A DNA stretch of 64,000 nt from Solirubrobacterales bacterium (GTDB lineage: Bacteria > Actinomycetota > Thermoleophilia > Solirubrobacterales > Solirubrobacteraceae), in contig CANJIV010000003.1 of assembly GCA_947474595.1 (NCBI GenBank), forward strand, positions 1-64,000, given 5' to 3'. The notes beneath the pieces were generated by a model. The model saw nothing but the letters and a program-made list of their open reading frames with translations. It was not told the origin of the DNA and ran no database searches. Of the stretch, positions 1-64,000 are shown piece after piece; the stretch's first letter is position 1, and each line of letters starts with the position of its first letter. A program made the position numbers and the translations under genes.

Positions 1-429
1 CAAAGTTGACTTAACAACCCAGCGCGACTTCTTGGCCTTCGTATTGGATTCCAGCCGCAACTGATACTGCGCTCCATTCACAAGCCGCGTGGCCTTATAC
101 GAACGCGCCGAGGCCTTAAGCGCCTTCAACCCAAGCCACTTAGCTGACCACGCCGCAGTTGGCTTACCGCTTTTCAAAACACGCCCACGCCAACTAACGC
201 GATAACCACCAGCACCCTTCACAGCAGACCACTTCAAGGTCAGAGCGCGATCGCCAGCGACAACTGACGCGCCAGTGGCAGCCGAATTAGCAAACACAGA
301 CGGCGCAGCAAACGGGGAGGAGAAGACTGATGAGGCTTCAGCGCGGCCAACAAAGCAGGTAGCCAGCGCAGCGATCAACGCTCCAGCCAACATAAACCGC
401 ACTGCGCCAGAAGACAAAGCCTTACTCAT
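1..429 (-). CDS. Secreted fibronectin type III-like protein (N-terminal part)
   Basis: Only the first 143 codons are in the window; the gene runs off the left edge. Reading from the ATG at 427-429 gives a short polar start, a hydrophobic stretch (about residues 9-26, FMLAGALIAALATCF) and a small-residue AEAS site, which together look like a Sec signal peptide. Residues ~58-140 fit one FN3-like beta sandwich (LTLKWSAV, GGYRVSWRG, then NGAQYQLRLES). A GAGGA ribosome site lies 7 nt upstream (437-441). FN3 modules usually serve as extracellular binding or spacer domains; no catalytic domain is visible in this part. The gene is divergent from its right neighbour, with 205 bp between the starts. 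Confidence 0.75.
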   Translation of the reverse strand, partial: MSKALSSGAVRFMLAGALIAALATCFVGRAEASSVFSSPFAAPSVFANSAATGASVVAGDRALTLKWSAVKGAGGYRVSWRGRVLKSGKPTAAWSAKWLGLKALKASARSYKATRLVNGAQYQLRLESNTKAKKSRWVVKSTL

Positions 430-634
430 CGCCTGATCCTCGCCCTCAAAGAAGGTTGTTTTGTCAAGGGTCAGCGGGGGCGACAGATGTCTCGCGCCAA
501 CCGATGACTTGGAAGTATCTCTAAAGACAAACTACCAGCCGCGACCGGCAAGAGCGGCAGTTGGGCGGGTTTGGCCTGCGTGGCTGCTCACGACTTGTAA
601 CCCCACCCCCCGCTTGCGGTAGGCTCGCCCAAGC

Positions 635-1018
635 GTGGCCTCCGACACAAAAACCGTGATTGCAGAAGCGATCGCTCGCGTACTCGCCGAGGTCCCCGCG
701 CTGATCAACCTGAAACTGATCTTCGCATTGGAGCTGCGCAGCAAAGGCGACGTCCAGCACTACCGCGTTGAACTTCCCGGTCCCAAGATCGAAAAGCTCG
801 TCCCCGACGACGCCCGTATTCGCGTTGAAGTTCAGCGCCCAGTCTTTAATGAGATGGCTGAAAAGGGAACACTCAAGGCTTGGCATGCAGCCTATGACCG
901 CGGCGATCTAAAGGCCTCCGGGAACGAGCAGATCCTCAAGCTCATAGCCCAAGTCGTTGGGCGCCAAGAGGAGAGAGCTCGCACACGCAAGGCGCGGCAG
1001 CCCTCAGCCGGGAATTAA
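635..1018 (+). CDS. SCP2-like lipid-binding domain protein
   Basis: This is a 127-residue soluble protein. The central part (about residues 25-105) resembles the sterol carrier protein 2 fold: a beta strand pattern (LKLIFALEL, QHYRVELPG) followed by a segment corresponding to residual substrate density and a helical end (LKAWHAAYDRGDLKASGN). SCP2-like domains bind lipids or other hydrophobic ligands; the ligand here cannot be told. The GTG start is chosen because a TANNNT box (TAGGCT, 620-625) sits 9 nt before it and no Shine-Dalgarno site is seen. The 3' end overlaps the convergent PspA-partner gene by 15 nt. The family assignment rests on pattern only. Confidence 0.6.
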   Translation: MASDTKTVIAEAIARVLAEVPALINLKLIFALELRSKGDVQHYRVELPGPKIEKLVPDDARIRVEVQRPVFNEMAEKGTLKAWHAAYDRGDLKASGNEQILKLIAQVVGRQEERARTRKARQPSAGN

Positions 1019-1282
1019 GCCATCGCCGGTGAAATCGGCGGCGGCCTCGGCAAACGTTGTGTCAGGTGGAGGCATAATCACATCTGACTCCTCGATCTCA
1101 TCGTCGGCGATCTCGGTCCCGTGTTGACGCACGAGCGCGAGCATCTCATCGAAGCGAGCGTGGAAGGTCGCTTCATCTCCAGCCTCAACCGCGGCCACGG
1201 CTGCGTTGTCGAGATCGTTAAGCCGAGCTGCGTCCTCATCGGGCAGGCTGAACTGCGCCTCAGTGGAGATTCTTACGATCAT
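1004..1282 (-). CDS. PspA-associated protein (PspAA family)
   Basis: This 92-residue acidic protein starts with MIVRISTEAQFSLPDED, continues with a helical LNDLDNAAVAAVEAGDEATF segment, and ends with a DVIMPPPDTTFAEA motif. This is the pattern of the PspAA domain that accompanies PspA in actinobacteria. Its start overlaps the pspA stop by 4 nt (ATGA, 1279-1282), so translation is probably coupled. It likely acts with PspA in envelope-stress protection; the biochemical role of the family is poorly known. Confidence 0.8.
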   Translation of the reverse strand: MIVRISTEAQFSLPDEDAARLNDLDNAAVAAVEAGDEATFHARFDEMLALVRQHGTEIADDEIEESDVIMPPPDTTFAEAAADFTGDGLIPG

Positions 1283-2055
1283 GCTGATCCCTTCTCTGTT
1301 TCCTCAACGGCGGTCGCCTCGATTGCTGGCGTCGAGCTTTGGGCGCCACCGCCAAGCTCGGCACGCATCTTGGCCATCTCGTCATCAACCGCGCTGGAAC
1401 TTGTGAGCTCGCGCAGCTGGCGATCAATCTCGTCCTCCCCGGATCCAAGTGCCGTGAGATCCTCAAACGCCCCTGCATCTTCAAGCTCTTCGACTGCCGA
1501 GGCGCGGGCGCGCATGTTCTCGGTCTTATCAACGGCGCGCTGCATCGCAAGGCCGACATCTGCCATCTCTTCGCCGACTCCTGATGCTGCTTCAGAGATC
1601 CTGACCTGGGCCTCTGCTGCGGAGTACTGGGCCTTGATGACTTCCTTCTTCGTACGGAAGGCTTCAATCTTGGTGCGTAGCTTCTTCTCGTTCTCGATCA
1701 GCGAGGCCTGCTGGCCCTCAAGCTCAGTGACTTGACCATCGAGTGACTGCAACTCTGTCTGAGCAAACTGCTTGCGCTCAAGGGCAACGCGAGCGAGCTC
1801 CTCGTTGCCAGCGCCGAGCGCCTGACGAGCCTGCGTGTCGAGCTTGACGACCTGCTGCTCAAGTTTCGTGCTCTGCATCTGAAGGCGTTTCTTGGATGTA
1901 ACGACATCCGCGATCCCCTTCTTGACGTTCTGGAGCAGTTCGATCTGCTTCTGATAGCTGTATTCGAGGACCTCAGACGGATCCTCGGCCTTGTCGAGAA
2001 CCTTCGAGATCTTTGACTTAATCACTACCGACATACGTCCGGCGAGGCCGGCCAT
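1279..2055 (-). CDS. pspA: PspA/IM30 family envelope-stress protein
   Basis: The protein is 258 residues long and mostly predicted coiled coil. It begins MAGLAGRMSVVIKSKISKVL and carries the typical EDPSEVLEYSYQKQIELLQ segment of the PspA/Vipp1 family, whose members form membrane-binding oligomers that stabilise a leaking membrane. The C-terminal ~50 residues are acidic, low in complexity and probably disordered. A perfect AAGGAGGT ribosome site (2061-2068 on the minus strand) supports the ATG at 2055. It forms a two-gene operon with the PspA-associated gene. No pspF/pspB/pspC-type regulators are nearby. Confidence 0.93.
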   Translation of the reverse strand: MAGLAGRMSVVIKSKISKVLDKAEDPSEVLEYSYQKQIELLQNVKKGIADVVTSKKRLQMQSTKLEQQVVKLDTQARQALGAGNEELARVALERKQFAQTELQSLDGQVTELEGQQASLIENEKKLRTKIEAFRTKKEVIKAQYSAAEAQVRISEAASGVGEEMADVGLAMQRAVDKTENMRARASAVEELEDAGAFEDLTALGSGEDEIDRQLRELTSSSAVDDEMAKMRAELGGGAQSSTPAIEATAVEETEKGSA

Positions 2056-2060
2056 CTGAG

Positions 2061-2068
2061 ACCTCCTT
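2061..2068 (-). promoter_or_regulatory. Strong Shine-Dalgarno site of pspA
   Basis: AAGGAGGT on the minus strand, 5 nt before the pspA ATG. It is notable because many other genes in the window lack any such site and look leaderless. Confidence 0.85.
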
Positions 2069-2192
2069 GGAAGCTGATCGAGATACCTAACCGTTAAGCG
2101 TAGCCGAGAGCAAGACTGCGCGAGATTCGCCCTGAGTGCGAGAGCACAACCACTCCTCGACGAGATGCAACCGTGCCCACGGCCGCCGCCGG

Positions 2193-2198
2193 TACAGT
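2193..2198 (+). promoter_or_regulatory. Candidate leaderless -10 box, lipoprotein gene
   Basis: TACAGT lies 7 nt before the ATG at 2206, with no Shine-Dalgarno site between. A transcription start 6-8 nt after the -10 would fall at the start codon. The same geometry recurs at several other genes in the window. Confidence 0.5.
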
Positions 2199-2205
2199 CA
2201 GCCCT

Positions 2206-3420
2206 ATGACGTCACTTCAAATCCGGCGACTCGCACCCGTGCTAGCACTCTGTTGCCTGACCCTCTTGGGCTCACTTGCCGCAGGCTGCAACAAGAAAGA
2301 TCAGGGGACGCCGGGATCTAAGCCCCAGTCCGGTGTCACTGGTGATCAGGGACAGGCCGCGAACCTGCTGGGCTTCCCGGCCTTTGCGACAAAGAACACG
2401 ACTCGTGTCGCAGGCGGCGATCCCACCGCGGATGCGGCGGCGGTATCTCTGGCCGTCTATCCTTCTACCACTGTCCAAAATAGACCGCGAGCAATCACGC
2501 TCGTAGGTAGTGACAGCTGGCAGGCCGCCGTAGCGGCGGCAGTCTTTATAAGCGAACCGCTACGGGCGCCAGTTCTGCTCTCCTCCAAAGACGAGCTTCC
2601 CGCAGCAACCCGTGACGCAGTAGGGCAGCTGAAGCCAGCAGGATCACGCTCGTTAGCTGGCGCCCAGATAGTGAAGGTCGGAGATATTGCGACCCCGGAG
2701 GGCTACAAGAGCGTCACGCTCGGTGGTGATAACCCGGCCGCTATCGCCTCCTCAATCGACCGCCTACAGACACGCGTCGCCGGACGACCGAGCGATAGCG
2801 TCGTAATCGTCTCCAGCAGCGCACCCGCATTTGCGATGCCAGCGGCGGCCTGGACTGCCAAGTCTGGTGACGCAGTGCTGTTCGTTAACCGCGACACGAT
2901 CCCCGCCGAGACGGTTTCACGACTGCGCGCCCACCAGCAGCCAAAGATCTACGTACTCGGACCCAAATCGACCATCTCCGATGCGGTCGTTGCTCGCCTG
3001 CGCCGACTGGGGACGGTAACGCGGATATCTGGCGATAGCGCCGTAACCAACGCGATCGCCTTCGCCAAGTTCATCGACGGCCAGTTCGGTTGGGGAGTAG
3101 TTGACCCTGGCCATGGCGTGGTTTTCGCCAACCAAGAGCGCACGCTCGACGCGGCCGCGGGTGCTGGGCTTTCAGCATCAGGCTCCTATGGCCCACTGCT
3201 GCTGACAGACAACTCCCAGCGGCTGCCCGACGCGCTCGTGCAGTATCTGCTCGACATTGAACCGGGCTTTGACAAAGATCCTGTCCGCGGTGTCTACAAT
3301 CACGGATGGCTGCTCGGTGATGAGAGTTCACTGTCGGTCGAAGTTCAGGCAGATATCGACACATTGCTCGAAATCATCCCTATCGTCACTATCCAGAGCA
3401 CCGGAGCCAAGAGCAGATGA
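2206..3420 (+). CDS. Lipoprotein with cell-wall-binding repeat 2-like domains
   Basis: The ATG at 2206 gives a 404-residue protein with a lipoprotein signal: basic start, hydrophobic core (LAPVLALCCLTLLG) and lipobox LAAGC. A GTG 33 nt upstream is in frame but would put polar residues before the signal. The mature part shows a repeated pattern typical of the cell wall binding repeat 2 family: TRVAGGDPTADAAAVS, later APVLLSSKDELP, and PKIYVLGPKSTISDAVVARL with RISGDSAVTNAIAFAK. It is probably anchored outside the membrane and binds wall polymers. It overlaps the next gene by 4 nt. Confidence 0.75.
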   Translation: MTSLQIRRLAPVLALCCLTLLGSLAAGCNKKDQGTPGSKPQSGVTGDQGQAANLLGFPAFATKNTTRVAGGDPTADAAAVSLAVYPSTTVQNRPRAITLVGSDSWQAAVAAAVFISEPLRAPVLLSSKDELPAATRDAVGQLKPAGSRSLAGAQIVKVGDIATPEGYKSVTLGGDNPAAIASSIDRLQTRVAGRPSDSVVIVSSSAPAFAMPAAAWTAKSGDAVLFVNRDTIPAETVSRLRAHQQPKIYVLGPKSTISDAVVARLRRLGTVTRISGDSAVTNAIAFAKFIDGQFGWGVVDPGHGVVFANQERTLDAAAGAGLSASGSYGPLLLTDNSQRLPDALVQYLLDIEPGFDKDPVRGVYNHGWLLGDESSLSVEVQADIDTLLEIIPIVTIQSTGAKSR

Positions 3421-3695
3421 GCCAAGCAGAGCACCCCCAACGAGCACAGGCCGGCCACACGGTTTCAATCCAAGACGTCCGTCAGCTGATGGGCGCCTCT
3501 ACCCCCCACTTCGCACTTCAGCTACGCGAGCGGATTCGCAAGCTGATCAACGGCCTGCCAGAAGACGATCCAGCTCGCATTGAGGGTGAGCGCGAGATCG
3601 AGCGGCTCACGCTACTGGGACATACCGGCGAGGTCCGTGGCGAGCGTGCTCCGGATGGCGAGCCGCCGATGCGTTCGCTCTCGATCGACGACTGA
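3417..3695 (+). CDS. Small conserved-looking protein of unknown function
   Basis: This 92-residue soluble, charged protein starts in an ATGA overlap with the lipoprotein stop, so it is probably translated by coupling. Residues ~20-65 could form two helices (VRQLMGASTPHFALQLRERI, EREIERLTLLG); the C-terminus is acidic (RSLSIDD). No family is recognised. It might act with the upstream lipoprotein, but only the position suggests this. Confidence 0.6.
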   Translation: MSQAEHPQRAQAGHTVSIQDVRQLMGASTPHFALQLRERIRKLINGLPEDDPARIEGEREIERLTLLGHTGEVRGERAPDGEPPMRSLSIDD

Positions 3696-3709
3696 TCCAC
3701 CAACCGCTG

Positions 3710-3715
3710 TACTCT
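3710..3715 (+). promoter_or_regulatory. Candidate leaderless -10 box, LLM oxidoreductase gene
   Basis: TACTCT is followed by exactly 6 nt (CGACCG) and then the ATG at 3722. No ribosome site is visible. It matches the leaderless geometry seen elsewhere in the window. Confidence 0.5.
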
Positions 3716-3721
3716 CGACCG

Positions 3722-4768
3722 ATGCGGGTCGGCATCTTCCTCGCCTACTGGCCTTGGTTTACTCCGGCCGAACAGATCGATCTCGCTGTCTTGGCCGACG
3801 AACTGGGCCTAGACTCGGTATGGATCGCAGAGGCTTGGGGCCAAGACGCAGTCTCGGTGCTCGGCATGCTGGCTGGTAAGACCAAACGGATCGGGCTGGG
3901 CTCTGGACTAATGCAGATTCCCGCCCGCCAACCCACGGCGACTGCGATGGCCGCCGCTTCGCTCGACGTACTTAGCAATGGGCGCTTTCGACTTGGCCTA
4001 GGCGTCTCGGGCCCGCAGGTCTCAGAGGGGTGGTACGGGGTCCCGTTCACGCGCCCAATGGCACGAACGCGTGAGTACGTCGAGATCGTCCGCACCGTGC
4101 TTGCCCGCAAGACACTTCAACACGCCGGCTCAGAATGGACGATCCCGCTCGACGAGGCTCACGGAGCGACGGGATACGGCAAGCCACTCAAGCTCCTAGC
4201 CAGACCGGTTCAGCAGCGGATTCCGATCTACCTAGGTGCAATCGGCCCTAAGTCCGTAGCTCAAACCGGAGAGATTGCAGACGGTTGGCTGCCATTCATG
4301 TTCAACCCTGCCCAGCCAAAGGTCCTGATGGATAGCTTGCGGGCCGGGGCGGCTAAAGCGGGGCGCTCTCTGAGCGAGATTGACATCGCGCCAGTAGTCA
4401 CCGTTGCGATCCACGAGGACGTCGCCGAAGCGCGCAACCAAGTGCGGCCATGGCTGGCCTTCTACCTTGGTTCAATGGGAGCCAAGAATAAGAACTTCTA
4501 CGTCGAGCTCGCTAGCCGCTATGGCCACGAGAAGTCCGCAATCGCATGCCAAGAAGCGATGATCAGTGGCGATCGCATGAAGGCGGCCATGGCCCTTACT
4601 GATGAGCTGATCGATTCGGCTGCCATCTGCACGACGCCAGATGGACTCAGCCAACGACTCAGTGCCTACGCCGAGATCGGGGCCAACACGCTGGTAGCGA
4701 TCCCCGCCGGAGATAAGGCGGCAGTCGTAAGAGCGCTCGCCGCCGCAACCGGGATTGACCGTGACTGA
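3722..4768 (+). CDS. LLM-class (luciferase-like) F420-dependent oxidoreductase
   Basis: The protein has 348 residues. The sequence follows the bacterial luciferase-like TIM barrel: N-terminal MRVGIFLAYW, a DLAVLADELGLDSVWIAE segment, then KRIGLGSGLMQIPARQP and GRFRLGLGVSGPQ, and a late IPIYLGAIGPKSV...ADGWLP segment. This pattern is typical of coenzyme F420-dependent members in actinobacteria, although an FMN-dependent member cannot be ruled out. The substrate is unknown. The last 8 nt overlap the GTG start chosen for xseA. Confidence 0.87.
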   Translation: MRVGIFLAYWPWFTPAEQIDLAVLADELGLDSVWIAEAWGQDAVSVLGMLAGKTKRIGLGSGLMQIPARQPTATAMAAASLDVLSNGRFRLGLGVSGPQVSEGWYGVPFTRPMARTREYVEIVRTVLARKTLQHAGSEWTIPLDEAHGATGYGKPLKLLARPVQQRIPIYLGAIGPKSVAQTGEIADGWLPFMFNPAQPKVLMDSLRAGAAKAGRSLSEIDIAPVVTVAIHEDVAEARNQVRPWLAFYLGSMGAKNKNFYVELASRYGHEKSAIACQEAMISGDRMKAAMALTDELIDSAAICTTPDGLSQRLSAYAEIGANTLVAIPAGDKAAVVRALAAATGIDRD

Positions 4769-6143
4769 GGAGTCGGAGTTTCAACGTCCATCGGGCATCC
4801 CCGATAGCCCCCTCCAAGGCCCCTTCCCGGTCGGCGCCTACGCACGCAAGCTCCAAGAAGAGATGCGCAAGCGCACCAAGGTCCAGCTGTTTGGAGAGGT
4901 ACTCGGCCTGAAGGTAGCCCGCACAAAGGTCTTCTTCGAGCTGCGCGATAGCAGCGGGGCTGTCCCATGTTCAATCTGGCGTAATGAGTTCGAAGCGCTA
5001 GACCTAGGCGGGCAGGCTCTAGTCGACGGCGCCCAGATCGTCGTCGCCGGAGGGCCTGACTACTACCCGGGCTCTGGGGCCTCCTCTCCATCCTTCTCTT
5101 TTCTGGCAACCGACCTGCGCATAGCTGGCGAAGGCGATCTACTTGCCCAGCTAGACCTGCTGCGTAAGCTGCTTGACTCCGAAGGGCTCTTCGAGCCTCA
5201 AAAGCGCCTCTCCCGGCCGCTGCTTCCACGCACGATCGGCGTAATCACGGGTGAGTCTGGAAAGGCCCGTGACGACATCGTCGCAGGCCTGAACAGACGC
5301 GGCTGGAAGGGCCGCGTGGTGTGGGCATTCGCTCCAGTCCAAGACCGCCACGCCGCGCCGATGATCACACGGGCGCTAACTGATCTTGCGGCGCTGGCCC
5401 AAGTCGATGTGATCGTGGTTGCCCGCGGCGGCGGATCGCTGGCCGACCTCTTTGCCTTCTGCGACGAGACGCTCTGCCGAACCGTCGCCCTACTGGCGGT
5501 GCCCGTGATCGCCTCGGTCGGCCATCACACAGATCGGACCCTGATCGACGACGTCGCGGCAATCTCTTGCTCAACGCCGACACACGCAGCCGAAGAGGCC
5601 GTGCGGCTTGACTGCAACTTGGCGCGCCAAGAGGTTCTTCAGGCGACCCAGCGCTTTAAGTCCCACGGCGGACGTGCAGTAGCCGATCGCGCGAAGGCCC
5701 TCCAGCAGCTCTCGCGCGCACCTGCCGAACAGCTGCGTCGCCACCGCTCGCGCATGCACCAGCTGTTGCGAGAGATACGCGCTGCGGGTTGGCGCCAAAG
5801 TGACAGCCAGAGGGCCGCCAGTCAGCGACAACTGTCGAATCTGAGCAGCCGCGCTCAACAGCTAGGGCGCCTAACTACCGACCTCGAGACGCGCATCCCG
5901 ACTGTTGCTGGTGATGTTGAGCGGGCTGGACGCCGCGAGCTAGAGCGCCGCGCTAAAGCGGTCCAAGCGCTCAGACTTGCTCTCGATGGCCACGATCCCG
6001 ACCGTGCACTCGAGCGTGGCTTCGCGCTCGTATCTGATCCCGAGGGAGAGCTAGTCACGACTGCCGAAGTAGCCCGTCGCAGCGACCATCTAGCAGTCAG
6101 GTTTCATGACGACACCGTCCGAGTCAAAGTGGAGGATCAGTAG
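4761..6143 (+). CDS. xseA: Exodeoxyribonuclease VII large subunit
   Basis: This is the large subunit of ExoVII, which degrades single-stranded DNA to acid-soluble oligonucleotides together with XseB. An N-terminal OB-fold region (about residues 15-115, with the conserved FPVGAYA start and VQLFGEVLGLKV) is followed by the catalytic region with ITGESGKARDDI, ARGGGSLADLFAF and SVGHHTDRTLIDDVA, and then a coiled-coil arm rich in Arg/Gln. GTG at 4761 is preferred because it gives an 8-nt overlap with the preceding gene; TTG at 4755 is also in frame. xseB follows after 2 nt. Confidence 0.93.
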   Translation: MTEESEFQRPSGIPDSPLQGPFPVGAYARKLQEEMRKRTKVQLFGEVLGLKVARTKVFFELRDSSGAVPCSIWRNEFEALDLGGQALVDGAQIVVAGGPDYYPGSGASSPSFSFLATDLRIAGEGDLLAQLDLLRKLLDSEGLFEPQKRLSRPLLPRTIGVITGESGKARDDIVAGLNRRGWKGRVVWAFAPVQDRHAAPMITRALTDLAALAQVDVIVVARGGGSLADLFAFCDETLCRTVALLAVPVIASVGHHTDRTLIDDVAAISCSTPTHAAEEAVRLDCNLARQEVLQATQRFKSHGGRAVADRAKALQQLSRAPAEQLRRHRSRMHQLLREIRAAGWRQSDSQRAASQRQLSNLSSRAQQLGRLTTDLETRIPTVAGDVERAGRRELERRAKAVQALRLALDGHDPDRALERGFALVSDPEGELVTTAEVARRSDHLAVRFHDDTVRVKVEDQ

Positions 6144-6145
6144 CG

Positions 6146-6394
6146 ATGAGTGACGACACTGCCCAGACTTACGAAACAGCCTCAGCTCGCATTGAGGAGA
6201 TCATCCGCCGACTGGACTCCGGTGAGGCCGGGCTACGGGAGACGCTCGACCTCTGTGGAGAGGCTCGTACTCTGGTCGAGTTCTGTGCCGGTGAACTCGA
6301 CGCAGTCAGCAGCGGATTAGAGGAGTTGCGCCTTGATGACCTTGTGGCCCGCCTAGAGGCAGGCGCCGGCGGCGCCGCGTCGCCGACTAGCTAA
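6146..6394 (+). CDS. xseB: Exodeoxyribonuclease VII small subunit
   Basis: The 82-residue acidic helical protein has the family signature: an early SARIEEIIRRLDSGE helix and an LDLCGEARTLVEFC helix. It partners XseA, which ends 2 nt upstream. The length is normal for XseB. The two genes form the usual xseA-xseB pair. Confidence 0.92.
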   Translation: MSDDTAQTYETASARIEEIIRRLDSGEAGLRETLDLCGEARTLVEFCAGELDAVSSGLEELRLDDLVARLEAGAGGAASPTS

Positions 6395-6480
6395 CGCTAA
6401 CGACAGGGCGACCTTCCCCGAGGCGCCGATTGCAAGCGCAGGGGGCGAGTTGACTCTCCTGGCTCCCTATATCTGGAGCC

Positions 6481-6858
6481 ATGGATCAAACACCTGCTCG
6501 ACTGCGCGTCCTACGCTGCCTGCCCGAAGCCTTCGTTGGAATCGACGTCTTTCTAGCGGGCAGTTTTAGAGCGCGGCTACTTGGACTTGCAGGCCTTGCC
6601 ACGATGCCGGTATCTGCGGGGCTGCTGATACCCAACACGCGCTCAATCCACACCGTTGGGATGCGTTTTAGCCTCGACCTGATCTGGCTTGACGGCGACG
6701 GCAGTGTCGTGGGCATAGACGTCTGCGTTGCCCCCTTACGTCTGGCTAGTTGCCGACGAGCGCGAAGCGTAGTCGAGCTGATCTCATTGAATTCGCGCTC
6801 GCCGCTACCTCTCTGTGGCGACCACTTGATCGATAGACGCCGGATGACCCCTTTTTAA
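6481..6858 (+). CDS. DUF192 family protein
   Basis: The protein has 125 residues. The DUF192 core is clear: FRARLLGLAGL, then GLLIPNTRSIHTVGMRFSLD followed by LIWLDGDGSVVGID. Family members are small beta proteins of unknown function, often exported; no signal peptide is seen here. A TATATC box lies 7 nt before the ATG, consistent with a leaderless start. It is followed by a strong hairpin at 6948-6973. Confidence 0.8.
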   Translation: MDQTPARLRVLRCLPEAFVGIDVFLAGSFRARLLGLAGLATMPVSAGLLIPNTRSIHTVGMRFSLDLIWLDGDGSVVGIDVCVAPLRLASCRRARSVVELISLNSRSPLPLCGDHLIDRRRMTPF

Positions 6859-6947
6859 CTAGCTAAAGCAATCTTTAGAAAACCTTGAGGTTCAGGGCTG
6901 ATACTTCTCATGCGACGTACCTCATCGCATCTCCTCCTCTAGTAGCA

Positions 6948-6973
6948 GACCGGCCCGCGCCAGCGGGCCGGTC
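6948..6973. terminator. Strong hairpin between convergent genes
   Basis: A perfect 11-bp inverted repeat (GACCGGCCCGC / GCGGGCCGGTC) has a 4-nt GCCA loop and is followed on the plus strand by GGCTTTCT. It sits between the DUF192 gene and the convergent CNNM gene, so it can serve as a terminator; the T tract is weak. Confidence 0.75.
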
Positions 6974-7007
6974 GGCTTTCTAGGGCCAAATCAAATCCCG
7001 TCTCGCG

Positions 7008-8309
7008 TTAGCCACCTGCGGCGCGTGGGCGAATTCGAACAGCCTCAATCCTGTTATCACGGAATGATTCGACACGAATCGAATAGCCGTTTGCGTAGAC
7101 CGTGTCACCGCGGCGAGGAAGACGCCCTAACGTCGCAAAGACAAAACCACCGACAGAGTTGTAGGCATCGCTGTCGGCCGGAAGGTTAAGCCCGTAGTCA
7201 TCAAGGTCTGTCACCGCGACGTGGCCACGGACGTACCAGTCCCCGTTGGGCAGCTGACGGACATCGCCTCCCGCTGAGTCGGTCTCGTCATCGATTTCGC
7301 CCACGACCTCTTCAACGATGTCCTCGACCGTCACGATGCCAGCCGTGCGGCCGTACTCATCGACTACAACAGCTAGCGAAGTGCGCAGCCGCTGGAGCTC
7401 GGCGAGCAGGTCATCAAGCGGCTTGGTCTCGGGGAAGATCGGCGCATCGTGGACGATCGACTCGATCGAAGCTCCCGGCCCTTCAGACATCAGGCGCTCG
7501 GCGAGCGAGTTGGCATGGACCAACCCTCGGATCCGGTCGCGGTTGCTGTCTTCGGTGACAACTAGGCGTGTATGCCCAGACGCTATGCAGCGGCGTAGCG
7601 CCGTCTCAACATCCTCGGATATATCAACCGTAATCACTGCCGGAATCGGCGTCATAACCTGGCGAGCATCTTGTTCATGGAGGTGAAAGACCCCAGAGAG
7701 CATGCCGGCCTCGTTGGCTTCAAGATGGCCGCCGCGGTGGGATTCGGCGATCGTTAACTTGAGATCTTCGATCCCGAGCAGAGACTCCTTGCCCATATCT
7801 TCCCCGCGGATGCCGACCAGACGCAGTAGCCCATTAGATGCCCAATTGAGGAGCCGCACAAATGGACTGAGTGTGGCGGTGAAAACCTTTAGCGGGCGCG
7901 ATATCCGCACGACGGTGCTTTCGGCGCGCTGAATCGCATAGACCTTAGGTACTTGCTCGCCGATCGTAATGTGCAGCGAGGTGACGATTAGATAAGCGAT
8001 CAGAATGCTTATCGCGACGGCGACTCCATGTGAAATATCTCCTAGCAGCGGCTCGATCAGCGTTGCGATCGCCGGTTCACCAAGGAAGCCGATACCGATC
8101 GATGCCAAAGTGATACCTAGCTGACAGGCAGAGAGGTACTCGGTTATCTCTTCAAGCTCAGCCAGTGCAGTCTTGGCCCCACGTGCACCTTCGGCCGCAA
8201 GCGCTTCGATCTTAGATTTGCGCGCGCGCACCAGAGCGAACTCTGCGGCCACGAAGAAACCGTTGATCAAGATCAGCACGACGACGCCGACTAGCAAAAG
8301 CGCGGTCAC
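7008..8309 (-). CDS. CNNM/CorC family membrane protein (DUF21-CBS-CorC_HlyC)
   Basis: The protein has 433 residues. Residues 1-~200 form the DUF21/CNNM transmembrane domain (LLLVGVVVLILINGFFVAAE, then two further hydrophobic segments with ACQLGITLASIGIGFLGEPA). Residues ~215-345 are a pair of CBS domains (VMTPIPAVITVD ... SLAVVVDEYGRTAGIVTVED), and the end is a CorC_HlyC domain. Family members are linked to Mg2+ or other divalent cation transport or to its regulation; older annotations call them hemolysins. The start is GTG; no clear ribosome site is seen. Confidence 0.92.
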   Translation of the reverse strand: MTALLLVGVVVLILINGFFVAAEFALVRARKSKIEALAAEGARGAKTALAELEEITEYLSACQLGITLASIGIGFLGEPAIATLIEPLLGDISHGVAVAISILIAYLIVTSLHITIGEQVPKVYAIQRAESTVVRISRPLKVFTATLSPFVRLLNWASNGLLRLVGIRGEDMGKESLLGIEDLKLTIAESHRGGHLEANEAGMLSGVFHLHEQDARQVMTPIPAVITVDISEDVETALRRCIASGHTRLVVTEDSNRDRIRGLVHANSLAERLMSEGPGASIESIVHDAPIFPETKPLDDLLAELQRLRTSLAVVVDEYGRTAGIVTVEDIVEEVVGEIDDETDSAGGDVRQLPNGDWYVRGHVAVTDLDDYGLNLPADSDAYNSVGGFVFATLGRLPRRGDTVYANGYSIRVESFRDNRIEAVRIRPRAAGG

Positions 8310-8439
8310 GAGTACCTGCGCCGAGGTCGGCCAAAGGCCGCCACTATGGCGCGATCTGCGCCGTTACTTCGAGGGGGGTCGTCGGTCATTGGGGGCGACG
8401 GGTAGACCGTATCAGGCCTGCCAGAGGGCAGTCTCTGAC

Positions 8440-8718
8440 TCATGCCAGCGCATCTATCTCTCCCGCGAGCGCGAAATCGGCCTCGGTTAGACCGCCGGCC
8501 GAGTGGTTGGTCAGGGTCAAGCGCACCTGGTTGTAGCCGTGCAGCAGGATGTCGGGGTGATGGTTGGCATCCTCGGCCGCTTGGGCTACGCGATTTACGA
8601 ACGCCAACGCCTCTACAAAGTCATTGAACTTGCAATCGCGAACGATCTCATCGCCCGCTCGCTGCCACTCACTGGCGCCCAGCCGCTCTGTGATCTGCTG
8701 ATCGGTCAAAAGTGACAT
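8440..8718 (-). CDS. phhB: Pterin-4a-carbinolamine dehydratase
   Basis: The 92-residue protein carries the family motif nearly complete: FNDFVEALAFVNRVAQAAE, NHHPDILLHGYNQVRLTL and TNHSAGGLTEADFALA, including the histidine pair and downstream His of the active site. The enzyme dehydrates 4a-hydroxytetrahydropterin. No aromatic amino acid hydroxylase is in the window, so its partner reaction is unknown; many bacteria carry such stand-alone copies. It is divergent from the BtuF-like gene with only 15 bp between start codons. Confidence 0.92.
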   Translation of the reverse strand: MSLLTDQQITERLGASEWQRAGDEIVRDCKFNDFVEALAFVNRVAQAAEDANHHPDILLHGYNQVRLTLTNHSAGGLTEADFALAGEIDALA

Positions 8719-8733
8719 ATCGTTCTTCTTTCT

Positions 8734-9624
8734 ATGCGCATTGTTTCCCTTGTTCCATCCGCCACCGAGATGCTATTCGCGCTCGGCCTCGATGACCAGA
8801 TTATCGCCGTCACCCACGAATGTGACTACCCGCCGCAGGCAAGAGAGCTGCCGGTCGTTACCCACGACGTAATACCTAGCGGCCTCCAATCGGCAGAAAT
8901 CGACGCCGCCGTGCGTGCCTTGACCGATGCTGGCGAGGCGATATACAAACTCGACGAAGAGGAGCTGATCGACCTCGAGCCGGACCTGATCGTCACTCAA
9001 GCGCTCTGTTCTGTGTGTGCGGTCTCCTATGACGACGTTGTCGCGATCGCCGGGCGCATCCCATCGGCGCCCGAGGTGATCTCGCTTGACCCACACACAC
9101 TGGGCGAGATGCTCGGGGACGTGCGCACTCTTGCTCAGGCCACCAACCGCAAAGACGCTGGGGTCGACCTAATCGCAGACGCAGCCAACCGCATCGACCG
9201 CGTTCGCCTTGCTGTGCGCGAAGCGCCGCGGCCAGTCGTCGCGGCGCTGGAGTGGCTCGATCCGGTTTTCGTCGCAGGCCACTGGACTCCCCAGATGATC
9301 GACTACGCCGGCGGCACCGATCTATTGGGCCTACCCGGGGAACACTCCCAAACCCATAGCTGGGAAGAGATAGCTAGCGTGCGGCCCGAGGTCGTAGTCG
9401 TGATGCCCTGCGGATACGACGCAGGGCGCTCGCTCCAAGAGGCGCAGAACCATCGCGATCAACTCACCTCACTTGACGCCAATCGGATTGTCGCCGTCGA
9501 TGCTGCTGCCTACTTCTCTCGCCCAGGTCCGCGCCTGGTAGACGGGCTTGAACTTCTTGCCCACACTCTCCACCCGCAGCTAGTCCCTGAGCCGCAGGGC
9601 GTCGAGCGGGCGTTGGATTTTTAG
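8734..9624 (+). CDS. BtuF-like cobalamin/corrinoid-binding protein, cytoplasmic form
   Basis: The 296-residue protein has the periplasmic-binding-protein type III pattern: MRIVSLVPSATEMLFALG at the start, LIDLEPDLIVTQ in the middle and HSWEEIASVRPEVVVVMPCG late. This matches BtuF-like vitamin B12-binding proteins, but the fold begins at residue 1, so there is no signal peptide and the protein should be cytoplasmic. No BtuCD transporter genes are adjacent. The 3' end overlaps the convergent rhomboid gene by 4 nt, with the two stop codons interlocked. Confidence 0.8.
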   Translation: MRIVSLVPSATEMLFALGLDDQIIAVTHECDYPPQARELPVVTHDVIPSGLQSAEIDAAVRALTDAGEAIYKLDEEELIDLEPDLIVTQALCSVCAVSYDDVVAIAGRIPSAPEVISLDPHTLGEMLGDVRTLAQATNRKDAGVDLIADAANRIDRVRLAVREAPRPVVAALEWLDPVFVAGHWTPQMIDYAGGTDLLGLPGEHSQTHSWEEIASVRPEVVVVMPCGYDAGRSLQEAQNHRDQLTSLDANRIVAVDAAAYFSRPGPRLVDGLELLAHTLHPQLVPEPQGVERALDF

Positions 9625-10463
9625 CCGAGCAGGCCGAAGAACTTGCCGGAGCTATCGGCTACGGCGATGCTGGCGCCAACTGCGGCTACCCCCAAGAGCA
9701 GGCAAGCGATAGTCGCTGGAACTCTTGCCGAGCGACGCGCGGCGACGTCAATCAATAGCCAGGCTGACAGCAGCCCGCCGATTAATCCGCCGACGTGCCC
9801 GCCGATCGAAATGCCAGGCAGGATGAAGGTGATCACTAGGTTTAGCCCCAAGATCATCCCCAGGCCCCCTGAGAACGGATCCATCCCCCGTGCACGAAGG
9901 GTGACCATCGCAGCGCCCATCAGGCCAAACACTGCGCCTGATGCGCCGACCGTCATTACCAGCGGATCCCACAGAAGTGCGCCCAGCGATCCGCACAACA
10001 GCGAGACGAAGTAGATGATCGTAAATCGGGTGCTGCCGATAGCGGGTTCGAGCAGGCGCCCAATGATGAAGAGCATGTACATGTTAAAAAGCAGGTGCAA
10101 AATCCCCGCGTGTAAGAAGCCACTCGTGACCAACCGCCAGTAGTCATGGCCGTAGGCGACATCGGGGCCATTAAGCCCGCCGGTAGTGATCAATGTCCCT
10201 CCGCTGCTGAGGCTCGCCAAGCCCCCGCCGGTGAAGACCTCGACCAGAAAGGCGCCGACGTTGATCGCGATCAAAGCGTAGGTTGCGGTCGGCTCGCTCG
10301 TAGACGATCTAATCCTGGCTACCTTCGTGCGATCGTGGGAACACTCAGGACAGCGCATCCCTACCGGCGTGGGCGTCATGCAGTCAGGGCAGATCGGGTT
10401 GCCGCATGAAGAGCAGGAAACGCCCGTCTCGCGCGACGGATGGCGGTAACAAGTGGCTATCAC
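9621..10463 (-). CDS. Rhomboid family intramembrane serine protease with N-terminal zinc-binding domain
   Basis: The protein has 280 residues. The first ~45 form a cysteine-rich module (CSSCGNPICPDC, CPEC) likely to bind zinc. The rest is a six- or seven-helix rhomboid domain with the catalytic serine in GASGAVFGL and the catalytic histidine in GGHVGGLIGG. The YWRLVTSGFLHAGILHLLFN segment is the usual N-terminal rhomboid signature. Rhomboids cleave substrates within the membrane; the substrate is unknown. The start is GTG, 9 nt after a TAGCCT box, which is compatible with a leaderless message. Confidence 0.93.
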   Translation of the reverse strand: MIATCYRHPSRETGVSCSSCGNPICPDCMTPTPVGMRCPECSHDRTKVARIRSSTSEPTATYALIAINVGAFLVEVFTGGGLASLSSGGTLITTGGLNGPDVAYGHDYWRLVTSGFLHAGILHLLFNMYMLFIIGRLLEPAIGSTRFTIIYFVSLLCGSLGALLWDPLVMTVGASGAVFGLMGAAMVTLRARGMDPFSGGLGMILGLNLVITFILPGISIGGHVGGLIGGLLSAWLLIDVAARRSARVPATIACLLLGVAAVGASIAVADSSGKFFGLLG

Positions 10464-10519
10464 AGAGACCGGAGGCTAGCAGCCGCTCTGGCCCATCCGA
10501 CCAGAGCCAGCAACCGCGA

Positions 10520-10882
10520 TCACCGTTTGCGACCTGCGTCAAACAGGCGTCGGGCTTCAGCTGTGGCGCTGCGCATCGAGCGTTGAGCTAGACCACCGAT
10601 GCCGCGTCCCTGCGCGCTACGTCGCTTGGCTTGCGTACGAACCCTCAAGATCACTAAAGCCGCACCCGCTGTCGTACCGATCGCAGCCGCGGCGGCCGGG
10701 CGCACCCAGTTGCGTGGATCACGCATCGCCGACAGCTCCCACGTCTCAAGCTCTTCATGAGCTAGCTCAGCAAGATTAACCAACGTCGCTTCCAGTCGCT
10801 GGGAGAGATCGCCAGGTGGCTCGACAGGCGCGAAAGCTTCGCGCAGGAGGTCTTCGAACTCAGGACTCTTTGCTGTTGTCAT
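10520..10882 (-). CDS. Small membrane protein encoded with an ECF sigma factor
   Basis: The 120-residue protein has an acidic helical N-terminus, one hydrophobic segment (about residues 63-82, AAAAAIGTTAGAALVIL) and a very basic C-terminal tail. Its start overlaps the sigma factor stop by 4 nt. Position and topology suggest an anti-sigma factor or modulator, but the usual zinc-binding HxxxCxxC signature is absent and no anti-sigma family is recognised, so the role is inferred from context only. Confidence 0.65.
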   Translation of the reverse strand: MTTAKSPEFEDLLREAFAPVEPPGDLSQRLEATLVNLAELAHEELETWELSAMRDPRNWVRPAAAAAIGTTAGAALVILRVRTQAKRRSAQGRGIGGLAQRSMRSATAEARRLFDAGRKR

Positions 10883-11424
10883 TTTTGACCAGCCTCATCC
10901 TCTTTGATGATCTGTTCGAGCTGGCGGATCGCCCTGTGTAGAAGCACCTTGGTGGCGCCGTCGGTGCGACCTAGCGAGCGAGCGATTTCACGGTTATCCA
11001 TGCCAAGAGCAAAGCGCATGATCAAAGCCTCCCGCCGATCATCGGAAAGCTTATTGACCGCCTCGAGTACCGACCTAAGCTCCTCGCGGCCTTCAACGAG
11101 TGATTCGGTCGTGTGCATAGTGGCGAGAAAGTCGGAGGAGTCATCGAGTGGTGACTGTGGTTTGCGGGCGCGGTCGCGGTAGTAGTTGGCAGCGAGGTTG
11201 TGGGCAATGCGGATCAGCCACGGTCGAAGCGGACGACCGTCTGACTCGCGTTGAGCACGCTCGAAGTGCCGATAGGCCTGAAGAAATGTCTGCTCTGTGA
11301 GGTCCTCTGCATCGTGGTGATTGCCGACCCGGTAGTAGGAGTAGCTGTAGACGTCGCGCAGGTGCGCTCGGTACAAGTCCGAGAACTCGCGATCGAGCTG
11401 TTGCTTGGGTTTTGTCTCGTCCAC
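10879..11424 (-). CDS. ECF-type RNA polymerase sigma factor
   Basis: The protein has 181 residues with sigma region 2 at the N-terminus (FSDLYRAHLRDVYSYSYYRV, then DAEDLTEQTFLQAYRHF and RPWLIRIAHNLAANYYRD) and sigma region 4 at the C-terminus (SDDRREALIMRFALGMDNRE plus helix-turn-helix IARSLGRTDGATKVLLHRA). Region 3 is absent, as expected for the ECF class. The start codon is GTG. It is co-transcribed with the small membrane protein gene downstream. Which promoters it recognises cannot be told. Confidence 0.92.
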   Translation of the reverse strand: MDETKPKQQLDREFSDLYRAHLRDVYSYSYYRVGNHHDAEDLTEQTFLQAYRHFERAQRESDGRPLRPWLIRIAHNLAANYYRDRARKPQSPLDDSSDFLATMHTTESLVEGREELRSVLEAVNKLSDDRREALIMRFALGMDNREIARSLGRTDGATKVLLHRAIRQLEQIIKEDEAGQK

Positions 11425-11443
11425 GCATTAGAGGCTATACGCG

Positions 11444-13021
11444 TCAGACCACGCGTACCATTTGGGCTAGCTGTGGTTCGTCGTTAGCTGCCGCCGACTG
11501 CGAGGCTTCGATCCGTCCCTGGAGAAGGTCATAGAGGGAGTTAATCGCCGGTGCGTCTACTCCAGCGTCTTGGGCTGCCTTAATAAGTAGAGCGATCTGG
11601 CGCACGTCGGCCTCTGCCTGATTTCGATCGACTCCCCGCAGCTCTTGACCTACCGCTGAAGTAATAAAACCCTCACAATCGGCGTCACGAGCGAGAGCGA
11701 GTCGGGCCACCTCTGCCAGGACAGAGTCGCCCGCCAGGCCGACAGGGCTCGCGCCTAGTGGCGACGCAGCCGCGGTCGCTATGGCAGCGGCCCCGGCCGC
11801 ACAACCGGCCAACTCAACGCCAACCACTGCATCTGTCTTCTTGACGGCAAAGCTTGACCTGGCCAAGAGGGCTGCGACCTCGCGTAGGAAGCCGGGGTCT
11901 AGGGACCCAAGGGCCAGCGATTGGCGAGGCCCCTGTTCACCAACAAGTTGGAGTGCGCCGACGATCGTCGCGACCGCCCGTGCGGAGATCCTTTGACCTA
12001 CATATTCCGAAGCTAACGCGCCATCTGGGGCCACCAGCCCCGTCGAGGCGACAACCACACCAGCCGTAGCGGCGATCTCATCACCGTGGATTGCGATCGC
12101 AGCAGGAAGATCATCGGATGCCACCGCGAAACAGACGAGATCGGCCTGAGCGACGGCGACCTCAGATTCAAGACAGACTCGAAAATCCTCAGATGCCATC
12201 GCGGCTGCCAACCCATCGGCTCTGGCGCACTGCGCCCTCAGGTCGCTAACCCGCTCCTCGTTATGGCATCCAAGTTCGACCCTTAGTCCAGCTTGCGCTA
12301 GGAGTACCGCAAGGCTGCCCGCCCAGCTGCTCGATCCAAGCACAACAGCGCGCCGCAGAGGAGAGAGCCCCCCCAGCCACTCCCACTGAAGCATCACACT
12401 GAGCCAGATTCGATCTGTGACTTCAGCGGTCAGCTGTTGGGAGGGATTCTCGACTGCTGGAAAGTGCTGTGGGCATCCGATGCGGATACGGACCTTGTGT
12501 GGGCGAAAGCGCCAGCCGCGCCTCACGGCCTCGGTGCCGATCACTGCGACCGGAATCACCGGAGCGCCGGTCTCTAGGGCTAGACGACCGACGCCACGGC
12601 GTGGACTACCCAGCGACCCAGGGCGTGTACGCGAGCCTTCGGGAAAGATCAAGATCAGGTCCCCGCGAGCCAGAATCGCCTTCGCCGTCTCGACCATCTC
12701 CTGGTCGCCGACACCTCGGGCAACCGGAAACGCGCCGAGCGAGTTCAAGATCCAACCAACGAAGCGGTTGGAAAAAAGCTCGCTCTTAGTGACGTAGTAG
12801 ACAGGGCGGCGAGCCACCGTGCCGATTACGAAGGGATCTAAGAATGATCGGTGGTTAGAGGCAAAGATCGCCGCACCCTCACGCGGGACGTGTTCGCGCC
12901 CGACTCGTCCGAGGCGAAAGTAGATATGGAAGAACGGCTGGAAGAAAGCGCGGACCGTCCAATAGACAAAGCGATTGGCTCCGTGGTTGCGCGCGCGGGC
13001 GTGGTGGCGCGAGAGGTCCAT
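11444..13021 (-). CDS. 1-acylglycerol-3-phosphate acyltransferase fused to a degenerate GpsA-like domain
   Basis: The 525-residue protein has two parts. Residues ~20-215 are a PlsC acyltransferase with the HX4D box (NHRSFLD, His57/Asp62), FPEGSRTR (~126-133) and PVIPVAV, so lysophosphatidate acylation at the membrane is likely. Residues ~224-505 follow glycerol-3-phosphate dehydrogenase (GpsA): AVVLGSSSWAGSLAVLLAQAG at the nucleotide site, GVELAGCAAGAAAIA, and a late GVDAPAINSLYDLLQG. The GpsA part looks inactive: the glycine loop is altered (GSSSWAG), the catalytic lysine of the usual GALKN motif is replaced by alanine (~409), and the TSxxSRN region is missing. It lies just downstream of the divergent 13073 gene. 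Confidence 0.88.
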   Translation of the reverse strand: MDLSRHHARARNHGANRFVYWTVRAFFQPFFHIYFRLGRVGREHVPREGAAIFASNHRSFLDPFVIGTVARRPVYYVTKSELFSNRFVGWILNSLGAFPVARGVGDQEMVETAKAILARGDLILIFPEGSRTRPGSLGSPRRGVGRLALETGAPVIPVAVIGTEAVRRGWRFRPHKVRIRIGCPQHFPAVENPSQQLTAEVTDRIWLSVMLQWEWLGGLSPLRRAVVLGSSSWAGSLAVLLAQAGLRVELGCHNEERVSDLRAQCARADGLAAAMASEDFRVCLESEVAVAQADLVCFAVASDDLPAAIAIHGDEIAATAGVVVASTGLVAPDGALASEYVGQRISARAVATIVGALQLVGEQGPRQSLALGSLDPGFLREVAALLARSSFAVKKTDAVVGVELAGCAAGAAAIATAAASPLGASPVGLAGDSVLAEVARLALARDADCEGFITSAVGQELRGVDRNQAEADVRQIALLIKAAQDAGVDAPAINSLYDLLQGRIEASQSAAANDEPQLAQMVRVV

Positions 13022-13072
13022 ACCAGCCCTGAGAACCCCGCCGGGGCCGCGTCGTTACAGTTGAGCACCACG

Positions 13073-13612
13073 ATGGCTATCAACCGCGCACGCACGCTCC
13101 GGGGAGCTCTCGCAGGTGGCACGGCCGCAGTCGTCTGGGCCGCCCAGCAGCCCTTGGATAAGCGTGCCTTCAATTTCTACTACGACGACGTCGAGTTTCT
13201 CGGCAAAGCGATCACTCGTAGCAGTGCGTGGCCAGTCGTCGGCCTCGGCGCCCACCTCCTCAATGGAGCCCTGTTCGGAGCGCTCTATGCCAACGTCGCG
13301 CCTCTGGTTCCTCTGCCTAGGTGGGCCAAAGGGCCTGCGGCCGCGATGGTGGAGAACTTCGCCCTCTGGCCAGCCGTGCGGATCTCAGACAGACTCCACC
13401 CGGCCCGCGACGAGATGCCATCGCTGGCGGGCGATCGACGAGCATTAGCGCAAGCAACGTGGCGACACCTGCTCTTCGGCGTGGTTCTCGGCGAGATCGA
13501 ACGGCGAATCAACGTCCAGGCCGAGCCCGAGTTTGAGTTTGAAGTTGTGCCGGTCTCCTCTAACGGCCACGCCAACTTTGAACACACCTACATCCCAGAG
13601 CAGTCTCATTGA
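13073..13612 (+). CDS. Predicted membrane protein of unknown function
   Basis: The protein has 179 residues from the ATG at 13073; a longer open frame starts inside the divergent acyltransferase gene but is less likely. Hydrophobic segments at about residues 10-27 (GALAGGTAAVVWAAQ) and 45-75 (PVVGLGAHLLNGALFGALYA), plus a shorter one (HLLFGVVLGE), suggest two or three membrane helices. A TACAGT box (13056-13061) lies upstream. The stop overlaps the epimerase TTG start by 4 nt, so the two are probably translated together. No family is recognised. Confidence 0.65.
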   Translation: MAINRARTLRGALAGGTAAVVWAAQQPLDKRAFNFYYDDVEFLGKAITRSSAWPVVGLGAHLLNGALFGALYANVAPLVPLPRWAKGPAAAMVENFALWPAVRISDRLHPARDEMPSLAGDRRALAQATWRHLLFGVVLGEIERRINVQAEPEFEFEVVPVSSNGHANFEHTYIPEQSH

Positions 13613-14553
13613 GCCAGCGAATCCTGATAACTGGCGCTTCTGGTTTTGCCGGCAGCCACCTCGCCGACCTCTGCAATAGCGCCGGAGACGAAGTCTTCGG
13701 ACTCTCACGCAGCGGTGGTCGCTCTACTGAGACCGTCGACCTGCTCGACGCCCAAGCAACTCGCATGACGGTCGCCGCCGTAAAGCCAGATGTCGTCTAC
13801 CACCTAGCCGCACTAGCCTCAGTTGCCCGCTCCTGGGCTGACCCAGGACCCACTCTAAGCGACAACATAGCCGCAGCCTTCAACCTTTTTGAAGCCGTTC
13901 GCCTTGAGGCACCTGGCGCCGCACTGGTGGTTGTCTCTAGCGGCGAACTCTACGGCCCCCCAGCCTCTCTGCCAGTCGACGAGACGGCACCGTTACGGCC
14001 CCCAAATCCCTATGCAGTTTCCAAAGCGAGCATAGATCTACTGGCTGGCTTTTATGCCGACGCATACGATTTACGCGTGATTAGAGCTAGGTCTTTTAAC
14101 CACGCAGGGCCCCGTCAAACCACTGTCTACGCTGTCGCATCGTTTGCAAAGCAGGTGGCTGACGGACTTGATGCTGGAGATAACCCAGTCCACGTCACCA
14201 CCGGCGCTCCTACCGTTCGTCGCGATTTCACCGACGTTCGAGACGTCGTTCGTGCCTATCGCCTGCTTAGCCAACTCGCGCAGCCAGGCGTCTACAACGT
14301 CTGCTCTGGCCGCTCGACTTCAGCCGGTGAGATCGTTGCGTTGCTAGGAGATGTCTGCGCAGTCGCAATCGAGCACGCCGTTGACTCCGACCGGATCCGC
14401 CCAAACGAAATCGCAGACGTCCGCGGCTCACACGCGCGCCTCACGGCCGCGACCGGCTGGGAGCCGCAGATAACCCTAGAACAGACACTTGCCGATACCG
14501 TCTCATGGTGGCGGTCGCAGAACGCTCAAGCTGGCAGCAAGCCACTTAAGTAG
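13609..14553 (+). CDS. NAD(P)-dependent nucleotide-sugar epimerase/dehydratase (SDR)
   Basis: The 314-residue extended short-chain dehydrogenase has the nucleotide-binding loop GASGFAGSHLADL, a PDVVYHLAALASVARSWADP segment, catalytic VSSGELYGPP and PYAVSKAS (Tyr-x3-Lys), and RSFNHAGPRQ. The best family resemblance is to GDP-4-dehydro-6-deoxy-D-mannose reductase-like enzymes, but a GDP-mannose dehydratase or another sugar substrate is possible. The start is TTG overlapping the stop of the membrane protein gene (TTGA). A tRNA gene follows after 60 nt. Confidence 0.85.
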   Translation: MSQRILITGASGFAGSHLADLCNSAGDEVFGLSRSGGRSTETVDLLDAQATRMTVAAVKPDVVYHLAALASVARSWADPGPTLSDNIAAAFNLFEAVRLEAPGAALVVVSSGELYGPPASLPVDETAPLRPPNPYAVSKASIDLLAGFYADAYDLRVIRARSFNHAGPRQTTVYAVASFAKQVADGLDAGDNPVHVTTGAPTVRRDFTDVRDVVRAYRLLSQLAQPGVYNVCSGRSTSAGEIVALLGDVCAVAIEHAVDSDRIRPNEIADVRGSHARLTAATGWEPQITLEQTLADTVSWWRSQNAQAGSKPLK

Positions 14554-14613
14554 CGACAGCCGTAGGATCATGTTGTCTAGCGACGCATTCCAGTCGTTGC
14601 TACTGACTGTCTT

Positions 14614-14687
14614 GCCGGAGTAGCTCAGTTGGTCAGAGCGCCTGTCTTGTAAACAGGGGGTCAGGGGTTCGAATCCCCTCTCCGGCT
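14614..14687 (+). tRNA. tRNA-Thr (anticodon TGT)
   Basis: The 74-nt cloverleaf is complete: acceptor GCCGGAG/CTCCGGC with discriminator T, D stem GCTC/GAGC, anticodon stem CCTGT/ACAGG around loop CTTGTAA (anticodon TGT at 14648-14650), and T stem AGGGG/CCCCT with loop TTCGAAT. CCA is not encoded. The part from the anticodon loop to the 3' end (14646-14687) recurs at 17460-17501, which marks this gene as an integration target. Confidence 0.96.
14646..14687 (+). repeat. Left copy of a 42-bp direct repeat (att-like), inside tRNA-Thr
   Basis: The 42 bp from the first base of the anticodon loop to the discriminator base are repeated exactly at 17460-17501; the match stops at both sides (T versus A before it, C versus T after it). 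An identity block that begins in the anticodon loop and completes the tRNA 3' end is the usual core of a tyrosine-recombinase attachment site. Confidence 0.8.
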
Positions 14688-14690
14688 CTA

Positions 14691-14706
14691 GGAGAGACGA
14701 CAGAAC
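14691..14706 (+). repeat. Left arm of a 16-bp inverted repeat
   Basis: GGAGAGACGACAGAAC starts 4 nt after the tRNA-Thr gene. Its exact reverse complement lies at 15449-15464. Both arms flank the NTF2-like gene inside the att-bounded segment. A copied tRNA flank or a mobile-element end could explain it. Confidence 0.7.
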
Positions 14707-14750
14707 AGACGACAAAAGTCGAAACTCAGCAAGCACGGGCTTGGTTGAGT

Positions 14751-14780
14751 CTCCCGGGCGGCTGCGAAGTCGGCCGGGAG
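14751..14780. other. Inverted repeat downstream of tRNA-Thr
   Basis: CTCCCGG and CCGGGAG form a 7-bp stem with a 16-nt GC-rich centre. It may terminate or process the tRNA transcript, but no T tract follows. Confidence 0.4.
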
Positions 14781-14833
14781 CTGTTCTGTACATCACTCAG
14801 AGCTTTTAAATGCTAAGACCGCCGCCGGTGAGT

Positions 14834-14839
14834 TATGCT
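14834..14839 (+). promoter_or_regulatory. Candidate leaderless -10 box, NTF2-like gene
   Basis: TATGCT is followed by 6 nt (CGGCTC) and the ATG at 14846. This decides the start: an in-frame ATG 36 nt upstream lies before this box. Confidence 0.5.
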
Positions 14840-14845
14840 CGGCTC

Positions 14846-15253
14846 ATGGCAGCCGACCCCGCGAGCACGGTCCGTGATTTCGTCGCCGCTTTCGCCGTGG
14901 CTGACGCCGCGGCGATGGCTACCGTGCTCGACGAGGGCGTCGTGGCACACATCACCAACGCCGCGGGCGGCAGCGACTGCATCGAGGGCCGCGACGAGCT
15001 GCTGGGGCGCATCGGCTCAGTCGACTACGGCGCGGCCGAGCTAACCATCAAGGTGACCAACACCGTCGAGCCTGCCCCCGGGCAGGTGCTGGCCATGGCA
15101 GAGGTTCACGCCTCCGCGCCTTCGGGGGACAAGCTCCACAACTTCGCCGGCCACCTCTGCTCCGTGGAGGACGGCCGGATCACGGAGTGGTGGATGGTCG
15201 AGGCGCTCCCCGCCGAGAGCGACCGTTTTTGGGCTGCTGTCACGGCAGGCTGA
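14846..15253 (+). CDS. NTF2/SnoaL-like fold protein
   Basis: The 135-residue protein has the cone-fold pattern: STVRDFVAAFAVADAAAMAT helix, VVAHITNAAGG strand, IEGRDELLGRIGSVD, and C-terminal strands ending in VEDGRITEWWMVEAL. SnoaL-like proteins include ketosteroid-isomerase-type enzymes and binding proteins; no substrate can be inferred. It is the first gene inside the segment bounded by the tRNA-Thr repeats. Confidence 0.75.
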   Translation: MAADPASTVRDFVAAFAVADAAAMATVLDEGVVAHITNAAGGSDCIEGRDELLGRIGSVDYGAAELTIKVTNTVEPAPGQVLAMAEVHASAPSGDKLHNFAGHLCSVEDGRITEWWMVEALPAESDRFWAAVTAG

Positions 15254-15448
15254 GATCCCATCGCATGCTGCTCGATGCGCTTGATCGCGTGAACTTAATT
15301 GTGCCGGTCGCGCGTTGGCTGGACGGGGCAGATAACTCGCCGGATTGATCGGACGCGCCAACACGCACTCTGTACAGAACCCCGGTGCGCACGTGTACAA
15401 ACAGGCATCGGGCCCCGTCCGGAAGTGAGCCTGAGCAGGGGTTTTAGA

Positions 15449-15464
15449 GTTCTGTCGTCTCTCC
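15449..15464 (-). repeat. Right arm of the 16-bp inverted repeat
   Basis: GTTCTGTCGTCTCTCC is the exact reverse complement of the sequence just after the tRNA-Thr gene (14691-14706). Confidence 0.7.
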
Positions 15465-15482
15465 CTCTACGTTTACGCGGAT

Positions 15483-15525
15483 CTGACACCTCGAAATCGA
15501 GGGGGTGTCAGCAAAGTGTCAGCAA
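15483..15525. repeat. Cluster of TGACAC elements
   Basis: CTGACACC (15483-15490) and GGTGTCAG (15504-15511) form a hairpin whose centre is itself palindromic (CTCGAAATCGAG). A further GTGTCAGC copy follows at 15516-15523 with an 11-bp direct period. It could be a terminator or a set of recombinase arm sites. Confidence 0.5.
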
Positions 15526-15583
15526 TTGGATCGGGAGGGCGGACCGGGCACGCTGACGCAGCGCACGTGTCGAGCGGAGCGGG

Positions 15584-15589
15584 TACGGT
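15584..15589 (+). promoter_or_regulatory. Candidate leaderless -10 box, first pentapeptide gene
   Basis: TACGGT is followed by 6 nt (TGACCT) and the ATG at 15596; no ribosome site is present. Confidence 0.5.
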
Positions 15590-15595
15590 TGACCT

Positions 15596-16315
15596 ATGAG
15601 CTCATTTGCGAAGGTTTCCTGTCTGTCACTTCTAACGGTCGCGCTGCTCGCTGGTTCGGCGCAGGCGCGCACCGTCAACGGCTGCGTAATCAAAGCTAAG
15701 ACGAACTGCGCTGGTAAGAATCTCAGCCGCCAGAATCTGCGCGGTGCTGTGTTAAATAACAGCGTGCTGCATCACATCAACCTACGCAACGCGAACCTAC
15801 GCGGAGCTGACCTGCGCTACGCCGACCTACGCAAAGCTGACCTACGCGGAGCTGATCTAAGCGGAGCGAAGCTACGCGGCGCAAAGCTTCAGTACTACAC
15901 CGCACCAAAGAAAAGGGGTGCGCGCGCATCGCAAACTCCTCTCTGCTCACAAAACAGCTGCATTGGCGCGAACATGGCCAACGCGAACCTGGCCAACGCG
16001 ATCCTGGCCAACGCGAACCTGACCAACGCGATCCTGACCAACGCGAACCTGTACGACGCGAACCTGACCAACGCGAACCTGTCCTACACGAACCTGACCG
16101 GCGGCGCGATGCTGTTCGGCGCGAACCTGACCAACGCGAACCTGTCCTACGCGAACCTGTCCGGCGCGTTTCTAAACGACGCGACCCTGAACAACGCGAA
16201 CCTGACCGGCGTGGCCCTGAACTTCTTTAGCGTGGTTGGCGCGACGGGCTGTTCCACGGTCACGCCCACCGGAGCCCTCAACGGCTACATCAACGGCAAC
16301 GGCTGCTACAACTAG
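15596..16315 (+). CDS. Secreted pentapeptide-repeat protein, two solenoid blocks
   Basis: The 239-residue protein has a signal peptide (LSLLTVALLAGSAQARTV). After it come a TVNGCVIKAKTNCAGKNL cap with two cysteines, a first A(D/N)LxX pentapeptide block (~residues 45-100, NANLRGADLRYADLRKADL), a linker with another cysteine pair (CSQNSC), and a second block (~125-215) of ANLTN-type repeats. Such repeats fold into a right-handed quadrilateral beta helix. The cap resembles that of the 19045 protein, so they are paralogues. Function is unknown; the cysteines probably form disulfides outside the cell. It lies inside the att-bounded segment. Confidence 0.85.
   Translation: MSSFAKVSCLSLLTVALLAGSAQARTVNGCVIKAKTNCAGKNLSRQNLRGAVLNNSVLHHINLRNANLRGADLRYADLRKADLRGADLSGAKLRGAKLQYYTAPKKRGARASQTPLCSQNSCIGANMANANLANAILANANLTNAILTNANLYDANLTNANLSYTNLTGGAMLFGANLTNANLSYANLSGAFLNDATLNNANLTGVALNFFSVVGATGCSTVTPTGALNGYINGNGCYN
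15964..16215 (+). repeat. 15-bp tandem DNA repeats in the pentapeptide gene
   Basis: The second solenoid block is encoded by near-identical 15-bp units of the form GCGAACCTGACCAAC with variants. The low divergence at silent positions suggests recent expansion or homogenisation, unlike the first block, where units differ more. Confidence 0.75.
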
Positions 16316-16512
16316 CACCAACCCGCAACACCCGACGCAGCAACTAGAAGCGCCCACCGCAGTCCGGTTTGGGTCCCGTTCTCCGGCCGTTTGGACGGTT
16401 CCGGGGAGTGCTGCCAGCGCCTGGCGGTGAGAGGGGTAGGACCGGCCATACCTGCAAACCGGATGCGCCTTGATAACCTCCGACTTTCCTGAACCCAAAC
16501 CACCATCAAAAC

Positions 16513-17403
16513 ATGAGAATTCAAAACATGAGAATCATCCGCCTTTCTGCCTCCGTAGTTCTTCTCGCGCTCGTCGCAGCTTTCGCGGTTTCCGGCTGCG
16601 GTTCCTCATCGAGCACCAGCTCCAGTGACACAACTACCTCGGCTGAGATAGACCCCAACGCCAAGCCAGCTAACCCAGAACCCGAGACCGGCCACTGGAG
16701 CTACTCCGGCGCCGATGGCCCCACGCACTGGGCCGACCTAGATTCGGATTACAAGGCTTGCGCAGACGGCACAGAGCAATCCGGAATCGACTTGACCGGG
16801 GCGCGCAGCGGTGACTTCGTCAGGGTCGCGCTGAGCTACAAGCCGGAGCCGTTCGAGGTCAAGAACAACGGCCACGCGATCGAGGTCGCGGCACTCAAGA
16901 GCAAGGATACGCTCGCATTGGTCGACAGCAGCAATCCCGACGCGCCGCTGACCGATTACGTCCTAGGACAACTCCACTTCCATGCGCCCAGCGAACACAC
17001 TCTCAATGGCAAGCACTACCCGGTTGAGGCTCACTTTGTGCACCAAGCGCCCAACGGCAAGCTCGCCGTCGTAGGCGTCTTCTACGAGCAGGGCGCCGCT
17101 AACCCTACGTTCGCCAAGATCGCCTCCAAGATCCCCTCCCAGGCCGACCAAACAAACCAGATGTCATCTGATCTGAACCCCGAAGGGCTGATTCCTCCGC
17201 TAGACGGAACGGCCTTCCGCTACTACGGCTCGCTGACTACGCCGCCATGCACCGAAGGTGTCACTTGGACGGTGTACAAGCAGCCGGTCACTCTCTCGGC
17301 CAGTCAGATTGAAGCTCTCACTTCTGTCTACAGCGACAACGCCCGGCCGGTTCAGCCGATCGGTGATCGCGTGCTTCTCAGCGCATCAGGCAGCGGCAAG
17401 TAG
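16513..17403 (+). CDS. Alpha-class carbonic anhydrase, lipoprotein
   Basis: The 296-residue protein starts with a lipoprotein signal (ASVVLLALVAAFAVSGC) and a Ser/Thr-rich linker, so it should sit on the outer face of the membrane. The catalytic domain has WSYSGADGPTHWADL, the zinc-ligand motif QLHFHAPSEH, the third ligand in EAHFVH, and YYGSLTTPPCTEGV. It hydrates CO2 reversibly. Two in-frame ATGs exist (16513 and 16528) within a 15-bp tandem repeat; either keeps the signal peptide. It is the last gene before the right att copy. Confidence 0.92.
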   Translation: MRIQNMRIIRLSASVVLLALVAAFAVSGCGSSSSTSSSDTTTSAEIDPNAKPANPEPETGHWSYSGADGPTHWADLDSDYKACADGTEQSGIDLTGARSGDFVRVALSYKPEPFEVKNNGHAIEVAALKSKDTLALVDSSNPDAPLTDYVLGQLHFHAPSEHTLNGKHYPVEAHFVHQAPNGKLAVVGVFYEQGAANPTFAKIASKIPSQADQTNQMSSDLNPEGLIPPLDGTAFRYYGSLTTPPCTEGVTWTVYKQPVTLSASQIEALTSVYSDNARPVQPIGDRVLLSASGSGK

Positions 17404-17459
17404 AACCGCCGAACAGCTACTGGCAGATTCGGGGCATCGCTGTGCTTCCGAGCGTCGAA

Positions 17460-17501
17460 CTTGTAAACAGGGGGTCAGGGGTTCGAATCCCCTCTCCGGC
17501 T
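17460..17501 (+). repeat. Right copy of the 42-bp direct repeat: 3' part of tRNA-Thr
   Basis: This is an exact copy of tRNA-Thr bases 14646-14687 without the 5' half, so it cannot be a functional tRNA. It has the position and extent expected for the distal attachment site of an element inserted at the tRNA-Thr gene. The segment between the copies is about 2.8 kb. Confidence 0.85.
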
Positions 17502-17678
17502 TGGGGCGAAACGCAATGGACTCAGGCGTTTTCGCCGCATGTTGTGTGACATCGGTGTCGCTCAAGGAGCGCCGCTGAGCGCCGCTTAGGCGTACAAGAG
17601 CCGTACTGGGAAGCGTGACGCAGGACTTCCCGCTGGCAACGCATGCTGCGAAACCCGATTGCGGCTGCGACACTCAGT

Positions 17679-17966
17679 TCAGCCGTCTCTGTGCTGCTTC
17701 CCTTCTCTCCAGTGGTGACTGACGGCGATTGCAGTCGTGACTGCGATAACGCCAACCGTGTTGGCGACGATCATCGCGATATTGCTGAGTGCGATCGCGT
17801 AGGCGAGCCATGCGCCATTGCCGACCCACAGCAGGCCGAGGAACGGCATGCTGACGTCGGCCGAGCTGCGCCGCTGATGGGCGCGCAATGCCTGCAGGAG
17901 CGGACTGGCGCCCATGATGACTCCGCACGTTCCGGCCAGAACCGCAAGTGATGCTGTGGTATCCAT
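17679..17966 (-). CDS. SemiSWEET-like small membrane transporter
   Basis: The 95-residue protein has three hydrophobic helices and the SWEET-type pattern: LAVLAGTCGVIMGASPLLQA, then SSADVSMPFLGLLWVGNGAW, then IAMIVANTVGVIAVTTAIAV. SemiSWEETs dimerise to move sugars by facilitated diffusion. The ATG at 17966 is chosen because the first helix then starts at the N-terminus; a longer frame adds 26 polar residues. The helix-1 proline in SPLLQ is consistent with the family. Confidence 0.75.
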   Translation of the reverse strand: MDTTASLAVLAGTCGVIMGASPLLQALRAHQRRSSADVSMPFLGLLWVGNGAWLAYAIALSNIAMIVANTVGVIAVTTAIAVSHHWREGKQHRDG

Positions 17967-18185
17967 AGCGCGCAGGCTACTGATCGCCGCGCTGCCCCGC
18001 CATCTCAAGGCGAGCGGCCCAATGACTGATGACAGTTGACGCAATTCAGGGGCTTTGCATGGGTTCCCCTCTGCTTGACATCGATGACAGTTGCAACCAC
18101 TATCGGGATGGTCGGTCGATCACGCAGTAGCCGAGCTGCGCCTCATCTGAACACCAATCGCATCGATGATCGGGGCGCATCTCGG

Positions 18186-18214
18186 TTGCACATTGCATTA
18201 TTTGCGTTTATATG
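18186..18214 (+). promoter_or_regulatory. Sigma70-type promoter of the 18228 gene
   Basis: TTGCAC (18186-18191) and TATATG (18209-18214) are separated by 17 nt, and the ATG follows 13 nt later. It lies in an AT-rich patch unlike the surrounding DNA. Confidence 0.5.
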
Positions 18215-18227
18215 AAACCGTTGGCGG

Positions 18228-18887
18228 ATGAAAACATCTTTTTTCTCAATAACAGCAAGTACTGCAGTGATCGCCGCCCTAGTTTTTGCTCCGGGCGCCA
18301 ACGCTAGCAGGGCTTCAGCCGCATCCCAACAGACTGCCTGCTTTAAGTTGGCATTTACTCTCGGGGCGGTCGAACTCGTAGAGTTGCAAGCAGAAGTGGC
18401 TAGATATGAGGTTAATAGCGAAGTCACGAGCAACTTCTATGACATTCTGGCGTTCGATGCCACCTACGCTAACTTGGCCCGTTTGGTGAAGGCATATTCC
18501 GCCCACTCTTTGGTGCTTAAGCGGCTCGCGGTCGCTGAGACCGCCAACGGTGCGGCGGTCACCGGCCTAATAAAGGCCGTGAAGACAGCCGGATTCACTC
18601 TAACCCCCCTCCAGTTAAAGCTTCTCACGGAGTTCGCCAACATGGAGCGCCTGCAAGGTAGGGCTCAAGCAGCAGCCGCGGCGGCTACCGACCGGCTTGT
18701 AGTAGCAATTCGGTATTACGCAAAGAACTACCGCCGTTACCCAGTGACCGCTGCGACGAGACTCCGATCGGCTGAGCGAGTATCGGCATCCGCTGTTCAG
18801 GTCGAATTTGCGTTGGATTTAGATGAGCAAGAGATTGAGCCCCTCGCATTGGACGTCGTAGATATCTTCTGTAGCCCAACCGGGTAG
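18228..18887 (+). CDS. Secreted helical protein of unknown function
   Basis: The 219-residue protein has a signal peptide (FFSITASTAVIAALVFAPGA, then NASRAS). The mature part is Ala/Leu-rich and probably all helical (LGAVELVELQAEVARYEV, AAVTGLIKAVKTAGFTL, ANMERLQGRAQAAAAAATD), ending in an acidic segment with a late cysteine (DVVDIFCSPTG) that may pair with the early TACF cysteine. No family is recognised. Base composition near its start is lower in GC than the neighbours, which fits an accessory origin. Confidence 0.7.
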   Translation: MKTSFFSITASTAVIAALVFAPGANASRASAASQQTACFKLAFTLGAVELVELQAEVARYEVNSEVTSNFYDILAFDATYANLARLVKAYSAHSLVLKRLAVAETANGAAVTGLIKAVKTAGFTLTPLQLKLLTEFANMERLQGRAQAAAAAATDRLVVAIRYYAKNYRRYPVTAATRLRSAERVSASAVQVEFALDLDEQEIEPLALDVVDIFCSPTG

Positions 18888-18897
18888 TTTGCGGCAC

Positions 18898-18976
18898 GCT
18901 AGGTGGATCTAGCCTTGTTCTTTAGACCGTCCGTCGCGCACAGACGGTGAAGAGCACGGGGAAAAGACCACCTAGC
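18898..18976. repeat. Nested inverted repeats between accessory genes
   Basis: GCTAGGTGG (18898-18906) and CCACCTAGC (18968-18976) are a perfect 9-bp inverted pair. Inside lies a second hairpin, ACCGTC (18926-18931) with GACGGT (18943-18948). It may terminate the upstream gene or form a structured element; no T tract is seen. Confidence 0.5.
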
Positions 18977-19032
18977 ATCGCTGCTAGAGCCTCATAATGT
19001 CGGCTGATGACGCATCTTTGGAGTGGACAAAC

Positions 19033-19038
19033 TATGGT
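19033..19038 (+). promoter_or_regulatory. Candidate leaderless -10 box, second pentapeptide gene
   Basis: TATGGT is followed by 6 nt (CTGGCG) and the ATG at 19045. It favours this start over the in-frame ATG at 18997, which would place 16 polar residues before the signal peptide. Confidence 0.5.
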
Positions 19039-19044
19039 CTGGCG

Positions 19045-20106
19045 ATGCGCTTCCTCCTGAAGGTATTCACGGGTTCGTTGCTGGCTGCTGCTGTGCTTGC
19101 TGGCGCGGCAGAGGCGAAGACCGTCAACGGCTGCGTTATTAAGCATCACACCGTTTGCCATCACAAGAATCTGCACGGCGCCAACCTCCACCACGCCAAC
19201 CTCCACCACGCCAACCTAGAGCACGCCAACCTTCGCGGCGCCATCCTTCATCACGCGGTCCTTCATCACGCCAAAATGGGGCACGCGGACCTCCGAGGCG
19301 CCGACCTCAGGTACGCCGACCTCAGAGGCGTAGACCTAAGGCATGCCAACCTCAGGGGCGCAAAGCTTGATGGAGCGAAGCTTCATCGATACACCGTAAA
19401 ACGACAGGCGCCAGCTACGGCTCAGTACTCGTCGCGGCCGTCTTGCTACCCGAACTGCAATAGCGCGAACCTAAGCCACGCAGACCTGACCGGTGCGTCG
19501 ATGACCGGAGTGTACCTAGAGAGCGCGAACCTATTGCTTACGACTCTGACAAGCGCGGATCTGACCGGTGCCCACATGAAGAACGTCCAGGCGATCGATG
19601 CGTCCTTCCGGGGGGCGACCCTGAGCAGTGCAGATATGAGCAACGCGGACCTCTCAGATGCGGATCTAGAGGGCGCGGATCTAGAGGGCGCGAACCTAAC
19701 GGGCGCTCAGCTAACGGGCGCAGATCTCTACAGAGCTGACCTGAGCCAGCTAGGGCAATTTGATACGCCGATAGGCTCCCAACACCCGACGTATGCTGGC
19801 AGTTCGACACTGCCCAAGGATCTAACGCCTAAAACGGATCTAAGCTTTGCGGATCTAAGCGCCGCAGACCTGACCGGCGCAGTCCTATACAAAGCGATAA
19901 TGAAGAGTGTGCACCTACAGTCCTATTACACCGGACGGCTCTTAGCAGGCCCGACGATGTACCAAGTGGACCTGAGCTACGCGGATATGACCGGCGCGGT
20001 TGGCAGTCCAACCCAACTCGTTCAGCCAACTTTTCTTAACACGATATGCCCTAACGCCACGATCAGTTCCTCGACCTGCTCATGGCTTAGCGTACCTCTG
20101 CCTTAG
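19045..20106 (+). CDS. Secreted pentapeptide-repeat protein, two solenoid blocks (paralogue)
   Basis: The 353-residue protein has a signal peptide (FTGSLLAAAVLAGAAEAKTV). It shares the cap TVNGCVIKHHTVCHHKNL with the 15596 protein, then a His-rich pentapeptide block (ANLHHANLHHANLEHANL, ADLRGADLRYADLRG), a cysteine linker (CYPNC), and a long second block (SADLTGAHM, DLEGADLEGANLTGAQL) interrupted by a ~30-residue loop. A beta-helical exported protein is expected; function is unknown. It lies 1.5 kb outside the att-bounded segment, so one of the pair may be the chromosomal ancestor of the other. Confidence 0.85.
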   Translation: MRFLLKVFTGSLLAAAVLAGAAEAKTVNGCVIKHHTVCHHKNLHGANLHHANLHHANLEHANLRGAILHHAVLHHAKMGHADLRGADLRYADLRGVDLRHANLRGAKLDGAKLHRYTVKRQAPATAQYSSRPSCYPNCNSANLSHADLTGASMTGVYLESANLLLTTLTSADLTGAHMKNVQAIDASFRGATLSSADMSNADLSDADLEGADLEGANLTGAQLTGADLYRADLSQLGQFDTPIGSQHPTYAGSSTLPKDLTPKTDLSFADLSAADLTGAVLYKAIMKSVHLQSYYTGRLLAGPTMYQVDLSYADMTGAVGSPTQLVQPTFLNTICPNATISSSTCSWLSVPLP

Positions 20107-20109
20107 TAG

Positions 20110-21951
20110 CTAACGGTCGCGGAGAAGCCTCTGATAGTGCTCAAAAATCGCCTCTCCCCCTGCCCCGAGGCTGCTAGTGGATAGCTCTGGCGTGTATCTG
20201 CTGACAACCTGAGGTTTGTCGACCTCAAACCCGCTGAAATGCAACAGCGACACTCGTCTCCCGTCGAGCACAACTTGGCCGTCTCGGAGGCCTATCTGGC
20301 TGTCATAGAAGTTCCAGTAGCCAACATTTAACCCTGGTTCTCTGATCACTTTGACCTGATCGAAGAGAGCTGGTGCTAGATCGAGCCAGCGCTGGTCATA
20401 GGCAACACCGGCTGCGATGTCGACCTCACAGCGCTCGATGAGGCGCGAGGCCCACCAATCGGCGAACTCGATCCCTTGCGCGGAGTTGCAGACACCTACT
20501 ACTCCAGCGTTGAAGGTACCGACGGCGCAAAGCAGCATCTCGAATTGGGCACTACCCACCGCACCGATAGCGAGCTGTTTGAGATGCGGGGTTAGGACCA
20601 CTGATGCATCTTCTTTGAGTGGATCGAGCAGGCGGTCTAGTGGCCCAGTCACAAGCGTGTCGGCGTCGAGATAGAGAACGCTACTCCAGCCCTCTCGAAG
20701 CAGTCTGGCAATCAGCGCTGCCTTATTCCGGGACGACGTTGCAGGCATCGGTCCCTCGGGCAGCCGCTCAAGGATGAGCGGCAGCTCCGGATGCCAGCTG
20801 TGCAAGGAATCTCTGAGCGCAAATGCCCTAGATGCAAACCGAGAGTCGAAGTTAGTACAGACAACGCTGCCACGTCGCAGCCTGCAGCGCAGGCGACGCA
20901 AAGCGCGTCTCCTTACTGGGCGCGGGCGTTTAGGGCCGCCAGCGAGGGACATCTCACTCCAGTCGCCTGCCTGGCCAACGGCAACCGATCTGACTCTGGG
21001 GCTGTTTTGGGGGTCTTGTTTGGGGTCAGTAACGACGCCGGGCGCTGGGCCTTCAGAAAATGCGTAGTGCTCGTCCAACGCTTGATTGAACCCTTCCTCA
21101 ATGAGGGCTCTGTGGTATCGCTTGAGCAGCTGCCCGACCGTCCCCGCCTGTTCTAGCTGGACTCTTTGGTTATATCGGGTTAGCCGCAGAGGACTGTCGG
21201 CGTCAAATCCGCTGAACCTGAGCAGGCTAGCTCGCTGGCCTTGGGCCCAGACGGTTTGAGCTCGCAGCTCTAGATTGCGCTCGGTCACATTCCAGTGCCC
21301 AATGTTGCAGCCAGGATCGCGAATCACACAGACGTCGCCAAACAAGCTTGGCACTAGATCAAGCCATCGCTGCTCCCAGTGCAAGCCATGCTCTAGGTCC
21401 CATCTGCAGTGCCAGCGCAGTCGCGTCCACCACCACTCAAGAAACTGATCGCTCCTTGGATCGGCACGAACGCCGATAATCCCGCCGTTATAAACCCCGG
21501 CCTGAAGAATGTTAAGTTCGCGCTCGACACCATCAGCCCCGGGCGCCGGACCAAGCATATGCGGCGTAAGCGTCAGCCAGTGACCAAGGTCGAGCATAGA
21601 AGTGATTGGATCGAGTGGCCCCGTCACGAGGCTCTCTTGCTTAATGAAAACAACCTGATCGAACCCATCTGCCAATAGGTGTGCGATCAGCACAGGTGTC
21701 AGGCTGTAGCTGAACTGGAGCTCCTCGTAGCGGCTAGCTAAATCATGCAACTCGCCCCGCTCGCAGCCCAGATCATCGAGTGTCAACAGATCAAACGGCT
21801 CGTCTTCTCGGGGCGCAGTGGCGCTAGGCTCATCCGCCAGGAGCACGACCATCCGCTCACCTGGATGCCAGCTAGTAAACGACCGCGCCGTTACACGGGC
21901 CAATGGCAGAAACCGCTTGGATGCGATTGTGGCGAAGATTCTAGCGCCCAT
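20110..21951 (-). CDS. Tandem glycosyltransferase-like protein, one half degenerate
   Basis: The 613-residue protein consists of two homologous halves (~1-300 and ~355-613), each like a GT-A nucleotide-sugar transferase: ARSFTSWHP / RDSLHSWHP, GVYNGGIIGV / GTFNAGVVGV, EQRWLDLVPSLF / DQRWLDLAPALF, CNIGHWNV / LNVGYWNF, LLRFSGFDAD / LLHFSGFEVD. The C-terminal half keeps the metal-binding DxD (LDADTLVTG, ~430), while the N-terminal half has IKQESLVTG (~103-111) instead. The linker (~330-360) is strongly basic. No signal peptide is seen, so action at the cytoplasmic face is likely. The acceptor is unknown. Confidence 0.75.
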   Translation of the reverse strand: MGARIFATIASKRFLPLARVTARSFTSWHPGERMVVLLADEPSATAPREDEPFDLLTLDDLGCERGELHDLASRYEELQFSYSLTPVLIAHLLADGFDQVVFIKQESLVTGPLDPITSMLDLGHWLTLTPHMLGPAPGADGVERELNILQAGVYNGGIIGVRADPRSDQFLEWWWTRLRWHCRWDLEHGLHWEQRWLDLVPSLFGDVCVIRDPGCNIGHWNVTERNLELRAQTVWAQGQRASLLRFSGFDADSPLRLTRYNQRVQLEQAGTVGQLLKRYHRALIEEGFNQALDEHYAFSEGPAPGVVTDPKQDPQNSPRVRSVAVGQAGDWSEMSLAGGPKRPRPVRRRALRRLRCRLRRGSVVCTNFDSRFASRAFALRDSLHSWHPELPLILERLPEGPMPATSSRNKAALIARLLREGWSSVLYLDADTLVTGPLDRLLDPLKEDASVVLTPHLKQLAIGAVGSAQFEMLLCAVGTFNAGVVGVCNSAQGIEFADWWASRLIERCEVDIAAGVAYDQRWLDLAPALFDQVKVIREPGLNVGYWNFYDSQIGLRDGQVVLDGRRVSLLHFSGFEVDKPQVVSRYTPELSTSSLGAGGEAIFEHYQRLLRDR

Positions 21952-22003
21952 ACTGTCCCGCTCGTGCCCCCCGCGGCGTTAGCGACTGTTAAAGGGTCCC
22001 TGA

Positions 22004-22387
22004 CTACTGCTGCGCCACCACCCACTCGCCGTCACGGCGGCCGAGTTCAAATAAGACGTCTCCACCAGAAGTGGTTATGGAAAAAATCGCTCGATCGTCA
22101 TCGGTCCCTGGAGGGTCGATAACTTGGGTCAGCTTCACGTCTGAGACCTCCACGTCGGGGTGGGCTACGCCGAAACGTTCTCGCGCGATCGTTAGTAGCG
22201 CCGCTGGCTCCCACCCGTTGTCTTGGGCGTGCGCTGCAGCTAGGTCGCGGTTGATTACGCTCAAGCGCTCGTCAAAGCCCTGCGCCTGTGAGCGATTACG
22301 CCGGTTGACGGCGATCGCGCCACCAACCCCAAAGACGACAATTAGGGTCCCTAGCGCGATTAGAAGGATTAGCAGCCATGTGTCCAT
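22004..22387 (-). CDS. Single-pass membrane protein of unknown function
   Basis: The 127-residue protein has one N-terminal transmembrane helix (WLLILLIALGTLIVVFGVGG) followed by a basic stretch and a soluble domain of ~90 residues that alternates helix (WEPAALLTIARERFG) and strands (AIFSITTSGGDVLFELG). The soluble part may be a small alpha/beta domain; no family is named with confidence. It follows metK by 42 nt on the same strand. Confidence 0.65.
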   Translation of the reverse strand: MDTWLLILLIALGTLIVVFGVGGAIAVNRRNRSQAQGFDERLSVINRDLAAAHAQDNGWEPAALLTIARERFGVAHPDVEVSDVKLTQVIDPPGTDDDRAIFSITTSGGDVLFELGRRDGEWVVAQQ

Positions 22388-22429
22388 CGCTAGATCCTAC
22401 GTGGGGTCGCTGGCCCGTGCTGGGCGCCG

Positions 22430-23647
22430 CTAGACATCAAGCCCTGCCGCAGCGCGCAGGGTTGCTGCCTTATCTGTCTTCTCCCATGTGAAGTCATCGT
22501 CGTCGCGACCGAAATGGCCGTAGGCAGCGGTCTTCTGATAGATCGGCCGGTGCAGATCTAGATAGACGCGGAAGGCGCCGGGGCGCAGGTCGAAGTGCTC
22601 GTCTACGAGCCTTACGATCAATGACTTAGCAACGTGCTCGGTTCCAAAGGTCTCGACCATGACTGAAACCGGGTGTGCCACTCCGATTGCGTAGGCGACC
22701 TGGACCTCAACGCGATCGGCAAGCCCCGCAGCCACAACGTTCTTGGCAACGTAGCGGGCGGCGTAGGCGGCACTGCGATCAACCTTTGAGGGATCCTTAC
22801 CTGAGAAGGCACCGCCGCCGTGGCGAGCCATTCCGCCATACGTGTCGACGATTATCTTGCGCCCAGTAAGTCCACAGTCGCCAACCGGACCACCAATCAC
22901 GAACCGACCGGTTGGGTTGACGAGGAAGGCTTTGCGTAGCTTTTCGGCGTCGTAAAGGCTCTCAGGCAGGATCGGCTCGACGACGTGCTCCCAGAGATCG
23001 TCTGGTAGTAACGACATCGCTCCCTCTTTGTGCTGGGTAGAGATCAGCAGCTGCTCTATCTCCACAGGAACCCCATCGCGATAGCGCACCGAGACCTGAG
23101 TCTTTCCATCTGGGCGCAGATACGGCAATACCTCCGCCTTACGGATGTCGGCGAGCCGCTTGGCGAGCTTGTGGGCGAGCGAGATCGCCATCGGCATCAG
23201 CTCTTCTGTCTCATTGGAGGCGTAGCCGAACATCATCCCCTGATCGCCGGCTCCATCTTGGTCTAGGCGGTCGTTGTCAGATGGATCGGTGCGAGCCTCG
23301 TAGGCCTGGTTGACGCCTTGGGCGATGTCGGTGGACTGTTTATCGATCGCATTAATCACCGCACATGAGTCGGCAGAGAAGCCCAGATCAGCGTCGGTGT
23401 AGCCGATCTCGCGGATCGTGTCGCGGGCGACCTTCTGAATATCTACGTAGGTATCTGTGGTTATCTCGCCGGAGATAACGACTAGGCCGGTATTGACTAG
23501 CGTCTCGCATGCAACGCGCCCGTAGGGATCGTCGGCCAGGACTGCGTCGAGCACGCCGTCAGAGATCTGATCGGCGATCTTGTCTGGATGACCCTCGGTC
23601 ACCGACTCTGAGGTGAAGAGGTATTCGTTGTCGGCTAGCGGGCCCAT
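22430..23647 (-). CDS. metK: S-adenosylmethionine synthase
   Basis: The 405-residue enzyme makes SAM from methionine and ATP. Signatures are clear: [20 protein letters not shown] at the N-terminus, [12 protein letters not shown], and [16 protein letters not shown] (P-loop-like metal/phosphate site). The length is normal. A GGAG ribosome site precedes the ATG. The 96-nt gap upstream does not match a SAM riboswitch by eye. It is the last enzyme gene of the block starting at the pseudouridine synthase. Confidence 0.97.
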
Positions 23648-23743
23648 GGGATCTCCAAGAAAAGTTCTGTGTTGGTGTTTGTTTTATCGCCAGAGATGAC
23701 TGGGGAGAGATTAGCGGCTACGGATTTCTCACGGGAGACACCG

Positions 23744-25729
23744 CTAGCGTCGACGAGGGCTGACTCCACCTTCGCTGCGGCGCTGCTTACGTTCGACGAA
23801 GTCGATGATGATCGGTACCCCTTCCAAGGCGTAACGCTCGCGCATACGGTTCTCAATGAAGTACGCATAGTCGCGAGTCACCCTTGTGCGGGAGTTGACC
23901 TGAATCGCAAAACGGGGCGGGCGCTCACCGATCTGAGCCATGTAAAGCATCTTTAGGCGATGGCCCTGCTTGGCGGGCGGCTGGCGGGTCTGCATCACAT
24001 CTGCGAGAAAGCGGTTTAACTCAGGCGTCGGGATCCGCCCGCCGCGTCGATCTGCGAGAACGAGCGCTTCGTCGATCAGGCGCTGTACGTGGCGGCCGGT
24101 CAGCGCGCTGGCGGTCAAAACCCGAGGCCGCAGCCGCAGCTTACGTGATACGCGTCCCTTTTCGTGGGCCAGATCAGCATCCTCTCGACCCGTATCCCAC
24201 TTATTTAGGACAAGTGCCGTGGCGCATCCCGACTGCATTGCCAGCTCGGCAATTCTCAGGTCCTGGGCGGTCACACCGTCGTTGGCGTCACAGACAACAA
24301 GAGCTACGTCGGCCCGTTCGGCGGCTCGGCGCGAACGCAAGGTCGTGTAGTACTCGACTCCATCGCCCGAGTTAGCCACCTTGGCTTGACGGCGGATCCC
24401 TGCCGTGTCGATCAAAATCACAATGCGGCCGTCGACCTCAAGACGCTCATCGATCGCATCTCTTGTGGTTCCGGCTTTGGGAGAGACGATCACGCGTTCA
24501 CGGCCTAAAAATCTATTGACCAGTGACGACTTGCCGACGTTTGGCCTACCGATCAACGCCAGACGGACCACTGACTCGTCGCGATCCTCTTCTTCTCGCG
24601 CCTCAGGCAGTGCCGTGACAACGCGATCGAGTAGATCGCCTGTCCCCAGTCCATGAGCGGCCGACACCGCAACCGGATCTCCCAAGCCCAGCTGATGGAA
24701 CTCCGCTGACTGGGGAAGATCACGCGGTGAGTCGCATTTATTAGCCGCGACAATCACAGGAATCGTCGCGCGACGCAGAAGGTCGGCGAGCTCGGCGTCA
24801 CCTGGCCGAAGTCCGGCGCGGGCGTCAACAACAAGCATCGCTACGTCAGCGTCAGCTAGAGCCGCCCGAGCTTGATCTTGAATAGATCGCGCTAGCTCGT
24901 CGCCGTCTTCGAGGTCCACTCCTCCTGTATCAACGAGTAAGAACCGTCGCCCTCCCCACTCTGCTGGCACCTCCTTACGGTCGCGCGTAATCCCTGCTCG
25001 CTCGTGAACAACGGCTTCACGTGTGCCTGAGAGGCGGTTGACTAACGAGGACTTGCCGACATTTGGATAGCCGACGACGGCGACCTTCATCGGACCATGC
25101 AGCCCGCGGCCTTCGCTGCGGTGCTCGCGAGCCAGTGCCGCTATCTGCTCGACGACCTGTTCAATCGTCAGGCCCGTCGTATCGAGGGTAATTGAACCCG
25201 GGGCTGGGGCGAGTGGGCTGTGCTCGCGGGTGCTGTCGCGCTCGTCGCGTAGCGTCTGTTGGGCCAGCACCTCGGCCTCGTCGGCGTCTAGCTCAACGGC
25301 GCGCCGTCGTGCGCGCTCCTCCGCCGTGGCCGTCAGATAAATCTTAACTGCGGCATCCGGGGCAACTACGGTTCCGATGTCTCTGCCCTCGACTACCCAG
25401 TCGCCCTTAGCCATCAGCTCGCGCTGCTTGCCAACAAGCGCTTCGCGTACCCCGACATCGGTGGCTACACGTGATGCGGCTTCAGTGACTTCGGCTGTAC
25501 GAATCTCCTCGCTGACGTCGATGCCGTCGAGGATGACCTGCTCACCCAAGGAAATCTCAACGTCGGCAGCGACCACAGCTGGCGCCACCGTCGGGGCCTG
25601 CAGAGTCGCCAAGCCAACGCAGCGGTACATCGCTCCAGAGTCTAGATAGGTGAAGCCCAGCGCATCGGCAACAGCGCGTGCAACGGTGGATTTACCGGCC
25701 CCTGCGGGACCGTCGATGGCTATAACCAT
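23744..25729 (-). CDS. Bifunctional cytidylate kinase / ribosome-assembly GTPase Der
   Basis: The 661-residue fusion has two enzymes. Residues 1-~210 are CMP/dCMP kinase ([38 protein letters not shown]). Residues ~213-650 are Der/EngA with two GTPase domains ([19 protein letters not shown] and [18 protein letters not shown], each with its DTGG/DTAG and NKCD/NKWD motif) plus the C-terminal KH-like domain ([18 protein letters not shown]). Fusions of cmk and der are known in some actinobacteria. Der acts in 50S assembly; Cmk in pyrimidine nucleotide synthesis. Confidence 0.95.
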
Positions 25730-25786
25730 GCCACCAGCGTACGAGGTCTACCGCGCGATGCCGTCCCCGGGGTCGCAGATGGTCGG

Positions 25787-27100
25787 TTAGGACAGCGCTG
25801 CGATGTCTGAGACGAAGCCTGGATATGAGACCGCTGCAGCCTCCATCCCAACCACCTCTACGCCTTCGCGCGACGCCAGACCAGCTACAGCGCCGAGCAT
25901 CGCGAGGCGGTGATCGCCGTGAGAGTTGATCGTGCCCCCGCGCAAGCCGGCGGTGCCTGTAACGACAAACCCGTCGTGCGTGGCTTCAATCTCTGCGCCC
26001 AATCCCCGCAACCCGTCAACGACAGTTGCGATCCGATCAGACTCCTTGACTCGCAGCTCTTGGGCGCCGCGAACAACCGTCTCTCCTTCGGCAAAGCAGC
26101 CTAGTAGAGCTACCAGCGGCAGCTCGTCGATCGCCAGCGCAACTTCCTCTGGCTCGACCGTTGTGGCGATCAGCGGGCCGTGACAGACGTCTAAATCAGT
26201 GATCGGCTCGGAGGTTGGCATCGACTGCGACTCGGGCTCCAAATCACCGATTACGATCGCGCCCATCCTCTCTAGGATCCGCAGGAAGCCAGTACGCGAC
26301 CAATTGACACCGACCGATTCAACGACGATCCGCGACCCGGGGATCAGAATGCCAGCCGCTATTAGGAAGGCTGCGGAGGAGAGATCTCCGGGAACGTGAA
26401 CCTCTTCGAGCTCAAGCTCATCTACGTTGCGCACGCTAATGCGCACACCCGAGCCGCCCTCGACGGCCGAGCGTTGGATCGCGACGCCCGCACCCGCAAG
26501 CATCCGCTCAGTGTGATCGCGGCTGGACGTCGGCTCGATCACGCTGACCTCGCCGTAGGCCACTAGGCCCGCAATCAAGAGGCACGACTTGACTTGAGCG
26601 CTTGCCATGGGCAGTTCGTACTCCAACCCCGAAAGGCGAGCGCCACGGACTGTGAACGGGGGCAGGCGACCCTCTCGTGCATCGATGTCTGCGCCCATCA
26701 TGACCAGTGGTTCGATGATGCGATTGACTGGGCGTCGGCTGATTGACTCGTCACCTTGAAACTCCCAACTGCCCTCTTCTTGCCCAGCCAACCAGCCAGG
26801 CAACAGGCGCATCAGAGTTCCGGCGTTACCGACATCGATAGGCCCCTCAGGCTCCTGAGCGCCACGCAGACCAGTGCCGCGCACTAAGACCTCATCTGGG
26901 CGCACCTCCACGATCGCGCCGACTGAACGGACCGCCTGCAACGTCGAGTTGGTGTCGGCAGCATCTAAGTAGTTGCTGATTCGCACCGGCTCTGGACTCA
27001 TCGCAGCGAAGATCGCCGCGCGGTGAGAGATCGACTTATCGGCTGGCGGCGTGACCATACCCCGCAGGCGCTCTACCGGATCGAAACGTTCGGTCGTCAT
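25787..27100 (-). CDS. aroA: 3-phosphoshikimate 1-carboxyvinyltransferase (EPSP synthase)
   Basis: The 437-residue enzyme transfers enolpyruvyl from PEP to shikimate 3-phosphate. Motifs include TPPADKSISHRAAIFAAM, the NAGTLMRLLPGWLAG region, RRPVNRIIEPLVMMGA, and LRVKESDRI. The ATG at 27100 is chosen because it overlaps the tyrA stop by 4 nt; the open frame extends 25 codons further but those are unlike the family. It belongs to the aromatic amino acid block. Confidence 0.96.
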   Translation of the reverse strand: MTTERFDPVERLRGMVTPPADKSISHRAAIFAAMSPEPVRISNYLDAADTNSTLQAVRSVGAIVEVRPDEVLVRGTGLRGAQEPEGPIDVGNAGTLMRLLPGWLAGQEEGSWEFQGDESISRRPVNRIIEPLVMMGADIDAREGRLPPFTVRGARLSGLEYELPMASAQVKSCLLIAGLVAYGEVSVIEPTSSRDHTERMLAGAGVAIQRSAVEGGSGVRISVRNVDELELEEVHVPGDLSSAAFLIAAGILIPGSRIVVESVGVNWSRTGFLRILERMGAIVIGDLEPESQSMPTSEPITDLDVCHGPLIATTVEPEEVALAIDELPLVALLGCFAEGETVVRGAQELRVKESDRIATVVDGLRGLGAEIEATHDGFVVTGTAGLRGGTINSHGDHRLAMLGAVAGLASREGVEVVGMEAAAVSYPGFVSDIAALS

Positions 27101-28167
27101 GCTGGCGAGGCCGGGAAGCCGAGTTCCACCATCAGCCGTGCAGCCTCTTGGGTCGGGGCCTCTCCTGCGATCCACAGTGCGATCACGCCATCGCGCATAT
27201 CCGTCGATGGGTAGAGAGCCATGTCGACGATGTCAATCCCCGCGCGACCTAGGGCCAGGGCGACCTCTGCCACAACCCCTGCACGATTGGGCACCGCGAC
27301 CCGTAGCTCTTGAACGGCTCCCGCCGGCGTGCGAACCTCAAGCAGTCTCCGGCGATCGGCTGCCGCGCGATCGTTCCAAGCTGTTAACTGCGCCCCGTCG
27401 CGGCTTGCCAGCGCATCACGGGTGGTCTGCAGGCGAGCGATCACCCCATCGACCTCTTCAACCAATGCTTCGGCGTTTGACAGGTAGATATCGGTCCAGA
27501 TTGCACTGTTGGCACCGGCCACACGAGTCGCTGCGCGAAAGCTCGGGCCGGTTGCGGGTATCGGCTGGCCGTCGTCGGCTAACGATGCTGCCGCCTGACC
27601 CACTAAGACATTGGCAAGAATATGGGGAAGGTGAGAGACATCTGCCATCACGCGATCGTGGTTGGCTGCCTCGATCGAAGCCGGTCGGGCGCCTAAGGCG
27701 ACGATCATCCGGTGGACGCGCTCGAAGAGCATCCCGTCGGTCTTGCTTGTCGGTGTTAAGTACCACGTCGCATCATCAAAGAGATCGCCGCGGGCGTTCT
27801 GTACGCCTGCAGTCTCGGCTCCGGCTAACGGATGCCCGCCGATAAAGCGTGGATCGCTAATCGCCTCCACAACGAGCCGCTTGGTTGAACCTACGTCAGT
27901 CACCGCGCAGTCAGGCGAAGCGGCGGCCAAGACGGCTAGAAGTGTTTGGGAAAGAGCGCCGACGGGGGTTGCCACGACGGCGATCTCGGCACCTTCAAGG
28001 GCCTCTTCGATCGAAGAGCACGCGACGTCGACAGCGCCTCTTTGTGCCGCCAAGGCAACTACGCCCTCGACACCGTCGTAGGCGCGTACGGTCGCTCCCA
28101 GGCGCTCTCGTGCCGCTATTGCGACCGAGCCACCGACCAAACCAACGCCTATGACCGCTAGAACCAT
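27097..28167 (-). CDS. tyrA: Prephenate dehydrogenase with C-terminal ACT domain
   Basis: The 356-residue enzyme converts prephenate to 4-hydroxyphenylpyruvate in tyrosine synthesis. It has the NAD-binding loop VIGVGLVGGSVAIAA, the substrate-site segments DVGSTK and GGHPLAGAE, a helical dimer domain with DVSHLPHILAN, and an ACT domain at ~290-350 (LRVAVPNRAGVVAEVALALG) likely to mediate feedback inhibition. It overlaps aroA by 4 nt. Confidence 0.95.
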   Translation of the reverse strand: MVLAVIGVGLVGGSVAIAARERLGATVRAYDGVEGVVALAAQRGAVDVACSSIEEALEGAEIAVVATPVGALSQTLLAVLAAASPDCAVTDVGSTKRLVVEAISDPRFIGGHPLAGAETAGVQNARGDLFDDATWYLTPTSKTDGMLFERVHRMIVALGARPASIEAANHDRVMADVSHLPHILANVLVGQAAASLADDGQPIPATGPSFRAATRVAGANSAIWTDIYLSNAEALVEEVDGVIARLQTTRDALASRDGAQLTAWNDRAAADRRRLLEVRTPAGAVQELRVAVPNRAGVVAEVALALGRAGIDIVDMALYPSTDMRDGVIALWIAGEAPTQEAARLMVELGFPASPA

Positions 28168-28203
28168 TGGCCGAGGGTATCTGTCGCTGGCATTGCCGTG
28201 GGG

Positions 28204-29232
28204 CTAGACGTCTGCCGAGACCGTCTTGCCGGCAAGCGCTGCGGCCTTGAGAACTTGGTCAAAGTAGGCTGGAAAGTCATCATTACGTAGGGCCTGTGGT
28301 CCGTCACAGATAGCCTCGTCAGGCTCCGGGTGGATCTCGACGATGATCCCATCTGCCCCTATTGCAGCCGCCGCTAACGAGAGCGGCAAGACTAGGTCGC
28401 GGCGCCCTGCGGCATGGCTGGGATCAACGACAACCGGTAGATGGGTCTGTTCTTTGAGGATTGGAACCGCCATCAGATCGAGCGTGAAGCGGTAGGCGGT
28501 CTCGAAGGTGCGAATCCCGCGCTCGCAGAGGATCACGTTCTCATTGCCCTCCTTCATCACGTACTCAGCAGCCATCAGGAGCTCTTCGAGTGTCGAAGAG
28601 AACCCGCGCTTAATGAGTGCCGGACAGCCCGAGCGCCCGATCTCGGTCAGCAGTGTGTAGTTCTGCATGTTCCGAGCTCCGACCTGAATCACGTCGGCGA
28701 CCTCGACTACTGCTTCAAGATCGCGCACGTCCATCAACTCGGTGACGATCGGCAGTCCCGTCTCCTGCTTGGCCTGTGCCAACAGCGCCAGCCCCTCTAC
28801 GCCGAGCCCCTGGAACGAGTAGGGCGAAGTGCGAGGCTTGTAGGCGCCGCCGCGGAAGAACTGGGCTCCGCTCTCGCGCACTAGACGCGCTGTGCTCAAG
28901 GTCTGGTCGCGACTCTCCACTGTGCACGGCCCGGCGATCATCGCGAAGTGCTCGCCACCGATCTTGGCACCACCGATCTCTAGAACCGATCGCTCACCTT
29001 TGCGTACTTGGCTGCTAGCCAGTTTGTAGGGCTTGAGGATCGGCACGACATGGTCGACTCCGGGGTCAGAGTCAAGGCCAAGGCGACCGATGTGTTCGCG
29101 ATCGCCAACGGCGCCGATCACCGTGATCTCTTCGCCGCGGATCACGTGAGCTCTAGCTCCAGCTCCTTCGACGCGGGCAATTACCGCGGCGATCTCCTCC
29201 TCACTAGCTGCTTGCTTCATCACAATCATCAT
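28204..29232 (-). CDS. aroF: 3-deoxy-7-phosphoheptulonate (DAHP) synthase, type I beta
   Basis: The 342-residue enzyme catalyses the first step of the shikimate pathway. It has an N-terminal ferredoxin-like regulatory domain ([20 protein letters not shown]) and the catalytic barrel with [36 protein letters not shown] and [13 protein letters not shown]. This domain arrangement is that of the AroA-I-beta group. An AGGAAAGGA ribosome-binding stretch lies upstream of the start. Confidence 0.95.
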
Positions 29233-29315
29233 CTCTAAAGAATCCTTTCCTCAGGTGCGGCTCAAACTAGTTGCGCCAGAGCATTTCGACTACGTGGCCG
29301 CGCATGGCAATCGAA

Positions 29316-30395
29316 TCAGATCAGCTCGCGCAGCCCTGCCAAAAGGCGAGCGTTATCCTCGGGCGTTCCGCAGGTTATGCGCAGGTAGCGCTCGCGACCA
29401 AGCGCCGTGCCAGCGCGCACGAGCACGTCGCGCTCGCGCAGACCTTTAACGATTGTGGCCTCATCGGCGTCCTCGCCGAGGTTAACCCAGACAAAGTTGG
29501 CCTCTGAATCGGCAGTCGTCAATCCGAGTTCGTCGAGACCTTCTACCAGCGCTAGACGCGCAGCGATCGTCAGTTCGACGCGGCGGGTGACCTCGTCCTG
29601 ATGGCGTAGCGCCTCCACCGCAGCGGCCTGGGCGGCGACATTGGCAAAGAACGGCTGACGGACTTGATCGACAGCAATCCGTAACTCCTCAGATCCGCAG
29701 AGACCAAAGCCAACTCGCAAGCCAGCGAGGCCATAGACCTTAGAAAAAGTGCGCAGGAGCATAAGATTTGGGTGGCGCTGGAGCAGCGCGATAGAGGCAT
29801 CGGGGTCGTCTAGCGTCGAGTACTCACAGTAGGCCTCATCGAGGACTACCGCGACCGAGCTCGGGACAGCTTCGACGAAGGCTGCGATCTCTCCTAGGCC
29901 ACATCCAGTCGAGGTCGGGTTATTTGGGTTGCAGACGATCACCAGCCGAGTGGCGACAGTGATCTCTTTTAGCATCGCGTCGAGGTCGTGCCGGTCGTTG
30001 CTGTCGAGAGCGACCGTTATCTCGGTCGCGCCAGACATCGCCGCCAGCTGCGGGTAGACGGAGAACGACGGCCATGAGTAGACCAACTCAGCGCCAGGCT
30101 CGAGGAGCGCCTCGCCTGCAGCGAGCAGCACATCGCAGGAGCCGTTGCCGATCGCGATGTGGCTAGCTGGGACCCCATAGCGATCACTCAAGGCCCCACG
30201 CAATACGACGTTGCCCGGGTCGGGATAGCGCTGCGCGCCAGCTATCGCCTGGCGTGCAGCTTCTACAACACCCGGCAGCGGTGGAAACGGAGACTCGTTG
30301 GATGCCAGCAGAGCGACGTCCCCACCAAGGGCATAGCCGTCGGCCGCCGGATAGACGGGGATACGGCGGATTCGATCGGCAAACTCAAGCGACAC
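29316..30395 (-). CDS. hisC: Histidinol-phosphate / aromatic aminotransferase
   Basis: The 359-residue fold-type I PLP enzyme has ALLASNESPFPPLP at the start, GNGSCDVLLAAGEALLEPG, CNPNNPTSTG, VLDEAYCEY, and the PLP lysine in RTFSKVYGLAGLRVG. The sequence is HisC-like. Because it sits between DAHP synthase and chorismate mutase, its main job may be transamination of 4-hydroxyphenylpyruvate or phenylpyruvate rather than histidine synthesis; no his genes are in the window. Confidence 0.9.
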   Translation of the reverse strand: MSLEFADRIRRIPVYPAADGYALGGDVALLASNESPFPPLPGVVEAARQAIAGAQRYPDPGNVVLRGALSDRYGVPASHIAIGNGSCDVLLAAGEALLEPGAELVYSWPSFSVYPQLAAMSGATEITVALDSNDRHDLDAMLKEITVATRLVIVCNPNNPTSTGCGLGEIAAFVEAVPSSVAVVLDEAYCEYSTLDDPDASIALLQRHPNLMLLRTFSKVYGLAGLRVGFGLCGSEELRIAVDQVRQPFFANVAAQAAAVEALRHQDEVTRRVELTIAARLALVEGLDELGLTTADSEANFVWVNLGEDADEATIVKGLRERDVLVRAGTALGRERYLRITCGTPEDNARLLAGLRELI

Positions 30396-30464
30396 AGTGG
30401 CGAAGTGTTGCGCACGTGGGGGTTGGCTTAATCCCTGCTGCGATCTGCAAAGACTCTCTCGGGC

Positions 30465-30830
30465 TCACTGTGCTGACTCCAAGTCGGTGCGAAGACTCTT
30501 GGCTTCGCCTAGGTAGACGTGATTAGGAACGTGACCCTCAGGGGCGTAGTAGTGCAGCAGGAGTCGGATCACCCGCGGTAGTGACCCCGGAACGGAAATC
30601 TCACGCGAGCACAACAGTGGAACGCGATCTAGCCCGAGTCGCCGTGCGGCCACGGCTGGAAACTCTGCATTTAGGTCATCGGTCGTCGTGAAGATACAGC
30701 TGACCATCTGGTCTGTCTCGAGCACATTTTGTTCGATAACGGCGCGGATCAACTGATCGGTGGCAGCAAGGATCGACTCGGCATCGTTGGCCTCGACCGA
30801 CGTCGCACCACGCAGAGCAAATAGACGCAT
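30465..30830 (-). CDS. aroH: Monofunctional chorismate mutase, AroH type
   Basis: The 121-residue protein has the trimeric AroH signature: RLFALRGATSVEANDAESIL, SCIFTTTDDLNAEFPAVAAR, and VPLLCSREISVPGSLPRVIR. It rearranges chorismate to prephenate, feeding TyrA downstream in the same block. The ATG at 30830 is preferred to the in-frame GTG directly before it. Confidence 0.94.
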   Translation of the reverse strand: MRLFALRGATSVEANDAESILAATDQLIRAVIEQNVLETDQMVSCIFTTTDDLNAEFPAVAARRLGLDRVPLLCSREISVPGSLPRVIRLLLHYYAPEGHVPNHVYLGEAKSLRTDLESAQ

Positions 30831-30918
30831 CACACGATTGAAGCAGACCGGCCTAGATAACAGGGCCCGTCTGCCCTACGACGGAGTACTTTGAGGCCGC
30901 TGGTTGGCTGGCGTGTCG

Positions 30919-31626
30919 TTATTGCGGGCCCGTAGAAGCGCGTAGCTTCTCGACCTCTGGCTCGCTTAGAACGCGAACCTGGCCGGGCACCATTGAGCCG
31001 AGCTCTAACGGTCCAAAGCGAATCCGAACTAGGCGAGTGACGCGGTGCCCAATGGCCTCACACATCCGCTTGACTTGGCGGTTGCGCCCCTCATGAATAG
31101 TCAGTTCGATCGTGTCGTCGTCGATCCGACGCACGCGAGCCGGCGCGGTTAGACCATCTTCGAGCCGGACCCCCTCACGTAGGGCTTGGAGTTTGCGTAG
31201 TCCGACCGGACCGTCCTGAACGGTGACACGATATGTCTTGGGGACCTCAAAGCTTGGGTGAGTGAGGCGGTTGGCAAGATCGCCATCGTTGGTGACGACG
31301 ATCAGGCCAGTTGCATCGATATCTAGACGGCCCACTGGGTAGAGACGGCGACCACCGGAGGAGACCAAGTCGACCACTGTGCGCCTGCCCTGCGGGTCGC
31401 TGGCTGTGCTCACTACGCCGGCTGGCTTGTTGAGAACGTAGACAACGCGCTCCTGGGCTCCACCGAGCATTCGTCCATCGACTGCGACCTGCGAGTCGTC
31501 ATCGACGTCAAAGGCGGGATCGGTCACGACGTCGCCCCCGACGGTCACGCGACCGCCGCAAATGATCTCCTGTGCAGCCCGCCTCGAGGCGACTCCGGCG
31601 TGGGCTAGATACTTAGCAAGACGCAT
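30919..31626 (-). CDS. rluB: RsuA/RluB family pseudouridine synthase
   Basis: The 235-residue enzyme has an N-terminal S4 RNA-binding domain (MRLAKYLAHAGVASRRAAQE) and a catalytic domain with the conserved aspartate in GRLDIDATGLIVVTNDG, plus RNRQVKRMCEAIGH. It modifies a uridine of rRNA; RluB versus RsuA cannot be settled, though RluB-like is usual here. The ATG at 31626 is chosen because it begins the S4 domain; a 62-codon extension overlaps rlmN. It is head-to-head with rlmN, 20 bp apart, behind a TATGGT box. Confidence 0.92.
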   Translation of the reverse strand: MRLAKYLAHAGVASRRAAQEIICGGRVTVGGDVVTDPAFDVDDDSQVAVDGRMLGGAQERVVYVLNKPAGVVSTASDPQGRRTVVDLVSSGGRRLYPVGRLDIDATGLIVVTNDGDLANRLTHPSFEVPKTYRVTVQDGPVGLRKLQALREGVRLEDGLTAPARVRRIDDDTIELTIHEGRNRQVKRMCEAIGHRVTRLVRIRFGPLELGSMVPGQVRVLSEPEVEKLRASTGPQ

Positions 31627-31646
31627 ACCGTGCCACCATAGGCGGC

Positions 31647-32633
31647 GTGGACCTATCTCTGCTTGCCGATACCCTCGCCGCTCACGGCCAACCTGCCTAC
31701 CGCGCTCACCAAGTCTGGGCGTGGGCGACGCGCGGAGTCGACGGCTACGAGGCGATGACAGATCTCCCGGCCGACCTGCGTTCTGTGCTCGCCGCCGAGG
31801 TCCCGTTCTCAACGCTGACGCTCGAAAACGAGGCGACCTCCAACGACGGCACGATCAAGGCGCTCTTCTTAACCCACGACGGTCGTCCGGTCGAAGCGGT
31901 GCTGATGTCATATAAGGACGGGCGGCGCTCGCTGTGTGTCTCGTCTCAGTCTGGCTGCCCGCTCACCTGCACGTTTTGCGCAACCGGTTCGATGACCTTC
32001 GCACGCAACCTCACTGCCTCTGAGATTCTCGACCAGGCGCTACATTTTCGGCGGTTATCGGAGCTCAATCACTGCGTTTTTATGGGGATGGGCGAACCGA
32101 TGATGAACCTTGATGCGGTCTTAGCGGCCTGCGAGCGTCTGCCTGATATTGGGATCACCAACCGCCGCACGACGATCTCGACCGTCGGCTGGGTCCCCGG
32201 CATTGAGCGGTTGACGCAGGTCAAGATGCCGATGCGGCTGGCCTTCTCTCTGCATGCGCCAGACGATGACCTGCGCTCCCAAATCATGGCCGTCAACGAC
32301 CGCTACCCACTCTATGAGGTGCTCCAGGCGTGCCGTAACTTCTACGCTCGCAAACGTCGAATGATCTTCATTGAGTACGTGATGCTCGCCGATGTCAACG
32401 ACAGCCCTGAGCAGGCCGTAGCGCTGGCGCGCCTCTTAGACCCCGCCGTCTTTAAGGTCAACCTGATTCCGTATAACCCGAGTGGATCGCCTTATCAGGG
32501 CTCTAGCCGCGAGACGATCGACACCTTCGCCCAGACGCTCGCCGACAACGGCATCCGAGCAACCGTGCGGCTGACCCGCGGTCAAGACATCGCCGCTGCC
32601 TGCGGACAGCTCGCGGCCAACGCTGCTAGCTGA
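31647..32633 (+). CDS. rlmN: 23S rRNA (adenine-2503-C2)-methyltransferase / tRNA A37 methyltransferase
   Basis: The 328-residue radical SAM enzyme has the cluster motif CPLTCTFCATG (Cys-x3-Cys-x2-Cys), an N-terminal helical domain (YRAHQVWAWATRGVDGYEAM), VFMGMGEPMMNLDAV, and RLAFSLHAPDD. It methylates A2503 of 23S rRNA. The start is GTG. Its stop is 1 nt from the stop of the convergent scpB gene. Confidence 0.95.
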   Translation: MDLSLLADTLAAHGQPAYRAHQVWAWATRGVDGYEAMTDLPADLRSVLAAEVPFSTLTLENEATSNDGTIKALFLTHDGRPVEAVLMSYKDGRRSLCVSSQSGCPLTCTFCATGSMTFARNLTASEILDQALHFRRLSELNHCVFMGMGEPMMNLDAVLAACERLPDIGITNRRTTISTVGWVPGIERLTQVKMPMRLAFSLHAPDDDLRSQIMAVNDRYPLYEVLQACRNFYARKRRMIFIEYVMLADVNDSPEQAVALARLLDPAVFKVNLIPYNPSGSPYQGSSRETIDTFAQTLADNGIRATVRLTRGQDIAAACGQLAANAAS

Positions 32634-32634
32634 A

Positions 32635-33225
32635 CTACTGTGCAGGACTAACAGCGCCGCCGGAGCGGGCTTCGCCGGCGCGCAGGAGGCGATCGCGTAG
32701 CTCCGCGGTCTCTTCGGGCGTGGGATCCCATGCAGAGGGATCTGGAAGTCCCTCCACAGACTGCAGGCCGAAGAGCTTAAGAAAGAGCGGGCTTGTGCGA
32801 AAGAGGACCGCGCCGAACTGCGACCGCCCAGACTCCTCGATTAAGCCGCGGTCTTGAAGTGTCGCCGTCGCCGATTCGGAGGCAACACCGCGGATACGTG
32901 CAACCTCGGGCCGTGAGACGGGCTGCAGGTAGGCGACGATCGCCAGAGTTTCGGCTTGGGCGGGACTGAGCGGCGGCGTGCGTGGCTTTGCCAGCAGCCT
33001 CCGTGCAGCTGGCTCGGCGGCCGGATCGGATGCGAGCGTGAAGCCGCCGCCGAGCTCACGCAGGACGATTCCGCGACCACCGTTCTCATAGCCGCCGCGC
33101 AGGGCATCTAAGGCGGCAGCGACGTCGTCTCGGGTGGCCTCGGTGGCATCGGCTAAGTCGCTAATAGAGACCGGCTCGTTGGAGAGAAAGAGGAGCGCTT
33201 CAAGTGTGGCTACCAGGCCGCTCAT
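32635..33225 (-). CDS. scpB: Segregation and condensation protein B
   Basis: The 196-residue protein has the ScpB winged-helix pattern: LEALLFLSNEPVSISDLADA, a second winged helix with QAETLAIVAYLQPVSRPEVA, and a C-terminal FRTSPLFLKLFGLQSVEGLP. It binds ScpA and Smc to form the bacterial condensin complex. The start overlaps scpA by 4 nt. Confidence 0.95.
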   Translation of the reverse strand: MSGLVATLEALLFLSNEPVSISDLADATEATRDDVAAALDALRGGYENGGRGIVLRELGGGFTLASDPAAEPAARRLLAKPRTPPLSPAQAETLAIVAYLQPVSRPEVARIRGVASESATATLQDRGLIEESGRSQFGAVLFRTSPLFLKLFGLQSVEGLPDPSAWDPTPEETAELRDRLLRAGEARSGGAVSPAQ

Positions 33226-34043
33226 CCGGCCTCCTTAAACGGTTGGCGCCCAACTCCAGCAGACGGCCCCGAACCCGACGCGGCCGCCGCATATGACTCT
33301 CCCCCTCCTACTGCAGAGAGGCGTGAGGTCACGGTGATATCACCGAACAACTCATCTTGGCGCCAAGTCGCCTCGCCGCGCTTATAGAGCTCTAGGAGAG
33401 CAAAGATCGTGACCGCCACTGTGATGCGATCTCCCCCAGACACTGCATCGTCAAATGAGAATGTGCCACGGCGCAGAAGGCCGCGCAGGTGGGCTAGGCG
33501 ATCGGCCACCGTCACTCGCGGCGACAAGAGGTGGCGCAGATCTATTGGGGGTGGAATCAGCAGGAGGCCTCCGAGCGCACGGCCCAACACAGCTGGGTCA
33601 TAAACGCCGGCGGGCTGGTGTTCGAGTGCGACGCGTCGAAGCTCTGGAGGCAGTGGCGCCGAACGGTAGCGGTAGCCAGACTCGCTATCGAGGCGCTCAA
33701 CCAACTCCTGCGAAGCTCGCCGGTAGCGGCGAGCGTCAAGCATCCGAGCCAACAGCTCCTCGGCTGCCTCTCCGGGCTCGAGGTCAAAGATCTCCTCGTC
33801 GTCCTCACGCGCCAGCATCAGGCGTGACTTGAGCTCTAGCAGGGCCGCGATCAGAACTAGGAACTCTGTCGCTACCTCAAGGTCGAGTTCGCCTTGGCCT
33901 TCAAGGTGATCGATGTAGGCGATCACAACCCCCGCGAGGTCGACCTCGCGCAGATCTACCTCGTCACGCAGGACTAAGGTCAGCAGCAGGTCGAATGGCC
34001 CCGAAAAGACATCGAGGTCGAGTTCAAGCTCGGCAACGCTCAT
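33222..34043 (-). CDS. scpA: Segregation and condensation protein A (kleisin)
   Basis: The 273-residue kleisin has the N-terminal DVFSGPFDLLLTLV motif, EVATEFLVLIAALLELKSRL, and a C-terminal winged-helix part (AVTIFALLELYKRGEATWRQ). It links Smc heads with ScpB. The last ~35 residues are Gly/Ser/Ala-rich and likely disordered. The ATG stands 6 nt after a TACGGT box, so the message may be leaderless. Confidence 0.94.
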   Translation of the reverse strand: MSVAELELDLDVFSGPFDLLLTLVLRDEVDLREVDLAGVVIAYIDHLEGQGELDLEVATEFLVLIAALLELKSRLMLAREDDEEIFDLEPGEAAEELLARMLDARRYRRASQELVERLDSESGYRYRSAPLPPELRRVALEHQPAGVYDPAVLGRALGGLLLIPPPIDLRHLLSPRVTVADRLAHLRGLLRRGTFSFDDAVSGGDRITVAVTIFALLELYKRGEATWRQDELFGDITVTSRLSAVGGGESYAAAASGSGPSAGVGRQPFKEAG

Positions 34044-34049
34044 CGCGGC

Positions 34050-34055
34050 ACCGTA
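34050..34055 (-). promoter_or_regulatory. Candidate leaderless -10 box, scpA
   Basis: On the minus strand TACGGT is followed by 6 nt (GCCGCG) and the scpA ATG. It shows the same geometry as the plus-strand examples. Confidence 0.5.
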
Positions 34056-34082
34056 GCGGGTGGCGTGGACGGCGACTCTGTT

Positions 34083-35069
34083 TTAGCGCAGCGGACCGAC
34101 GCCCATCGCACGCTGAACGTCGGCTAGAACGGGTGCGGCAATCTCACGAGCCTTTTGAGCCCCGCGCGCAAGCGTTGCCTCTAGCCCTTTGTCATCGGCG
34201 CGGATCTCGCTATAGCGCTCACGCACCGGCGCCAGATAGTCGATCACGCCATCTGCCACAGCGGACTTAAACTCCCCGTAGCGAGCGTCAGCAAACTCCT
34301 TCTCGATATCGGCGAAGGAGACCCCTCTTACGGCTGCGAGTATCTCGATCAGGTTTGAGATACCCGGCTTGTCCGGCGCCCTAACGATCTCCTCCCCGGA
34401 GTCGGTCACGGCGCTGCGGAACTTCTTCATAATCTTGGCCGGCTCGTCAAGCACGAGCACAGTGCCCTGCTCGCTACCGCCGGTAGTCGACATTTTGGAC
34501 TCGGGGTTCTGGAGGTCCATAATTCTCGCTCCCACCTCTGGGATGCGGTGCTCAGGCACCACTAAGGTCTCTCCGAAGCGCGCATTAAAACGCTCGGCTA
34601 TGTCGCGCATCAGCTCGATGTGTTGGCGTTGATCGTCGCCTACTGGAACCTCGTTGGCACGGTATGCGAGCACGTCAGCTGCCTGGAGGACTGGATAGAA
34701 GAAGAGTCCCGCCGATACAAGCTCGCGCTGAGCTGCCGCCTTCTCCTTGAACTGGTGCATGCGATTTAGATCTCCAAACGACGTCACGCTGCACAGCAAC
34801 CAAGTCAACTCACTGTTCTGGGGCACATCACTCTGGCGAAAAAGGATGCACCTATCGGGATCTAGCCCTGCGGCGAGTAGGAGCGCGAGTGTGTCGTAGG
34901 TCTTCTCGCGTAGATCGGCGCTCTCGTAGGCGACAGTCGTTGCGTGGAGATCGACGATCGCGTAGATCGCCTCACCGCGCTCCTGGCCGGCGACGTACTG
35001 GGTTATCGCCCCGATGTAGTTGCCGAGGTGTTTGGAGCCAGTTGGTTGGATGCCGGAGAAGATTCGCAT
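34083..35069 (-). CDS. trpS: Tryptophanyl-tRNA synthetase
   Basis: The 328-residue class I synthetase charges tRNA-Trp. The HIGH-type motif is PTGSKHLGNYIGA (from residue 10), followed by FYPVLQAADVLAYRANEVPV and VGDDQRQHIELMRDIA. The KMSKS loop reads KMSTT, a variant also found in some bacterial TrpRS. The length is normal. It is monocistronic or co-transcribed with scpAB, 39 nt downstream. Confidence 0.95.
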   Translation of the reverse strand: MRIFSGIQPTGSKHLGNYIGAITQYVAGQERGEAIYAIVDLHATTVAYESADLREKTYDTLALLLAAGLDPDRCILFRQSDVPQNSELTWLLCSVTSFGDLNRMHQFKEKAAAQRELVSAGLFFYPVLQAADVLAYRANEVPVGDDQRQHIELMRDIAERFNARFGETLVVPEHRIPEVGARIMDLQNPESKMSTTGGSEQGTVLVLDEPAKIMKKFRSAVTDSGEEIVRAPDKPGISNLIEILAAVRGVSFADIEKEFADARYGEFKSAVADGVIDYLAPVRERYSEIRADDKGLEATLARGAQKAREIAAPVLADVQRAMGVGPLR

Positions 35070-35160
35070 TAGTCGCTGTGGAGCCTAGATGGTTGGTCTA
35101 ACTGTCGCACAGCAGAGCGGCGGGAATGCATGCTGGGCCTAGATCAGGCATGCTCGCGCA

Positions 35161-35601
35161 ATGCGCGCACACTGGGTTCACGTCGAACACGACTTCACTT
35201 CGCCTATCCAAGCCATCTTCGGCGAGCTCGCCGAGCACGAAAACCTCGGCCCCGTCTTTGGTGCCAAGGTCGTGCGGCTCAACGACGGCGAAGATAGCCG
35301 CAACGGGGTTGGCTCGCGTCGGCAGCTCAAGGTCGGACCGCTTCCTGCCTTCGAAGAGACCGTCACAGCCTTCACCGTCGATCAACAGATCGAATACCGC
35401 ATCACCAAAGGATCGCCCCTGCGAGAGCACGTCGGTGAGATGCGGTTCGCCTCTCTGCCTAATGGAGGCACCCACCTTGAGTGGCGTATCCGAGTTGCCA
35501 CCGACGTGCCTGGACTAGCAGCCATCGTCAAGGCCGTCCTGACGAAGGGCATCGCTAAGGGCTTGAGTCAGCTAGACGACAAGCTCGCCGCGAGCGCCTG
35601 A
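35161..35601 (+). CDS. SRPBCC / polyketide cyclase-like protein
   Basis: The 146-residue protein fits a START-type helix-grip fold: VEHDFTSPIQAIFGELAEHE, GVGSRRQLKVGPLPAFEETV, IEYRITKGSP, and a long C-terminal helix (IVKAVLTKGIAKGLSQLDDK). These proteins bind hydrophobic ligands; the ligand is unknown. A CATGCT box lies 7 nt before the ATG. It is convergent with gcvPB. Confidence 0.78.
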   Translation: MRAHWVHVEHDFTSPIQAIFGELAEHENLGPVFGAKVVRLNDGEDSRNGVGSRRQLKVGPLPAFEETVTAFTVDQQIEYRITKGSPLREHVGEMRFASLPNGGTHLEWRIRVATDVPGLAAIVKAVLTKGIAKGLSQLDDKLAASA

Positions 35602-35628
35602 CACCACGACACGCCGCACCACTCGAAC

Positions 35629-37146
35629 CTACATCGCTTGACGGATCACCGGGCGCTTGGCAGCGCCTGCTTCATCTAGGCGACGTACTGGGGTCGTATA
35701 TGGCGCGTTAAGCGCTACAGAAGGATCTTCGCCAGCCTCGCGCAGCACATCGGCGACGATCGCCGCGAAGTCGTCGAGCGTCTCCTTGGTTTCGGTTTCG
35801 GTCGGCTCGATTAGCACCGCTTCGTCGACAAGCAACGGGAAGTAGACGGTCGGCGGATGGACACCGTGATCGAGCAGCCGCTTGGCCAAGTCGAGCGTGC
35901 GGATACCCAGGTCACGCTTCATCGGAGTCCCACAGAGGACGAACTCGTGCATGCAGAGCTGGTCATGAGCGACCGGAAGGTACTCAGCGACCCCCTCTCG
36001 CTTGAGCAATGCCAGCAGATAGTTGGCGTTGAGCACGGCCGTCTGTGACATCTCGAGCAGGCCAGCGGCTCCCAGAGAGCAGATATAGGCGTATGCGCGC
36101 ACGAATACGCCGTAGTTGCCTTGAAATCCGCGCAGGCGACCAATTGACTTTGGCCTGTCGTAGTCGAGGTCGAAGATAGTCCCACCACCACCAGCGGACT
36201 CCCGGGCGACGATCTGGGGGCGCGGTAGGTATGGCTCAAGGGCATCGCACACAGCGATCGGCCCCGATCCAGGGCCGCCGCCGCCGTGGGGCTGCGTGAA
36301 GGTCTTGTGGAGGTTGTAGTGGACGATGTCAAAGCCCATATCTCCAGGGCGAGAGATCCCCACGATGGCGTTGAGATTTGCTCCGTCGTAGTAGAGCGTC
36401 CCACCCACTCCGTGGACGATCTCGGCGATCTCGGCGATATTGACTTCGAAGAGCCCTAGCGTGCTCGGGTTGGTGAGCATCAAGCAGGCCACCTGCTCAT
36501 CGGCCTTTGACCTGAGGTCGTCGATATCAACTCCACCGTCGCTGTTAGTGGCTACCTTGACGACCTCATAGCCAGCCATCGTCACGGTCGCAGGGTTGGT
36601 CCCGTGGGCCGTATCGGGTGTGAGTATCTTCGTGCGATGCTCGCCACGATCTTCGTGGTAGGCGCGCGTCAGCAGGACGCCGGCCAGCTCACCGTGAGAG
36701 CCAGCAGAGGGCTGAAGCGATACGTGAGCGAGCCCAGCGATCTCCCCCAGAGCCTCCTGCAGGTTGAACATCAGCTCCAGAGCGCCTTGCGCTTGCGCCG
36801 GCGCTTGGAGGGGATGTAGGCGAGCGTTTCCTGGCAGCCCAGCAACGCGCTCGTGAAGCTTGGGGTTGTGCTTCATCGTGCAAGACCCCAGGGGATAAAA
36901 GCCTGTGTCGAGGTCAAAGTTACGCTTGGAAAGTCGGTTGTAGTGACGGACTATTTCGGGCTCGGCGATCTCGGGCAGTCGAGCTGGTTGAGCGCGCCGC
37001 AAGTGCGCCGGAATCAGATCGTCAAGCGGCCGAGGCTCGAGATCGAGCGCTGGCCCAACAAAGGCACGTCGGCCGGGCTTTGACTTCTCAAAGATTGTGC
37101 GCGCACGGTCACGCTGCTGTGCTGTCTCTAAACCTTGCAAGCTCAT
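35629..37146 (-). CDS. gcvPB: Glycine dehydrogenase (decarboxylating) subunit 2
   Basis: The 505-residue PLP subunit of the glycine cleavage P-protein has the cofactor lysine in NLHKTFTQPHGGGGPG, with the typical LGSCTMKHNPKLHE and SLQPSAGSHGELAG segments. Together with GcvPA it decarboxylates glycine and passes the aminomethyl group to lipoyl-GcvH. It overlaps gcvPA by 4 nt and ends the operon. Confidence 0.96.
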   Translation of the reverse strand: MSLQGLETAQQRDRARTIFEKSKPGRRAFVGPALDLEPRPLDDLIPAHLRRAQPARLPEIAEPEIVRHYNRLSKRNFDLDTGFYPLGSCTMKHNPKLHERVAGLPGNARLHPLQAPAQAQGALELMFNLQEALGEIAGLAHVSLQPSAGSHGELAGVLLTRAYHEDRGEHRTKILTPDTAHGTNPATVTMAGYEVVKVATNSDGGVDIDDLRSKADEQVACLMLTNPSTLGLFEVNIAEIAEIVHGVGGTLYYDGANLNAIVGISRPGDMGFDIVHYNLHKTFTQPHGGGGPGSGPIAVCDALEPYLPRPQIVARESAGGGGTIFDLDYDRPKSIGRLRGFQGNYGVFVRAYAYICSLGAAGLLEMSQTAVLNANYLLALLKREGVAEYLPVAHDQLCMHEFVLCGTPMKRDLGIRTLDLAKRLLDHGVHPPTVYFPLLVDEAVLIEPTETETKETLDDFAAIVADVLREAGEDPSVALNAPYTTPVRRLDEAGAAKRPVIRQAM

Positions 37147-38531
37147 ACGCCCGCCCCGACCGCAGTCGCACCTATGGCTGCTTGCTGGGCAACCGCAGCG
37201 CCGAGGACATCGACTAGACGGTCGATATCTGCGCGCGAACGTTGTTCGGTGATCGCTACCAACAGGCCATTGGGATATTCAGGGTAGTCGCCACCCAGCG
37301 GGTAGCCGGGGTTAACCCCTGCAGCAACACAGCGCTCGATTACGGGCTCGACTGGAACATCTAAGACAACGGCGAACTCCCTCACCACCGGCTGGCTGTG
37401 TAGCGCCGTCACCCCTTCAAGCGCAGTTAAGCGGTCGCGTGCGTAGGCGGTTCGCTGGACCATTAGCTCACATAGCTCGACGATCCCCCGCCGGCCAAGC
37501 CAGCTGAGATAGATCACACCTGCCAAGGCGTTAAGTGCCTGAGCGGTGCAGATGTTTGATGTCGCCTTCTCCCGTCGGATGTGCTGCTCGCGAGTCTGCA
37601 GCGTGAGCACGAATCCACGACGCCCGTCAACGTCGGTTGTCTCGCCGACTATGCGGCCTGGCATACGACGCAAATGCTCTTGGCTGGCTGCAAAGAACCC
37701 AAACGATGGGCCACCGAAGTCGAGCCTATTGCCAAGCGTCTGGCCCTCCCCCACGGCGATGTCAAAGCCAAGCTCTCCGGGTGGCTTAAGTAGACCTAGC
37801 GTCAGCGGATCGCATGAGCAAACCAGCAGCGCGCCAGATGGTTTAGCGATCGCCACGAGTGACTCAAGATCCTCAACCGCGCCGAGAAAGTTGGGCTGGG
37901 CAAGAAAGACTGCGCTGGTCTGCTCATCGACGGCGGCGGCGAGTTCGTCGGGGTCTGTTACGCCGTCGCGTAACCCAACCTCAACCACCTCGGTGGCGAA
38001 CCCCGCCGAAAGGGTTTTTAGGACCTCACGCGCGTGTGGATGGAGTCCAGCAGAGACCACTAAACGGGGGCGTCCATTGGCCAGTTTGGCAAGGTAGGCT
38101 GCCGCGCCAACGGCGCTGGGACCGTCATAAAGCGAGGCGTTAGAGACCGGCAGCCCCGTTAACTCCGAGATTGCCGTCTGATATTCGAACATCACCTGCA
38201 ACCCGCCTTGGGAGATCTCGGGCTGATATGGCGTGTACGGAGTCAGAAACTCCGAACGAGAGAGGATCGAATCGATCAGCGATGGGACGTAGTGGTCATA
38301 CATCCCGCCACCGAGGAAGCTCAACTCAGATTCACAGGAGACGTTGCGCTCAGCCAACTCACGCAACTTTGCATAGACATCCTGCTCGGCCATTCCAGCT
38401 GGCAGATTTAACTCGCGCGACAGGCGCAAAGCATCTGGAATGTCAGCGAAGAGGTCTTCGACGCAGTCCACGCCGATCACCGCGAGCATTTCGCGGGCGT
38501 CGTCATCAGTAAGAGAGGTGTAGGTCGTCAA
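37143..38531 (-). CDS. gcvPA: Glycine dehydrogenase (decarboxylating) subunit 1
   Basis: The 462-residue subunit has the N-terminal YTSLTDDDAREMLAVIGV, FLGGGMYDHYVPSLIDSIL, and PYQPEISQGGLQVMFEYQTA motifs of the split P-protein. The two-subunit form occurs in many bacteria, in contrast to the fused GcvP. It lies 26 nt downstream of gcvH. Confidence 0.96.
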   Translation of the reverse strand: MTTYTSLTDDDAREMLAVIGVDCVEDLFADIPDALRLSRELNLPAGMAEQDVYAKLRELAERNVSCESELSFLGGGMYDHYVPSLIDSILSRSEFLTPYTPYQPEISQGGLQVMFEYQTAISELTGLPVSNASLYDGPSAVGAAAYLAKLANGRPRLVVSAGLHPHAREVLKTLSAGFATEVVEVGLRDGVTDPDELAAAVDEQTSAVFLAQPNFLGAVEDLESLVAIAKPSGALLVCSCDPLTLGLLKPPGELGFDIAVGEGQTLGNRLDFGGPSFGFFAASQEHLRRMPGRIVGETTDVDGRRGFVLTLQTREQHIRREKATSNICTAQALNALAGVIYLSWLGRRGIVELCELMVQRTAYARDRLTALEGVTALHSQPVVREFAVVLDVPVEPVIERCVAAGVNPGYPLGGDYPEYPNGLLVAITEQRSRADIDRLVDVLGAAVAQQAAIGATAVGAGV

Positions 38532-38557
38532 GGAGTCCTCGTTTGCGTGAGTTGTCG

Positions 38558-38944
38558 TTACTCCAACGTCGCTGAATACGCAGCGGCGTCAAGCAGGGAG
38601 TCACGTTCGGATTGATCGCTGAGGCGGACCTTGATCAGCCAACCAGCGCCGTAAGGGTCGTCATTAATCGCTTCAGGTGAGTCGGCTAAGGCAGTGTTTG
38701 ACTCAATAATCTCTCCCGATAGCGGGGCGATCACGTCTGAGACCGCCTTCACCGACTCGACCTCGGCATAGGGTTGGTCTTGAACGATTGTTGTGCCCAC
38801 TTGCGGCGGCTCGTAGAAGACGATCTCGCCGAGAGCTTCTTGGGCAAACCAAGTAATCCCGCAGGTAGCCACATCACCATCGATGCGCGCCCAATCGTGC
38901 TCGTGGTGGTAGAGGAGATCGTCGGGGTAGCTGGCGTCGGCCAT
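38558..38944 (-). CDS. gcvH: Glycine cleavage system H protein
   Basis: The 128-residue lipoyl carrier protein has the lipoylation lysine in VESVKAVSDV, preceded by GITWFAQEALGEIVFYEPP and followed by NDDPYGAGWLIKV. It shuttles the aminomethyl group between the P- and T-proteins. It is separated by 4 nt from gcvT. Confidence 0.96.
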   Translation of the reverse strand: MADASYPDDLLYHHEHDWARIDGDVATCGITWFAQEALGEIVFYEPPQVGTTIVQDQPYAEVESVKAVSDVIAPLSGEIIESNTALADSPEAINDDPYGAGWLIKVRLSDQSERDSLLDAAAYSATLE

Positions 38945-38948
38945 CGTT

Positions 38949-40022
38949 TCAGCCGTCCTTTCGGTATAGGGGCTTTGACTCGACTATCGCGGCTCTGCGC
39001 TTGCCTCGCACGTCGATCTCTATCTCGCTGCCGATTTCAGATAAAGCTAGCGGCAGGTAGGCCATGCCAATCGCGACGCCTAGCGAGGGAGAGAGCGTCC
39101 CGCTTGTCACGATGCCGCCCCCGATCACCGGATTACCTTGACGCGCAATACCGGGCCCCGTAAGGCGAAAAGGTACGAGCTGCTGCTCTGGCTGAACTTC
39201 ACGAGCTGCGCGTACCGCCTCGGCACCGATAAAGCCGGTCTCCTCGTGGCAACACCAGCCTAGGCCAGCTTCTATTGGTCCGCGCTCTTCGCTGAGATCG
39301 TGGCCGTAGAGGTGGAAGCAGACCTCTAAGCGAAGGGTGTCGCGAGCACCCAGCCCACATGGGACTACGCCAGCTTTTAGTAGGGCATCCCATACCTGCC
39401 TAGCATCATCTGGAGAGATCAGCAGCTCGACGCCGTCTTCCCCCGTGTAGCCAGTGCCACAGACCAGAGCCGGGGCGCCGGCGATCACCCGTTCACAGGC
39501 ATGAAACCGTGGCGGAAGAAGGCCATCGCTGAGGTTTGCCACGACAGCGCGCGCGCGCGGCCCGGCGACGGCGAGCATTGCGTAGTTAGCTGCGCAGTCA
39601 ATGACGTCTACGTCAAAACCGTCGGTGTTGGCCTTAAACCACGCAAGATCCTTAGCGTGATTAGAGGCATTGGTCACGGTCAAGAAGTGTGCGTCAGCGA
39701 GGCGATAGGTGAAGAGATCGTCGAGCACACCGCCGTCCTGGCGACAGATCACGCTGTACTGCGCGCCTCCTACGGCGAGCTTGCGCAAGTCGTTTGACAG
39801 CAGGTGCTGAAGATAGGCCTGAGCATCGGGGCCGCGGGTCTCAATCTGGCCCATGTGAGAGACGTCAAAGATGCCCGCAGCCGTGCGCACCGCATGATGT
39901 TCCTCGCTAATCCCCGCGTACTGCACGGGCATCTCCCAGCCGGCGAATGCCACTAGCTTTGCCCCCGCATCAACATGGCGATCGTAGAGTGGCGTGCGCT
40001 GTTGGGTGGAGGCCTGTGTCAT
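38949..40022 (-). CDS. gcvT: Glycine cleavage system T protein (aminomethyltransferase)
   Basis: The 357-residue tetrahydrofolate-dependent enzyme has FAGWEMPVQYAGISEEHHAV, FDVSHMGQIETRGPDA, and GYTGEDGVELLI. It is the first gene of the operon gcvT-gcvH-gcvPA-gcvPB. A 24-nt hairpin lies about 20 nt before the start, at the end of a 173-nt leader. Confidence 0.96.
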   Translation of the reverse strand: MTQASTQQRTPLYDRHVDAGAKLVAFAGWEMPVQYAGISEEHHAVRTAAGIFDVSHMGQIETRGPDAQAYLQHLLSNDLRKLAVGGAQYSVICRQDGGVLDDLFTYRLADAHFLTVTNASNHAKDLAWFKANTDGFDVDVIDCAANYAMLAVAGPRARAVVANLSDGLLPPRFHACERVIAGAPALVCGTGYTGEDGVELLISPDDARQVWDALLKAGVVPCGLGARDTLRLEVCFHLYGHDLSEERGPIEAGLGWCCHEETGFIGAEAVRAAREVQPEQQLVPFRLTGPGIARQGNPVIGGGIVTSGTLSPSLGVAIGMAYLPLALSEIGSEIEIDVRGKRRAAIVESKPLYRKDG

Positions 40023-40195
40023 CTAGTGGGGCATACGAATAACGGCGCTTGGTCAGACCAACGCGCCAAGGCGGCCAGAGTAGCAGTCGCCTCGGAGCGT
40101 CCCGCCCGCAGAGCAACGCCTAGCCGGTGGCGGGCCTGCCTCAGAGATATCGCCGAGCGCTGAGTCGTCTTACCAGCGCAAGAGCGAGGCTCAGT
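40023..40195 (-). promoter_or_regulatory. gcvT leader region with hairpin
   Basis: The 173 nt between gcvT and the next gene are GC-rich and carry a hairpin close to gcvT (40044-40067: GGCGC/GCGCC outer stem with one bulge, TTGG/CCAA inner stem, 5-nt loop). A glycine riboswitch is often found here in other bacteria, but its conserved core is not recognised by eye. A TATGCC box lies 7 nt before gcvT. Confidence 0.4.
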
Positions 40196-40462
40196 TCAGT
40201 GGTCGCTTAGCTCGTCGGGCCAGTGGCCATGCTCGTCGAAAAATCTACGCGCAGCGTCTTCTTCGTCGCGGTCCCTGTCTCCGAGCGCTCCGACGCGGAA
40301 AATCACGTTGAGCATGAGTACGCTAAGACCGGCCCCAATAAACATCGCAGCGACCTCAATTGAGGTGCTGTCGGCCCCGCGGGCAGCCAAGACAATCATT
40401 CCAACCAGGCAGAGCACGGCTGGCAGGACGTAGCGCAGGCTGTATAGGACGAGGCGCTCCAC
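40196..40462 (-). CDS. Small membrane protein of unknown function
   Basis: The 88-residue protein has two hydrophobic helices (YVLPAVLCLVGMIVLAA and VAAMFIGAGLSVLMLNVIF) and an acidic, charged C-terminal tail (DRDRDEEDAARRFFDEHGHW). No family is recognised. It lies just upstream of the glycine cleavage operon on the same strand. Confidence 0.65.
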   Translation of the reverse strand: MERLVLYSLRYVLPAVLCLVGMIVLAARGADSTSIEVAAMFIGAGLSVLMLNVIFRVGALGDRDRDEEDAARRFFDEHGHWPDELSDH

Positions 40463-40501
40463 TCACCGAGAATACCCACTAGTCGGCTTGGGAACGTCAG
40501 C

Positions 40502-40529
40502 GGTGAGCGGGCGCACTGGCCCGCTCACC
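40502..40529. terminator. Strong hairpin after the SHOCT-domain gene
   Basis: A perfect 11-bp stem (GGTGAGCGGGC / GCCCGCTCACC) has a 6-nt GCACTG loop. It follows the stop of the 40551 gene and precedes the next gene on the same strand, so it probably terminates the former. No T tract follows. Confidence 0.7.
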
Positions 40530-40550
40530 ACAGCTCAACAACGTCGCTGC

Positions 40551-40964
40551 TTAGGAGGAAAGAACCTTCGCCTTTGCAGACTCGAACTCAGCGTCGGTGA
40601 TAGCACCCTTGGCCTTTAGGTCTGAGAGCTTGTGCAGCTCATCGGCCGAAGAGCCTCCAGAAGAGCCTCCTGGTGCTGCCTGCCTGACGTAGCTTTCAAA
40701 GGCCTTCTGTGCCTCTGCCTGCCGCTTGGCTGCGCGTCCAGCCATCCCGTTGCCACGGGCGATCAGATAGACGAGTGCCGAAAGGAACGGGATGAATATC
40801 AGCACAAACACCCAGGCCGCTTTGGCCACCCCAGATAGGTCGTGATCTCCGAACATATCGGTCAAAATGACGATCAAAATCCAGATCCAGACGACGAAGA
40901 AAAAGATCGACAACACAGTGAGCAGTGCATGCCCCAGTGTAAATTCAGCGAAAATCACGTTCAT
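40551..40964 (-). CDS. Membrane protein with PLDc_N-like region and SHOCT domain
   Basis: The 137-residue protein has two membrane helices (LTVLSIFFFVVWIWILIVIL and AAWVFVLIFIPFLSALVYLI) typical of the phospholipase D N-terminal-like module, then a Gly/Ser linker and a C-terminal SHOCT motif (LHKLSDLKAKGAITDAEFES). A GGGAG site lies only 1 nt before this ATG but 7 nt before an in-frame GTG two codons later, so the true start may be at 40958. Function is unknown. Confidence 0.8.
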   Translation of the reverse strand: MNVIFAEFTLGHALLTVLSIFFFVVWIWILIVILTDMFGDHDLSGVAKAAWVFVLIFIPFLSALVYLIARGNGMAGRAAKRQAEAQKAFESYVRQAAPGGSSGGSSADELHKLSDLKAKGAITDAEFESAKAKVLSS

Positions 40965-41047
40965 ACTCCCTTTCGATTATTAGACCGTCGGTTCGAAGCT
41001 TCGCAGTTTTGGTGGATTTCCCTGCCTATGGGCGTAGATGCGGCGAC

Positions 41048-42505
41048 CTAAAGTCCGCTCTGGGCGACGATGCGCCCTGATCTGACTGCCTCTGCTAGCG
41101 CCTTATAATCGCGCTCGTTGACGTCAGCGTAAGCGACGCTAAAGTCAGCAATAGCACGATCGAAGACGTCGCCCTTACCGAGATATCCTGCGATTGCGAT
41201 GCGGTCTCCAGAGCGAGCGTGGGCGCGGGCCAGTGTCCAAGCACAGAGCCGACCGTAGACGCCAAGGCCTGGTGGCGCCATCACTTCGACTACCGCAGAG
41301 ACCTTCCAGTCTTTGAGCTGGCGCACATAAAAGTCGCGCGGTAGGCCGTCGAAACCGACAGCGTGATTCCAGCCCAGCAGGACATCGCTGGCAGCCTGCA
41401 TGATCCGCTGGCCGGCGATTACGCGCTCTCCGCAGTTCTCAAAAACGCTGGCACCGAGGTAGTCCTCCAAGACCGAAGGCTGAGCTTCTTTGATTTGAAG
41501 AAAGAGCGGATCGGAGCCATCGCGCCCCAACATTAGGGCGATCCAAGCGCGCGTCCCCACGCTTCCCACGCCCACGACCTTGCGAGCGATGTCGACGAGT
41601 TGATACTCATCGAGCAAAGCCCGTCGATCGGGGGTCATAGTCTCTCGGTACTGGGCCAGCAGGCCGCGCACACGCTGCGCCATCTCCTCCCATTCGTGCT
41701 CGCCTAGGAGGTCTCGAGCCGGCATGATTAGTGGTGGGTCAGAGATGATCCGTGGCTGCCCGTCGACCATCTCGGTCATCTTGGCCAGAACATGGTGGCT
41801 GTCCTTGGTGCGAGCCTTGGCAGCGTTGCTCGCCGTTCGCTTGGCACTTGCTTGATCCACGCCATCGCTAAAATTGGCAATAACCCGTGCCGCATCTAGG
41901 CGCGAATACCAGACCTCCAGATTGCCCATCTGGGCGAAATCACGCATAGCCTCGCGGTAGGCAGCCGCCGCCCCGCGCACGATCGCGTCGCGTTCGCTAT
42001 CTGAGAAACCGCGATCGCGACCCGCCACCTCAAGGCTAGCTGTCAGTCGCTTGAGGTCCCACTCCCACGGCCCGGGGAGCGTTTCATCGAAATCGTTTAA
42101 ATCGAAAATTAGGCTCCGCTCTGGTGTTCCAAAGCCGCCAAAATTGGAAAGGTGCGCGTCACCGCAGAGCTGAACCCGCAGGCCAGAGCGAGGGGTGCCC
42201 GCCAGATCGCTAGCCATGATCAAAGCCGCCCCACGGAAAAAAGTGAAGGGAGAGACAAGCATCCGTCCATAACGGATCGGAACGAGCTCAGGCACACGTG
42301 TCTGAGCTTGGCCTTCGAGCAGTTCGATCGGATCTATGCGGTTAGGTGACACTGAAAACTCGCCGTGACTGGCACGTGTCACCTCTGATCGAGCAGCCTT
42401 GCCACGAGCCGAGCGCTCTTTCGGAGATAGATGGGCGACCGCTGGCTCCAGCAGCCAGTTATCGGGAGCAGGTGAGGCTGTTTGGGTTGTTTTTGGAGCT
42501 GGCAT
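41048..42505 (-). CDS. DUF2252 family protein
   Basis: The 485-residue protein has the DUF2252 pattern: LVPIRYGRMLVSPFTFFRGA, VQLCGDAHLSNFGGFGTPER, FDLNDFDETLPGPWEWDLKR, and DIARKVVGVGSVGTRAWIAL. The GDAHLSN and DFDE motifs resemble those of kinase-like phosphotransferase folds, which suggests nucleotide or phosphate chemistry, but the function is not established. A TACTAC box lies 6 nt before the ATG. Confidence 0.85.
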   Translation of the reverse strand: MPAPKTTQTASPAPDNWLLEPAVAHLSPKERSARGKAARSEVTRASHGEFSVSPNRIDPIELLEGQAQTRVPELVPIRYGRMLVSPFTFFRGAALIMASDLAGTPRSGLRVQLCGDAHLSNFGGFGTPERSLIFDLNDFDETLPGPWEWDLKRLTASLEVAGRDRGFSDSERDAIVRGAAAAYREAMRDFAQMGNLEVWYSRLDAARVIANFSDGVDQASAKRTASNAAKARTKDSHHVLAKMTEMVDGQPRIISDPPLIMPARDLLGEHEWEEMAQRVRGLLAQYRETMTPDRRALLDEYQLVDIARKVVGVGSVGTRAWIALMLGRDGSDPLFLQIKEAQPSVLEDYLGASVFENCGERVIAGQRIMQAASDVLLGWNHAVGFDGLPRDFYVRQLKDWKVSAVVEVMAPPGLGVYGRLCAWTLARAHARSGDRIAIAGYLGKGDVFDRAIADFSVAYADVNERDYKALAEAVRSGRIVAQSGL

Positions 42506-42546
42506 TACTCAGTAGTAGGCGTGCTGCGTACTTGCGGGAACGGTCT

Positions 42547-42861
42547 TCAGCCGCGCTCGACGTCGGCTTGGGCTGGGGCATCGTGGCCGTCTAGCGCAGC
42601 GAAGTCGTCGACACTGAGGCGCAGATGAATCAGGCCGGGAACGATCCCAGCGACAAATTCAGCCTCGACGTACTTAGGTTTTTCGTGGCCCTCTACGGCC
42701 ACCGCCAACCCATCAAAGATGTCGTCGGAGGCTGATCCCAAGACCTCTTGAACCGTTCCCAGCGGCGCGTTGTCATCGGCGACAACAAGCCATCCTGGGA
42801 CGATCGAGTACCAAGAGACGGGATCCGGTTCGGGGTTCAAATCGGTCATATCCGACATCAT
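42547..42861 (-). CDS. PRC-barrel-like small protein
   Basis: The 104-residue protein has GWLVVADDNAPLGTV, SASDDIFDGLAVAV and KYVEAEFVAGIVPGLIHLRL, a strand pattern like PRC-barrel/DUF2171 proteins. These are often found near membrane or stress proteins; no function is assigned. Several ATGs are possible near the start (MMSDM). It ends between the DUF2252 gene and ftsZ. Confidence 0.65.
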   Translation of the reverse strand: MMSDMTDLNPEPDPVSWYSIVPGWLVVADDNAPLGTVQEVLGSASDDIFDGLAVAVEGHEKPKYVEAEFVAGIVPGLIHLRLSVDDFAALDGHDAPAQADVERG

Positions 42862-42905
42862 CTCAGCTCATTGCTGCGGGCGCGCCAAGCCACTAATTCA
42901 AGGCC

Positions 42906-43991
42906 TTAGCGATCGCGCAAGAACGACGGAATATCGATGTCACCATCTTCGATCTCCAACGAAGAGCGCTGGCGATCGTCCATCTTGACCTTGCGGTCGG
43001 TGCTCGAATCGCTGACAGTCTTACGTGCCCGCGATGGCGATGTGCGGCTGTGATGGAACCCGGTAGCGATAACGGTAACCCGGACATCTTCGGTCATCCC
43101 CTCATCGATCACGGCACCAAAGATGATGTTCGCGTTTGAGTCCGCAGCGCTTTCAACGATCTCAGCGGCCTCGTTGACCTCAAAGAGTCCAAGGTCAGTG
43201 CCACCTGTGATGTTGAGCAGGATTCCAGCTGCGCCCTCCACCGACTCCTCCAACAGTGGTGACGAGATAGCTGCCTTAGCGGCTTCGACTGCTCGATTTT
43301 CCCCACTCGAGGATCCGATCCCAATCAGTGCCGTACCGGCGTCACGCATGATTGTGCGCACGTCGGCGAAGTCGAGGTTAATCAGGCCAGGAATCGTGAT
43401 CAGATCGGTGATGCCTTGGACCCCTTGGCGCAGGACGTTGTCTGCCTCCCTGAATGCATCAAGAATGCTGGTGCGGCGCTCAACAACTGCCAATAGCTTT
43501 TCGTTTGGAATGACGATCAGCGTGTCGACCTGTTCGCGCAAGCGCTGGATGCCTTCTTCAGCCTGCTCGGACCGCTTAGAGCCTTCGAACTCAAACGGCC
43601 GGGTCACGACGCCAACGGTTAGCGCTCCGATTTCGTTCTTTGCGATCTCGGCGATGATCGGAGCTGCGCCGGTTCCAGTGCCACCACCCTCGCCAGCAGT
43701 AACGAAAACCATGTCGGCGCCTTTGAGTGCCTCCTTGATCTCATCGCGCGACTCGGCCGCTGCTCCTGCGCCCACCTCAGGGTTGGCGCCCGCGCCAAGC
43801 CCCTTGGTCAGCAGGTGACCGATGTTGAGCTTGATGTCGGCCTCACAGCCCTGCAAGGACTGTGCATCAGTATTCGCCGCGATGAACTCGACGCCGTGCA
43901 GGCCACCGTCCACCATCCGGTTAACGGCGTTGGTTCCGCCGCCGCCGACACCGACGACTTTAATGACCGCGAGGTAGCTTCCGCTTTCCAT
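42906..43991 (-). CDS. ftsZ: Cell division protein FtsZ
   Basis: The 361-residue tubulin homologue polymerises into the Z ring. GTP-binding motifs are [13 protein letters not shown] and [14 protein letters not shown], with FANTDAQ-like AANTDAQSL and the T7 loop [11 protein letters not shown]. The C-terminal conserved peptide [11 protein letters not shown], which binds SepF/FtsA/ZipA-type partners, is intact. It is the last gene of the dcw cluster and has its own promoter at 44057-44086. Confidence 0.98.
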
Positions 43992-44056
43992 AGTGATGTC
44001 CGACCCTTAAGTTAGCGTTGAGAGTTTGTTCGTAAAAACAAAGCCCAGAAGGCCGC

Positions 44057-44086
44057 ACGGTATGCGCAAATGCAGGTGTTTGTCAA
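44057..44086 (-). promoter_or_regulatory. Sigma70-type promoter of ftsZ
   Basis: On the minus strand TTGACA (44086-44081) and TACCGT (44062-44057) are separated by 18 nt, ~65 nt before the ftsZ ATG. The 203-bp gap after ftsQ, unusual in this tight cluster, also holds two small inverted repeats (ACCCT/AGGGT and CTCAA/TTGAG) just after the ftsQ stop. Confidence 0.7.
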
Positions 44087-44194
44087 CACGAGAGTTTTTG
44101 CGCAAGTAGGTTTGCAGCCGGCGATGTCCGATCGTTGCTGGCTAGAGACCCTCAATCACTGCTTGAGATAACCCTCAGTTAAGGGTCGAGACTT

Positions 44195-45088
44195 TCAGGG
44201 GTTTGTGCCGCCCGAAGCCCAGTCAGGAGTTGAGCTCACCACTCCATCGCCAGGCGCAAATGGTCCAGCAACAGGGCGATCTGGTGCCCGTACGTCGATC
44301 AGTGCCGCGCCGCTGGCCGCGGGATCCGCTAACACGGTTGCGGCGGCGGCCCACTTGGCCTTGGCTTGAGCATCACTGCCAAAGATAACCCTGGGGCCAT
44401 TGACGAGCTTGACTTCGATCTCGCCGGCCGCTGTAGAGATTCGTTCGATTAGTTGCTGTAGAGCCTTCGGTGCAGCTGCGGCGATAGTCAGGGCGCTGCG
44501 GATAGGACCCGCGGTCACCTGACCACCCCCTGGGATGACGTCAATCGCGATAGCCGGTAGGTGACCGGAATTTGAGAGGCCGCGCAGGATCGTTCCGTCG
44601 GCAGCTATTAGTGTGCTGTCGCCGCCGCTCTCTAGCCGTGCAACGGGAGCGTTTTGCACCACATCGATTCGCATCCCATGCGGCTTGTCTGTCGTCACAC
44701 GGATCTGCCGAACGATCGGGAAAGGCTGGACCGCGGTCTCTAGCTGATCCATCCTGACGTGCAAAGTCGTCATATCGGAGGCCGCGCTCACCAGTGCGGC
44801 GCGGATCCGTGGCGCATCCGGACCAGTGAGGCCCGTGACGGTGACATTCTCGACGGCAACCAGTGATGAATCGCGCACCCAGAGATAGCCGCCGCCCACT
44901 ACAGCTGCGATTAGTAGGAGAAGCAACAGGATCCGCGGTCCGCGTCGGGAGATAAGCCGCGATCGGGGGGCAGTCGTGCTACGCCGCTGAGCGGTCGACC
45001 GAGCCTGGTCACTTGCGCGACGTCGAGGGAGTCGTGGGAGGGCAATTCGGGCGCTACTCACACCTCTATCGTTCGACCTGCGCGCCAC
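44195..45088 (-). CDS. ftsQ: Cell division protein FtsQ
   Basis: The 297-residue bitopic protein has a basic cytoplasmic N-terminus, one transmembrane helix (ILLLLLLIAAVVGGGYLWV, about residues 52-71), a POTRA domain (VENVTVTGLTGPDAPRIRAAL) and the FtsQ domain (VRQIRVTTDKPHGMRIDVVQ). It connects cytoplasmic and external division proteins (FtsB/FtsL). It starts 5 nt after murC. Confidence 0.92.
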   Translation of the reverse strand: MARRSNDRGVSSARIALPRLPRRRASDQARSTAQRRSTTAPRSRLISRRGPRILLLLLLIAAVVGGGYLWVRDSSLVAVENVTVTGLTGPDAPRIRAALVSAASDMTTLHVRMDQLETAVQPFPIVRQIRVTTDKPHGMRIDVVQNAPVARLESGGDSTLIAADGTILRGLSNSGHLPAIAIDVIPGGGQVTAGPIRSALTIAAAAPKALQQLIERISTAAGEIEVKLVNGPRVIFGSDAQAKAKWAAAATVLADPAASGAALIDVRAPDRPVAGPFAPGDGVVSSTPDWASGGTNP

Positions 45089-45093
45089 AACCC

Positions 45094-46470
45094 CTACCCA
45101 GCCCGCGCCGCGACGTCATCCGGGTCGGGCGCGACCACTAAAAGCCGAGCTAGATCGTCGATGTTGCCAGCGCCCAGAGCTAGCATCAGATCACCCTCCC
45201 TGAGGGTCGCGCGCAAGAATCTTTCGGCTTGCTCAAATCCAGGCATCCACGCCACTTGACGACCCTGACCAGCGTCGGCCGCGGCGCTCGCTATGAGAAG
45301 CCCGGAGACGCCGGGATACTCTGCGGGGTCCTCTCGGGCGCGGTAGACCTCGACTACCACCACAGTGTCAGCTAGTGCCAGCGCCTCGCCGAACTCCCGA
45401 TAGAGGGCTGCGGTACGCGAGTAGAGATGGGGCTGAAAGACGGCAACCAGCCGCTTAGGCGCGAACGTTCGCGCGGCTTGAAGAGTTGCTGCGACTTCAG
45501 TCGGGTGATGTGCGTAATCGTCGTAGACGACCGCACCAGCAGCAGTCACTCCGACGCGCTCAAAGCGTCGTCCTGTGCCGGCGAACTCGGCCATCCCAAG
45601 GGCTGCGGCTTTGAGGTTAGCGCCGGCCAAGCGAGCCGCGGTCAGTGCGCCTGTGGCGTTGAGGGCGTTATGGATCCCTGGCACAGGAAGGGAGACCGCG
45701 ATCGAGTCGAAGCTAAAACGCGACCCGCTCCCATCCATCTCAACGTCAGCGTCAGCGATCCCGTAAGCCTGAGCTGGACCATCGCGCAGCGCCAGCAGCC
45801 GAGGCTCATCACAGATAACCGCCTGGGGAGCCATCGCAAGAAACCGTCGTATCGTCTCTTCGAGATCCTGCAGTGATTGGTAAGTGCTGTGGTGGTCGAG
45901 CTCTAAGTTGGTGAGGACCGCGATCTCAGGATGGAGGTTGAGGAGGGAGCGATCAGACTCGTCGGCTTCAATAACGATCCACTCGCCGCTGCCCCATGCA
46001 GCGTTTGTGCCGGTCTCGGCGACAGTCGCTCCTGCCACATAGGCAGGGTCCATTCCAGCGGCGCGCAGAGCGCACACCGTCATCGCGGTTGTCGTTGTCT
46101 TGCCATGAGTTCCGGTAATCGCGATACAACGTTTGAGCGCACTAAGCTCGCCAAGAATTTCGCTACGGTGATGCTCGATCACGCCGCGCTGACTGGCGCC
46201 CAGGCGTTCAGGATTGTCCTGAGCAATGGCGCTGGATACGACGATCTCAAATCCCTTGCCGTCTGGGAGTGTGCTGAGAGCGTGCGGACCGATGACCGGA
46301 TCGACTCCTGCCGCGCGGACGTTGGCTAGGTATGGCGAGTCGGCTGCGTCGGATCCGCTGACCACCGCACCTAGCTCGACAGCGATGACAGCGAGCCCGC
46401 TCATCCCAGCGCCACCGATCCCAATGAAATGCAGGTGACGGCCGCTCCACGCTGTCGCTGTGGAGCTCAT
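45094..46470 (-). CDS. murC: UDP-N-acetylmuramate--L-alanine ligase
   Basis: The 458-residue ATP-dependent ligase adds L-Ala to UDP-MurNAc. It has the Rossmann N-terminus HFIGIGGAGMSGLAVIA, the ATP loop AITGTHGKTTTTAM, EADESDRSLLNLHP, and DDYAHHPTEVAATLQAAR. It overlaps murG by 4 nt. Confidence 0.97.
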   Translation of the reverse strand: MSSTATAWSGRHLHFIGIGGAGMSGLAVIAVELGAVVSGSDAADSPYLANVRAAGVDPVIGPHALSTLPDGKGFEIVVSSAIAQDNPERLGASQRGVIEHHRSEILGELSALKRCIAITGTHGKTTTTAMTVCALRAAGMDPAYVAGATVAETGTNAAWGSGEWIVIEADESDRSLLNLHPEIAVLTNLELDHHSTYQSLQDLEETIRRFLAMAPQAVICDEPRLLALRDGPAQAYGIADADVEMDGSGSRFSFDSIAVSLPVPGIHNALNATGALTAARLAGANLKAAALGMAEFAGTGRRFERVGVTAAGAVVYDDYAHHPTEVAATLQAARTFAPKRLVAVFQPHLYSRTAALYREFGEALALADTVVVVEVYRAREDPAEYPGVSGLLIASAAADAGQGRQVAWMPGFEQAERFLRATLREGDLMLALGAGNIDDLARLLVVAPDPDDVAARAG

Positions 46471-47531
46471 CTCTTGTTCGCCGCCGCGATGATCTCGCCA
46501 GCCACGTCATGGGCAGCTTGAGGTCGTGCTAACTGGCGGGATGACTTAGCCATCCCAGCCAGCCTTGATGGGCTGTCGAGCAGCTCTCCAACTGTGCGTG
46601 CCAGCAGCGGGGCAGTCAGCTCACTGTCGGCTATCACCACCGCTGCTCCGGCGTCTGCCATCCATGCCGCATTGGCCGCCTGATGATCGCCAGCAGCTTG
46701 GGGGTATGGGATTAGTAGTGCAGGACGCCCGTAGGCGGCGATCTCAAATACAGAACCGCCCGAGCGCGCGACCACGAGATCGGCCGCCAGCAGGGCCTCC
46801 CCGAACTGCTCTAGATACTCCCGCACGTCATAGCCTAGGCGCGGCGATAGGGTCGACGCAAAGCCGCTCGATCCTGTCACATGTAAGACGCGAAATGGTG
46901 CATCACCGAAGGCGACCACTGCGGCCTCATTGATCGATCTAGCGCCTAAAGAGCCGCCGAAAACCAGTACGCATGTTTCACCCTCTAAGAGATCAAAACG
47001 AGCGCGCGCGGCTTCACGATCGGTTGCGATTGGCGGGCCGGGACGTCCAGTCACGAGATACCGCGGCGCCGAACGGCCTTTAATCGGAAATGCGAGGCAG
47101 ACCTTTGCGGCCAGATGCGCGAGGAGCCGGTTGGTAAGACCGAGGTGGCTATCGGCCTCGGTTAGAACAACTGGGATCCCCATCATCGCCGCGGCGGCTC
47201 CGACCGGGCCGGCCACATATCCGCCACCACCCATGACTGCGGCCGGGCGAAGCTCGGCCAAGATAGAACGTGCCGCTAAGACTGCCGCCGCCGATCGGGC
47301 GACCGCGCGGATCGCCTTAAGCGGATTAGTACGGCTGATCCCCTCTACCCGAATTTGGCGCAGCTCGAAGCCCGCCGCTGGCACAAGCTCAAGCTCGGCG
47401 CGCTGCCCACCTACAAATATGACCTCGACACCTCTAGCCTGCAGCTCGGCGGCCACCGCGAGAGCCGGTACGACGTGCCCCGCCGTCCCGCCCGCGGCGA
47501 TCACGATCCGCGTAGCTTTGGTCAACTCCAT
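46467..47531 (-). CDS. murG: UDP-GlcNAc:lipid I N-acetylglucosaminyltransferase
   Basis: The 354-residue GT28 enzyme makes lipid II. Motifs: AAGGTAGHVVPALAVAAEL, VMGGGGYVAGPVG, VFGGSLGARSINEA, and the donor-site segment VVARSGGSVFEIAAYGRPAL. The ATG at 47531 is preferred; an in-frame GTG lies one codon before. The ftsW reading frame continues 98 nt into this gene. Confidence 0.96.
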   Translation of the reverse strand: MELTKATRIVIAAGGTAGHVVPALAVAAELQARGVEVIFVGGQRAELELVPAAGFELRQIRVEGISRTNPLKAIRAVARSAAAVLAARSILAELRPAAVMGGGGYVAGPVGAAAAMMGIPVVLTEADSHLGLTNRLLAHLAAKVCLAFPIKGRSAPRYLVTGRPGPPIATDREAARARFDLLEGETCVLVFGGSLGARSINEAAVVAFGDAPFRVLHVTGSSGFASTLSPRLGYDVREYLEQFGEALLAADLVVARSGGSVFEIAAYGRPALLIPYPQAAGDHQAANAAWMADAGAAVVIADSELTAPLLARTVGELLDSPSRLAGMAKSSRQLARPQAAHDVAGEIIAAANKR

Positions 47532-48765
47532 CACCTAGCTCTCTGGCTGACTGTGCCCGTGTGCGTCGCCGGGCAGGCTCGGAGACTGCCCGCAGGTGAA
47601 CCGAACCGCCGCCAGCGACGTTTAGTAGCAACCCCATCGTCGCCATGAGAACAATCAGCGTCGTTCCTCCATAAGAGACGAACGGCAATGGCACCCCTGT
47701 GAGGGGCGCGAGTCCTAGAACGGCGAAGACGTTGATCGATGCTTGACAGAGGATTAGAGAGGTCAGTCCGGTAGCCAGCAGCTTGGCATAGGCGCCAGTC
47801 GCTGCCCTAGCCGTACGAAATCCAGCGTAAGCAATCATCCCGTAGAGGGCTAGCACGCCGGCGACGCCCAACAGTCCGAGCTCTTCTCCAATCACGGCCA
47901 AGATGAAGTCGGTGTGAGCCTCTGGCAGGTAGAAGGCTTTCTGTACGGACTCTCCCAGGCCGACTCCGAAGATCCCGCCTGAGCCGAGTGCTATCTGGCC
48001 TTGCACAGCCTGAAAACCAGTACCAGTTGCATCTGCCCACGGATCTAAAAACGAAGTCAGTCTGGCGCTTCGATAGGGCTCCATCAGTGCGAATAGCAAG
48101 ACCAATACAGCGCATGCCCCGCCGATCCGTGCGAGCGTTGAGAGTGGGACGCCAGCCGCAACAAGAATCACCATAATTGTGAAGGCGATCACCAGTGCCG
48201 TGCCTAGGTCGGGCTGCATGAAGATCAGAAGGCATGCCGCACCGACGACTAGTAGCAGTGGACGCATCATCCCCTTCACCGTGCGTACCCGACGCGGGTC
48301 GGTGGCGATCAGCTGGGCGGCGTAGAGGACGAGCGCGACCTTCATCAGCTCTGACGGCTGAAACTGAATTGGCCCGGCGCCTAGCCACCGTTTGGCACCG
48401 TTGACCTCAACACCAAACCCGGGGGCAAGCACGAGCACGAGCATCACGAACGATGCGATCAGCAGTATCGGCGTAGCCTGCCGAATCGCCGAGAGGCCAT
48501 GGCGCGAGAGGACCCGCATGATCACGAGCCCGATCGCACCGTAGATCAGATAACGGATCAGATATCCCGACCCATTGCCGTCCCCTTGAAGAAGGTCTTT
48601 CGCTGATGACGCGCTGTAGACCATCACCGCGCCGAATGCGAGTAGTAGGAAGGTGGCCGTCAGCAGCATGCCGTATTCCAGAGGGCGAGCTACGCGGCGC
48701 TTGGGCAGCTGCTTGGACTGGGCCGACGGCCGACGCGCCTTCTCCTTTGTCTTAGATCGCGCCAT
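47434..48765 (-). CDS. ftsW: Cell-division lipid II polymerase FtsW
   Basis: The 443-residue SEDS protein has ten hydrophobic helices and the motifs GAKRWLGAGPIQFQPSELMK, FMQPDLGTALVIAF, PEAHTDFILAVIGEELGLLG and PFVSYGGTTLIVLM. It polymerises glycan with FtsI. The last ~50 residues are Arg/Gly-rich and arise from reading into murG in another frame; a TGATG stop/start exists at 47533-47529 in the +2 frame, so a small indel near the end of the gene could explain the overlong tail. Confidence 0.95.
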   Translation of the reverse strand: MARSKTKEKARRPSAQSKQLPKRRVARPLEYGMLLTATFLLLAFGAVMVYSASSAKDLLQGDGNGSGYLIRYLIYGAIGLVIMRVLSRHGLSAIRQATPILLIASFVMLVLVLAPGFGVEVNGAKRWLGAGPIQFQPSELMKVALVLYAAQLIATDPRRVRTVKGMMRPLLLVVGAACLLIFMQPDLGTALVIAFTIMVILVAAGVPLSTLARIGGACAVLVLLFALMEPYRSARLTSFLDPWADATGTGFQAVQGQIALGSGGIFGVGLGESVQKAFYLPEAHTDFILAVIGEELGLLGVAGVLALYGMIAYAGFRTARAATGAYAKLLATGLTSLILCQASINVFAVLGLAPLTGVPLPFVSYGGTTLIVLMATMGLLLNVAGGGSVHLRAVSEPARRRTRAQSARELGDGVDQSYADRDRRGRDGGARRTGSRGGRRAAG

Positions 48766-48768
48766 CGA

Positions 48769-50088
48769 TCACTCCCGCCCCGCGACAAGCCGACGGAAAT
48801 GCGCGCCACGCTCCTCGTAGTCGGCGTACTGATCGAAGCTCGTACATGCTGGCGAGAGTAGGACCACGTCGTCTCGCCTAGCTGCCGCTCGAGCGGCAGC
48901 AACGGCATGCTCAAGGTCGCCGTAATGCATGATCGGCAGATCTAGGCCAATAAGGTCGTCGGCGATCGCATCGGCCGCCTCCCCAAAGAGGTAAACCGCA
49001 CGACAGTGCGCTGCGATTGGAGACCTCAGGGCCGTGTAGCCCCCGCCCTTGCTGCGCCCACCGAGCAAGAGGTGAATGCCGGACTCAAAGGATGCCAGCG
49101 CTACTTGCGTGCTAGCGACGTTGGTCGCCTTGGAGTCGTTGACATAGAGCACTCCGTTGATGTCGGCGACCTCCTCGATACGGTGAGGAACGCCGGCAAA
49201 CGCCCTTAGGGCGGCGCGCACGGCGTTGCCCGACAGTCCGCGACCGAGAGCAACTCCAATCGCGGCCATCGCGTTGTCGAGGTTGTGGCGACCGCGCAAT
49301 CGGACCTCGCTCGTGCGAGTGAAGGCGTGATCGTTCCACCAGATCTGGCCCGAGTGAATCCCGACCTCATGCTTACGTCCTTCGCCGAAGGTAATCCGCC
49401 TAGCGTCTCCGGAGATGATCTCGACCAATTCGGCTGGAGCCACCGCTAGGTCGGTGGCATCTTGGCGAGCAAATGCCTGGAGCTTGGCGTCACGGTAGGC
49501 CTCCACGGTGCCATGGCGATCGAGATGATCTTCTCCCACATTGATCATCACGGCCGCCTCGGGAGCGAACGCCTCTGTGTCCTCGAGCTGGAACGAAGAG
49601 GCCTCGCAGATCACCGTGGCGCCGGCCTCAAGGTTTCCGACTAGGCCGCTTACAGCCGTACCGACGTTGCCCGCAACCGACACCGGCAGGCCCGCGTGGC
49701 GATACATCTCCCCAAGCAGCTCTGTAGTGGTCGTCTTCCCGTTGGTGCCGGTGACCGCTACGAACTCATTCGGGATCAGCCGCCAGCCTAGTTCGAGCTC
49801 GCCGATCACGGGCAAACCGAGGGCGCGTGCGGCCACGAGGACCGCTGCGTCCTGTGGTACGCCTGGACTCTTAATAACCGCCCGGACACGGGTAACGAGA
49901 TCGGTTCCACTGACACCTAAATGCACTTCGACACCGACGTCACGAAGCCTGCCAATCTCAGGATTGCCAGTGTCTAGGCCGATTACCTCTTCCCCGAGGC
50001 CGCGCAGAACGTAGGCGGCAGCGACCCCGGAACGGGCTAGACCGACGACCAGATACGGGCCGCCTGGCAGCAGTGGACGAGGTTTCAT
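48769..50088 (-). CDS. murD: UDP-N-acetylmuramoyl-L-alanine--D-glutamate ligase
   Basis: The 439-residue ligase adds D-Glu. It has YLVVGLARSGVAAAYVL, the ATP loop VTGTNGKTTTTELLG, EASSFQLED, and VNDSKATNVAST. The ATG at 50088 is chosen because the Rossmann fold follows directly; a 27-codon upstream extension is unlike the family. ftsW follows after 3 nt. Confidence 0.96.
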   Translation of the reverse strand: MKPRPLLPGGPYLVVGLARSGVAAAYVLRGLGEEVIGLDTGNPEIGRLRDVGVEVHLGVSGTDLVTRVRAVIKSPGVPQDAAVLVAARALGLPVIGELELGWRLIPNEFVAVTGTNGKTTTTELLGEMYRHAGLPVSVAGNVGTAVSGLVGNLEAGATVICEASSFQLEDTEAFAPEAAVMINVGEDHLDRHGTVEAYRDAKLQAFARQDATDLAVAPAELVEIISGDARRITFGEGRKHEVGIHSGQIWWNDHAFTRTSEVRLRGRHNLDNAMAAIGVALGRGLSGNAVRAALRAFAGVPHRIEEVADINGVLYVNDSKATNVASTQVALASFESGIHLLLGGRSKGGGYTALRSPIAAHCRAVYLFGEAADAIADDLIGLDLPIMHYGDLEHAVAAARAAARRDDVVLLSPACTSFDQYADYEERGAHFRRLVAGRE

Positions 50089-50210
50089 AACAAGCGGATT
50101 CTGCGCTAAGGGCCGGTCGCCTCCCCGAATTTGGCCTAAATCGTTGCTTGAGTCTTTAGAACACCCCAAAAAGAGGGCGACAAAGGGTGCCCGCAGCGCC
50201 TAGACGCAGC

Positions 50211-51179
50211 TCAGTGGATGCTGGCTTGGTAGACCGTAAATCCAATCGCGCTGAAAGCGGCGGCAACGATCCAAAAACGCAAGATGATCTTAGTCTCCGA
50301 CCATGCCGCGAGTTCGAAGTGATGGTGAATCGGCGCCATTAGAAAAATCCGCTTGCGCCATGCCTGAAACGAAATCACTTGAATCACCACCGAGAGCGCT
50401 TCGATCACAAAAATACCGCCGAGCACGATCAGCAGTATCTCGGTCTTAGTCATGATCGCTAGGCCGGCTATTGCGCCGCCAAGACCCAACGAACCGGTGT
50501 CGCCCATGAATATCTGCGCCGGGAAAGAGTTAAACCAGAGAAAGCCGATACAGGCACCAACCAAGCAGGCCGAAAGCAGAGCAAGGTCCTCCTGGCCGGT
50601 GGTTATGAACGTAATGCCGATGTAGGAGAGCAGTGTGATTGCGGTACAGCCTGCCGCGAGGCCATCGAGCCCATCGGTGAGGTTCACAGCACTCGTTGTC
50701 CCCGCCACGACGAGATATATGAAGAGTGGATAGAAGGGGCCGAGATCGACCTGATAGTCAACAAACCGCAGACGGATCGTAGGCGGCAGGTTTGCCCACT
50801 TAGTAGCCGCAACCCAGAGCCCCACGGAGATCAGAACGGTGACTAGGAGCTTTGTTCTTGCCCGCACGCCAAGCGAACGCCGCTTAACGATCTTCATGTA
50901 GTCATCGGCGAACCCAAGTGCTGCGCAGGCCAGAGCGACTCCGAGCACTGAGAGCGGCTGCGCCTTGTAGTCGGTCAGGATGAGAAACGGCGCCGAGACC
51001 GCCAAGAAGATGATGATCCCGCCCAAGGTCGGCGTACCGGACTTTGATTGATGGCCCGCGGGACCTTCTGCTCGGATGTTCTGGCCGAACTCGCGGTGCC
51101 GGATAAAAGCGATGAACCGCGGACCCAAGAAAATACAGATCAGCATCGAAGCCGTTCCGCCGATCAAAATCATGCCCAT
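50211..51179 (-). CDS. mraY: Phospho-N-acetylmuramoyl-pentapeptide-transferase
   Basis: The 322-residue polytopic enzyme makes lipid I. Motifs: KSGTPTLGGIIIFLAV, FADDYMKIVKRRSLG, NLTDGLDGLAAGC, FMGDTGSLGLGG, and the HHHFELAAWSETKI loop. The ATG at 51179 has a GAAGGG ribosome site and lies 4 nt after the murE stop; a longer frame begins within murE. A 122-nt gap separates it from murD. Confidence 0.96.
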   Translation of the reverse strand: MGMILIGGTASMLICIFLGPRFIAFIRHREFGQNIRAEGPAGHQSKSGTPTLGGIIIFLAVSAPFLILTDYKAQPLSVLGVALACAALGFADDYMKIVKRRSLGVRARTKLLVTVLISVGLWVAATKWANLPPTIRLRFVDYQVDLGPFYPLFIYLVVAGTTSAVNLTDGLDGLAAGCTAITLLSYIGITFITTGQEDLALLSACLVGACIGFLWFNSFPAQIFMGDTGSLGLGGAIAGLAIMTKTEILLIVLGGIFVIEALSVVIQVISFQAWRKRIFLMAPIHHHFELAAWSETKIILRFWIVAAAFSAIGFTVYQASIH

Positions 51180-51183
51180 GTCG

Positions 51184-52635
51184 TTAGCTTCGCCCTTCTT
51201 TGTTGCCGACGCGAGCAACTAACATCTCACGCGCTACGGTCACGTCGTCAAAGATCACCTTGGCACCGTCGGCCAGCTTCTGCCACTGCTCATGGCCACG
51301 CCCCGCTATGACGACAACATCGCCGGGGCTAGCAGCGTTAATCACTGCCTTGATTGCCTCGCGGCGATCGGCGATCGCCTCAGTATTTGGGCCAGTCCCG
51401 ACCATCACCTCGTCGACGATCGCCTGGGGATCCTCGGAGCGCGGATTGTCTGAGGTAACAACGACCACGTCGGCTAACCGTGAGGCGATCTCACCCATGA
51501 TCGGCCGCTTCGTGCGATCACGATCACCCTCTCCGGTTAAGGCCAAAATCAACCGTCGGCTTGTGATCTCGCGTACTGCGACTAAGACACTCTCAAGGGC
51601 GTCGGGGGTGTGGGCGTAATCAACAAGCACGGTGAAGTCCTGTCCCTCATCAACTACCTCTAAGCGCCCGCGGACCTGCCCGGCCTCCGTGAGCGCTTTA
51701 GTGATCGTCTCGTCGCTGACGCCTAGTGATGATGCTGTTGCCACAGACGCCAGCACGTTGGCGACGTTAAAGCGCCCCGGCAGAGGAGACCGCAGCTCCA
51801 ACCTCACACCGTCTGGCTTGGTCACGGTAAAGCCTGAGCCTTGAAGGTCGGTCTGGATATCAGTTGCGCGAAAGTCGGCCTCGGCGTCGAGCGCAAAGGT
51901 CACCGTCTGGGGGAACTCATCGGCTAGGCGCCGGCCATAGGGGTTATCAACGTTGGCTAGGGCCACGGCGGGGGCCAGCTCCCAGAGTCGTCGCTTGGCT
52001 AAAAAGTAGCCTTCCATCGTTGCGTGAAAGTCCAGATGGTCTTGGGTGAGATTGGTGAAGATCGCAGCAGAGAGGTTGATTGAGTCGCAGCGGTGCAGCT
52101 CTAGGGCGTGCGATGAGGCCTCCATCACGCAGCAGACGTTTCCAGCCGCCAACATCGCGGCAAAGTCAGCCTGGAGACCTATCGCCTCATCTGTGGTTAA
52201 GGAGGCCTCGCGCTGGACCCCTCCAATTAGGGACTTGACTGTTCCCAGTAGGCCGCATGACCGTCCAGCGGCCTCCAAGATCGCATGCAGCAGGAATGCT
52301 GTTGTGGTCTTGCCATTAGTTCCCGTGATGGCGACGACCTCTAACGTCGCGCTCGGGTCACCGTAGAAACGCGCAGCCACGTCGGCCATCGTCGAGCGCA
52401 CCGAATCGACCACCACTTCGGTTACGCCGAGCCCAAGTGGCCTCTCTGTCACCAGCGCAACAGCCCCCCCAGCGACTGCTGCTTTGGCAAAATCATGCCC
52501 GTCTTGCTGGAAGCCAGAGACGCAGAAGAACAAAGAGCCGGGGCCTGCGCGACGACTGTCGAAGGCCAATTCGCTTACTTCGACGCCCGGCAGGTTGTAG
52601 CCGTCGATGAGGTCACTCAGCAGCATCTGGGCCAT
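51184..52635 (-). CDS. murE: UDP-MurNAc-tripeptide ligase, meso-diaminopimelate type
   Basis: The 483-residue ligase adds the third residue of the stem peptide. It has ELAFDSRRAGPGSLFF, the ATP loop AITGTNGKTTTAFLL, EASSHALELHR, and the substrate motif DNPRSEDP, which indicates meso-diaminopimelate. The C-terminal VIAGRGHEQWQ is normal. Its position is odd: it starts 23 nt inside the end of murF rather than before murF, and a deleted copy lies in the usual place (54019-54264). Confidence 0.96.
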   Translation of the reverse strand: MAQMLLSDLIDGYNLPGVEVSELAFDSRRAGPGSLFFCVSGFQQDGHDFAKAAVAGGAVALVTERPLGLGVTEVVVDSVRSTMADVAARFYGDPSATLEVVAITGTNGKTTTAFLLHAILEAAGRSCGLLGTVKSLIGGVQREASLTTDEAIGLQADFAAMLAAGNVCCVMEASSHALELHRCDSINLSAAIFTNLTQDHLDFHATMEGYFLAKRRLWELAPAVALANVDNPYGRRLADEFPQTVTFALDAEADFRATDIQTDLQGSGFTVTKPDGVRLELRSPLPGRFNVANVLASVATASSLGVSDETITKALTEAGQVRGRLEVVDEGQDFTVLVDYAHTPDALESVLVAVREITSRRLILALTGEGDRDRTKRPIMGEIASRLADVVVVTSDNPRSEDPQAIVDEVMVGTGPNTEAIADRREAIKAVINAASPGDVVVIAGRGHEQWQKLADGAKVIFDDVTVAREMLVARVGNKEGRS

Positions 52636-54022
52636 TCAACTCAAGCAGCGAGTCAGCCACGACCTCTAGCGCCACCCCACGCGAGCCTTTGACCAAGATG
52701 GTGTCGCCTGTCTGCGCTAGATCTCCGACAAGCGCCGCAGCCTCCCCGGCATCAGCGACAGCGTGCCCGACCCCATCCGAATCAAAGCCGTCGAGCATCA
52801 CGGCTGCCAGCGATCCAACTGTCACTAGGAGGTCAACCTCACAGCTTGCGGCATGGCGACCGATCTCAATATGGAAGGCTTTCTGGTCTGGCCCGAGTTC
52901 AAGCATGTCTCCGAGCACCGCGACGCGGCGGCCTGGGGCGACTACGGCTAGGTCGTCTAGGGCAGCACGCATCGACACCGGGTTGGCGTTGTAGCAATCG
53001 TTGATCACGACGATCCCGTCGCCGATCGCGATTCGCTGCTCTCGTAGAGCTGAGAAGGCGACCTCGACACGGCCACTGGGCACCACTCCGATTGCTTGCG
53101 CAGCGGCTACAGCTGCGAGGGCATTGGAGCGCTGGTGGGCTTGGGTGAATGAGAGCCACAGATCAATGGTCTCCCCTCCCGCGCTGATTATAAGATGCTC
53201 CCCGTCTGCCTCAAGAAGGGCAACGTCGCCACCATCGCCAAAGGTCACAATCTCGATGTCATCGCGAGTTAAGTGGGGGGCTAGGAGCGGCTCAACCGAT
53301 GGAATGACGACAGTTGAGCCGACTGGTAAGTCTCGTATCAGCTCAGCCTTTGCTTCCGCGATCGCCTCGATCGTGCCGAGCAGCTCAAGATGGCCCGGGC
53401 CCACATTGACTATCACGCCGACGTCGGGCTCGGCGATCGCAACCAGCTCTGCGATCTCACCAAGTCCGCGCATCCCCATCTCCAGAACGAACACTTCGGT
53501 GTCGGGCGGCGCGTCCAAGATGCAGAGAGGAAGGCCGATCTCTGTGTTGTGGTTAGCGGGACTCGCGAAGGTGCGCCTGTGCGGTGAAAGCATCGCAGCG
53601 AGGATGTCTTTGGTGGATGTCTTCCCAGTTGACCCGGTTATCCCGATTACTGCAGCGCCCAGCTCTCGGCGCCAAGCGCGCGCTAGGTGACCCAATGCCG
53701 CAACAGGATCTGCGGCGGCGATCAGCGCGCCTGGACCGCCGACATCTTTGCTCCCACCTGACTTACCTCCGACGAGATCGCCAGCTGCCGCCTCTGCGAT
53801 CCAGCGTGGCGTAGCGATCGCCCCCCAGGCACCCGCTGCAAGTGCCTCAGGGACGAAAGCGCCCCCATCAAAATGCTCCCCTGATATAGCCACAAAGAGG
53901 TCACCTGGCATTACTTGGCGTGAGTCAATGACCGCACGCAACGGTCCGCTCCCACCGAGCGGGCTGCGCTCGAGAGTGCCTTGAGCGCCCGCAGCTACTT
54001 CGATGGCGGTCCACGCCCTCAT
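52613..54022 (-). CDS. murF: UDP-MurNAc-tripeptide--D-alanyl-D-alanine ligase
   Basis: The 469-residue ligase adds D-Ala-D-Ala. It has AVIDSRQVMPGDLFVAISG, ATP loop VIGITGSTGKTSTKDIL, LEMGMRGLGEIAEL, and VINDCYNANPVSMRAALD. The start overlaps the stop of the murE remnant by 4 nt, and the end overlaps murE by 23 nt. Confidence 0.96.
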   Translation of the reverse strand: MRAWTAIEVAAGAQGTLERSPLGGSGPLRAVIDSRQVMPGDLFVAISGEHFDGGAFVPEALAAGAWGAIATPRWIAEAAAGDLVGGKSGGSKDVGGPGALIAAADPVAALGHLARAWRRELGAAVIGITGSTGKTSTKDILAAMLSPHRRTFASPANHNTEIGLPLCILDAPPDTEVFVLEMGMRGLGEIAELVAIAEPDVGVIVNVGPGHLELLGTIEAIAEAKAELIRDLPVGSTVVIPSVEPLLAPHLTRDDIEIVTFGDGGDVALLEADGEHLIISAGGETIDLWLSFTQAHQRSNALAAVAAAQAIGVVPSGRVEVAFSALREQRIAIGDGIVVINDCYNANPVSMRAALDDLAVVAPGRRVAVLGDMLELGPDQKAFHIEIGRHAASCEVDLLVTVGSLAAVMLDGFDSDGVGHAVADAGEAAALVGDLAQTGDTILVKGSRGVALEVVADSLLELNGPDAAE

Positions 54023-54264
54023 CTTCCGACACCCCCGTGCACGTCAGTGGTCCGCTGGGCCAGAAACTCGCGCCCGATCACCATGCTGTCCCCGTCTTTC
54101 GCTGTCGCAACCGCCGGCTTGATCGCGTCGAGCCGGTCACATATGGATTGGGCCTCAGAACTAGCGCTAACTATTATTTCATCGACCATTGACTGGGGAT
54201 CCTTGAAGCGCGGATTGCCTGAAGTAACAGCGACCACGTCCGCCATGAGATCGGTCAGCAGCAT
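54019..54264 (-). pseudogene. Internally deleted murE copy (81-codon open frame)
   Basis: The 81-residue frame begins MLLTDLMADVVAVTSGNPRF and aligns to two separate parts of MurE: its first residues to the MurE N-terminus (MLLSDLI) and the rest to the C-terminal domain (LADVVVVTSDNPRSEDPQAI). DNA identity is still high at both ends (GATGCTGCTGA is shared). The substrate motif DNPR has become GNPR and GRGHE has become GREFL, and the ATP-binding domain is gone, so it cannot be a ligase. The frame is open and overlaps murF by ATGA, so it may still be translated to couple murF. Confidence 0.88.
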
Positions 54265-54324
54265 CTAGGTCCGTGATTCTACGGAGCTGTCTGTCGGAAG
54301 CGGTCATTGCGCGCGCCGCAGGCC

Positions 54325-55983
54325 TCACCCTGGCGGGATGCGCAGGTACGGCAGCGCGAAAGCCGTGATCTTCTGAAACGCTGGCGCTGCTACTACGGAC
54401 CCGTAGTACTCGCCTTGGGGTTCATCGACCATCACTGTCACAAGTAGGCGAGGGTTCTTGGCAGGTGCGAAGCCGACAAACGAAGCGACAAATTTTGTCT
54501 CGGAGTAGACACCGTTGTCAGGCTTGTTAGCCGTGCCGGTCTTGCCGGCTAGCTCGTAGCCGGGGATCGAAACTTCACTTGCAGTACCGCCGGCGGCGAC
54601 AACCCCCTCGAGCATCTTGCGCACGCTCTCGGCAGTCTTAGCACTGATAACCCGCTTGCCGCGCGGCTCGGCCACGGGACGACCGCCAATTGAGGCCAGG
54701 ATTCGCGGCGTACGCAGGATCCCGCCATTCGCTATCGCTGCGTAGGCTGCTGCCATCTGCATTGGGGTAACAGCAAGCCCTTGTCCAATCGGCAAGTTAC
54801 CCATCGATGAGCCCGAGTAATCCTTGACGCCAGGAACGATGCCGCCCTGCTCTCCCGCGAGATCGACGCCCGTTGGGGTCCCAAATCCGAAACGGTGCAC
54901 CCACTGATCGAACCTTTCAGCACCAAGGCGTAGGCCGATCGTGACCGCCCCTACATTGCTTGACTGAGCAAGAATTTGGGCGGTCGTAAGGACCCCTCCG
55001 CCACCATCGTGGGCCTCATTGATCGTTCTATCTGCAACCTGAATCGAAGAGCCAAGCTCAAAAGTCGTGTTGGGCGTGATGATTCCTTCTGAGAGCGCCC
55101 CGGCGACGGTGAAGGGCTTAAATGTTGAGCCGGGCTCGTAGGCTGAAACCACCGACTTATCGGTGAGCGCGTCTGGCGTAGCGCTGCCGAAGTCGTTGGA
55201 GTCAGCTAGTGGCCAGTTAGCGTCGGCGAGGATCTCACCGTTGCGCGGATCCATCACGATCACGGTCGCGCCCTTAGGAGAGAATGTCTTTCCGATCTCT
55301 GCCAAGACCGCCTCGGCCTTGTTCTGGATAGCGGCATCGATCGTTAGCGAGATAGAGCTGCCCGGCAGCACAGCCTTCTGGTCGGTCATCGAAATCGGCT
55401 GACCAATGGCGTCGCTCACCAAACGCCGCTTGCCGTCGCTTCCGTGGAGCAAGGAGTTGCGCGCGTATTCCAATCCCGCGAGACCAACGCCGTCAATCCC
55501 GACCGTTCCAATTACTTGAGCAGCGAGTTGCTTTTGGGGATAGATGCGCTTGCTCGAAGGGATGAAATCGAGTCCTTCTATCCCGAGCTTTTCGAGCTTG
55601 CGAGCCTTACCGTCTGGCAGCTGACGAGCCATGTAGACGAACCCTCCCGGCTGGGATAGCTTGGAGAGAACATCCGCCTCTGGCTGGCCCAATATAGGAG
55701 CGATACGGCGAGCAACGCCGGGCTTGTCTTTGATCAAGTAAGGCGTTGCAGCCACGTCGGCTGCCGGCTCAGAGACTGCCAAAGGAACGCCATTGCGATC
55801 GGTGATTGTCCCACGTCGGGCTGGGATGACCACTTCGGAAACCTGCTGACTTGTTGCCGCAGCCTGGAAGTCCGCGCCCCTGATTCCACCGAGCCAGACA
55901 GCACGCCCCAAGGCTACGAGGAGGATCAGAGCAAAGATCCCGAAGAGGAGCCCGATCCGGCGGTCGATCAGCCGGAGTGCCAC
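54325..55983 (-). CDS. ftsI: Division-specific penicillin-binding protein (FtsI/PBP)
   Basis: The 552-residue transpeptidase crosslinks septal peptidoglycan. It has an N-terminal membrane helix (IGLLFGIFALILLVALGRAV), a dimerisation/pedestal domain (PARRGTITDRNGVPLAVSEP), and the penicillin-binding motifs EPGSTFKPF (active-site Ser), SSN in LAQSSNVGAV, and KTGTA in LAGKTGTANKP. No PASTA domains follow. It lies 36 nt after the ftsL-like gene. Confidence 0.95.
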   Translation of the reverse strand: MALRLIDRRIGLLFGIFALILLVALGRAVWLGGIRGADFQAAATSQQVSEVVIPARRGTITDRNGVPLAVSEPAADVAATPYLIKDKPGVARRIAPILGQPEADVLSKLSQPGGFVYMARQLPDGKARKLEKLGIEGLDFIPSSKRIYPQKQLAAQVIGTVGIDGVGLAGLEYARNSLLHGSDGKRRLVSDAIGQPISMTDQKAVLPGSSISLTIDAAIQNKAEAVLAEIGKTFSPKGATVIVMDPRNGEILADANWPLADSNDFGSATPDALTDKSVVSAYEPGSTFKPFTVAGALSEGIITPNTTFELGSSIQVADRTINEAHDGGGGVLTTAQILAQSSNVGAVTIGLRLGAERFDQWVHRFGFGTPTGVDLAGEQGGIVPGVKDYSGSSMGNLPIGQGLAVTPMQMAAAYAAIANGGILRTPRILASIGGRPVAEPRGKRVISAKTAESVRKMLEGVVAAGGTASEVSIPGYELAGKTGTANKPDNGVYSETKFVASFVGFAPAKNPRLLVTVMVDEPQGEYYGSVVAAPAFQKITAFALPYLRIPPG

Positions 55984-56019
55984 GCGCTTAGGAAGATCTA
56001 GGGGTAGAAGGTTCAGCCA

Positions 56020-56745
56020 TCACGGAGTTGGTGTGGATTGATCAGTTGTCCCCACCACTAAAGCCGGATCCACCAAGGCTGCGTCGACCGGCGCCAGATC
56101 TGTGCTGATCGCGTCGACTGCCATCGCGGCAGCTAGATCAGCGGCTGCAGTCGCCTGCGCTGCCACCGCTGCCGTCGCCTCTGGGCCAAACGCTCCGGAG
56201 CGCAGCGCCTTGGCGGCCAGCGCAGCGTCGCGTTCAACATTAGGCCTGATGTAGTGAAGATCGCCCGCCGCAGGCATCACAAGTCCGAGCCTCTGAGCCT
56301 CGGTCTGGAGGCGCTCGCGTGCTCCAAGGCGTGAGATCGAGCCCTTGAGCTCGGCGTTAGCTCGCTCCAGAAGCCCGCTTCGCTGCACCGACTCTCCGAT
56401 ACCTGCGTTGAGCTTAAGCAGCGAAACCTGCATCCCAACTAGGCCGATCAAAAGGACCCCAATAAGAGCTATCCACCACCGACCGCGCGCGAGAATTTCA
56501 ACAAAGCGGTGGTCGGGAATCGTTACGACGCCGCGAGCTACGCGCAGACCCAAGGGAGCTGCGGCGATTGCCCCACCACTGAACTGCGCCTGGCGAGAGC
56601 CCCCAGCACTGCCGCGCTTGATCGGCCCCGAGACCCTACGAGCAATCCGGGAGGGCGGGCGGGCGCTGGTGGAATCAATACGACGGGCTGAGAGTTGACG
56701 TGATTGGCCGCGAGCTGCGGCCGTGGCGCCACTAGGCGGAGTCAT
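56020..56745 (-). CDS. ftsL: FtsL-like division protein with long tails
   Basis: The 241-residue protein has a basic, disordered N-terminus (~85 residues), one membrane helix (WWIALIGVLLIGLVGMQVSL) and a short coiled coil (LLERANAELKGSISRLGARE) ending in a division-protein-like EAQRLGLVMPAAGDLHYI segment. The last ~75 residues are Ala-rich low complexity. Position between rsmH and ftsI identifies it as FtsL; sequence alone is weak. The stop region overlaps rsmH by 4 nt. Confidence 0.8.
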   Translation of the reverse strand: MTPPSGATAAARGQSRQLSARRIDSTSARPPSRIARRVSGPIKRGSAGGSRQAQFSGGAIAAAPLGLRVARGVVTIPDHRFVEILARGRWWIALIGVLLIGLVGMQVSLLKLNAGIGESVQRSGLLERANAELKGSISRLGARERLQTEAQRLGLVMPAAGDLHYIRPNVERDAALAAKALRSGAFGPEATAAVAAQATAAADLAAAMAVDAISTDLAPVDAALVDPALVVGTTDQSTPTP

Positions 56746-57686
56746 CGACTCTGCTCAACTTTGCGCGCTGCGCGCAGATGGGCTGACTTGGCGCGGGGAT
56801 TTGCAGCGATCTCTCCTGCCGTAGGAGCGATTGCACGGCGGCTTAGAAGCTCACCCTTCGGGTTCTGACCGCATGCGCAGATCGGTAGGTCCGGCGGGCA
56901 GACGCAGCCACGCGCCTGCGCTGTCAGGAAGCGCTTAACACGGCGATCCTCAAGCGAGTGAAAAGAGATAACGCCGACACGTCCGCCAACCGCGAGCGAG
57001 CGCCAAGCGAGCGGCAGCGCCTGATCTAGCTGATCGAGCTCATCATTTACGGCGATACGGATTGCTTGGAATGAACGCTTGGCTGGATGGCCGCCCGCAA
57101 ACTGCGCCGGGACAGGAATTGCGCTCTTAATTGTGTCTACGAGCTCCTGGGTGGTCTCAAAGGTGTGATCACGGCGTCGGCGCACGATCGAGCGGGCGAT
57201 CGGACCGGCGTAGCGCTCCTCGCCATATTCACGCAGTAGACGTGTGATCTGGCGCTCGTCGAAGGTATTGACAACGACCGCAGCGGTGAGTTCTTGGTCG
57301 GGGTCCATGCGCATATCCAAAGGTGCGTCGTAGCTGTAGGAAAAGCCCCGGTCGCGCGTATCGACTTGCAGTGACGACATCCCGAGGTCGAGGGTCACCA
57401 TGTCGGCCTCAACCCCTTCGTCAACCAGCTGAGCGAGCCCGTCAGCAAAGGTTGCACGGATAAAGCGCGTGTTGCAGGAGACCTCCGCGGCCAGCGCGGC
57501 GAAGCGTTCTTCGGCGATCGGGTCGCGATCTATCCCGATCAGCGTCCCTGCGGATCCAATCCGTTCGGCGATCAGACTTGCGTGCCCGCAGCCCCCAACC
57601 GTCGCGTCAATCGCGACCTGCCCTGGGCGAGGATCGAGAGCCTCGATCAGTTCGCCGGCGAGAACCGGAACGTGGATGGCGGTCAT
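56742..57686 (-). CDS. rsmH: 16S rRNA (cytosine-1402-N4)-methyltransferase
   Basis: The 314-residue methyltransferase has HVPVLAGELIEALDPRPGQV, the SAM site DATVGGCGHASLIAER, LDLGMSSLQVDTRDRGFSYS, and ISFHSLEDRRVKRFL. The ATG at 57686 lies 1 nt after the mraZ stop and begins the family homology; a GTG 12 nt upstream is possible. It is also known as mraW. Confidence 0.96.
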   Translation of the reverse strand: MTAIHVPVLAGELIEALDPRPGQVAIDATVGGCGHASLIAERIGSAGTLIGIDRDPIAEERFAALAAEVSCNTRFIRATFADGLAQLVDEGVEADMVTLDLGMSSLQVDTRDRGFSYSYDAPLDMRMDPDQELTAAVVVNTFDERQITRLLREYGEERYAGPIARSIVRRRRDHTFETTQELVDTIKSAIPVPAQFAGGHPAKRSFQAIRIAVNDELDQLDQALPLAWRSLAVGGRVGVISFHSLEDRRVKRFLTAQARGCVCPPDLPICACGQNPKGELLSRRAIAPTAGEIAANPRAKSAHLRAARKVEQSR

Positions 57687-57687
57687 G

Positions 57688-58122
57688 TCAAGAAGCACGA
57701 TCGAGGCCGGCGGCGATGTCGGGGATACGGGCAGAGAGATCGTTGTTATAAGCGGTCCAAGCGCTCTGGTTCCAAACCTCTAGGCACTCACCGGCTCCGG
57801 TGACAACAACCTCTCTCTCAAGATTGGCGTGCTCCATCAAGAAGGCCGCCAGCATCACTCGGCCAGCCTTGTCTAGCTCAATGTCGATCGCGTTAGCTGA
57901 GAAGTAGCGCGAAAGCTGACGCGCCTCAGGCGATAGCGGATTGCGACCTAGGAGGGCAGCAGCAGTCTGAGCCTCGTATGCCGCGGGAGTCCAAATCGCG
58001 ACACACGGCTCGACGCCCTTGGCCAGTACGACCCCAGCGCCTAAGGCAACACGAAACCTAGCCGGCACTGTTAGCCGGTTCTTTGCGTCAAGGGTGTGGT
58101 CGAAGGTTCCGCGGAAGGTCAT
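57688..58122 (-). CDS. mraZ: Transcriptional regulator MraZ
   Basis: The 144-residue protein has the two AbrB-like SpoVT halves: MTFRGTFDHTLDAKNRLTVP and, later, YFSANAIDIELDKAGRVMLA. It usually forms a ring and represses its own dcw promoter through GTGGG repeats; three such boxes lie upstream (58206-58251). The ATG at 58122 is chosen by homology; the longer frame continues into the operator. Confidence 0.95.
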   Translation of the reverse strand: MTFRGTFDHTLDAKNRLTVPARFRVALGAGVVLAKGVEPCVAIWTPAAYEAQTAAALLGRNPLSPEARQLSRYFSANAIDIELDKAGRVMLAAFLMEHANLEREVVVTGAGECLEVWNQSAWTAYNNDLSARIPDIAAGLDRAS

Positions 58123-58152
58123 ATCGGTTGAATCAAGTAGTTCTTGAACCGA

Positions 58153-58181
58153 GGTGGCGGAGTGGGAGGAGCCCCGCCACC
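58153..58181. other. Hairpin in the mraZ leader
   Basis: GGTGGCGG (58153-58160) and CCGCCACC (58174-58181) form a perfect 8-bp stem with a 13-nt loop, between the MraZ boxes and the mraZ start. It may affect transcript stability or attenuation of the whole dcw operon. Confidence 0.5.
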
Positions 58182-58205
58182 GCGGTCCAATGCACGGAAA
58201 CCTAC

Positions 58206-58263
58206 CCCACTCTCTCCCACTTTGCAACCCTTTATGCGAATTATCTCCCACATCCCCATCATA
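58206..58263 (-). promoter_or_regulatory. dcw operator: MraZ boxes and candidate -10
   Basis: Reading the minus strand, GTGGG occurs at 58251-58247, 58220-58216 and 58210-58206; the last two are spaced by 5 nt, as in known MraZ operators. A TATGAT -10-like box (58263-58258) lies 6 nt before the first GTGGG. MraZ autoregulation of the cluster is therefore likely. Confidence 0.7.
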
Positions 58264-58447
58264 AGACCACTCCGAACAGCCATTTTTAGCTCTGCTGCGA
58301 GGATTTATGACTTTGAGAAAAAACGTGCGCGGGGGCCTAAATACGGCAACGTTTGCTGCACAAACAGCACTTGAACGCGATATTGCTGCCGCCAACCGAC
58401 ACCAAGACCTTCAGTACAACGGCCGTTGAAAGCGGTCTAGCTAGCGA

Positions 58448-59302
58448 TCAAGTCACGTGATTAACCAACGAGGCAGCTAGCGCGGCGGCGACCAGCAGCA
58501 GGACCGACGGCACGAGCAGTAGGGCAACGACGAGCTGGATCTTTGGGCTCGCGCGCGCCGCTTGATCACGCACCCGTCGAGCCCGAGCCGCTCGCGCCTC
58601 TCGTGCCTGAGCACCTAAGGCCTCCGTTACTGGTGCGCCATGGCGCTGCGTGCGCTCCAAAGCCGCCACCAGAGATGTCATGCCCAGCGGCGGACAGCGT
58701 GCCGCCAAGCGCTCCAACGCCTCACTGGTAGGAACGCCTAAGTCAATCTCGCCCGCTGCGCGACGCCACTCCGACGCTAAAAGTCCGCCGTGGCGACGAC
58801 CCACCTCCCCCATCGCACGCATAACCGGCAACCCAGCCCCGACAGCCACCCGCAGGAGGTCGAGCAGGTCTGGGAGCTCCACCTCCATAACCCGCCTGCG
58901 CGTGCGGATGCGTCGCGCCAGCCAGAGATCAGGCAGGAAGAATCCGGCGATCGGGCAGGCGAGCGCTGCTGGAAGCGGCAGGCGACCAGGCAAAGAGGCG
59001 GCGATCGGAGCACCCGCCAGAAGTGCAACCAGGGCCGATCCGCCCTTGGCAGCCATCACGTCTGCGAGCTTGAGGTTTAGCGGTGTTCCAGCCGCGGTGA
59101 TCCTTGCCAGCAACGTCGGACCTCCTACCAAAGGAGAGCCGACCCGCCGCCCAATCCTCGCCGACCACACGACAAATCGGCCGCGGCGAAGTTCTCGTGC
59201 CTGCGCCCGACGGCCGCGTGGCAGCGAGGTAGCAGCTAGGTCTATGACTGCGAATGCTGCAGCTACCGCGGCGCAGCAGCAGAGGAGCAACGCGACGATC
59301 AC
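58448..59302 (-). CDS. tadC: Type II/IV secretion F-family protein, TadC-like
   Basis: The 284-residue membrane protein has a T2SS-F domain with ELPDLLDLLRVAVGAGLPVM and LGMTSLVAALERTQRHGAPV, flanked by hydrophobic segments at the N-terminus and two at the end (KIQLVVALLLVPSVLLLVAA). GTG at 59302 is chosen because it makes a 4-nt GTGA overlap with tadB and gives a standard start to the first helix. It forms the inner-membrane platform of a Tad-type pilus with TadB. Confidence 0.85.
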   Translation of the reverse strand: MIVALLLCCCAAVAAAFAVIDLAATSLPRGRRAQARELRRGRFVVWSARIGRRVGSPLVGGPTLLARITAAGTPLNLKLADVMAAKGGSALVALLAGAPIAASLPGRLPLPAALACPIAGFFLPDLWLARRIRTRRRVMEVELPDLLDLLRVAVGAGLPVMRAMGEVGRRHGGLLASEWRRAAGEIDLGVPTSEALERLAARCPPLGMTSLVAALERTQRHGAPVTEALGAQAREARAARARRVRDQAARASPKIQLVVALLLVPSVLLLVAAALAASLVNHVT

Positions 59303-60150
59303 GCGCCGACTCGGCCGAACCGTCGGATTGCCACAACGGCTAGGAGTTGTAAGCAGACCGCACATCCCAATAACACCATCGTCAGTGGTGATCCAACTAG
59401 TTGGCCTAGGTATCCAGGGCTGGCTAGTTCGGCTATTACTGCGGCGCCCGCTGGCAGTCCGGCGACGAGCATTCCCGTGAAGCGTGCCTGAGCTGTGGCC
59501 GAACGCGCATCGGCCTCAAGGCGGACCGTCTGCTCAAGCGTCTCTGCCACCGAGCGCAGCAGGCCTGCGAGATCTCCACCCGAATCGCGCTGAAGCAGAA
59601 TCGCCGCAACGACCGTGTCGTAGGCCCCACCTCCGGCTCGTTGCTGGAGGCGGGCGAGCACCAGCTCTGTTGACTCACCGAGATCTAAGCCTCGCCCCGC
59701 TGCGCCAAGCTCGACGGCCACCGGCCCTGATAATCCGCTACTTGCCGCCTGGGTTATCGCTGCGCGGATCGAATGCCCGCCAGCCAGCGCATCAGCGAGC
59801 GTTCGTGCCACGAGCGGCGCAGCGCCTTGGAGCTCGGCCACATAACGGCGGCGGCGGGTGCGCACCGCCATAACGGCCAGCCATGGACCCGCCGCTCCGA
59901 GCCCTGCGGCAACTATCGGCCCAGCCACAAGCCACCCTGCAGCGGCCAAGGTCGCTAAGGCAAGAATGCTCAACCGCCGTCGTTCAACCGCCGTTGGTGT
60001 GCGGCCCTCGCGTCCGGCTGCGCGTAACGGAGCGATCGCCTGCGCGAGGACGGCAGCGACGCGGCTGCTCTCGATCCCAGCGATAGCCTCCCAGGCCGCC
60101 AGAACCCCCACAGCGGCTGCCACGGCTGCGAGGGCGGCTGCGGGGGTCAT
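59299..60150 (-). CDS. tadB: Tad pilus inner-membrane platform protein, TadB-like
   Basis: The 283-residue protein starts with [20 protein letters not shown] and has a T2SS-F domain (ELQGAAPLVARTLADALAGG, QRAGGGAYDTVVAAILLQRD) with membrane helices at both ends. The ATG at 60150 gives an ATGA overlap with tadA; the longer open frame reads into tadA. Confidence 0.87.
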   Translation of the reverse strand: MTPAAALAAVAAAVGVLAAWEAIAGIESSRVAAVLAQAIAPLRAAGREGRTPTAVERRRLSILALATLAAAGWLVAGPIVAAGLGAAGPWLAVMAVRTRRRRYVAELQGAAPLVARTLADALAGGHSIRAAITQAASSGLSGPVAVELGAAGRGLDLGESTELVLARLQQRAGGGAYDTVVAAILLQRDSGGDLAGLLRSVAETLEQTVRLEADARSATAQARFTGMLVAGLPAGAAVIAELASPGYLGQLVGSPLTMVLLGCAVCLQLLAVVAIRRFGRVGA

Positions 60151-61361
60151 AGAGCGCCCAGATCCGACAGGCGTTCGGCCAGTCGTCCGCTTTCGGGGAG
60201 CGCCCACCGCGTCTTGGCACCCTGAAGGCTGTACACCTCCCGCGCGAAAGGCCCGTCGGCCTCGCGCACGACCTCTGCGACCGCAGTGACCCGTCGAACG
60301 CCATCTCGCCCTCGCTGCTGATGGATGACCACGTCTATGGCCCCAGCGAGTTGTTCTCGGATTGCAGCATGCGGAAGCCCGACCCCCGCCATCAAGGCCA
60401 GCGTCTCGACTCGCCGTAGCGCCTCTTGCGCAGATCCAGCGTGGACGGTGCACAGCGAACCATCGTGGCCACTGCTCATCGCAGCAAGCATGTCGAGCGC
60501 CTCCGCGCCGCGAACCTCGCCCACGACGATTCGGTCAGGGCGCATCCGGAGTGAATTCCTAACCAGCTGACGAATTGTCACCTCACCGCGACCCTCAAGG
60601 TTTGCTGGCCTCGCCTCAAGCCTTAGGACGTGAGGCTGTTGGAGACGGAGCTCCGCGGCGTCCTCGATCGTCACGATCCTCTCTCCCGCAGGAATAAAGG
60701 ATGAGAGTGCATTTAGCGTCGTAGTCTTGCCTGAGCCAGTACCACCGCTCACGAGCAGGTTGACACGAGCACGGACGCAGTCGGCGAGGAAGTCATGTAA
60801 TGCTGGCTCAAGGGTTCCGATCTCGACAAGGTCTGCGGGCGTGAGGCCGCGGCGGCGGAATCTACGGATCGTGAGGATCGGTCCGTCTAAGGCCAGCGGT
60901 GCGATCACGACGTTGACGCGAGAGCCGTCAGGCAGACGTGCGTCGCACATCGGCTGGGCCTCATCGACGCGCCGACCCAGTGGGGCAAGTATCCGTTCGA
61001 TCGTGTGGCGAAGCTCAGCCACCCCGCTGAAGGTGACATCGACCGGCTCTATCCGACCACGGCGCTCCACCCACACCGACCCCGGACCGTTGACCATCAC
61101 CTCATCGACGGTTGGGTCCCAAAGCAGCGGCTCCAACGGCCCGAGGCCAAACGACCGCTGTGCAACTCGTCGACAGAGCTCACCGCGCTGGACCTCATCC
61201 AACATTGCAGCCTCACGATCCACAAGCGCTCGAATGCGCTCGTGGAGATCTTCTGGCGTCTTAGCCTCGCCCGCCTCCCTACCCTCGCCCGCGGCTTCGA
61301 TCAGGCGATCGCGCAGCGTCGCCGACAGGTCGTCGAGTGCCTGAGCCGAGGCGGCGTCCAT
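60147..61361 (-). CDS. tadA: Tad pilus assembly ATPase, CpaF/TadA family
   Basis: The 404-residue secretion ATPase has [20 protein letters not shown], Walker [16 protein letters not shown], the Asp box [10 protein letters not shown], Walker B region [20 protein letters not shown] and the His box [11 protein letters not shown]. It powers assembly of Tad-type pili or related export. Pilin, prepilin peptidase and secretin genes are not in the window. Confidence 0.93.
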
Positions 61362-61417
61362 TACCCCATTAGGAACTTGGGCCTACTGTTTCGCCCCTCT
61401 TACAGAGGCGCCAATCT

Positions 61418-61873
61418 CTACTTCTTCTTTGGCGCAGGCTTACGAACGGCCGGCTTACGCGCAGCAGGCTTACGCGCCGCTGGCTTACGAACGGCTGGCT
61501 TACGAACGGCGACCTTGCGCGCCGCTGGCTTACGCGCCGCTGGCTTCGCTGCCATCAATGAGTCAAACTCAGCGCGCACCCGCTTCTCAACCCTTCGAAA
61601 TCCTGCCTGACCCTCGCGCAGCAACTTCTCGATCTCGACGATCGCAGCCTTGGTCTCTTTGCTCGCGGTCTTGCGCAGATCCTCTAGCGATGCCTGTAGG
61701 AACGCGAAGTACTCAGCGGCTTGATCGACTGGTCCGCTCTTCTTGACCGGCTTCTTGGTCACTAGTCGCTTGATCGCCGAGGGCTTGGCCGCTGGCTTCT
61801 TGATCGCCGAACGCTTGGCTACTGGCCGCTTGACACTCTTCTTTGCTGTGGTGGCACGCTTAACTGGGGGCAT
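61418..61873 (-). CDS. Lysine/alanine-rich histone-like protein
   Basis: The 151-residue protein has two very basic tails around a helical core. The N-terminal tail (~1-47) is rich in KKP/KRP, the core (~48-108, QAAEYFAFLQASLEDLRK, KAAIVEIEKLLREGQAGF) is amphipathic helix, and the C-terminal tail is a run of (A/V)(A/V)RKPA units. It resembles histone H1-like and HU-tail proteins that bind DNA, or polyhydroxyalkanoate-granule regulators. An AGGAG ribosome site (61882-61886) precedes the ATG. Confidence 0.8.
   Translation of the reverse strand: MPPVKRATTAKKSVKRPVAKRSAIKKPAAKPSAIKRLVTKKPVKKSGPVDQAAEYFAFLQASLEDLRKTASKETKAAIVEIEKLLREGQAGFRRVEKRVRAEFDSLMAAKPAARKPAARKVAVRKPAVRKPAARKPAARKPAVRKPAPKKK
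61437..61552 (-). repeat. 15-bp tandem repeats in the histone-like gene
   Basis: On the plus strand, units of the form GGCTTACGAACGGCT or GGCTTACGCGCCGCT recur about seven times, encoding the RKPA tail. Such arrays often vary in copy number between strains. Confidence 0.75.
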
Positions 61874-61881
61874 ATCCGTTG

Positions 61882-61886
61882 CTCCT
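61882..61886 (-). promoter_or_regulatory. Shine-Dalgarno site of the histone-like gene
   Basis: AGGAG on the minus strand, 8 nt before the ATG at 61873. Confidence 0.75.
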
Positions 61887-62003
61887 GATAGATCGTTGAG
61901 TTGTACTCACAGGCGGCGACTTGGAGCCCGGGTCTACCGAGCTTGAGGTCGACGCGGATGCGGCGAAAACCGAAGCCTAGTTCCTCGCGAAACAAATAAG
62001 CCG

Positions 62004-62009
62004 TACCCT
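62004..62009 (+). promoter_or_regulatory. Candidate leaderless -10 box, fabI
   Basis: TACCCT is followed by 6 nt (CTCGCA) and the ATG at 62016; no ribosome site is present. Confidence 0.5.
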
Positions 62010-62015
62010 CTCGCA

Positions 62016-62807
62016 ATGCTCCTTGAAGGCAAGCGCCTACTCATAACCGGCGTACTAACCCAGAAGTCAATTGCTTTTGCCGTAGCCGAGAGCGCCCAGC
62101 GAGAGGGCGCTGAGATCGTTCTGACTAGCTTTGGCCGCGCGATGCGTATCACGGAGCGGATCGCAAAACGTCTTCCAGACCCTCCCGATGTCCTAGAACT
62201 AGACGTCAATGAGCCGGATCAGATCGCCGCTCTGGCCGCAACGCTTGGCGATCGCTGGGGCTCCCTAGATGGCATCCTTCACGCTATCGCCTTCGCTCCA
62301 CAAGATGCACTTGGTGGAAAGTTCCTAACCACACCGGCGCAGTCAGCTGAGATCGCCTTCACGACAAGCGCCTTCTCTTACAAAGCGCTAGCGGCTGGAA
62401 TGCTTGATCTGATGCGTGAAGCGGGAGGCGGCTCGATCGTAGGCCTAGACTTCGATGCGACCGTAGCCTGGCCGATATATGACTGGATGGGCGTCGCTAA
62501 GGCCGCCTTGGAGTCAGTCAACCGCTACCTCGCCCGTGACCTCGGACCAGAGAAGATTCGAGCAAACCTAGTCTCAGCTGGACCGCTACAGACGATGGCC
62601 GCCAGCAGCATCCCGGGATTTGAAACGCTCGCCGATGCATGGGAGCGCCAAGCTCCGCTCGGCTGGGATACAGCAGACCTACAGCCGGTCGCCGAAGCTG
62701 TCATCTGGCTCCTCTCTGACCGCGCGCGTGCGATCACCGGAGAGATCATCCATGTTGATGGCGGCTTTCATGCCATCGGCGCACCGCCGGCGTCCGAAAA
62801 CGCCTAG
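62016..62807 (+). CDS. fabI: Enoyl-ACP reductase, InhA/FabI type
   Basis: The 263-residue SDR enzyme reduces enoyl-ACP in fatty acid synthesis. It has LLITGVLTQKSIAFAVAESA, ELDVNEPDQIAAL, a HAIAFAPQDALGG segment, and the catalytic Tyr-x6-Lys in YDWMGVAKAALESVN. The order of motifs and IVGLDFDATVAWPIYDWMGV follow mycobacterial InhA closely. It is convergent with the TetR gene. Confidence 0.94.
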   Translation: MLLEGKRLLITGVLTQKSIAFAVAESAQREGAEIVLTSFGRAMRITERIAKRLPDPPDVLELDVNEPDQIAALAATLGDRWGSLDGILHAIAFAPQDALGGKFLTTPAQSAEIAFTTSAFSYKALAAGMLDLMREAGGGSIVGLDFDATVAWPIYDWMGVAKAALESVNRYLARDLGPEKIRANLVSAGPLQTMAASSIPGFETLADAWERQAPLGWDTADLQPVAEAVIWLLSDRARAITGEIIHVDGGFHAIGAPPASENA

Positions 62808-62831
62808 CAGCGCTACGTTCCGACTCAGGCC

Positions 62832-63503
62832 TCAGCGTAAGTCAGGGTCGTTAGCAGCAGCGTTAGCACGGACCGTGGAGTCGCTAAGAAGCGCCTCGGG
62901 ATGCGAGTAAACAGCGCGCCACCACAGCTCAGAGAGGACCCTGATCGAGTCATGGCCAGGCCGACCACCGTTGAGTATCTCTAGCGTCACGTGGCGCTCG
63001 ACCATCGCCATCAAGGCCTGCGCGGCGTCGCGTGCGGGAATGTCTCGTGGCGCGCGACCGGTGCGCTGATCGCGCTCAATTCGTTGAGAGACAGCCTCTA
63101 TGAGCTTCTGGATATAGGGCGCCCACTGTTGGGGCAGATGATCCTCGCCTCCGGACAGGACGAAGGCGATCTTTAGCACTGACTCGTCGCGGTTGACGAC
63201 CGCCACGGTCCTCGCCAGCGCACGGCGCAACTCAGCTCGAGCGTCACCGTCACCATCTACGTAAGGCCGAACAGCCTCAAACATGTCGGAGAAAACTCGC
63301 TGGATCAGGCGATCTACGACCGCTCGCTTGTTAGGAAAGTAGGAGTAGACATTCGTGCGACTTACAAAGGCACGCTTTGCGATGCCGTCGATTGTTACGC
63401 GCTCGTAGCGCTCCTCGGTGATGGCATCGCGCGCGGCCGAAAGGATCGCATCCTCGGTCGAGTTGCGTGGCTCCAGAGTCTCTATAGAGGCGAGATCGCT
63501 CAC
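62832..63503 (-). CDS. TetR family transcriptional regulator
   Basis: The ~223-residue protein has an N-terminal helix-turn-helix (VTIDGIAKRAFVSRTNVYSY, then FPNKRAVVDRL) and a helical ligand domain with LRRALARTVAVVNRDESVLK. The GTG at 63503 is chosen because it overlaps the carboxyltransferase stop by GTGA; a GTG two codons earlier is possible. It probably controls the acyl-CoA carboxylase gene or lipid genes nearby, by analogy with lipid-linked TetR proteins. Confidence 0.9.
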   Translation of the reverse strand: MSDLASIETLEPRNSTEDAILSAARDAITEERYERVTIDGIAKRAFVSRTNVYSYFPNKRAVVDRLIQRVFSDMFEAVRPYVDGDGDARAELRRALARTVAVVNRDESVLKIAFVLSGGEDHLPQQWAPYIQKLIEAVSQRIERDQRTGRAPRDIPARDAAQALMAMVERHVTLEILNGGRPGHDSIRVLSELWWRAVYSHPEALLSDSTVRANAAANDPDLR

Positions 63504-64000
63504 GCCCACGCACCGAGCGCAGCGACGAGGCGCTCGCGGGTCTCAGACGGAGCGATCATCTCGTCGATCTCACCTGCCGCAGCCGCCTGAGCGGCCGAGA
63601 GATGGCGCTCCTCGTAAGCCTCGGCTAGCAGCTCGGGATCGGCTCCATCTGAAATCGCCCTGTGGTCGATGATCTCCACCGCCTGACGCGCACCCATCAC
63701 ACCGATGCGTGCTCCATCCCAAGCTAGTGAAACGGTGGCTCCGAGGTCGCGTGAGTTCATGGCTATATGCGCCCCGCCGAAGGCTTGGCGCAGAACAACA
63801 GTAGCGCGAGGAACCGTGGCGCCGGCAAAGGCGCGCACGAGCGAGGCTCCGTGACGGATCACACCAGCGTGTTCTTGGCGGGTGCCCGGCAGGAATCCAG
63901 TGGTATCCACAAGCACGGCAAGTGGTAGGCCAAAGCGATTACAGAGGTCCACAAACCATGCCCCCTTCTCCGATGCGGATGAGTCGATCGTGCCGCCGAG
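63500..64000 (-). CDS. Acyl-CoA (acetyl/propionyl-CoA) carboxylase beta subunit, C-terminal part
   Basis: The gene is cut by the right edge; about 166 C-terminal codons are visible. The frame reads LGGTIDSSASEKGAWFVDLC, then GLPLAVLVDTTGFLPGTRQE, RATVVLRQAFGGAHIAMNSR and GARIGVMGARQAVEI, which is the C-terminal half of the biotin-dependent carboxyltransferase domain. Which acyl-CoA is used cannot be told from this part. The stop overlaps the TetR start by 4 nt. Confidence 0.92.
   Translation of the reverse strand, partial: LGGTIDSSASEKGAWFVDLCNRFGLPLAVLVDTTGFLPGTRQEHAGVIRHGASLVRAFAGATVPRATVVLRQAFGGAHIAMNSRDLGATVSLAWDGARIGVMGARQAVEIIDHRAISDGADPELLAEAYEERHLSAAQAAAAGEIDEMIAPSETRERLVAALGAWA

Follow-up and report, generated by a model that had tools for sequence, protein, structure and literature searches.

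The interval behind the tRNA-Thr(TGT) gene in the window, i.e., the 64,000-nucleotide stretch of a Solirubrobacterales genome analysed here, is probably a tRNA-bounded cassette array of which one delimited unit is left and into which a mobile element of a second kind later inserted (Table 1). The first-pass annotation had described it as a single mini-island with three cargo genes. The three open reading frames are real and were recognized in Pfam as a SnoaL/NTF2-like protein, a secreted pentapeptide protein and a lipoprotein alpha-carbonic anhydrase, but the island as such was misread, since the NTF2-like gene sits in a separate, nested transposon-like element. The tRNA fragment on the right marks an old boundary that also occurs in another genus, within arrays of five to seven such boundaries, which argues for a reduced member of an array and against a newly arrived island without an integrase. 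The cassette array is a variation on a known theme, and the element at the tRNA 3' end is the more novel part.

Table 1. Features of the tRNA-Thr(TGT) locus, in positions of the window.
Feature	Position	Strand	Evidence or remark
Intact tRNA-Thr(TGT), attachment gene	14614..14687	+	ARAGORN; Rfam RF00005, 75.6 bits
att copy 1: tRNA 3' half, from first base of anticodon loop (CTTGTAA) to discriminator base	14646..14687	+	
Target-site duplication CTCTA (5 bp), left copy, overlapping tRNA 3' end	14686..14690		
774-bp nested element with SnoaL/NTF2-like gene inside	14691..15464	+	3 nt past tRNA discriminator base
SnoaL_2/NTF2-like protein, carried by the nested element rather than by a tRNA island	14810..15253	+	Pfam PF12680, 37 bits
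Target-site duplication CTCTA (5 bp), right copy	15465..15469		
Cassette head, type A: CTCTACGTTTACGCG, CTGACACC/GGTGTCAG hairpin, then 11-bp-period direct repeat TGTCAGCAAAGTGTCAGCA (15506-15524)	15465..15530	+	Direct repeat: candidate integrase arm site
Secreted pentapeptide-repeat protein, cassette cargo	15596..16315	+	Pfam PF00805; homologues in relatives' arrays
Lipoprotein alpha-carbonic anhydrase, cassette cargo	16513..17403	+	Pfam PF00194, 136.6 bits
Cassette tail, orthologous to P1 cassette tail of relatives	17426..17459	+	
att copy 2: 42-bp tRNA-Thr 3' half without 5' half	17460..17501	+	Cassette boundary common to G077 and G066
Head of lost N-type (NHL-repeat) cassette	17502..17609	+	N cassettes of G077/G066: 80-83% identity across 106 bp
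Second secreted pentapeptide protein, paralogous, just outside the interval	18997..20106	+	
Right flank of variable locus, glycosyltransferase-like	20110..21951	-	G077: 62% identity in tblastn across 612 aa; DNA matches

The exact 42-bp repeat reported earlier was confirmed: its two copies show no internal mismatch and identity stops on both sides, the left copy lying within the intact tRNA gene and the right one comprising the 3' half only, for which ARAGORN called no tRNA. The 23-bp core of the repeat occurred twice in the window, whereas 100 shuffles gave a mean of 0.00 matches, and the tRNA was the sole match of the Rfam search. Integration directed by the tRNA, as postulated before, is further supported by the family-wide conservation of the epimerase-tRNA-Thr(TGT) neighbourhood and by a distant relative (G092) in which a tyrosine integrase adjoins the same tRNA; the repeat found there starts in the same anticodon loop and has 43 bp. 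Integrases directly adjoin this tRNA in G092 and G097, integrase-bearing elements at it being seen in another genus only, and the repeats at tRNA-Met (44 bp) and tRNA-Thr(GGT) (49 bp) likewise start at the anticodon loop. A clean empty tRNA-Thr site, which would have supported integration, was not found; none of the genes downstream in the window turned up beside tRNA-Thr in the regions of the first 18 relatives compared. With regard to a phage or plasmid origin of the repeat, its 42-bp core gave no exact match in viral contigs.

The interval contains no integrase, as had been stated, and thus lacks the linked integrase of a tyrosine-integrase genomic island; tblastn with three integrase queries also detected no integrase remnants in 14600-22500. 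A suspected decayed integrase beside tRNA-Thr(GGT) (L112:4509-5077) found no support in Pfam and is not claimed. The earlier suggestion that an integrase was lost or acts in trans also fits the locus: three tyrosine recombinases were found in the genome, two of them Xer-like and one beside tRNA-Pro, and none of the three was identified as the cassette recombinase.

In two relatives of another genus, G077 and G066, the tRNA-Thr locus carries five and seven 3' halves, respectively, which delimit cassettes of mostly one to three genes (units of about 0.1-3.5 kb, one of 9 kb); the seventh half of G066 is degenerate and precedes the same right flank as in G077. Their cargo consists mostly of secreted pentapeptide or NHL-repeat proteins, pentapeptide-repeat proteins being the most frequent gene type, and the carbonic anhydrase was seen in the window genome's copy only. 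Heads and tails are class-specific (P1, N, A, T), the sequences being wholly unlike outside the 42 bp. The order differs between G077 (tRNA-P1-N-A-A-A) and G066 (tRNA-N-T-P1-N-T-A); most of the genomes compared are metagenome assemblies, where repeats may be joined wrongly. The P1 cassettes of these two genomes share 99.7% identity over 1197 bp and the N cassettes 98.6% over 2920 bp, while their right flanks share 92.1% over 3534 bp and their tRNA-Met loci 81.3% over 3156 bp; at the right-flank divergence of 7.9%, the binomial probabilities of the P1 and N identities are about 1e-36 and 1e-56. Near-identical cassettes, a diverged right flank and a differing order together indicate that the cassettes move. 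The window joins this picture at positions 17426-17609, which share 86-88% identity with G077 and G066. Ordered, exchangeable cassettes bounded by tRNA halves and near-identical in diverged genomes offer a direct way to test how streamlined bacteria reshuffle secreted and envelope proteins when no integrase is visible.

The nested element ends in perfect 16-bp terminal inverted repeats (14691-14706 and 15449-15464); these repeats and the 5-bp duplication around the NTF2-like gene had been overlooked in the first-pass annotation. Eight left ends of the same family were found in two genera and next to seven tRNA species, all of them exactly 3 nt past the tRNA 3' end and in a single orientation. 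The 5-bp flanks vary with the tRNA; left and right flank agree fully in two complete copies and at four of five positions in a third. A left-end match at tRNA-Arg of G064 (L116) was discarded because it overlaps the tRNA itself, and a match in G178 (L117) was left out of the count owing to its tRNA-less neighbourhood. No transposase was found for the family: a TnsB/TniA-type enzyme was sought in nine genomes, and rve matches occurred only in G065 and G070, with none in the window genome (the missing 5% of which might hold one), G012, G064, G066, G073, G075 and G077. Viral contigs held no exact copy of a 24-bp end, and the left end matched neither plasmids nor phages. A structured RNA in the left end was also considered, but although the fold of the window copy is exceptionally stable (z of -5.3), those of two relatives are not and there is one compensatory pair, so that it is not claimed. 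This second mobile element of the window, which lands three bases after tRNA genes, is apparently undescribed. We consider it an evenly balanced question whether it represents an undescribed transposon family that always targets the position 3 nt beyond the 3' end of a tRNA (tRNA nt 72-73 plus 3 nt), with mostly single-gene cargo that is spread in trans and with NHL-type cargo in common with the tRNA-half cassettes arrayed at those genes. As a clear bacterial case of inverted ends and a short target duplication tied to tRNA 3' ends without Tn7 machinery, it makes the mobilising enzyme worth finding.

From the anatomy of the locus we infer that a tyrosine recombinase, probably acting in trans, would at first have placed small circles into the anticodon loop of tRNA-Thr. 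Since each circle brings a tRNA 3' half, the tRNA would be restored and the displaced half remain as the next boundary, and repeated insertion would lead to the succession tRNA - cassette - half - cassette - half. By comparison, cassettes were then evidently gained, lost, reordered and swapped between species, and the array in the window came down to a type-A head with the pentapeptide and carbonic-anhydrase genes, followed by a P1-type tail, a single 42-bp half and, of a former N cassette, the head. The 774-bp element with its 16-bp inverted ends was then inserted 3 nt after the tRNA, duplicating CTCTA; a cut-and-paste-type transposase supplied from elsewhere probably mobilised it. If the element does represent such a transposon family, two independent systems would use tRNA genes as a port for the exchange of genes for secreted proteins in small-genome actinobacteria.

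It is conceivable, if rather unlikely, that the array was seeded once by integrase elements and has since been shaped by homologous recombination alone, the 42-bp halves and similar pentapeptide genes allowing duplication, deletion and uptake of relatives' DNA without a site-specific recombinase today. No integrase is linked to the arrays of the window, G077 or G066, neighbouring genes are paralogous, and adjacent pentapeptide genes occur without an intervening half. A variant 3' half has also travelled with the N-cassette tail in both G077 and G066, so that at least one crossover took place rightward of position 17 in the 42 bp, which fits homologous recombination better than a fixed crossover in the anticodon loop. 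However, 42 bp is a short homology for efficient exchange between cassettes that are otherwise wholly different, the halves coincide with the limits of high identity, and the arm-like motifs differ with the tRNA used (TGTCAGC at Thr(TGT), TGCCAGC at Met, TGGCAGC at Thr(GGT)). The exact repeat, the integrase-free interval and the integrases of relatives at the same tRNA would also suit a single recent three-cargo mini-island that lost its integrase, as first proposed. This is very unlikely, since the orthologous boundary of G077 and G066 already refutes it for the most part: the right fragment recurs there along with 34 bp of cassette tail and 108 bp of cassette head. Moreover, the NTF2-like gene's element has ends and a target duplication of its own, and the relatives hold more boundaries and paralogues. 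An assembly artefact, for which the repeats in metagenome assemblies might speak, or chance is hardly credible given contigs of 259 kb (window) and 125 kb (G077), boundaries and flanks that agree in three assemblies and the lack of matches to the 23-bp core in shuffled sequence.

For the nested element, perfect 16-bp inverted ends with 5 bp between them look like the core of a recombination site, and tRNA targets are typical of tyrosine recombinases. The element might accordingly be read as the product of such an enzyme, its circle joined as 16-bp arm, 5-bp spacer and 16-bp arm, rather than as a transposon with a target duplication, and the absence of rve-type transposases from seven of the nine genomes searched, the window genome included, would agree. 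We regard this as improbable, as the 5 bp vary with the tRNA and match fully or nearly so on both sides, the target has no conserved right half-site, and a 5-bp overlap is unusual for tyrosine recombinases.

The first-pass annotation had raised the possibility of an undescribed class of mini-islands, but integrase-less, tRNA-directed cassettes are already known from other streamlined bacteria as 'additive' flexible islands and CIMEs. Additive flexible genomic islands include the tRNA-gene cassettes of 'Ca. Actinomarinales' (PMC7771536) and fGI-2 of 'Ca. Methylopumilus', which has recurring 20-bp tRNA-Lys ends (PMC10872708). As in the additive islands, an intact tRNA bounds the locus on one side, the cassettes end in direct repeats of part of the tRNA, the content of the site differs among related genomes, and there is exchange between lineages; streamlined hosts, small tRNA-inserted cassettes, transfer between genera and an integrase that is not obligatory are common to both. 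In contrast, the halves here start at the anticodon loop and span 42-49 bp, the cassettes are arrayed in order, mostly hold one to three genes and have heads and tails particular to their class, and identity reaches 98.6-99.7% for whole cassettes shared between genomes. CIMEs and tandem accretion at tRNA genes (PMC5704250) and the ssrA islands of Dehalococcoides (PMC3146451) likewise keep att sites after losing the recombinase and place tandem islands, many without an integration module, at one RNA gene. Our locus also retains attL and attR in the absence of integration and transfer genes, but those islands are larger and derive from conjugative or recombinase-bearing islands, whereas the present units have no known cognate recombinase. 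Tycheposons of Prochlorococcus (cited in PMC10872708) are tRNA-targeted and cargo-bearing in streamlined genomes, yet are described there as 4-200 kb long, with a tyrosine recombinase in those of Methylophilaceae; the window locus has none. Integron arrays share the ordered, exchangeable cassettes, mostly in one orientation, with a short recombination site between them, whereas here no attC-type site, platform, IntI-type integrase or other linked recombinase was seen and the separators are tRNA-gene halves. The 774-bp element agrees with tRNA-homing Tn7-like transposons (CAST I-B2, I-D, V-K; PMC10293859, PMC11406308) in its 5-bp duplication, fixed orientation and tRNA targets, but it lies 3 nt past the tRNA (30-33 nt in CAST I-D), ends in GGAGAG...CTCTCC instead of TG...CA, and comes from a genome without a TnsB-type (rve) transposase match.

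Outside the interval, the paralogous pentapeptide gene, which had been overlooked, is probably what remains of another cassette that has lost its boundary. The glycosyltransferase-like right flank that comes after it also follows the arrays of G077 and G066.

A 42-bp stretch from the anticodon loop to the 3' end of tRNA-Thr(TGT) (first bases CTTGTAA, the seven anticodon-loop bases; last base the discriminator base) recurs exactly downstream, as the first-pass annotation had described, and its 23-bp core is not a chance expectation. Pfam assigned the three open reading frames reported between the copies to SnoaL/NTF2-like, pentapeptide-repeat and alpha-carbonic anhydrase families, but they do not form one island, since the SnoaL-like gene sits within a separate nested element. 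The source genome (G000) comprises 2.12 Mb in 14 contigs with an estimated completeness of 94.7%, and all comparisons were of assembly against assembly, most of them metagenomic.

When the nested element is removed in silico, the tRNA is followed by a hairpin and a direct repeat, the latter ~43 nt from the tRNA. Similar repeats with an 11-bp period lie between tRNA and integrase in integrase-bearing relatives (TGTCCCAAGTATGTCCC in G092, TGTCCCCCGCATGTCCC in G097), and G083 carries TGTCCCGAAAGTGTCCC immediately past the tRNA; these direct repeats look like integrase arm sites. A search with the window's arm-like motif led to two genomes of another genus (g13), G077 and G066, in which five and seven 42-bp halves, respectively, lie downstream of tRNA-Thr(TGT). 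The halves bound cassettes carrying secreted pentapeptide genes (heads P1 and A) or NHL-repeat genes (head N), and the glycosyltransferase-like gene that comes after both arrays is the same as in the window. The same cassette type also occurs at tRNA-Met in both genomes; in G066 a tRNA-Met half of 44 bp accompanies it. The final two tRNA-Thr halves of the G066 array enclose a 9-kb metabolic block (FAD oxidase, ThDP enzyme, GntR, oxidoreductase, permease, aminotransferase).

The region around the window's second tRNA fragment matches both genomes at 86-88%, and the fragment corresponds to the boundary between P1 tail and N head in their arrays. Of the N head, 106 bp are left, without the NHL gene, and the part to the left combines an A head with the pentapeptide and carbonic anhydrase genes. 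Together these features indicate a reduced, recombined array, and make the stand-alone mini-island proposed earlier very unlikely. Another cassette remnant probably lies further downstream.

Cassette order differs between G077 (tRNA-P1-N-A-A-A) and G066 (tRNA-N-T-P1-N-T-A). Identity between the two genomes is 99.7% for the P1 cassette (1197 bp) and 98.6% for the N cassette (2920 bp), compared with 92.1% over 3534 bp of right flank and 81.3% over 3156 bp at the tRNA-Met locus, and the high identity begins and ends at tRNA halves. At right-flank divergence the observed P1 and N differences have probabilities of ~1e-36 and ~1e-56; the right flank and the tRNA-Met locus served as the sole gauge of genome divergence. 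The excess over the flanks, its limits at the halves and the differences in order indicate that cassettes move.

Such movement would be explained by a tyrosine recombinase acting in trans, with crossover at the anticodon loop, that inserts cassettes at the tRNA. All four repeats examined (42, 43, 44 and 49 bp) start at or next to this loop, as expected if a tyrosine recombinase crosses over there, and integrases adjoin the same tRNA-Thr(TGT) in G092 and G097; the integration at tRNA-Thr suggested by the first reading thus gains support. Purely homologous recombination could also shuffle cassettes. It would fit one exchange whose crossover lies further right within the repeat; this exchange and the three tyrosine recombinases found in G000 (two Xer-like, one beside tRNA-Pro) speak against an active specific enzyme. 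An arm-like motif that changes with the target tRNA (TGTCAGC, TGCCAGC, TGGCAGC) suggests cognate recombinases and argues against purely homologous shuffling. We favour site-specific recombination in trans over shuffling by homology alone by about two to one. The sole non-Xer-like tyrosine recombinase found in G000 is a 484-aa integrase converging on tRNA-Pro(TGG), close to a contig start.

Cassettes inserted at tRNAs, marked by partial tRNA repeats and lacking an integrase, as here, are known from 'Ca. Actinomarinales' (PMC7771536) and 'Ca. Methylopumilus' (PMC10872708), and tandem islands without integrase from CIMEs (PMC5704250) and Dehalococcoides ssrA (PMC3146451); the array is therefore a variant of an already described kind.

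The nested element, with perfect inverted ends and CTCTA on both sides, bears the signature of a transposon with 5-bp target duplication. Its 16-bp end has two more exact copies in G000, each straight after a tRNA or tRNA 3' half, and adjoins tRNAs in g13 (search of 146 genomes of the bacterial family). In 8/8 members of the element family the left end starts 3 nt past the discriminator base, oriented as the tRNA; ~145 bp on the left and ~100 bp on the right are conserved. Left-end models gave convincing matches in genera g1 and g13 only (232 order and 399 class genomes searched), plus a weak match without adjoining tRNA in a third genus (G178).

Features of the locus and of the nested-element family (bare coordinates: window, G000:C3:1-64000)
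Feature	Position	Length	Adjoining tRNA	Duplication	Remark
Nested element, complete	14691-15464	774 bp	tRNA-Thr(TGT)	CTCTA/CTCTA (14686-14690, 15465-15469)	16-bp perfect inverted ends GGAGAGACGACAGAAC
Its left end	14691-14835
Complete copy, G065		2146 bp	tRNA-Ala	CATCG/CATCG	cargo: 613-aa secreted protein
Complete copy, G075		633 bp	tRNA-Phe	CATCG/CAACG
Further left end, G012			tRNA-Gln
Further left end, G077			tRNA-Thr(GGT)
Further left end, G000			3' half of tRNA-Thr(GGT)
Further left end, G000			tRNA-Val		conserved over 16 bp only
Further left end, G000			tRNA-Arg		diverged
Direct repeat	15506-15524				TGTCAGCAAAGTGTCAGCA
Second tRNA fragment	17460-17501	42 bp
Region matching G077/G066	17426-17609
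Probable cassette remnant	18997-20106
tRNA-Thr(GGT) island (L112)	G000:C3:90222-93734
Right-end locus (L111)	G077:C59:450-4265
Metabolic block (L146/L147)	G066:C181:10730-19985
tRNA-Pro integrase (L056)	G000:C10:1558-3145
Apparent kinase-GTPase fusion	23744-25729
Acyltransferase ORF	11444-13021

No copy of the family carries a recognisable transposase, and rve-type transposases were found neither in G000 nor in six of the eight g13 genomes tested; the cargo is mostly one secreted or membrane protein. Tn7-like transposons resemble the family in tRNA gene homing, 5-bp duplication and fixed orientation, but in the one case with a measured distance they insert 30-33 nt downstream. We found no prior description of such a tRNA-3'-end element in searches of the literature available without subscription.

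A second island in G000 (L112) is bracketed by a 49-bp tRNA-Thr(GGT) 3' repeat around 3.4 kb with a penicillin-acylase gene, and a family member follows the displaced 3' half at its far end. Elsewhere the family always follows a tRNA gene, so the intact tRNA-Thr(GGT) probably used to end with this half. As an independent check, the arrangement would agree with integration into the tRNA, as predicted.

In G077, the DNA beside a family right end (L111) spans 3.8 kb or more and encodes a two-component system, a lipoprotein and an ABC-2 permease; larger elements may exist, because this contig stops short of a left end. NHL-repeat secreted proteins of one type (start MMNLAVGSSSRR) are encoded both in tRNA-3'-end elements and in tRNA-half cassettes (loci L107, L110, L146), and the two systems therefore share cargo. 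The window element's left end has a predicted multi-branched fold far better than shuffles (z -5.3); the ends of two relatives do not. Elsewhere in the window, one open reading frame is, on reading the sequence, an apparent fusion of cytidylate kinase and GTPase Der, and another combines a glycerol-3-phosphate dehydrogenase-like N-terminal domain with an acyltransferase domain.
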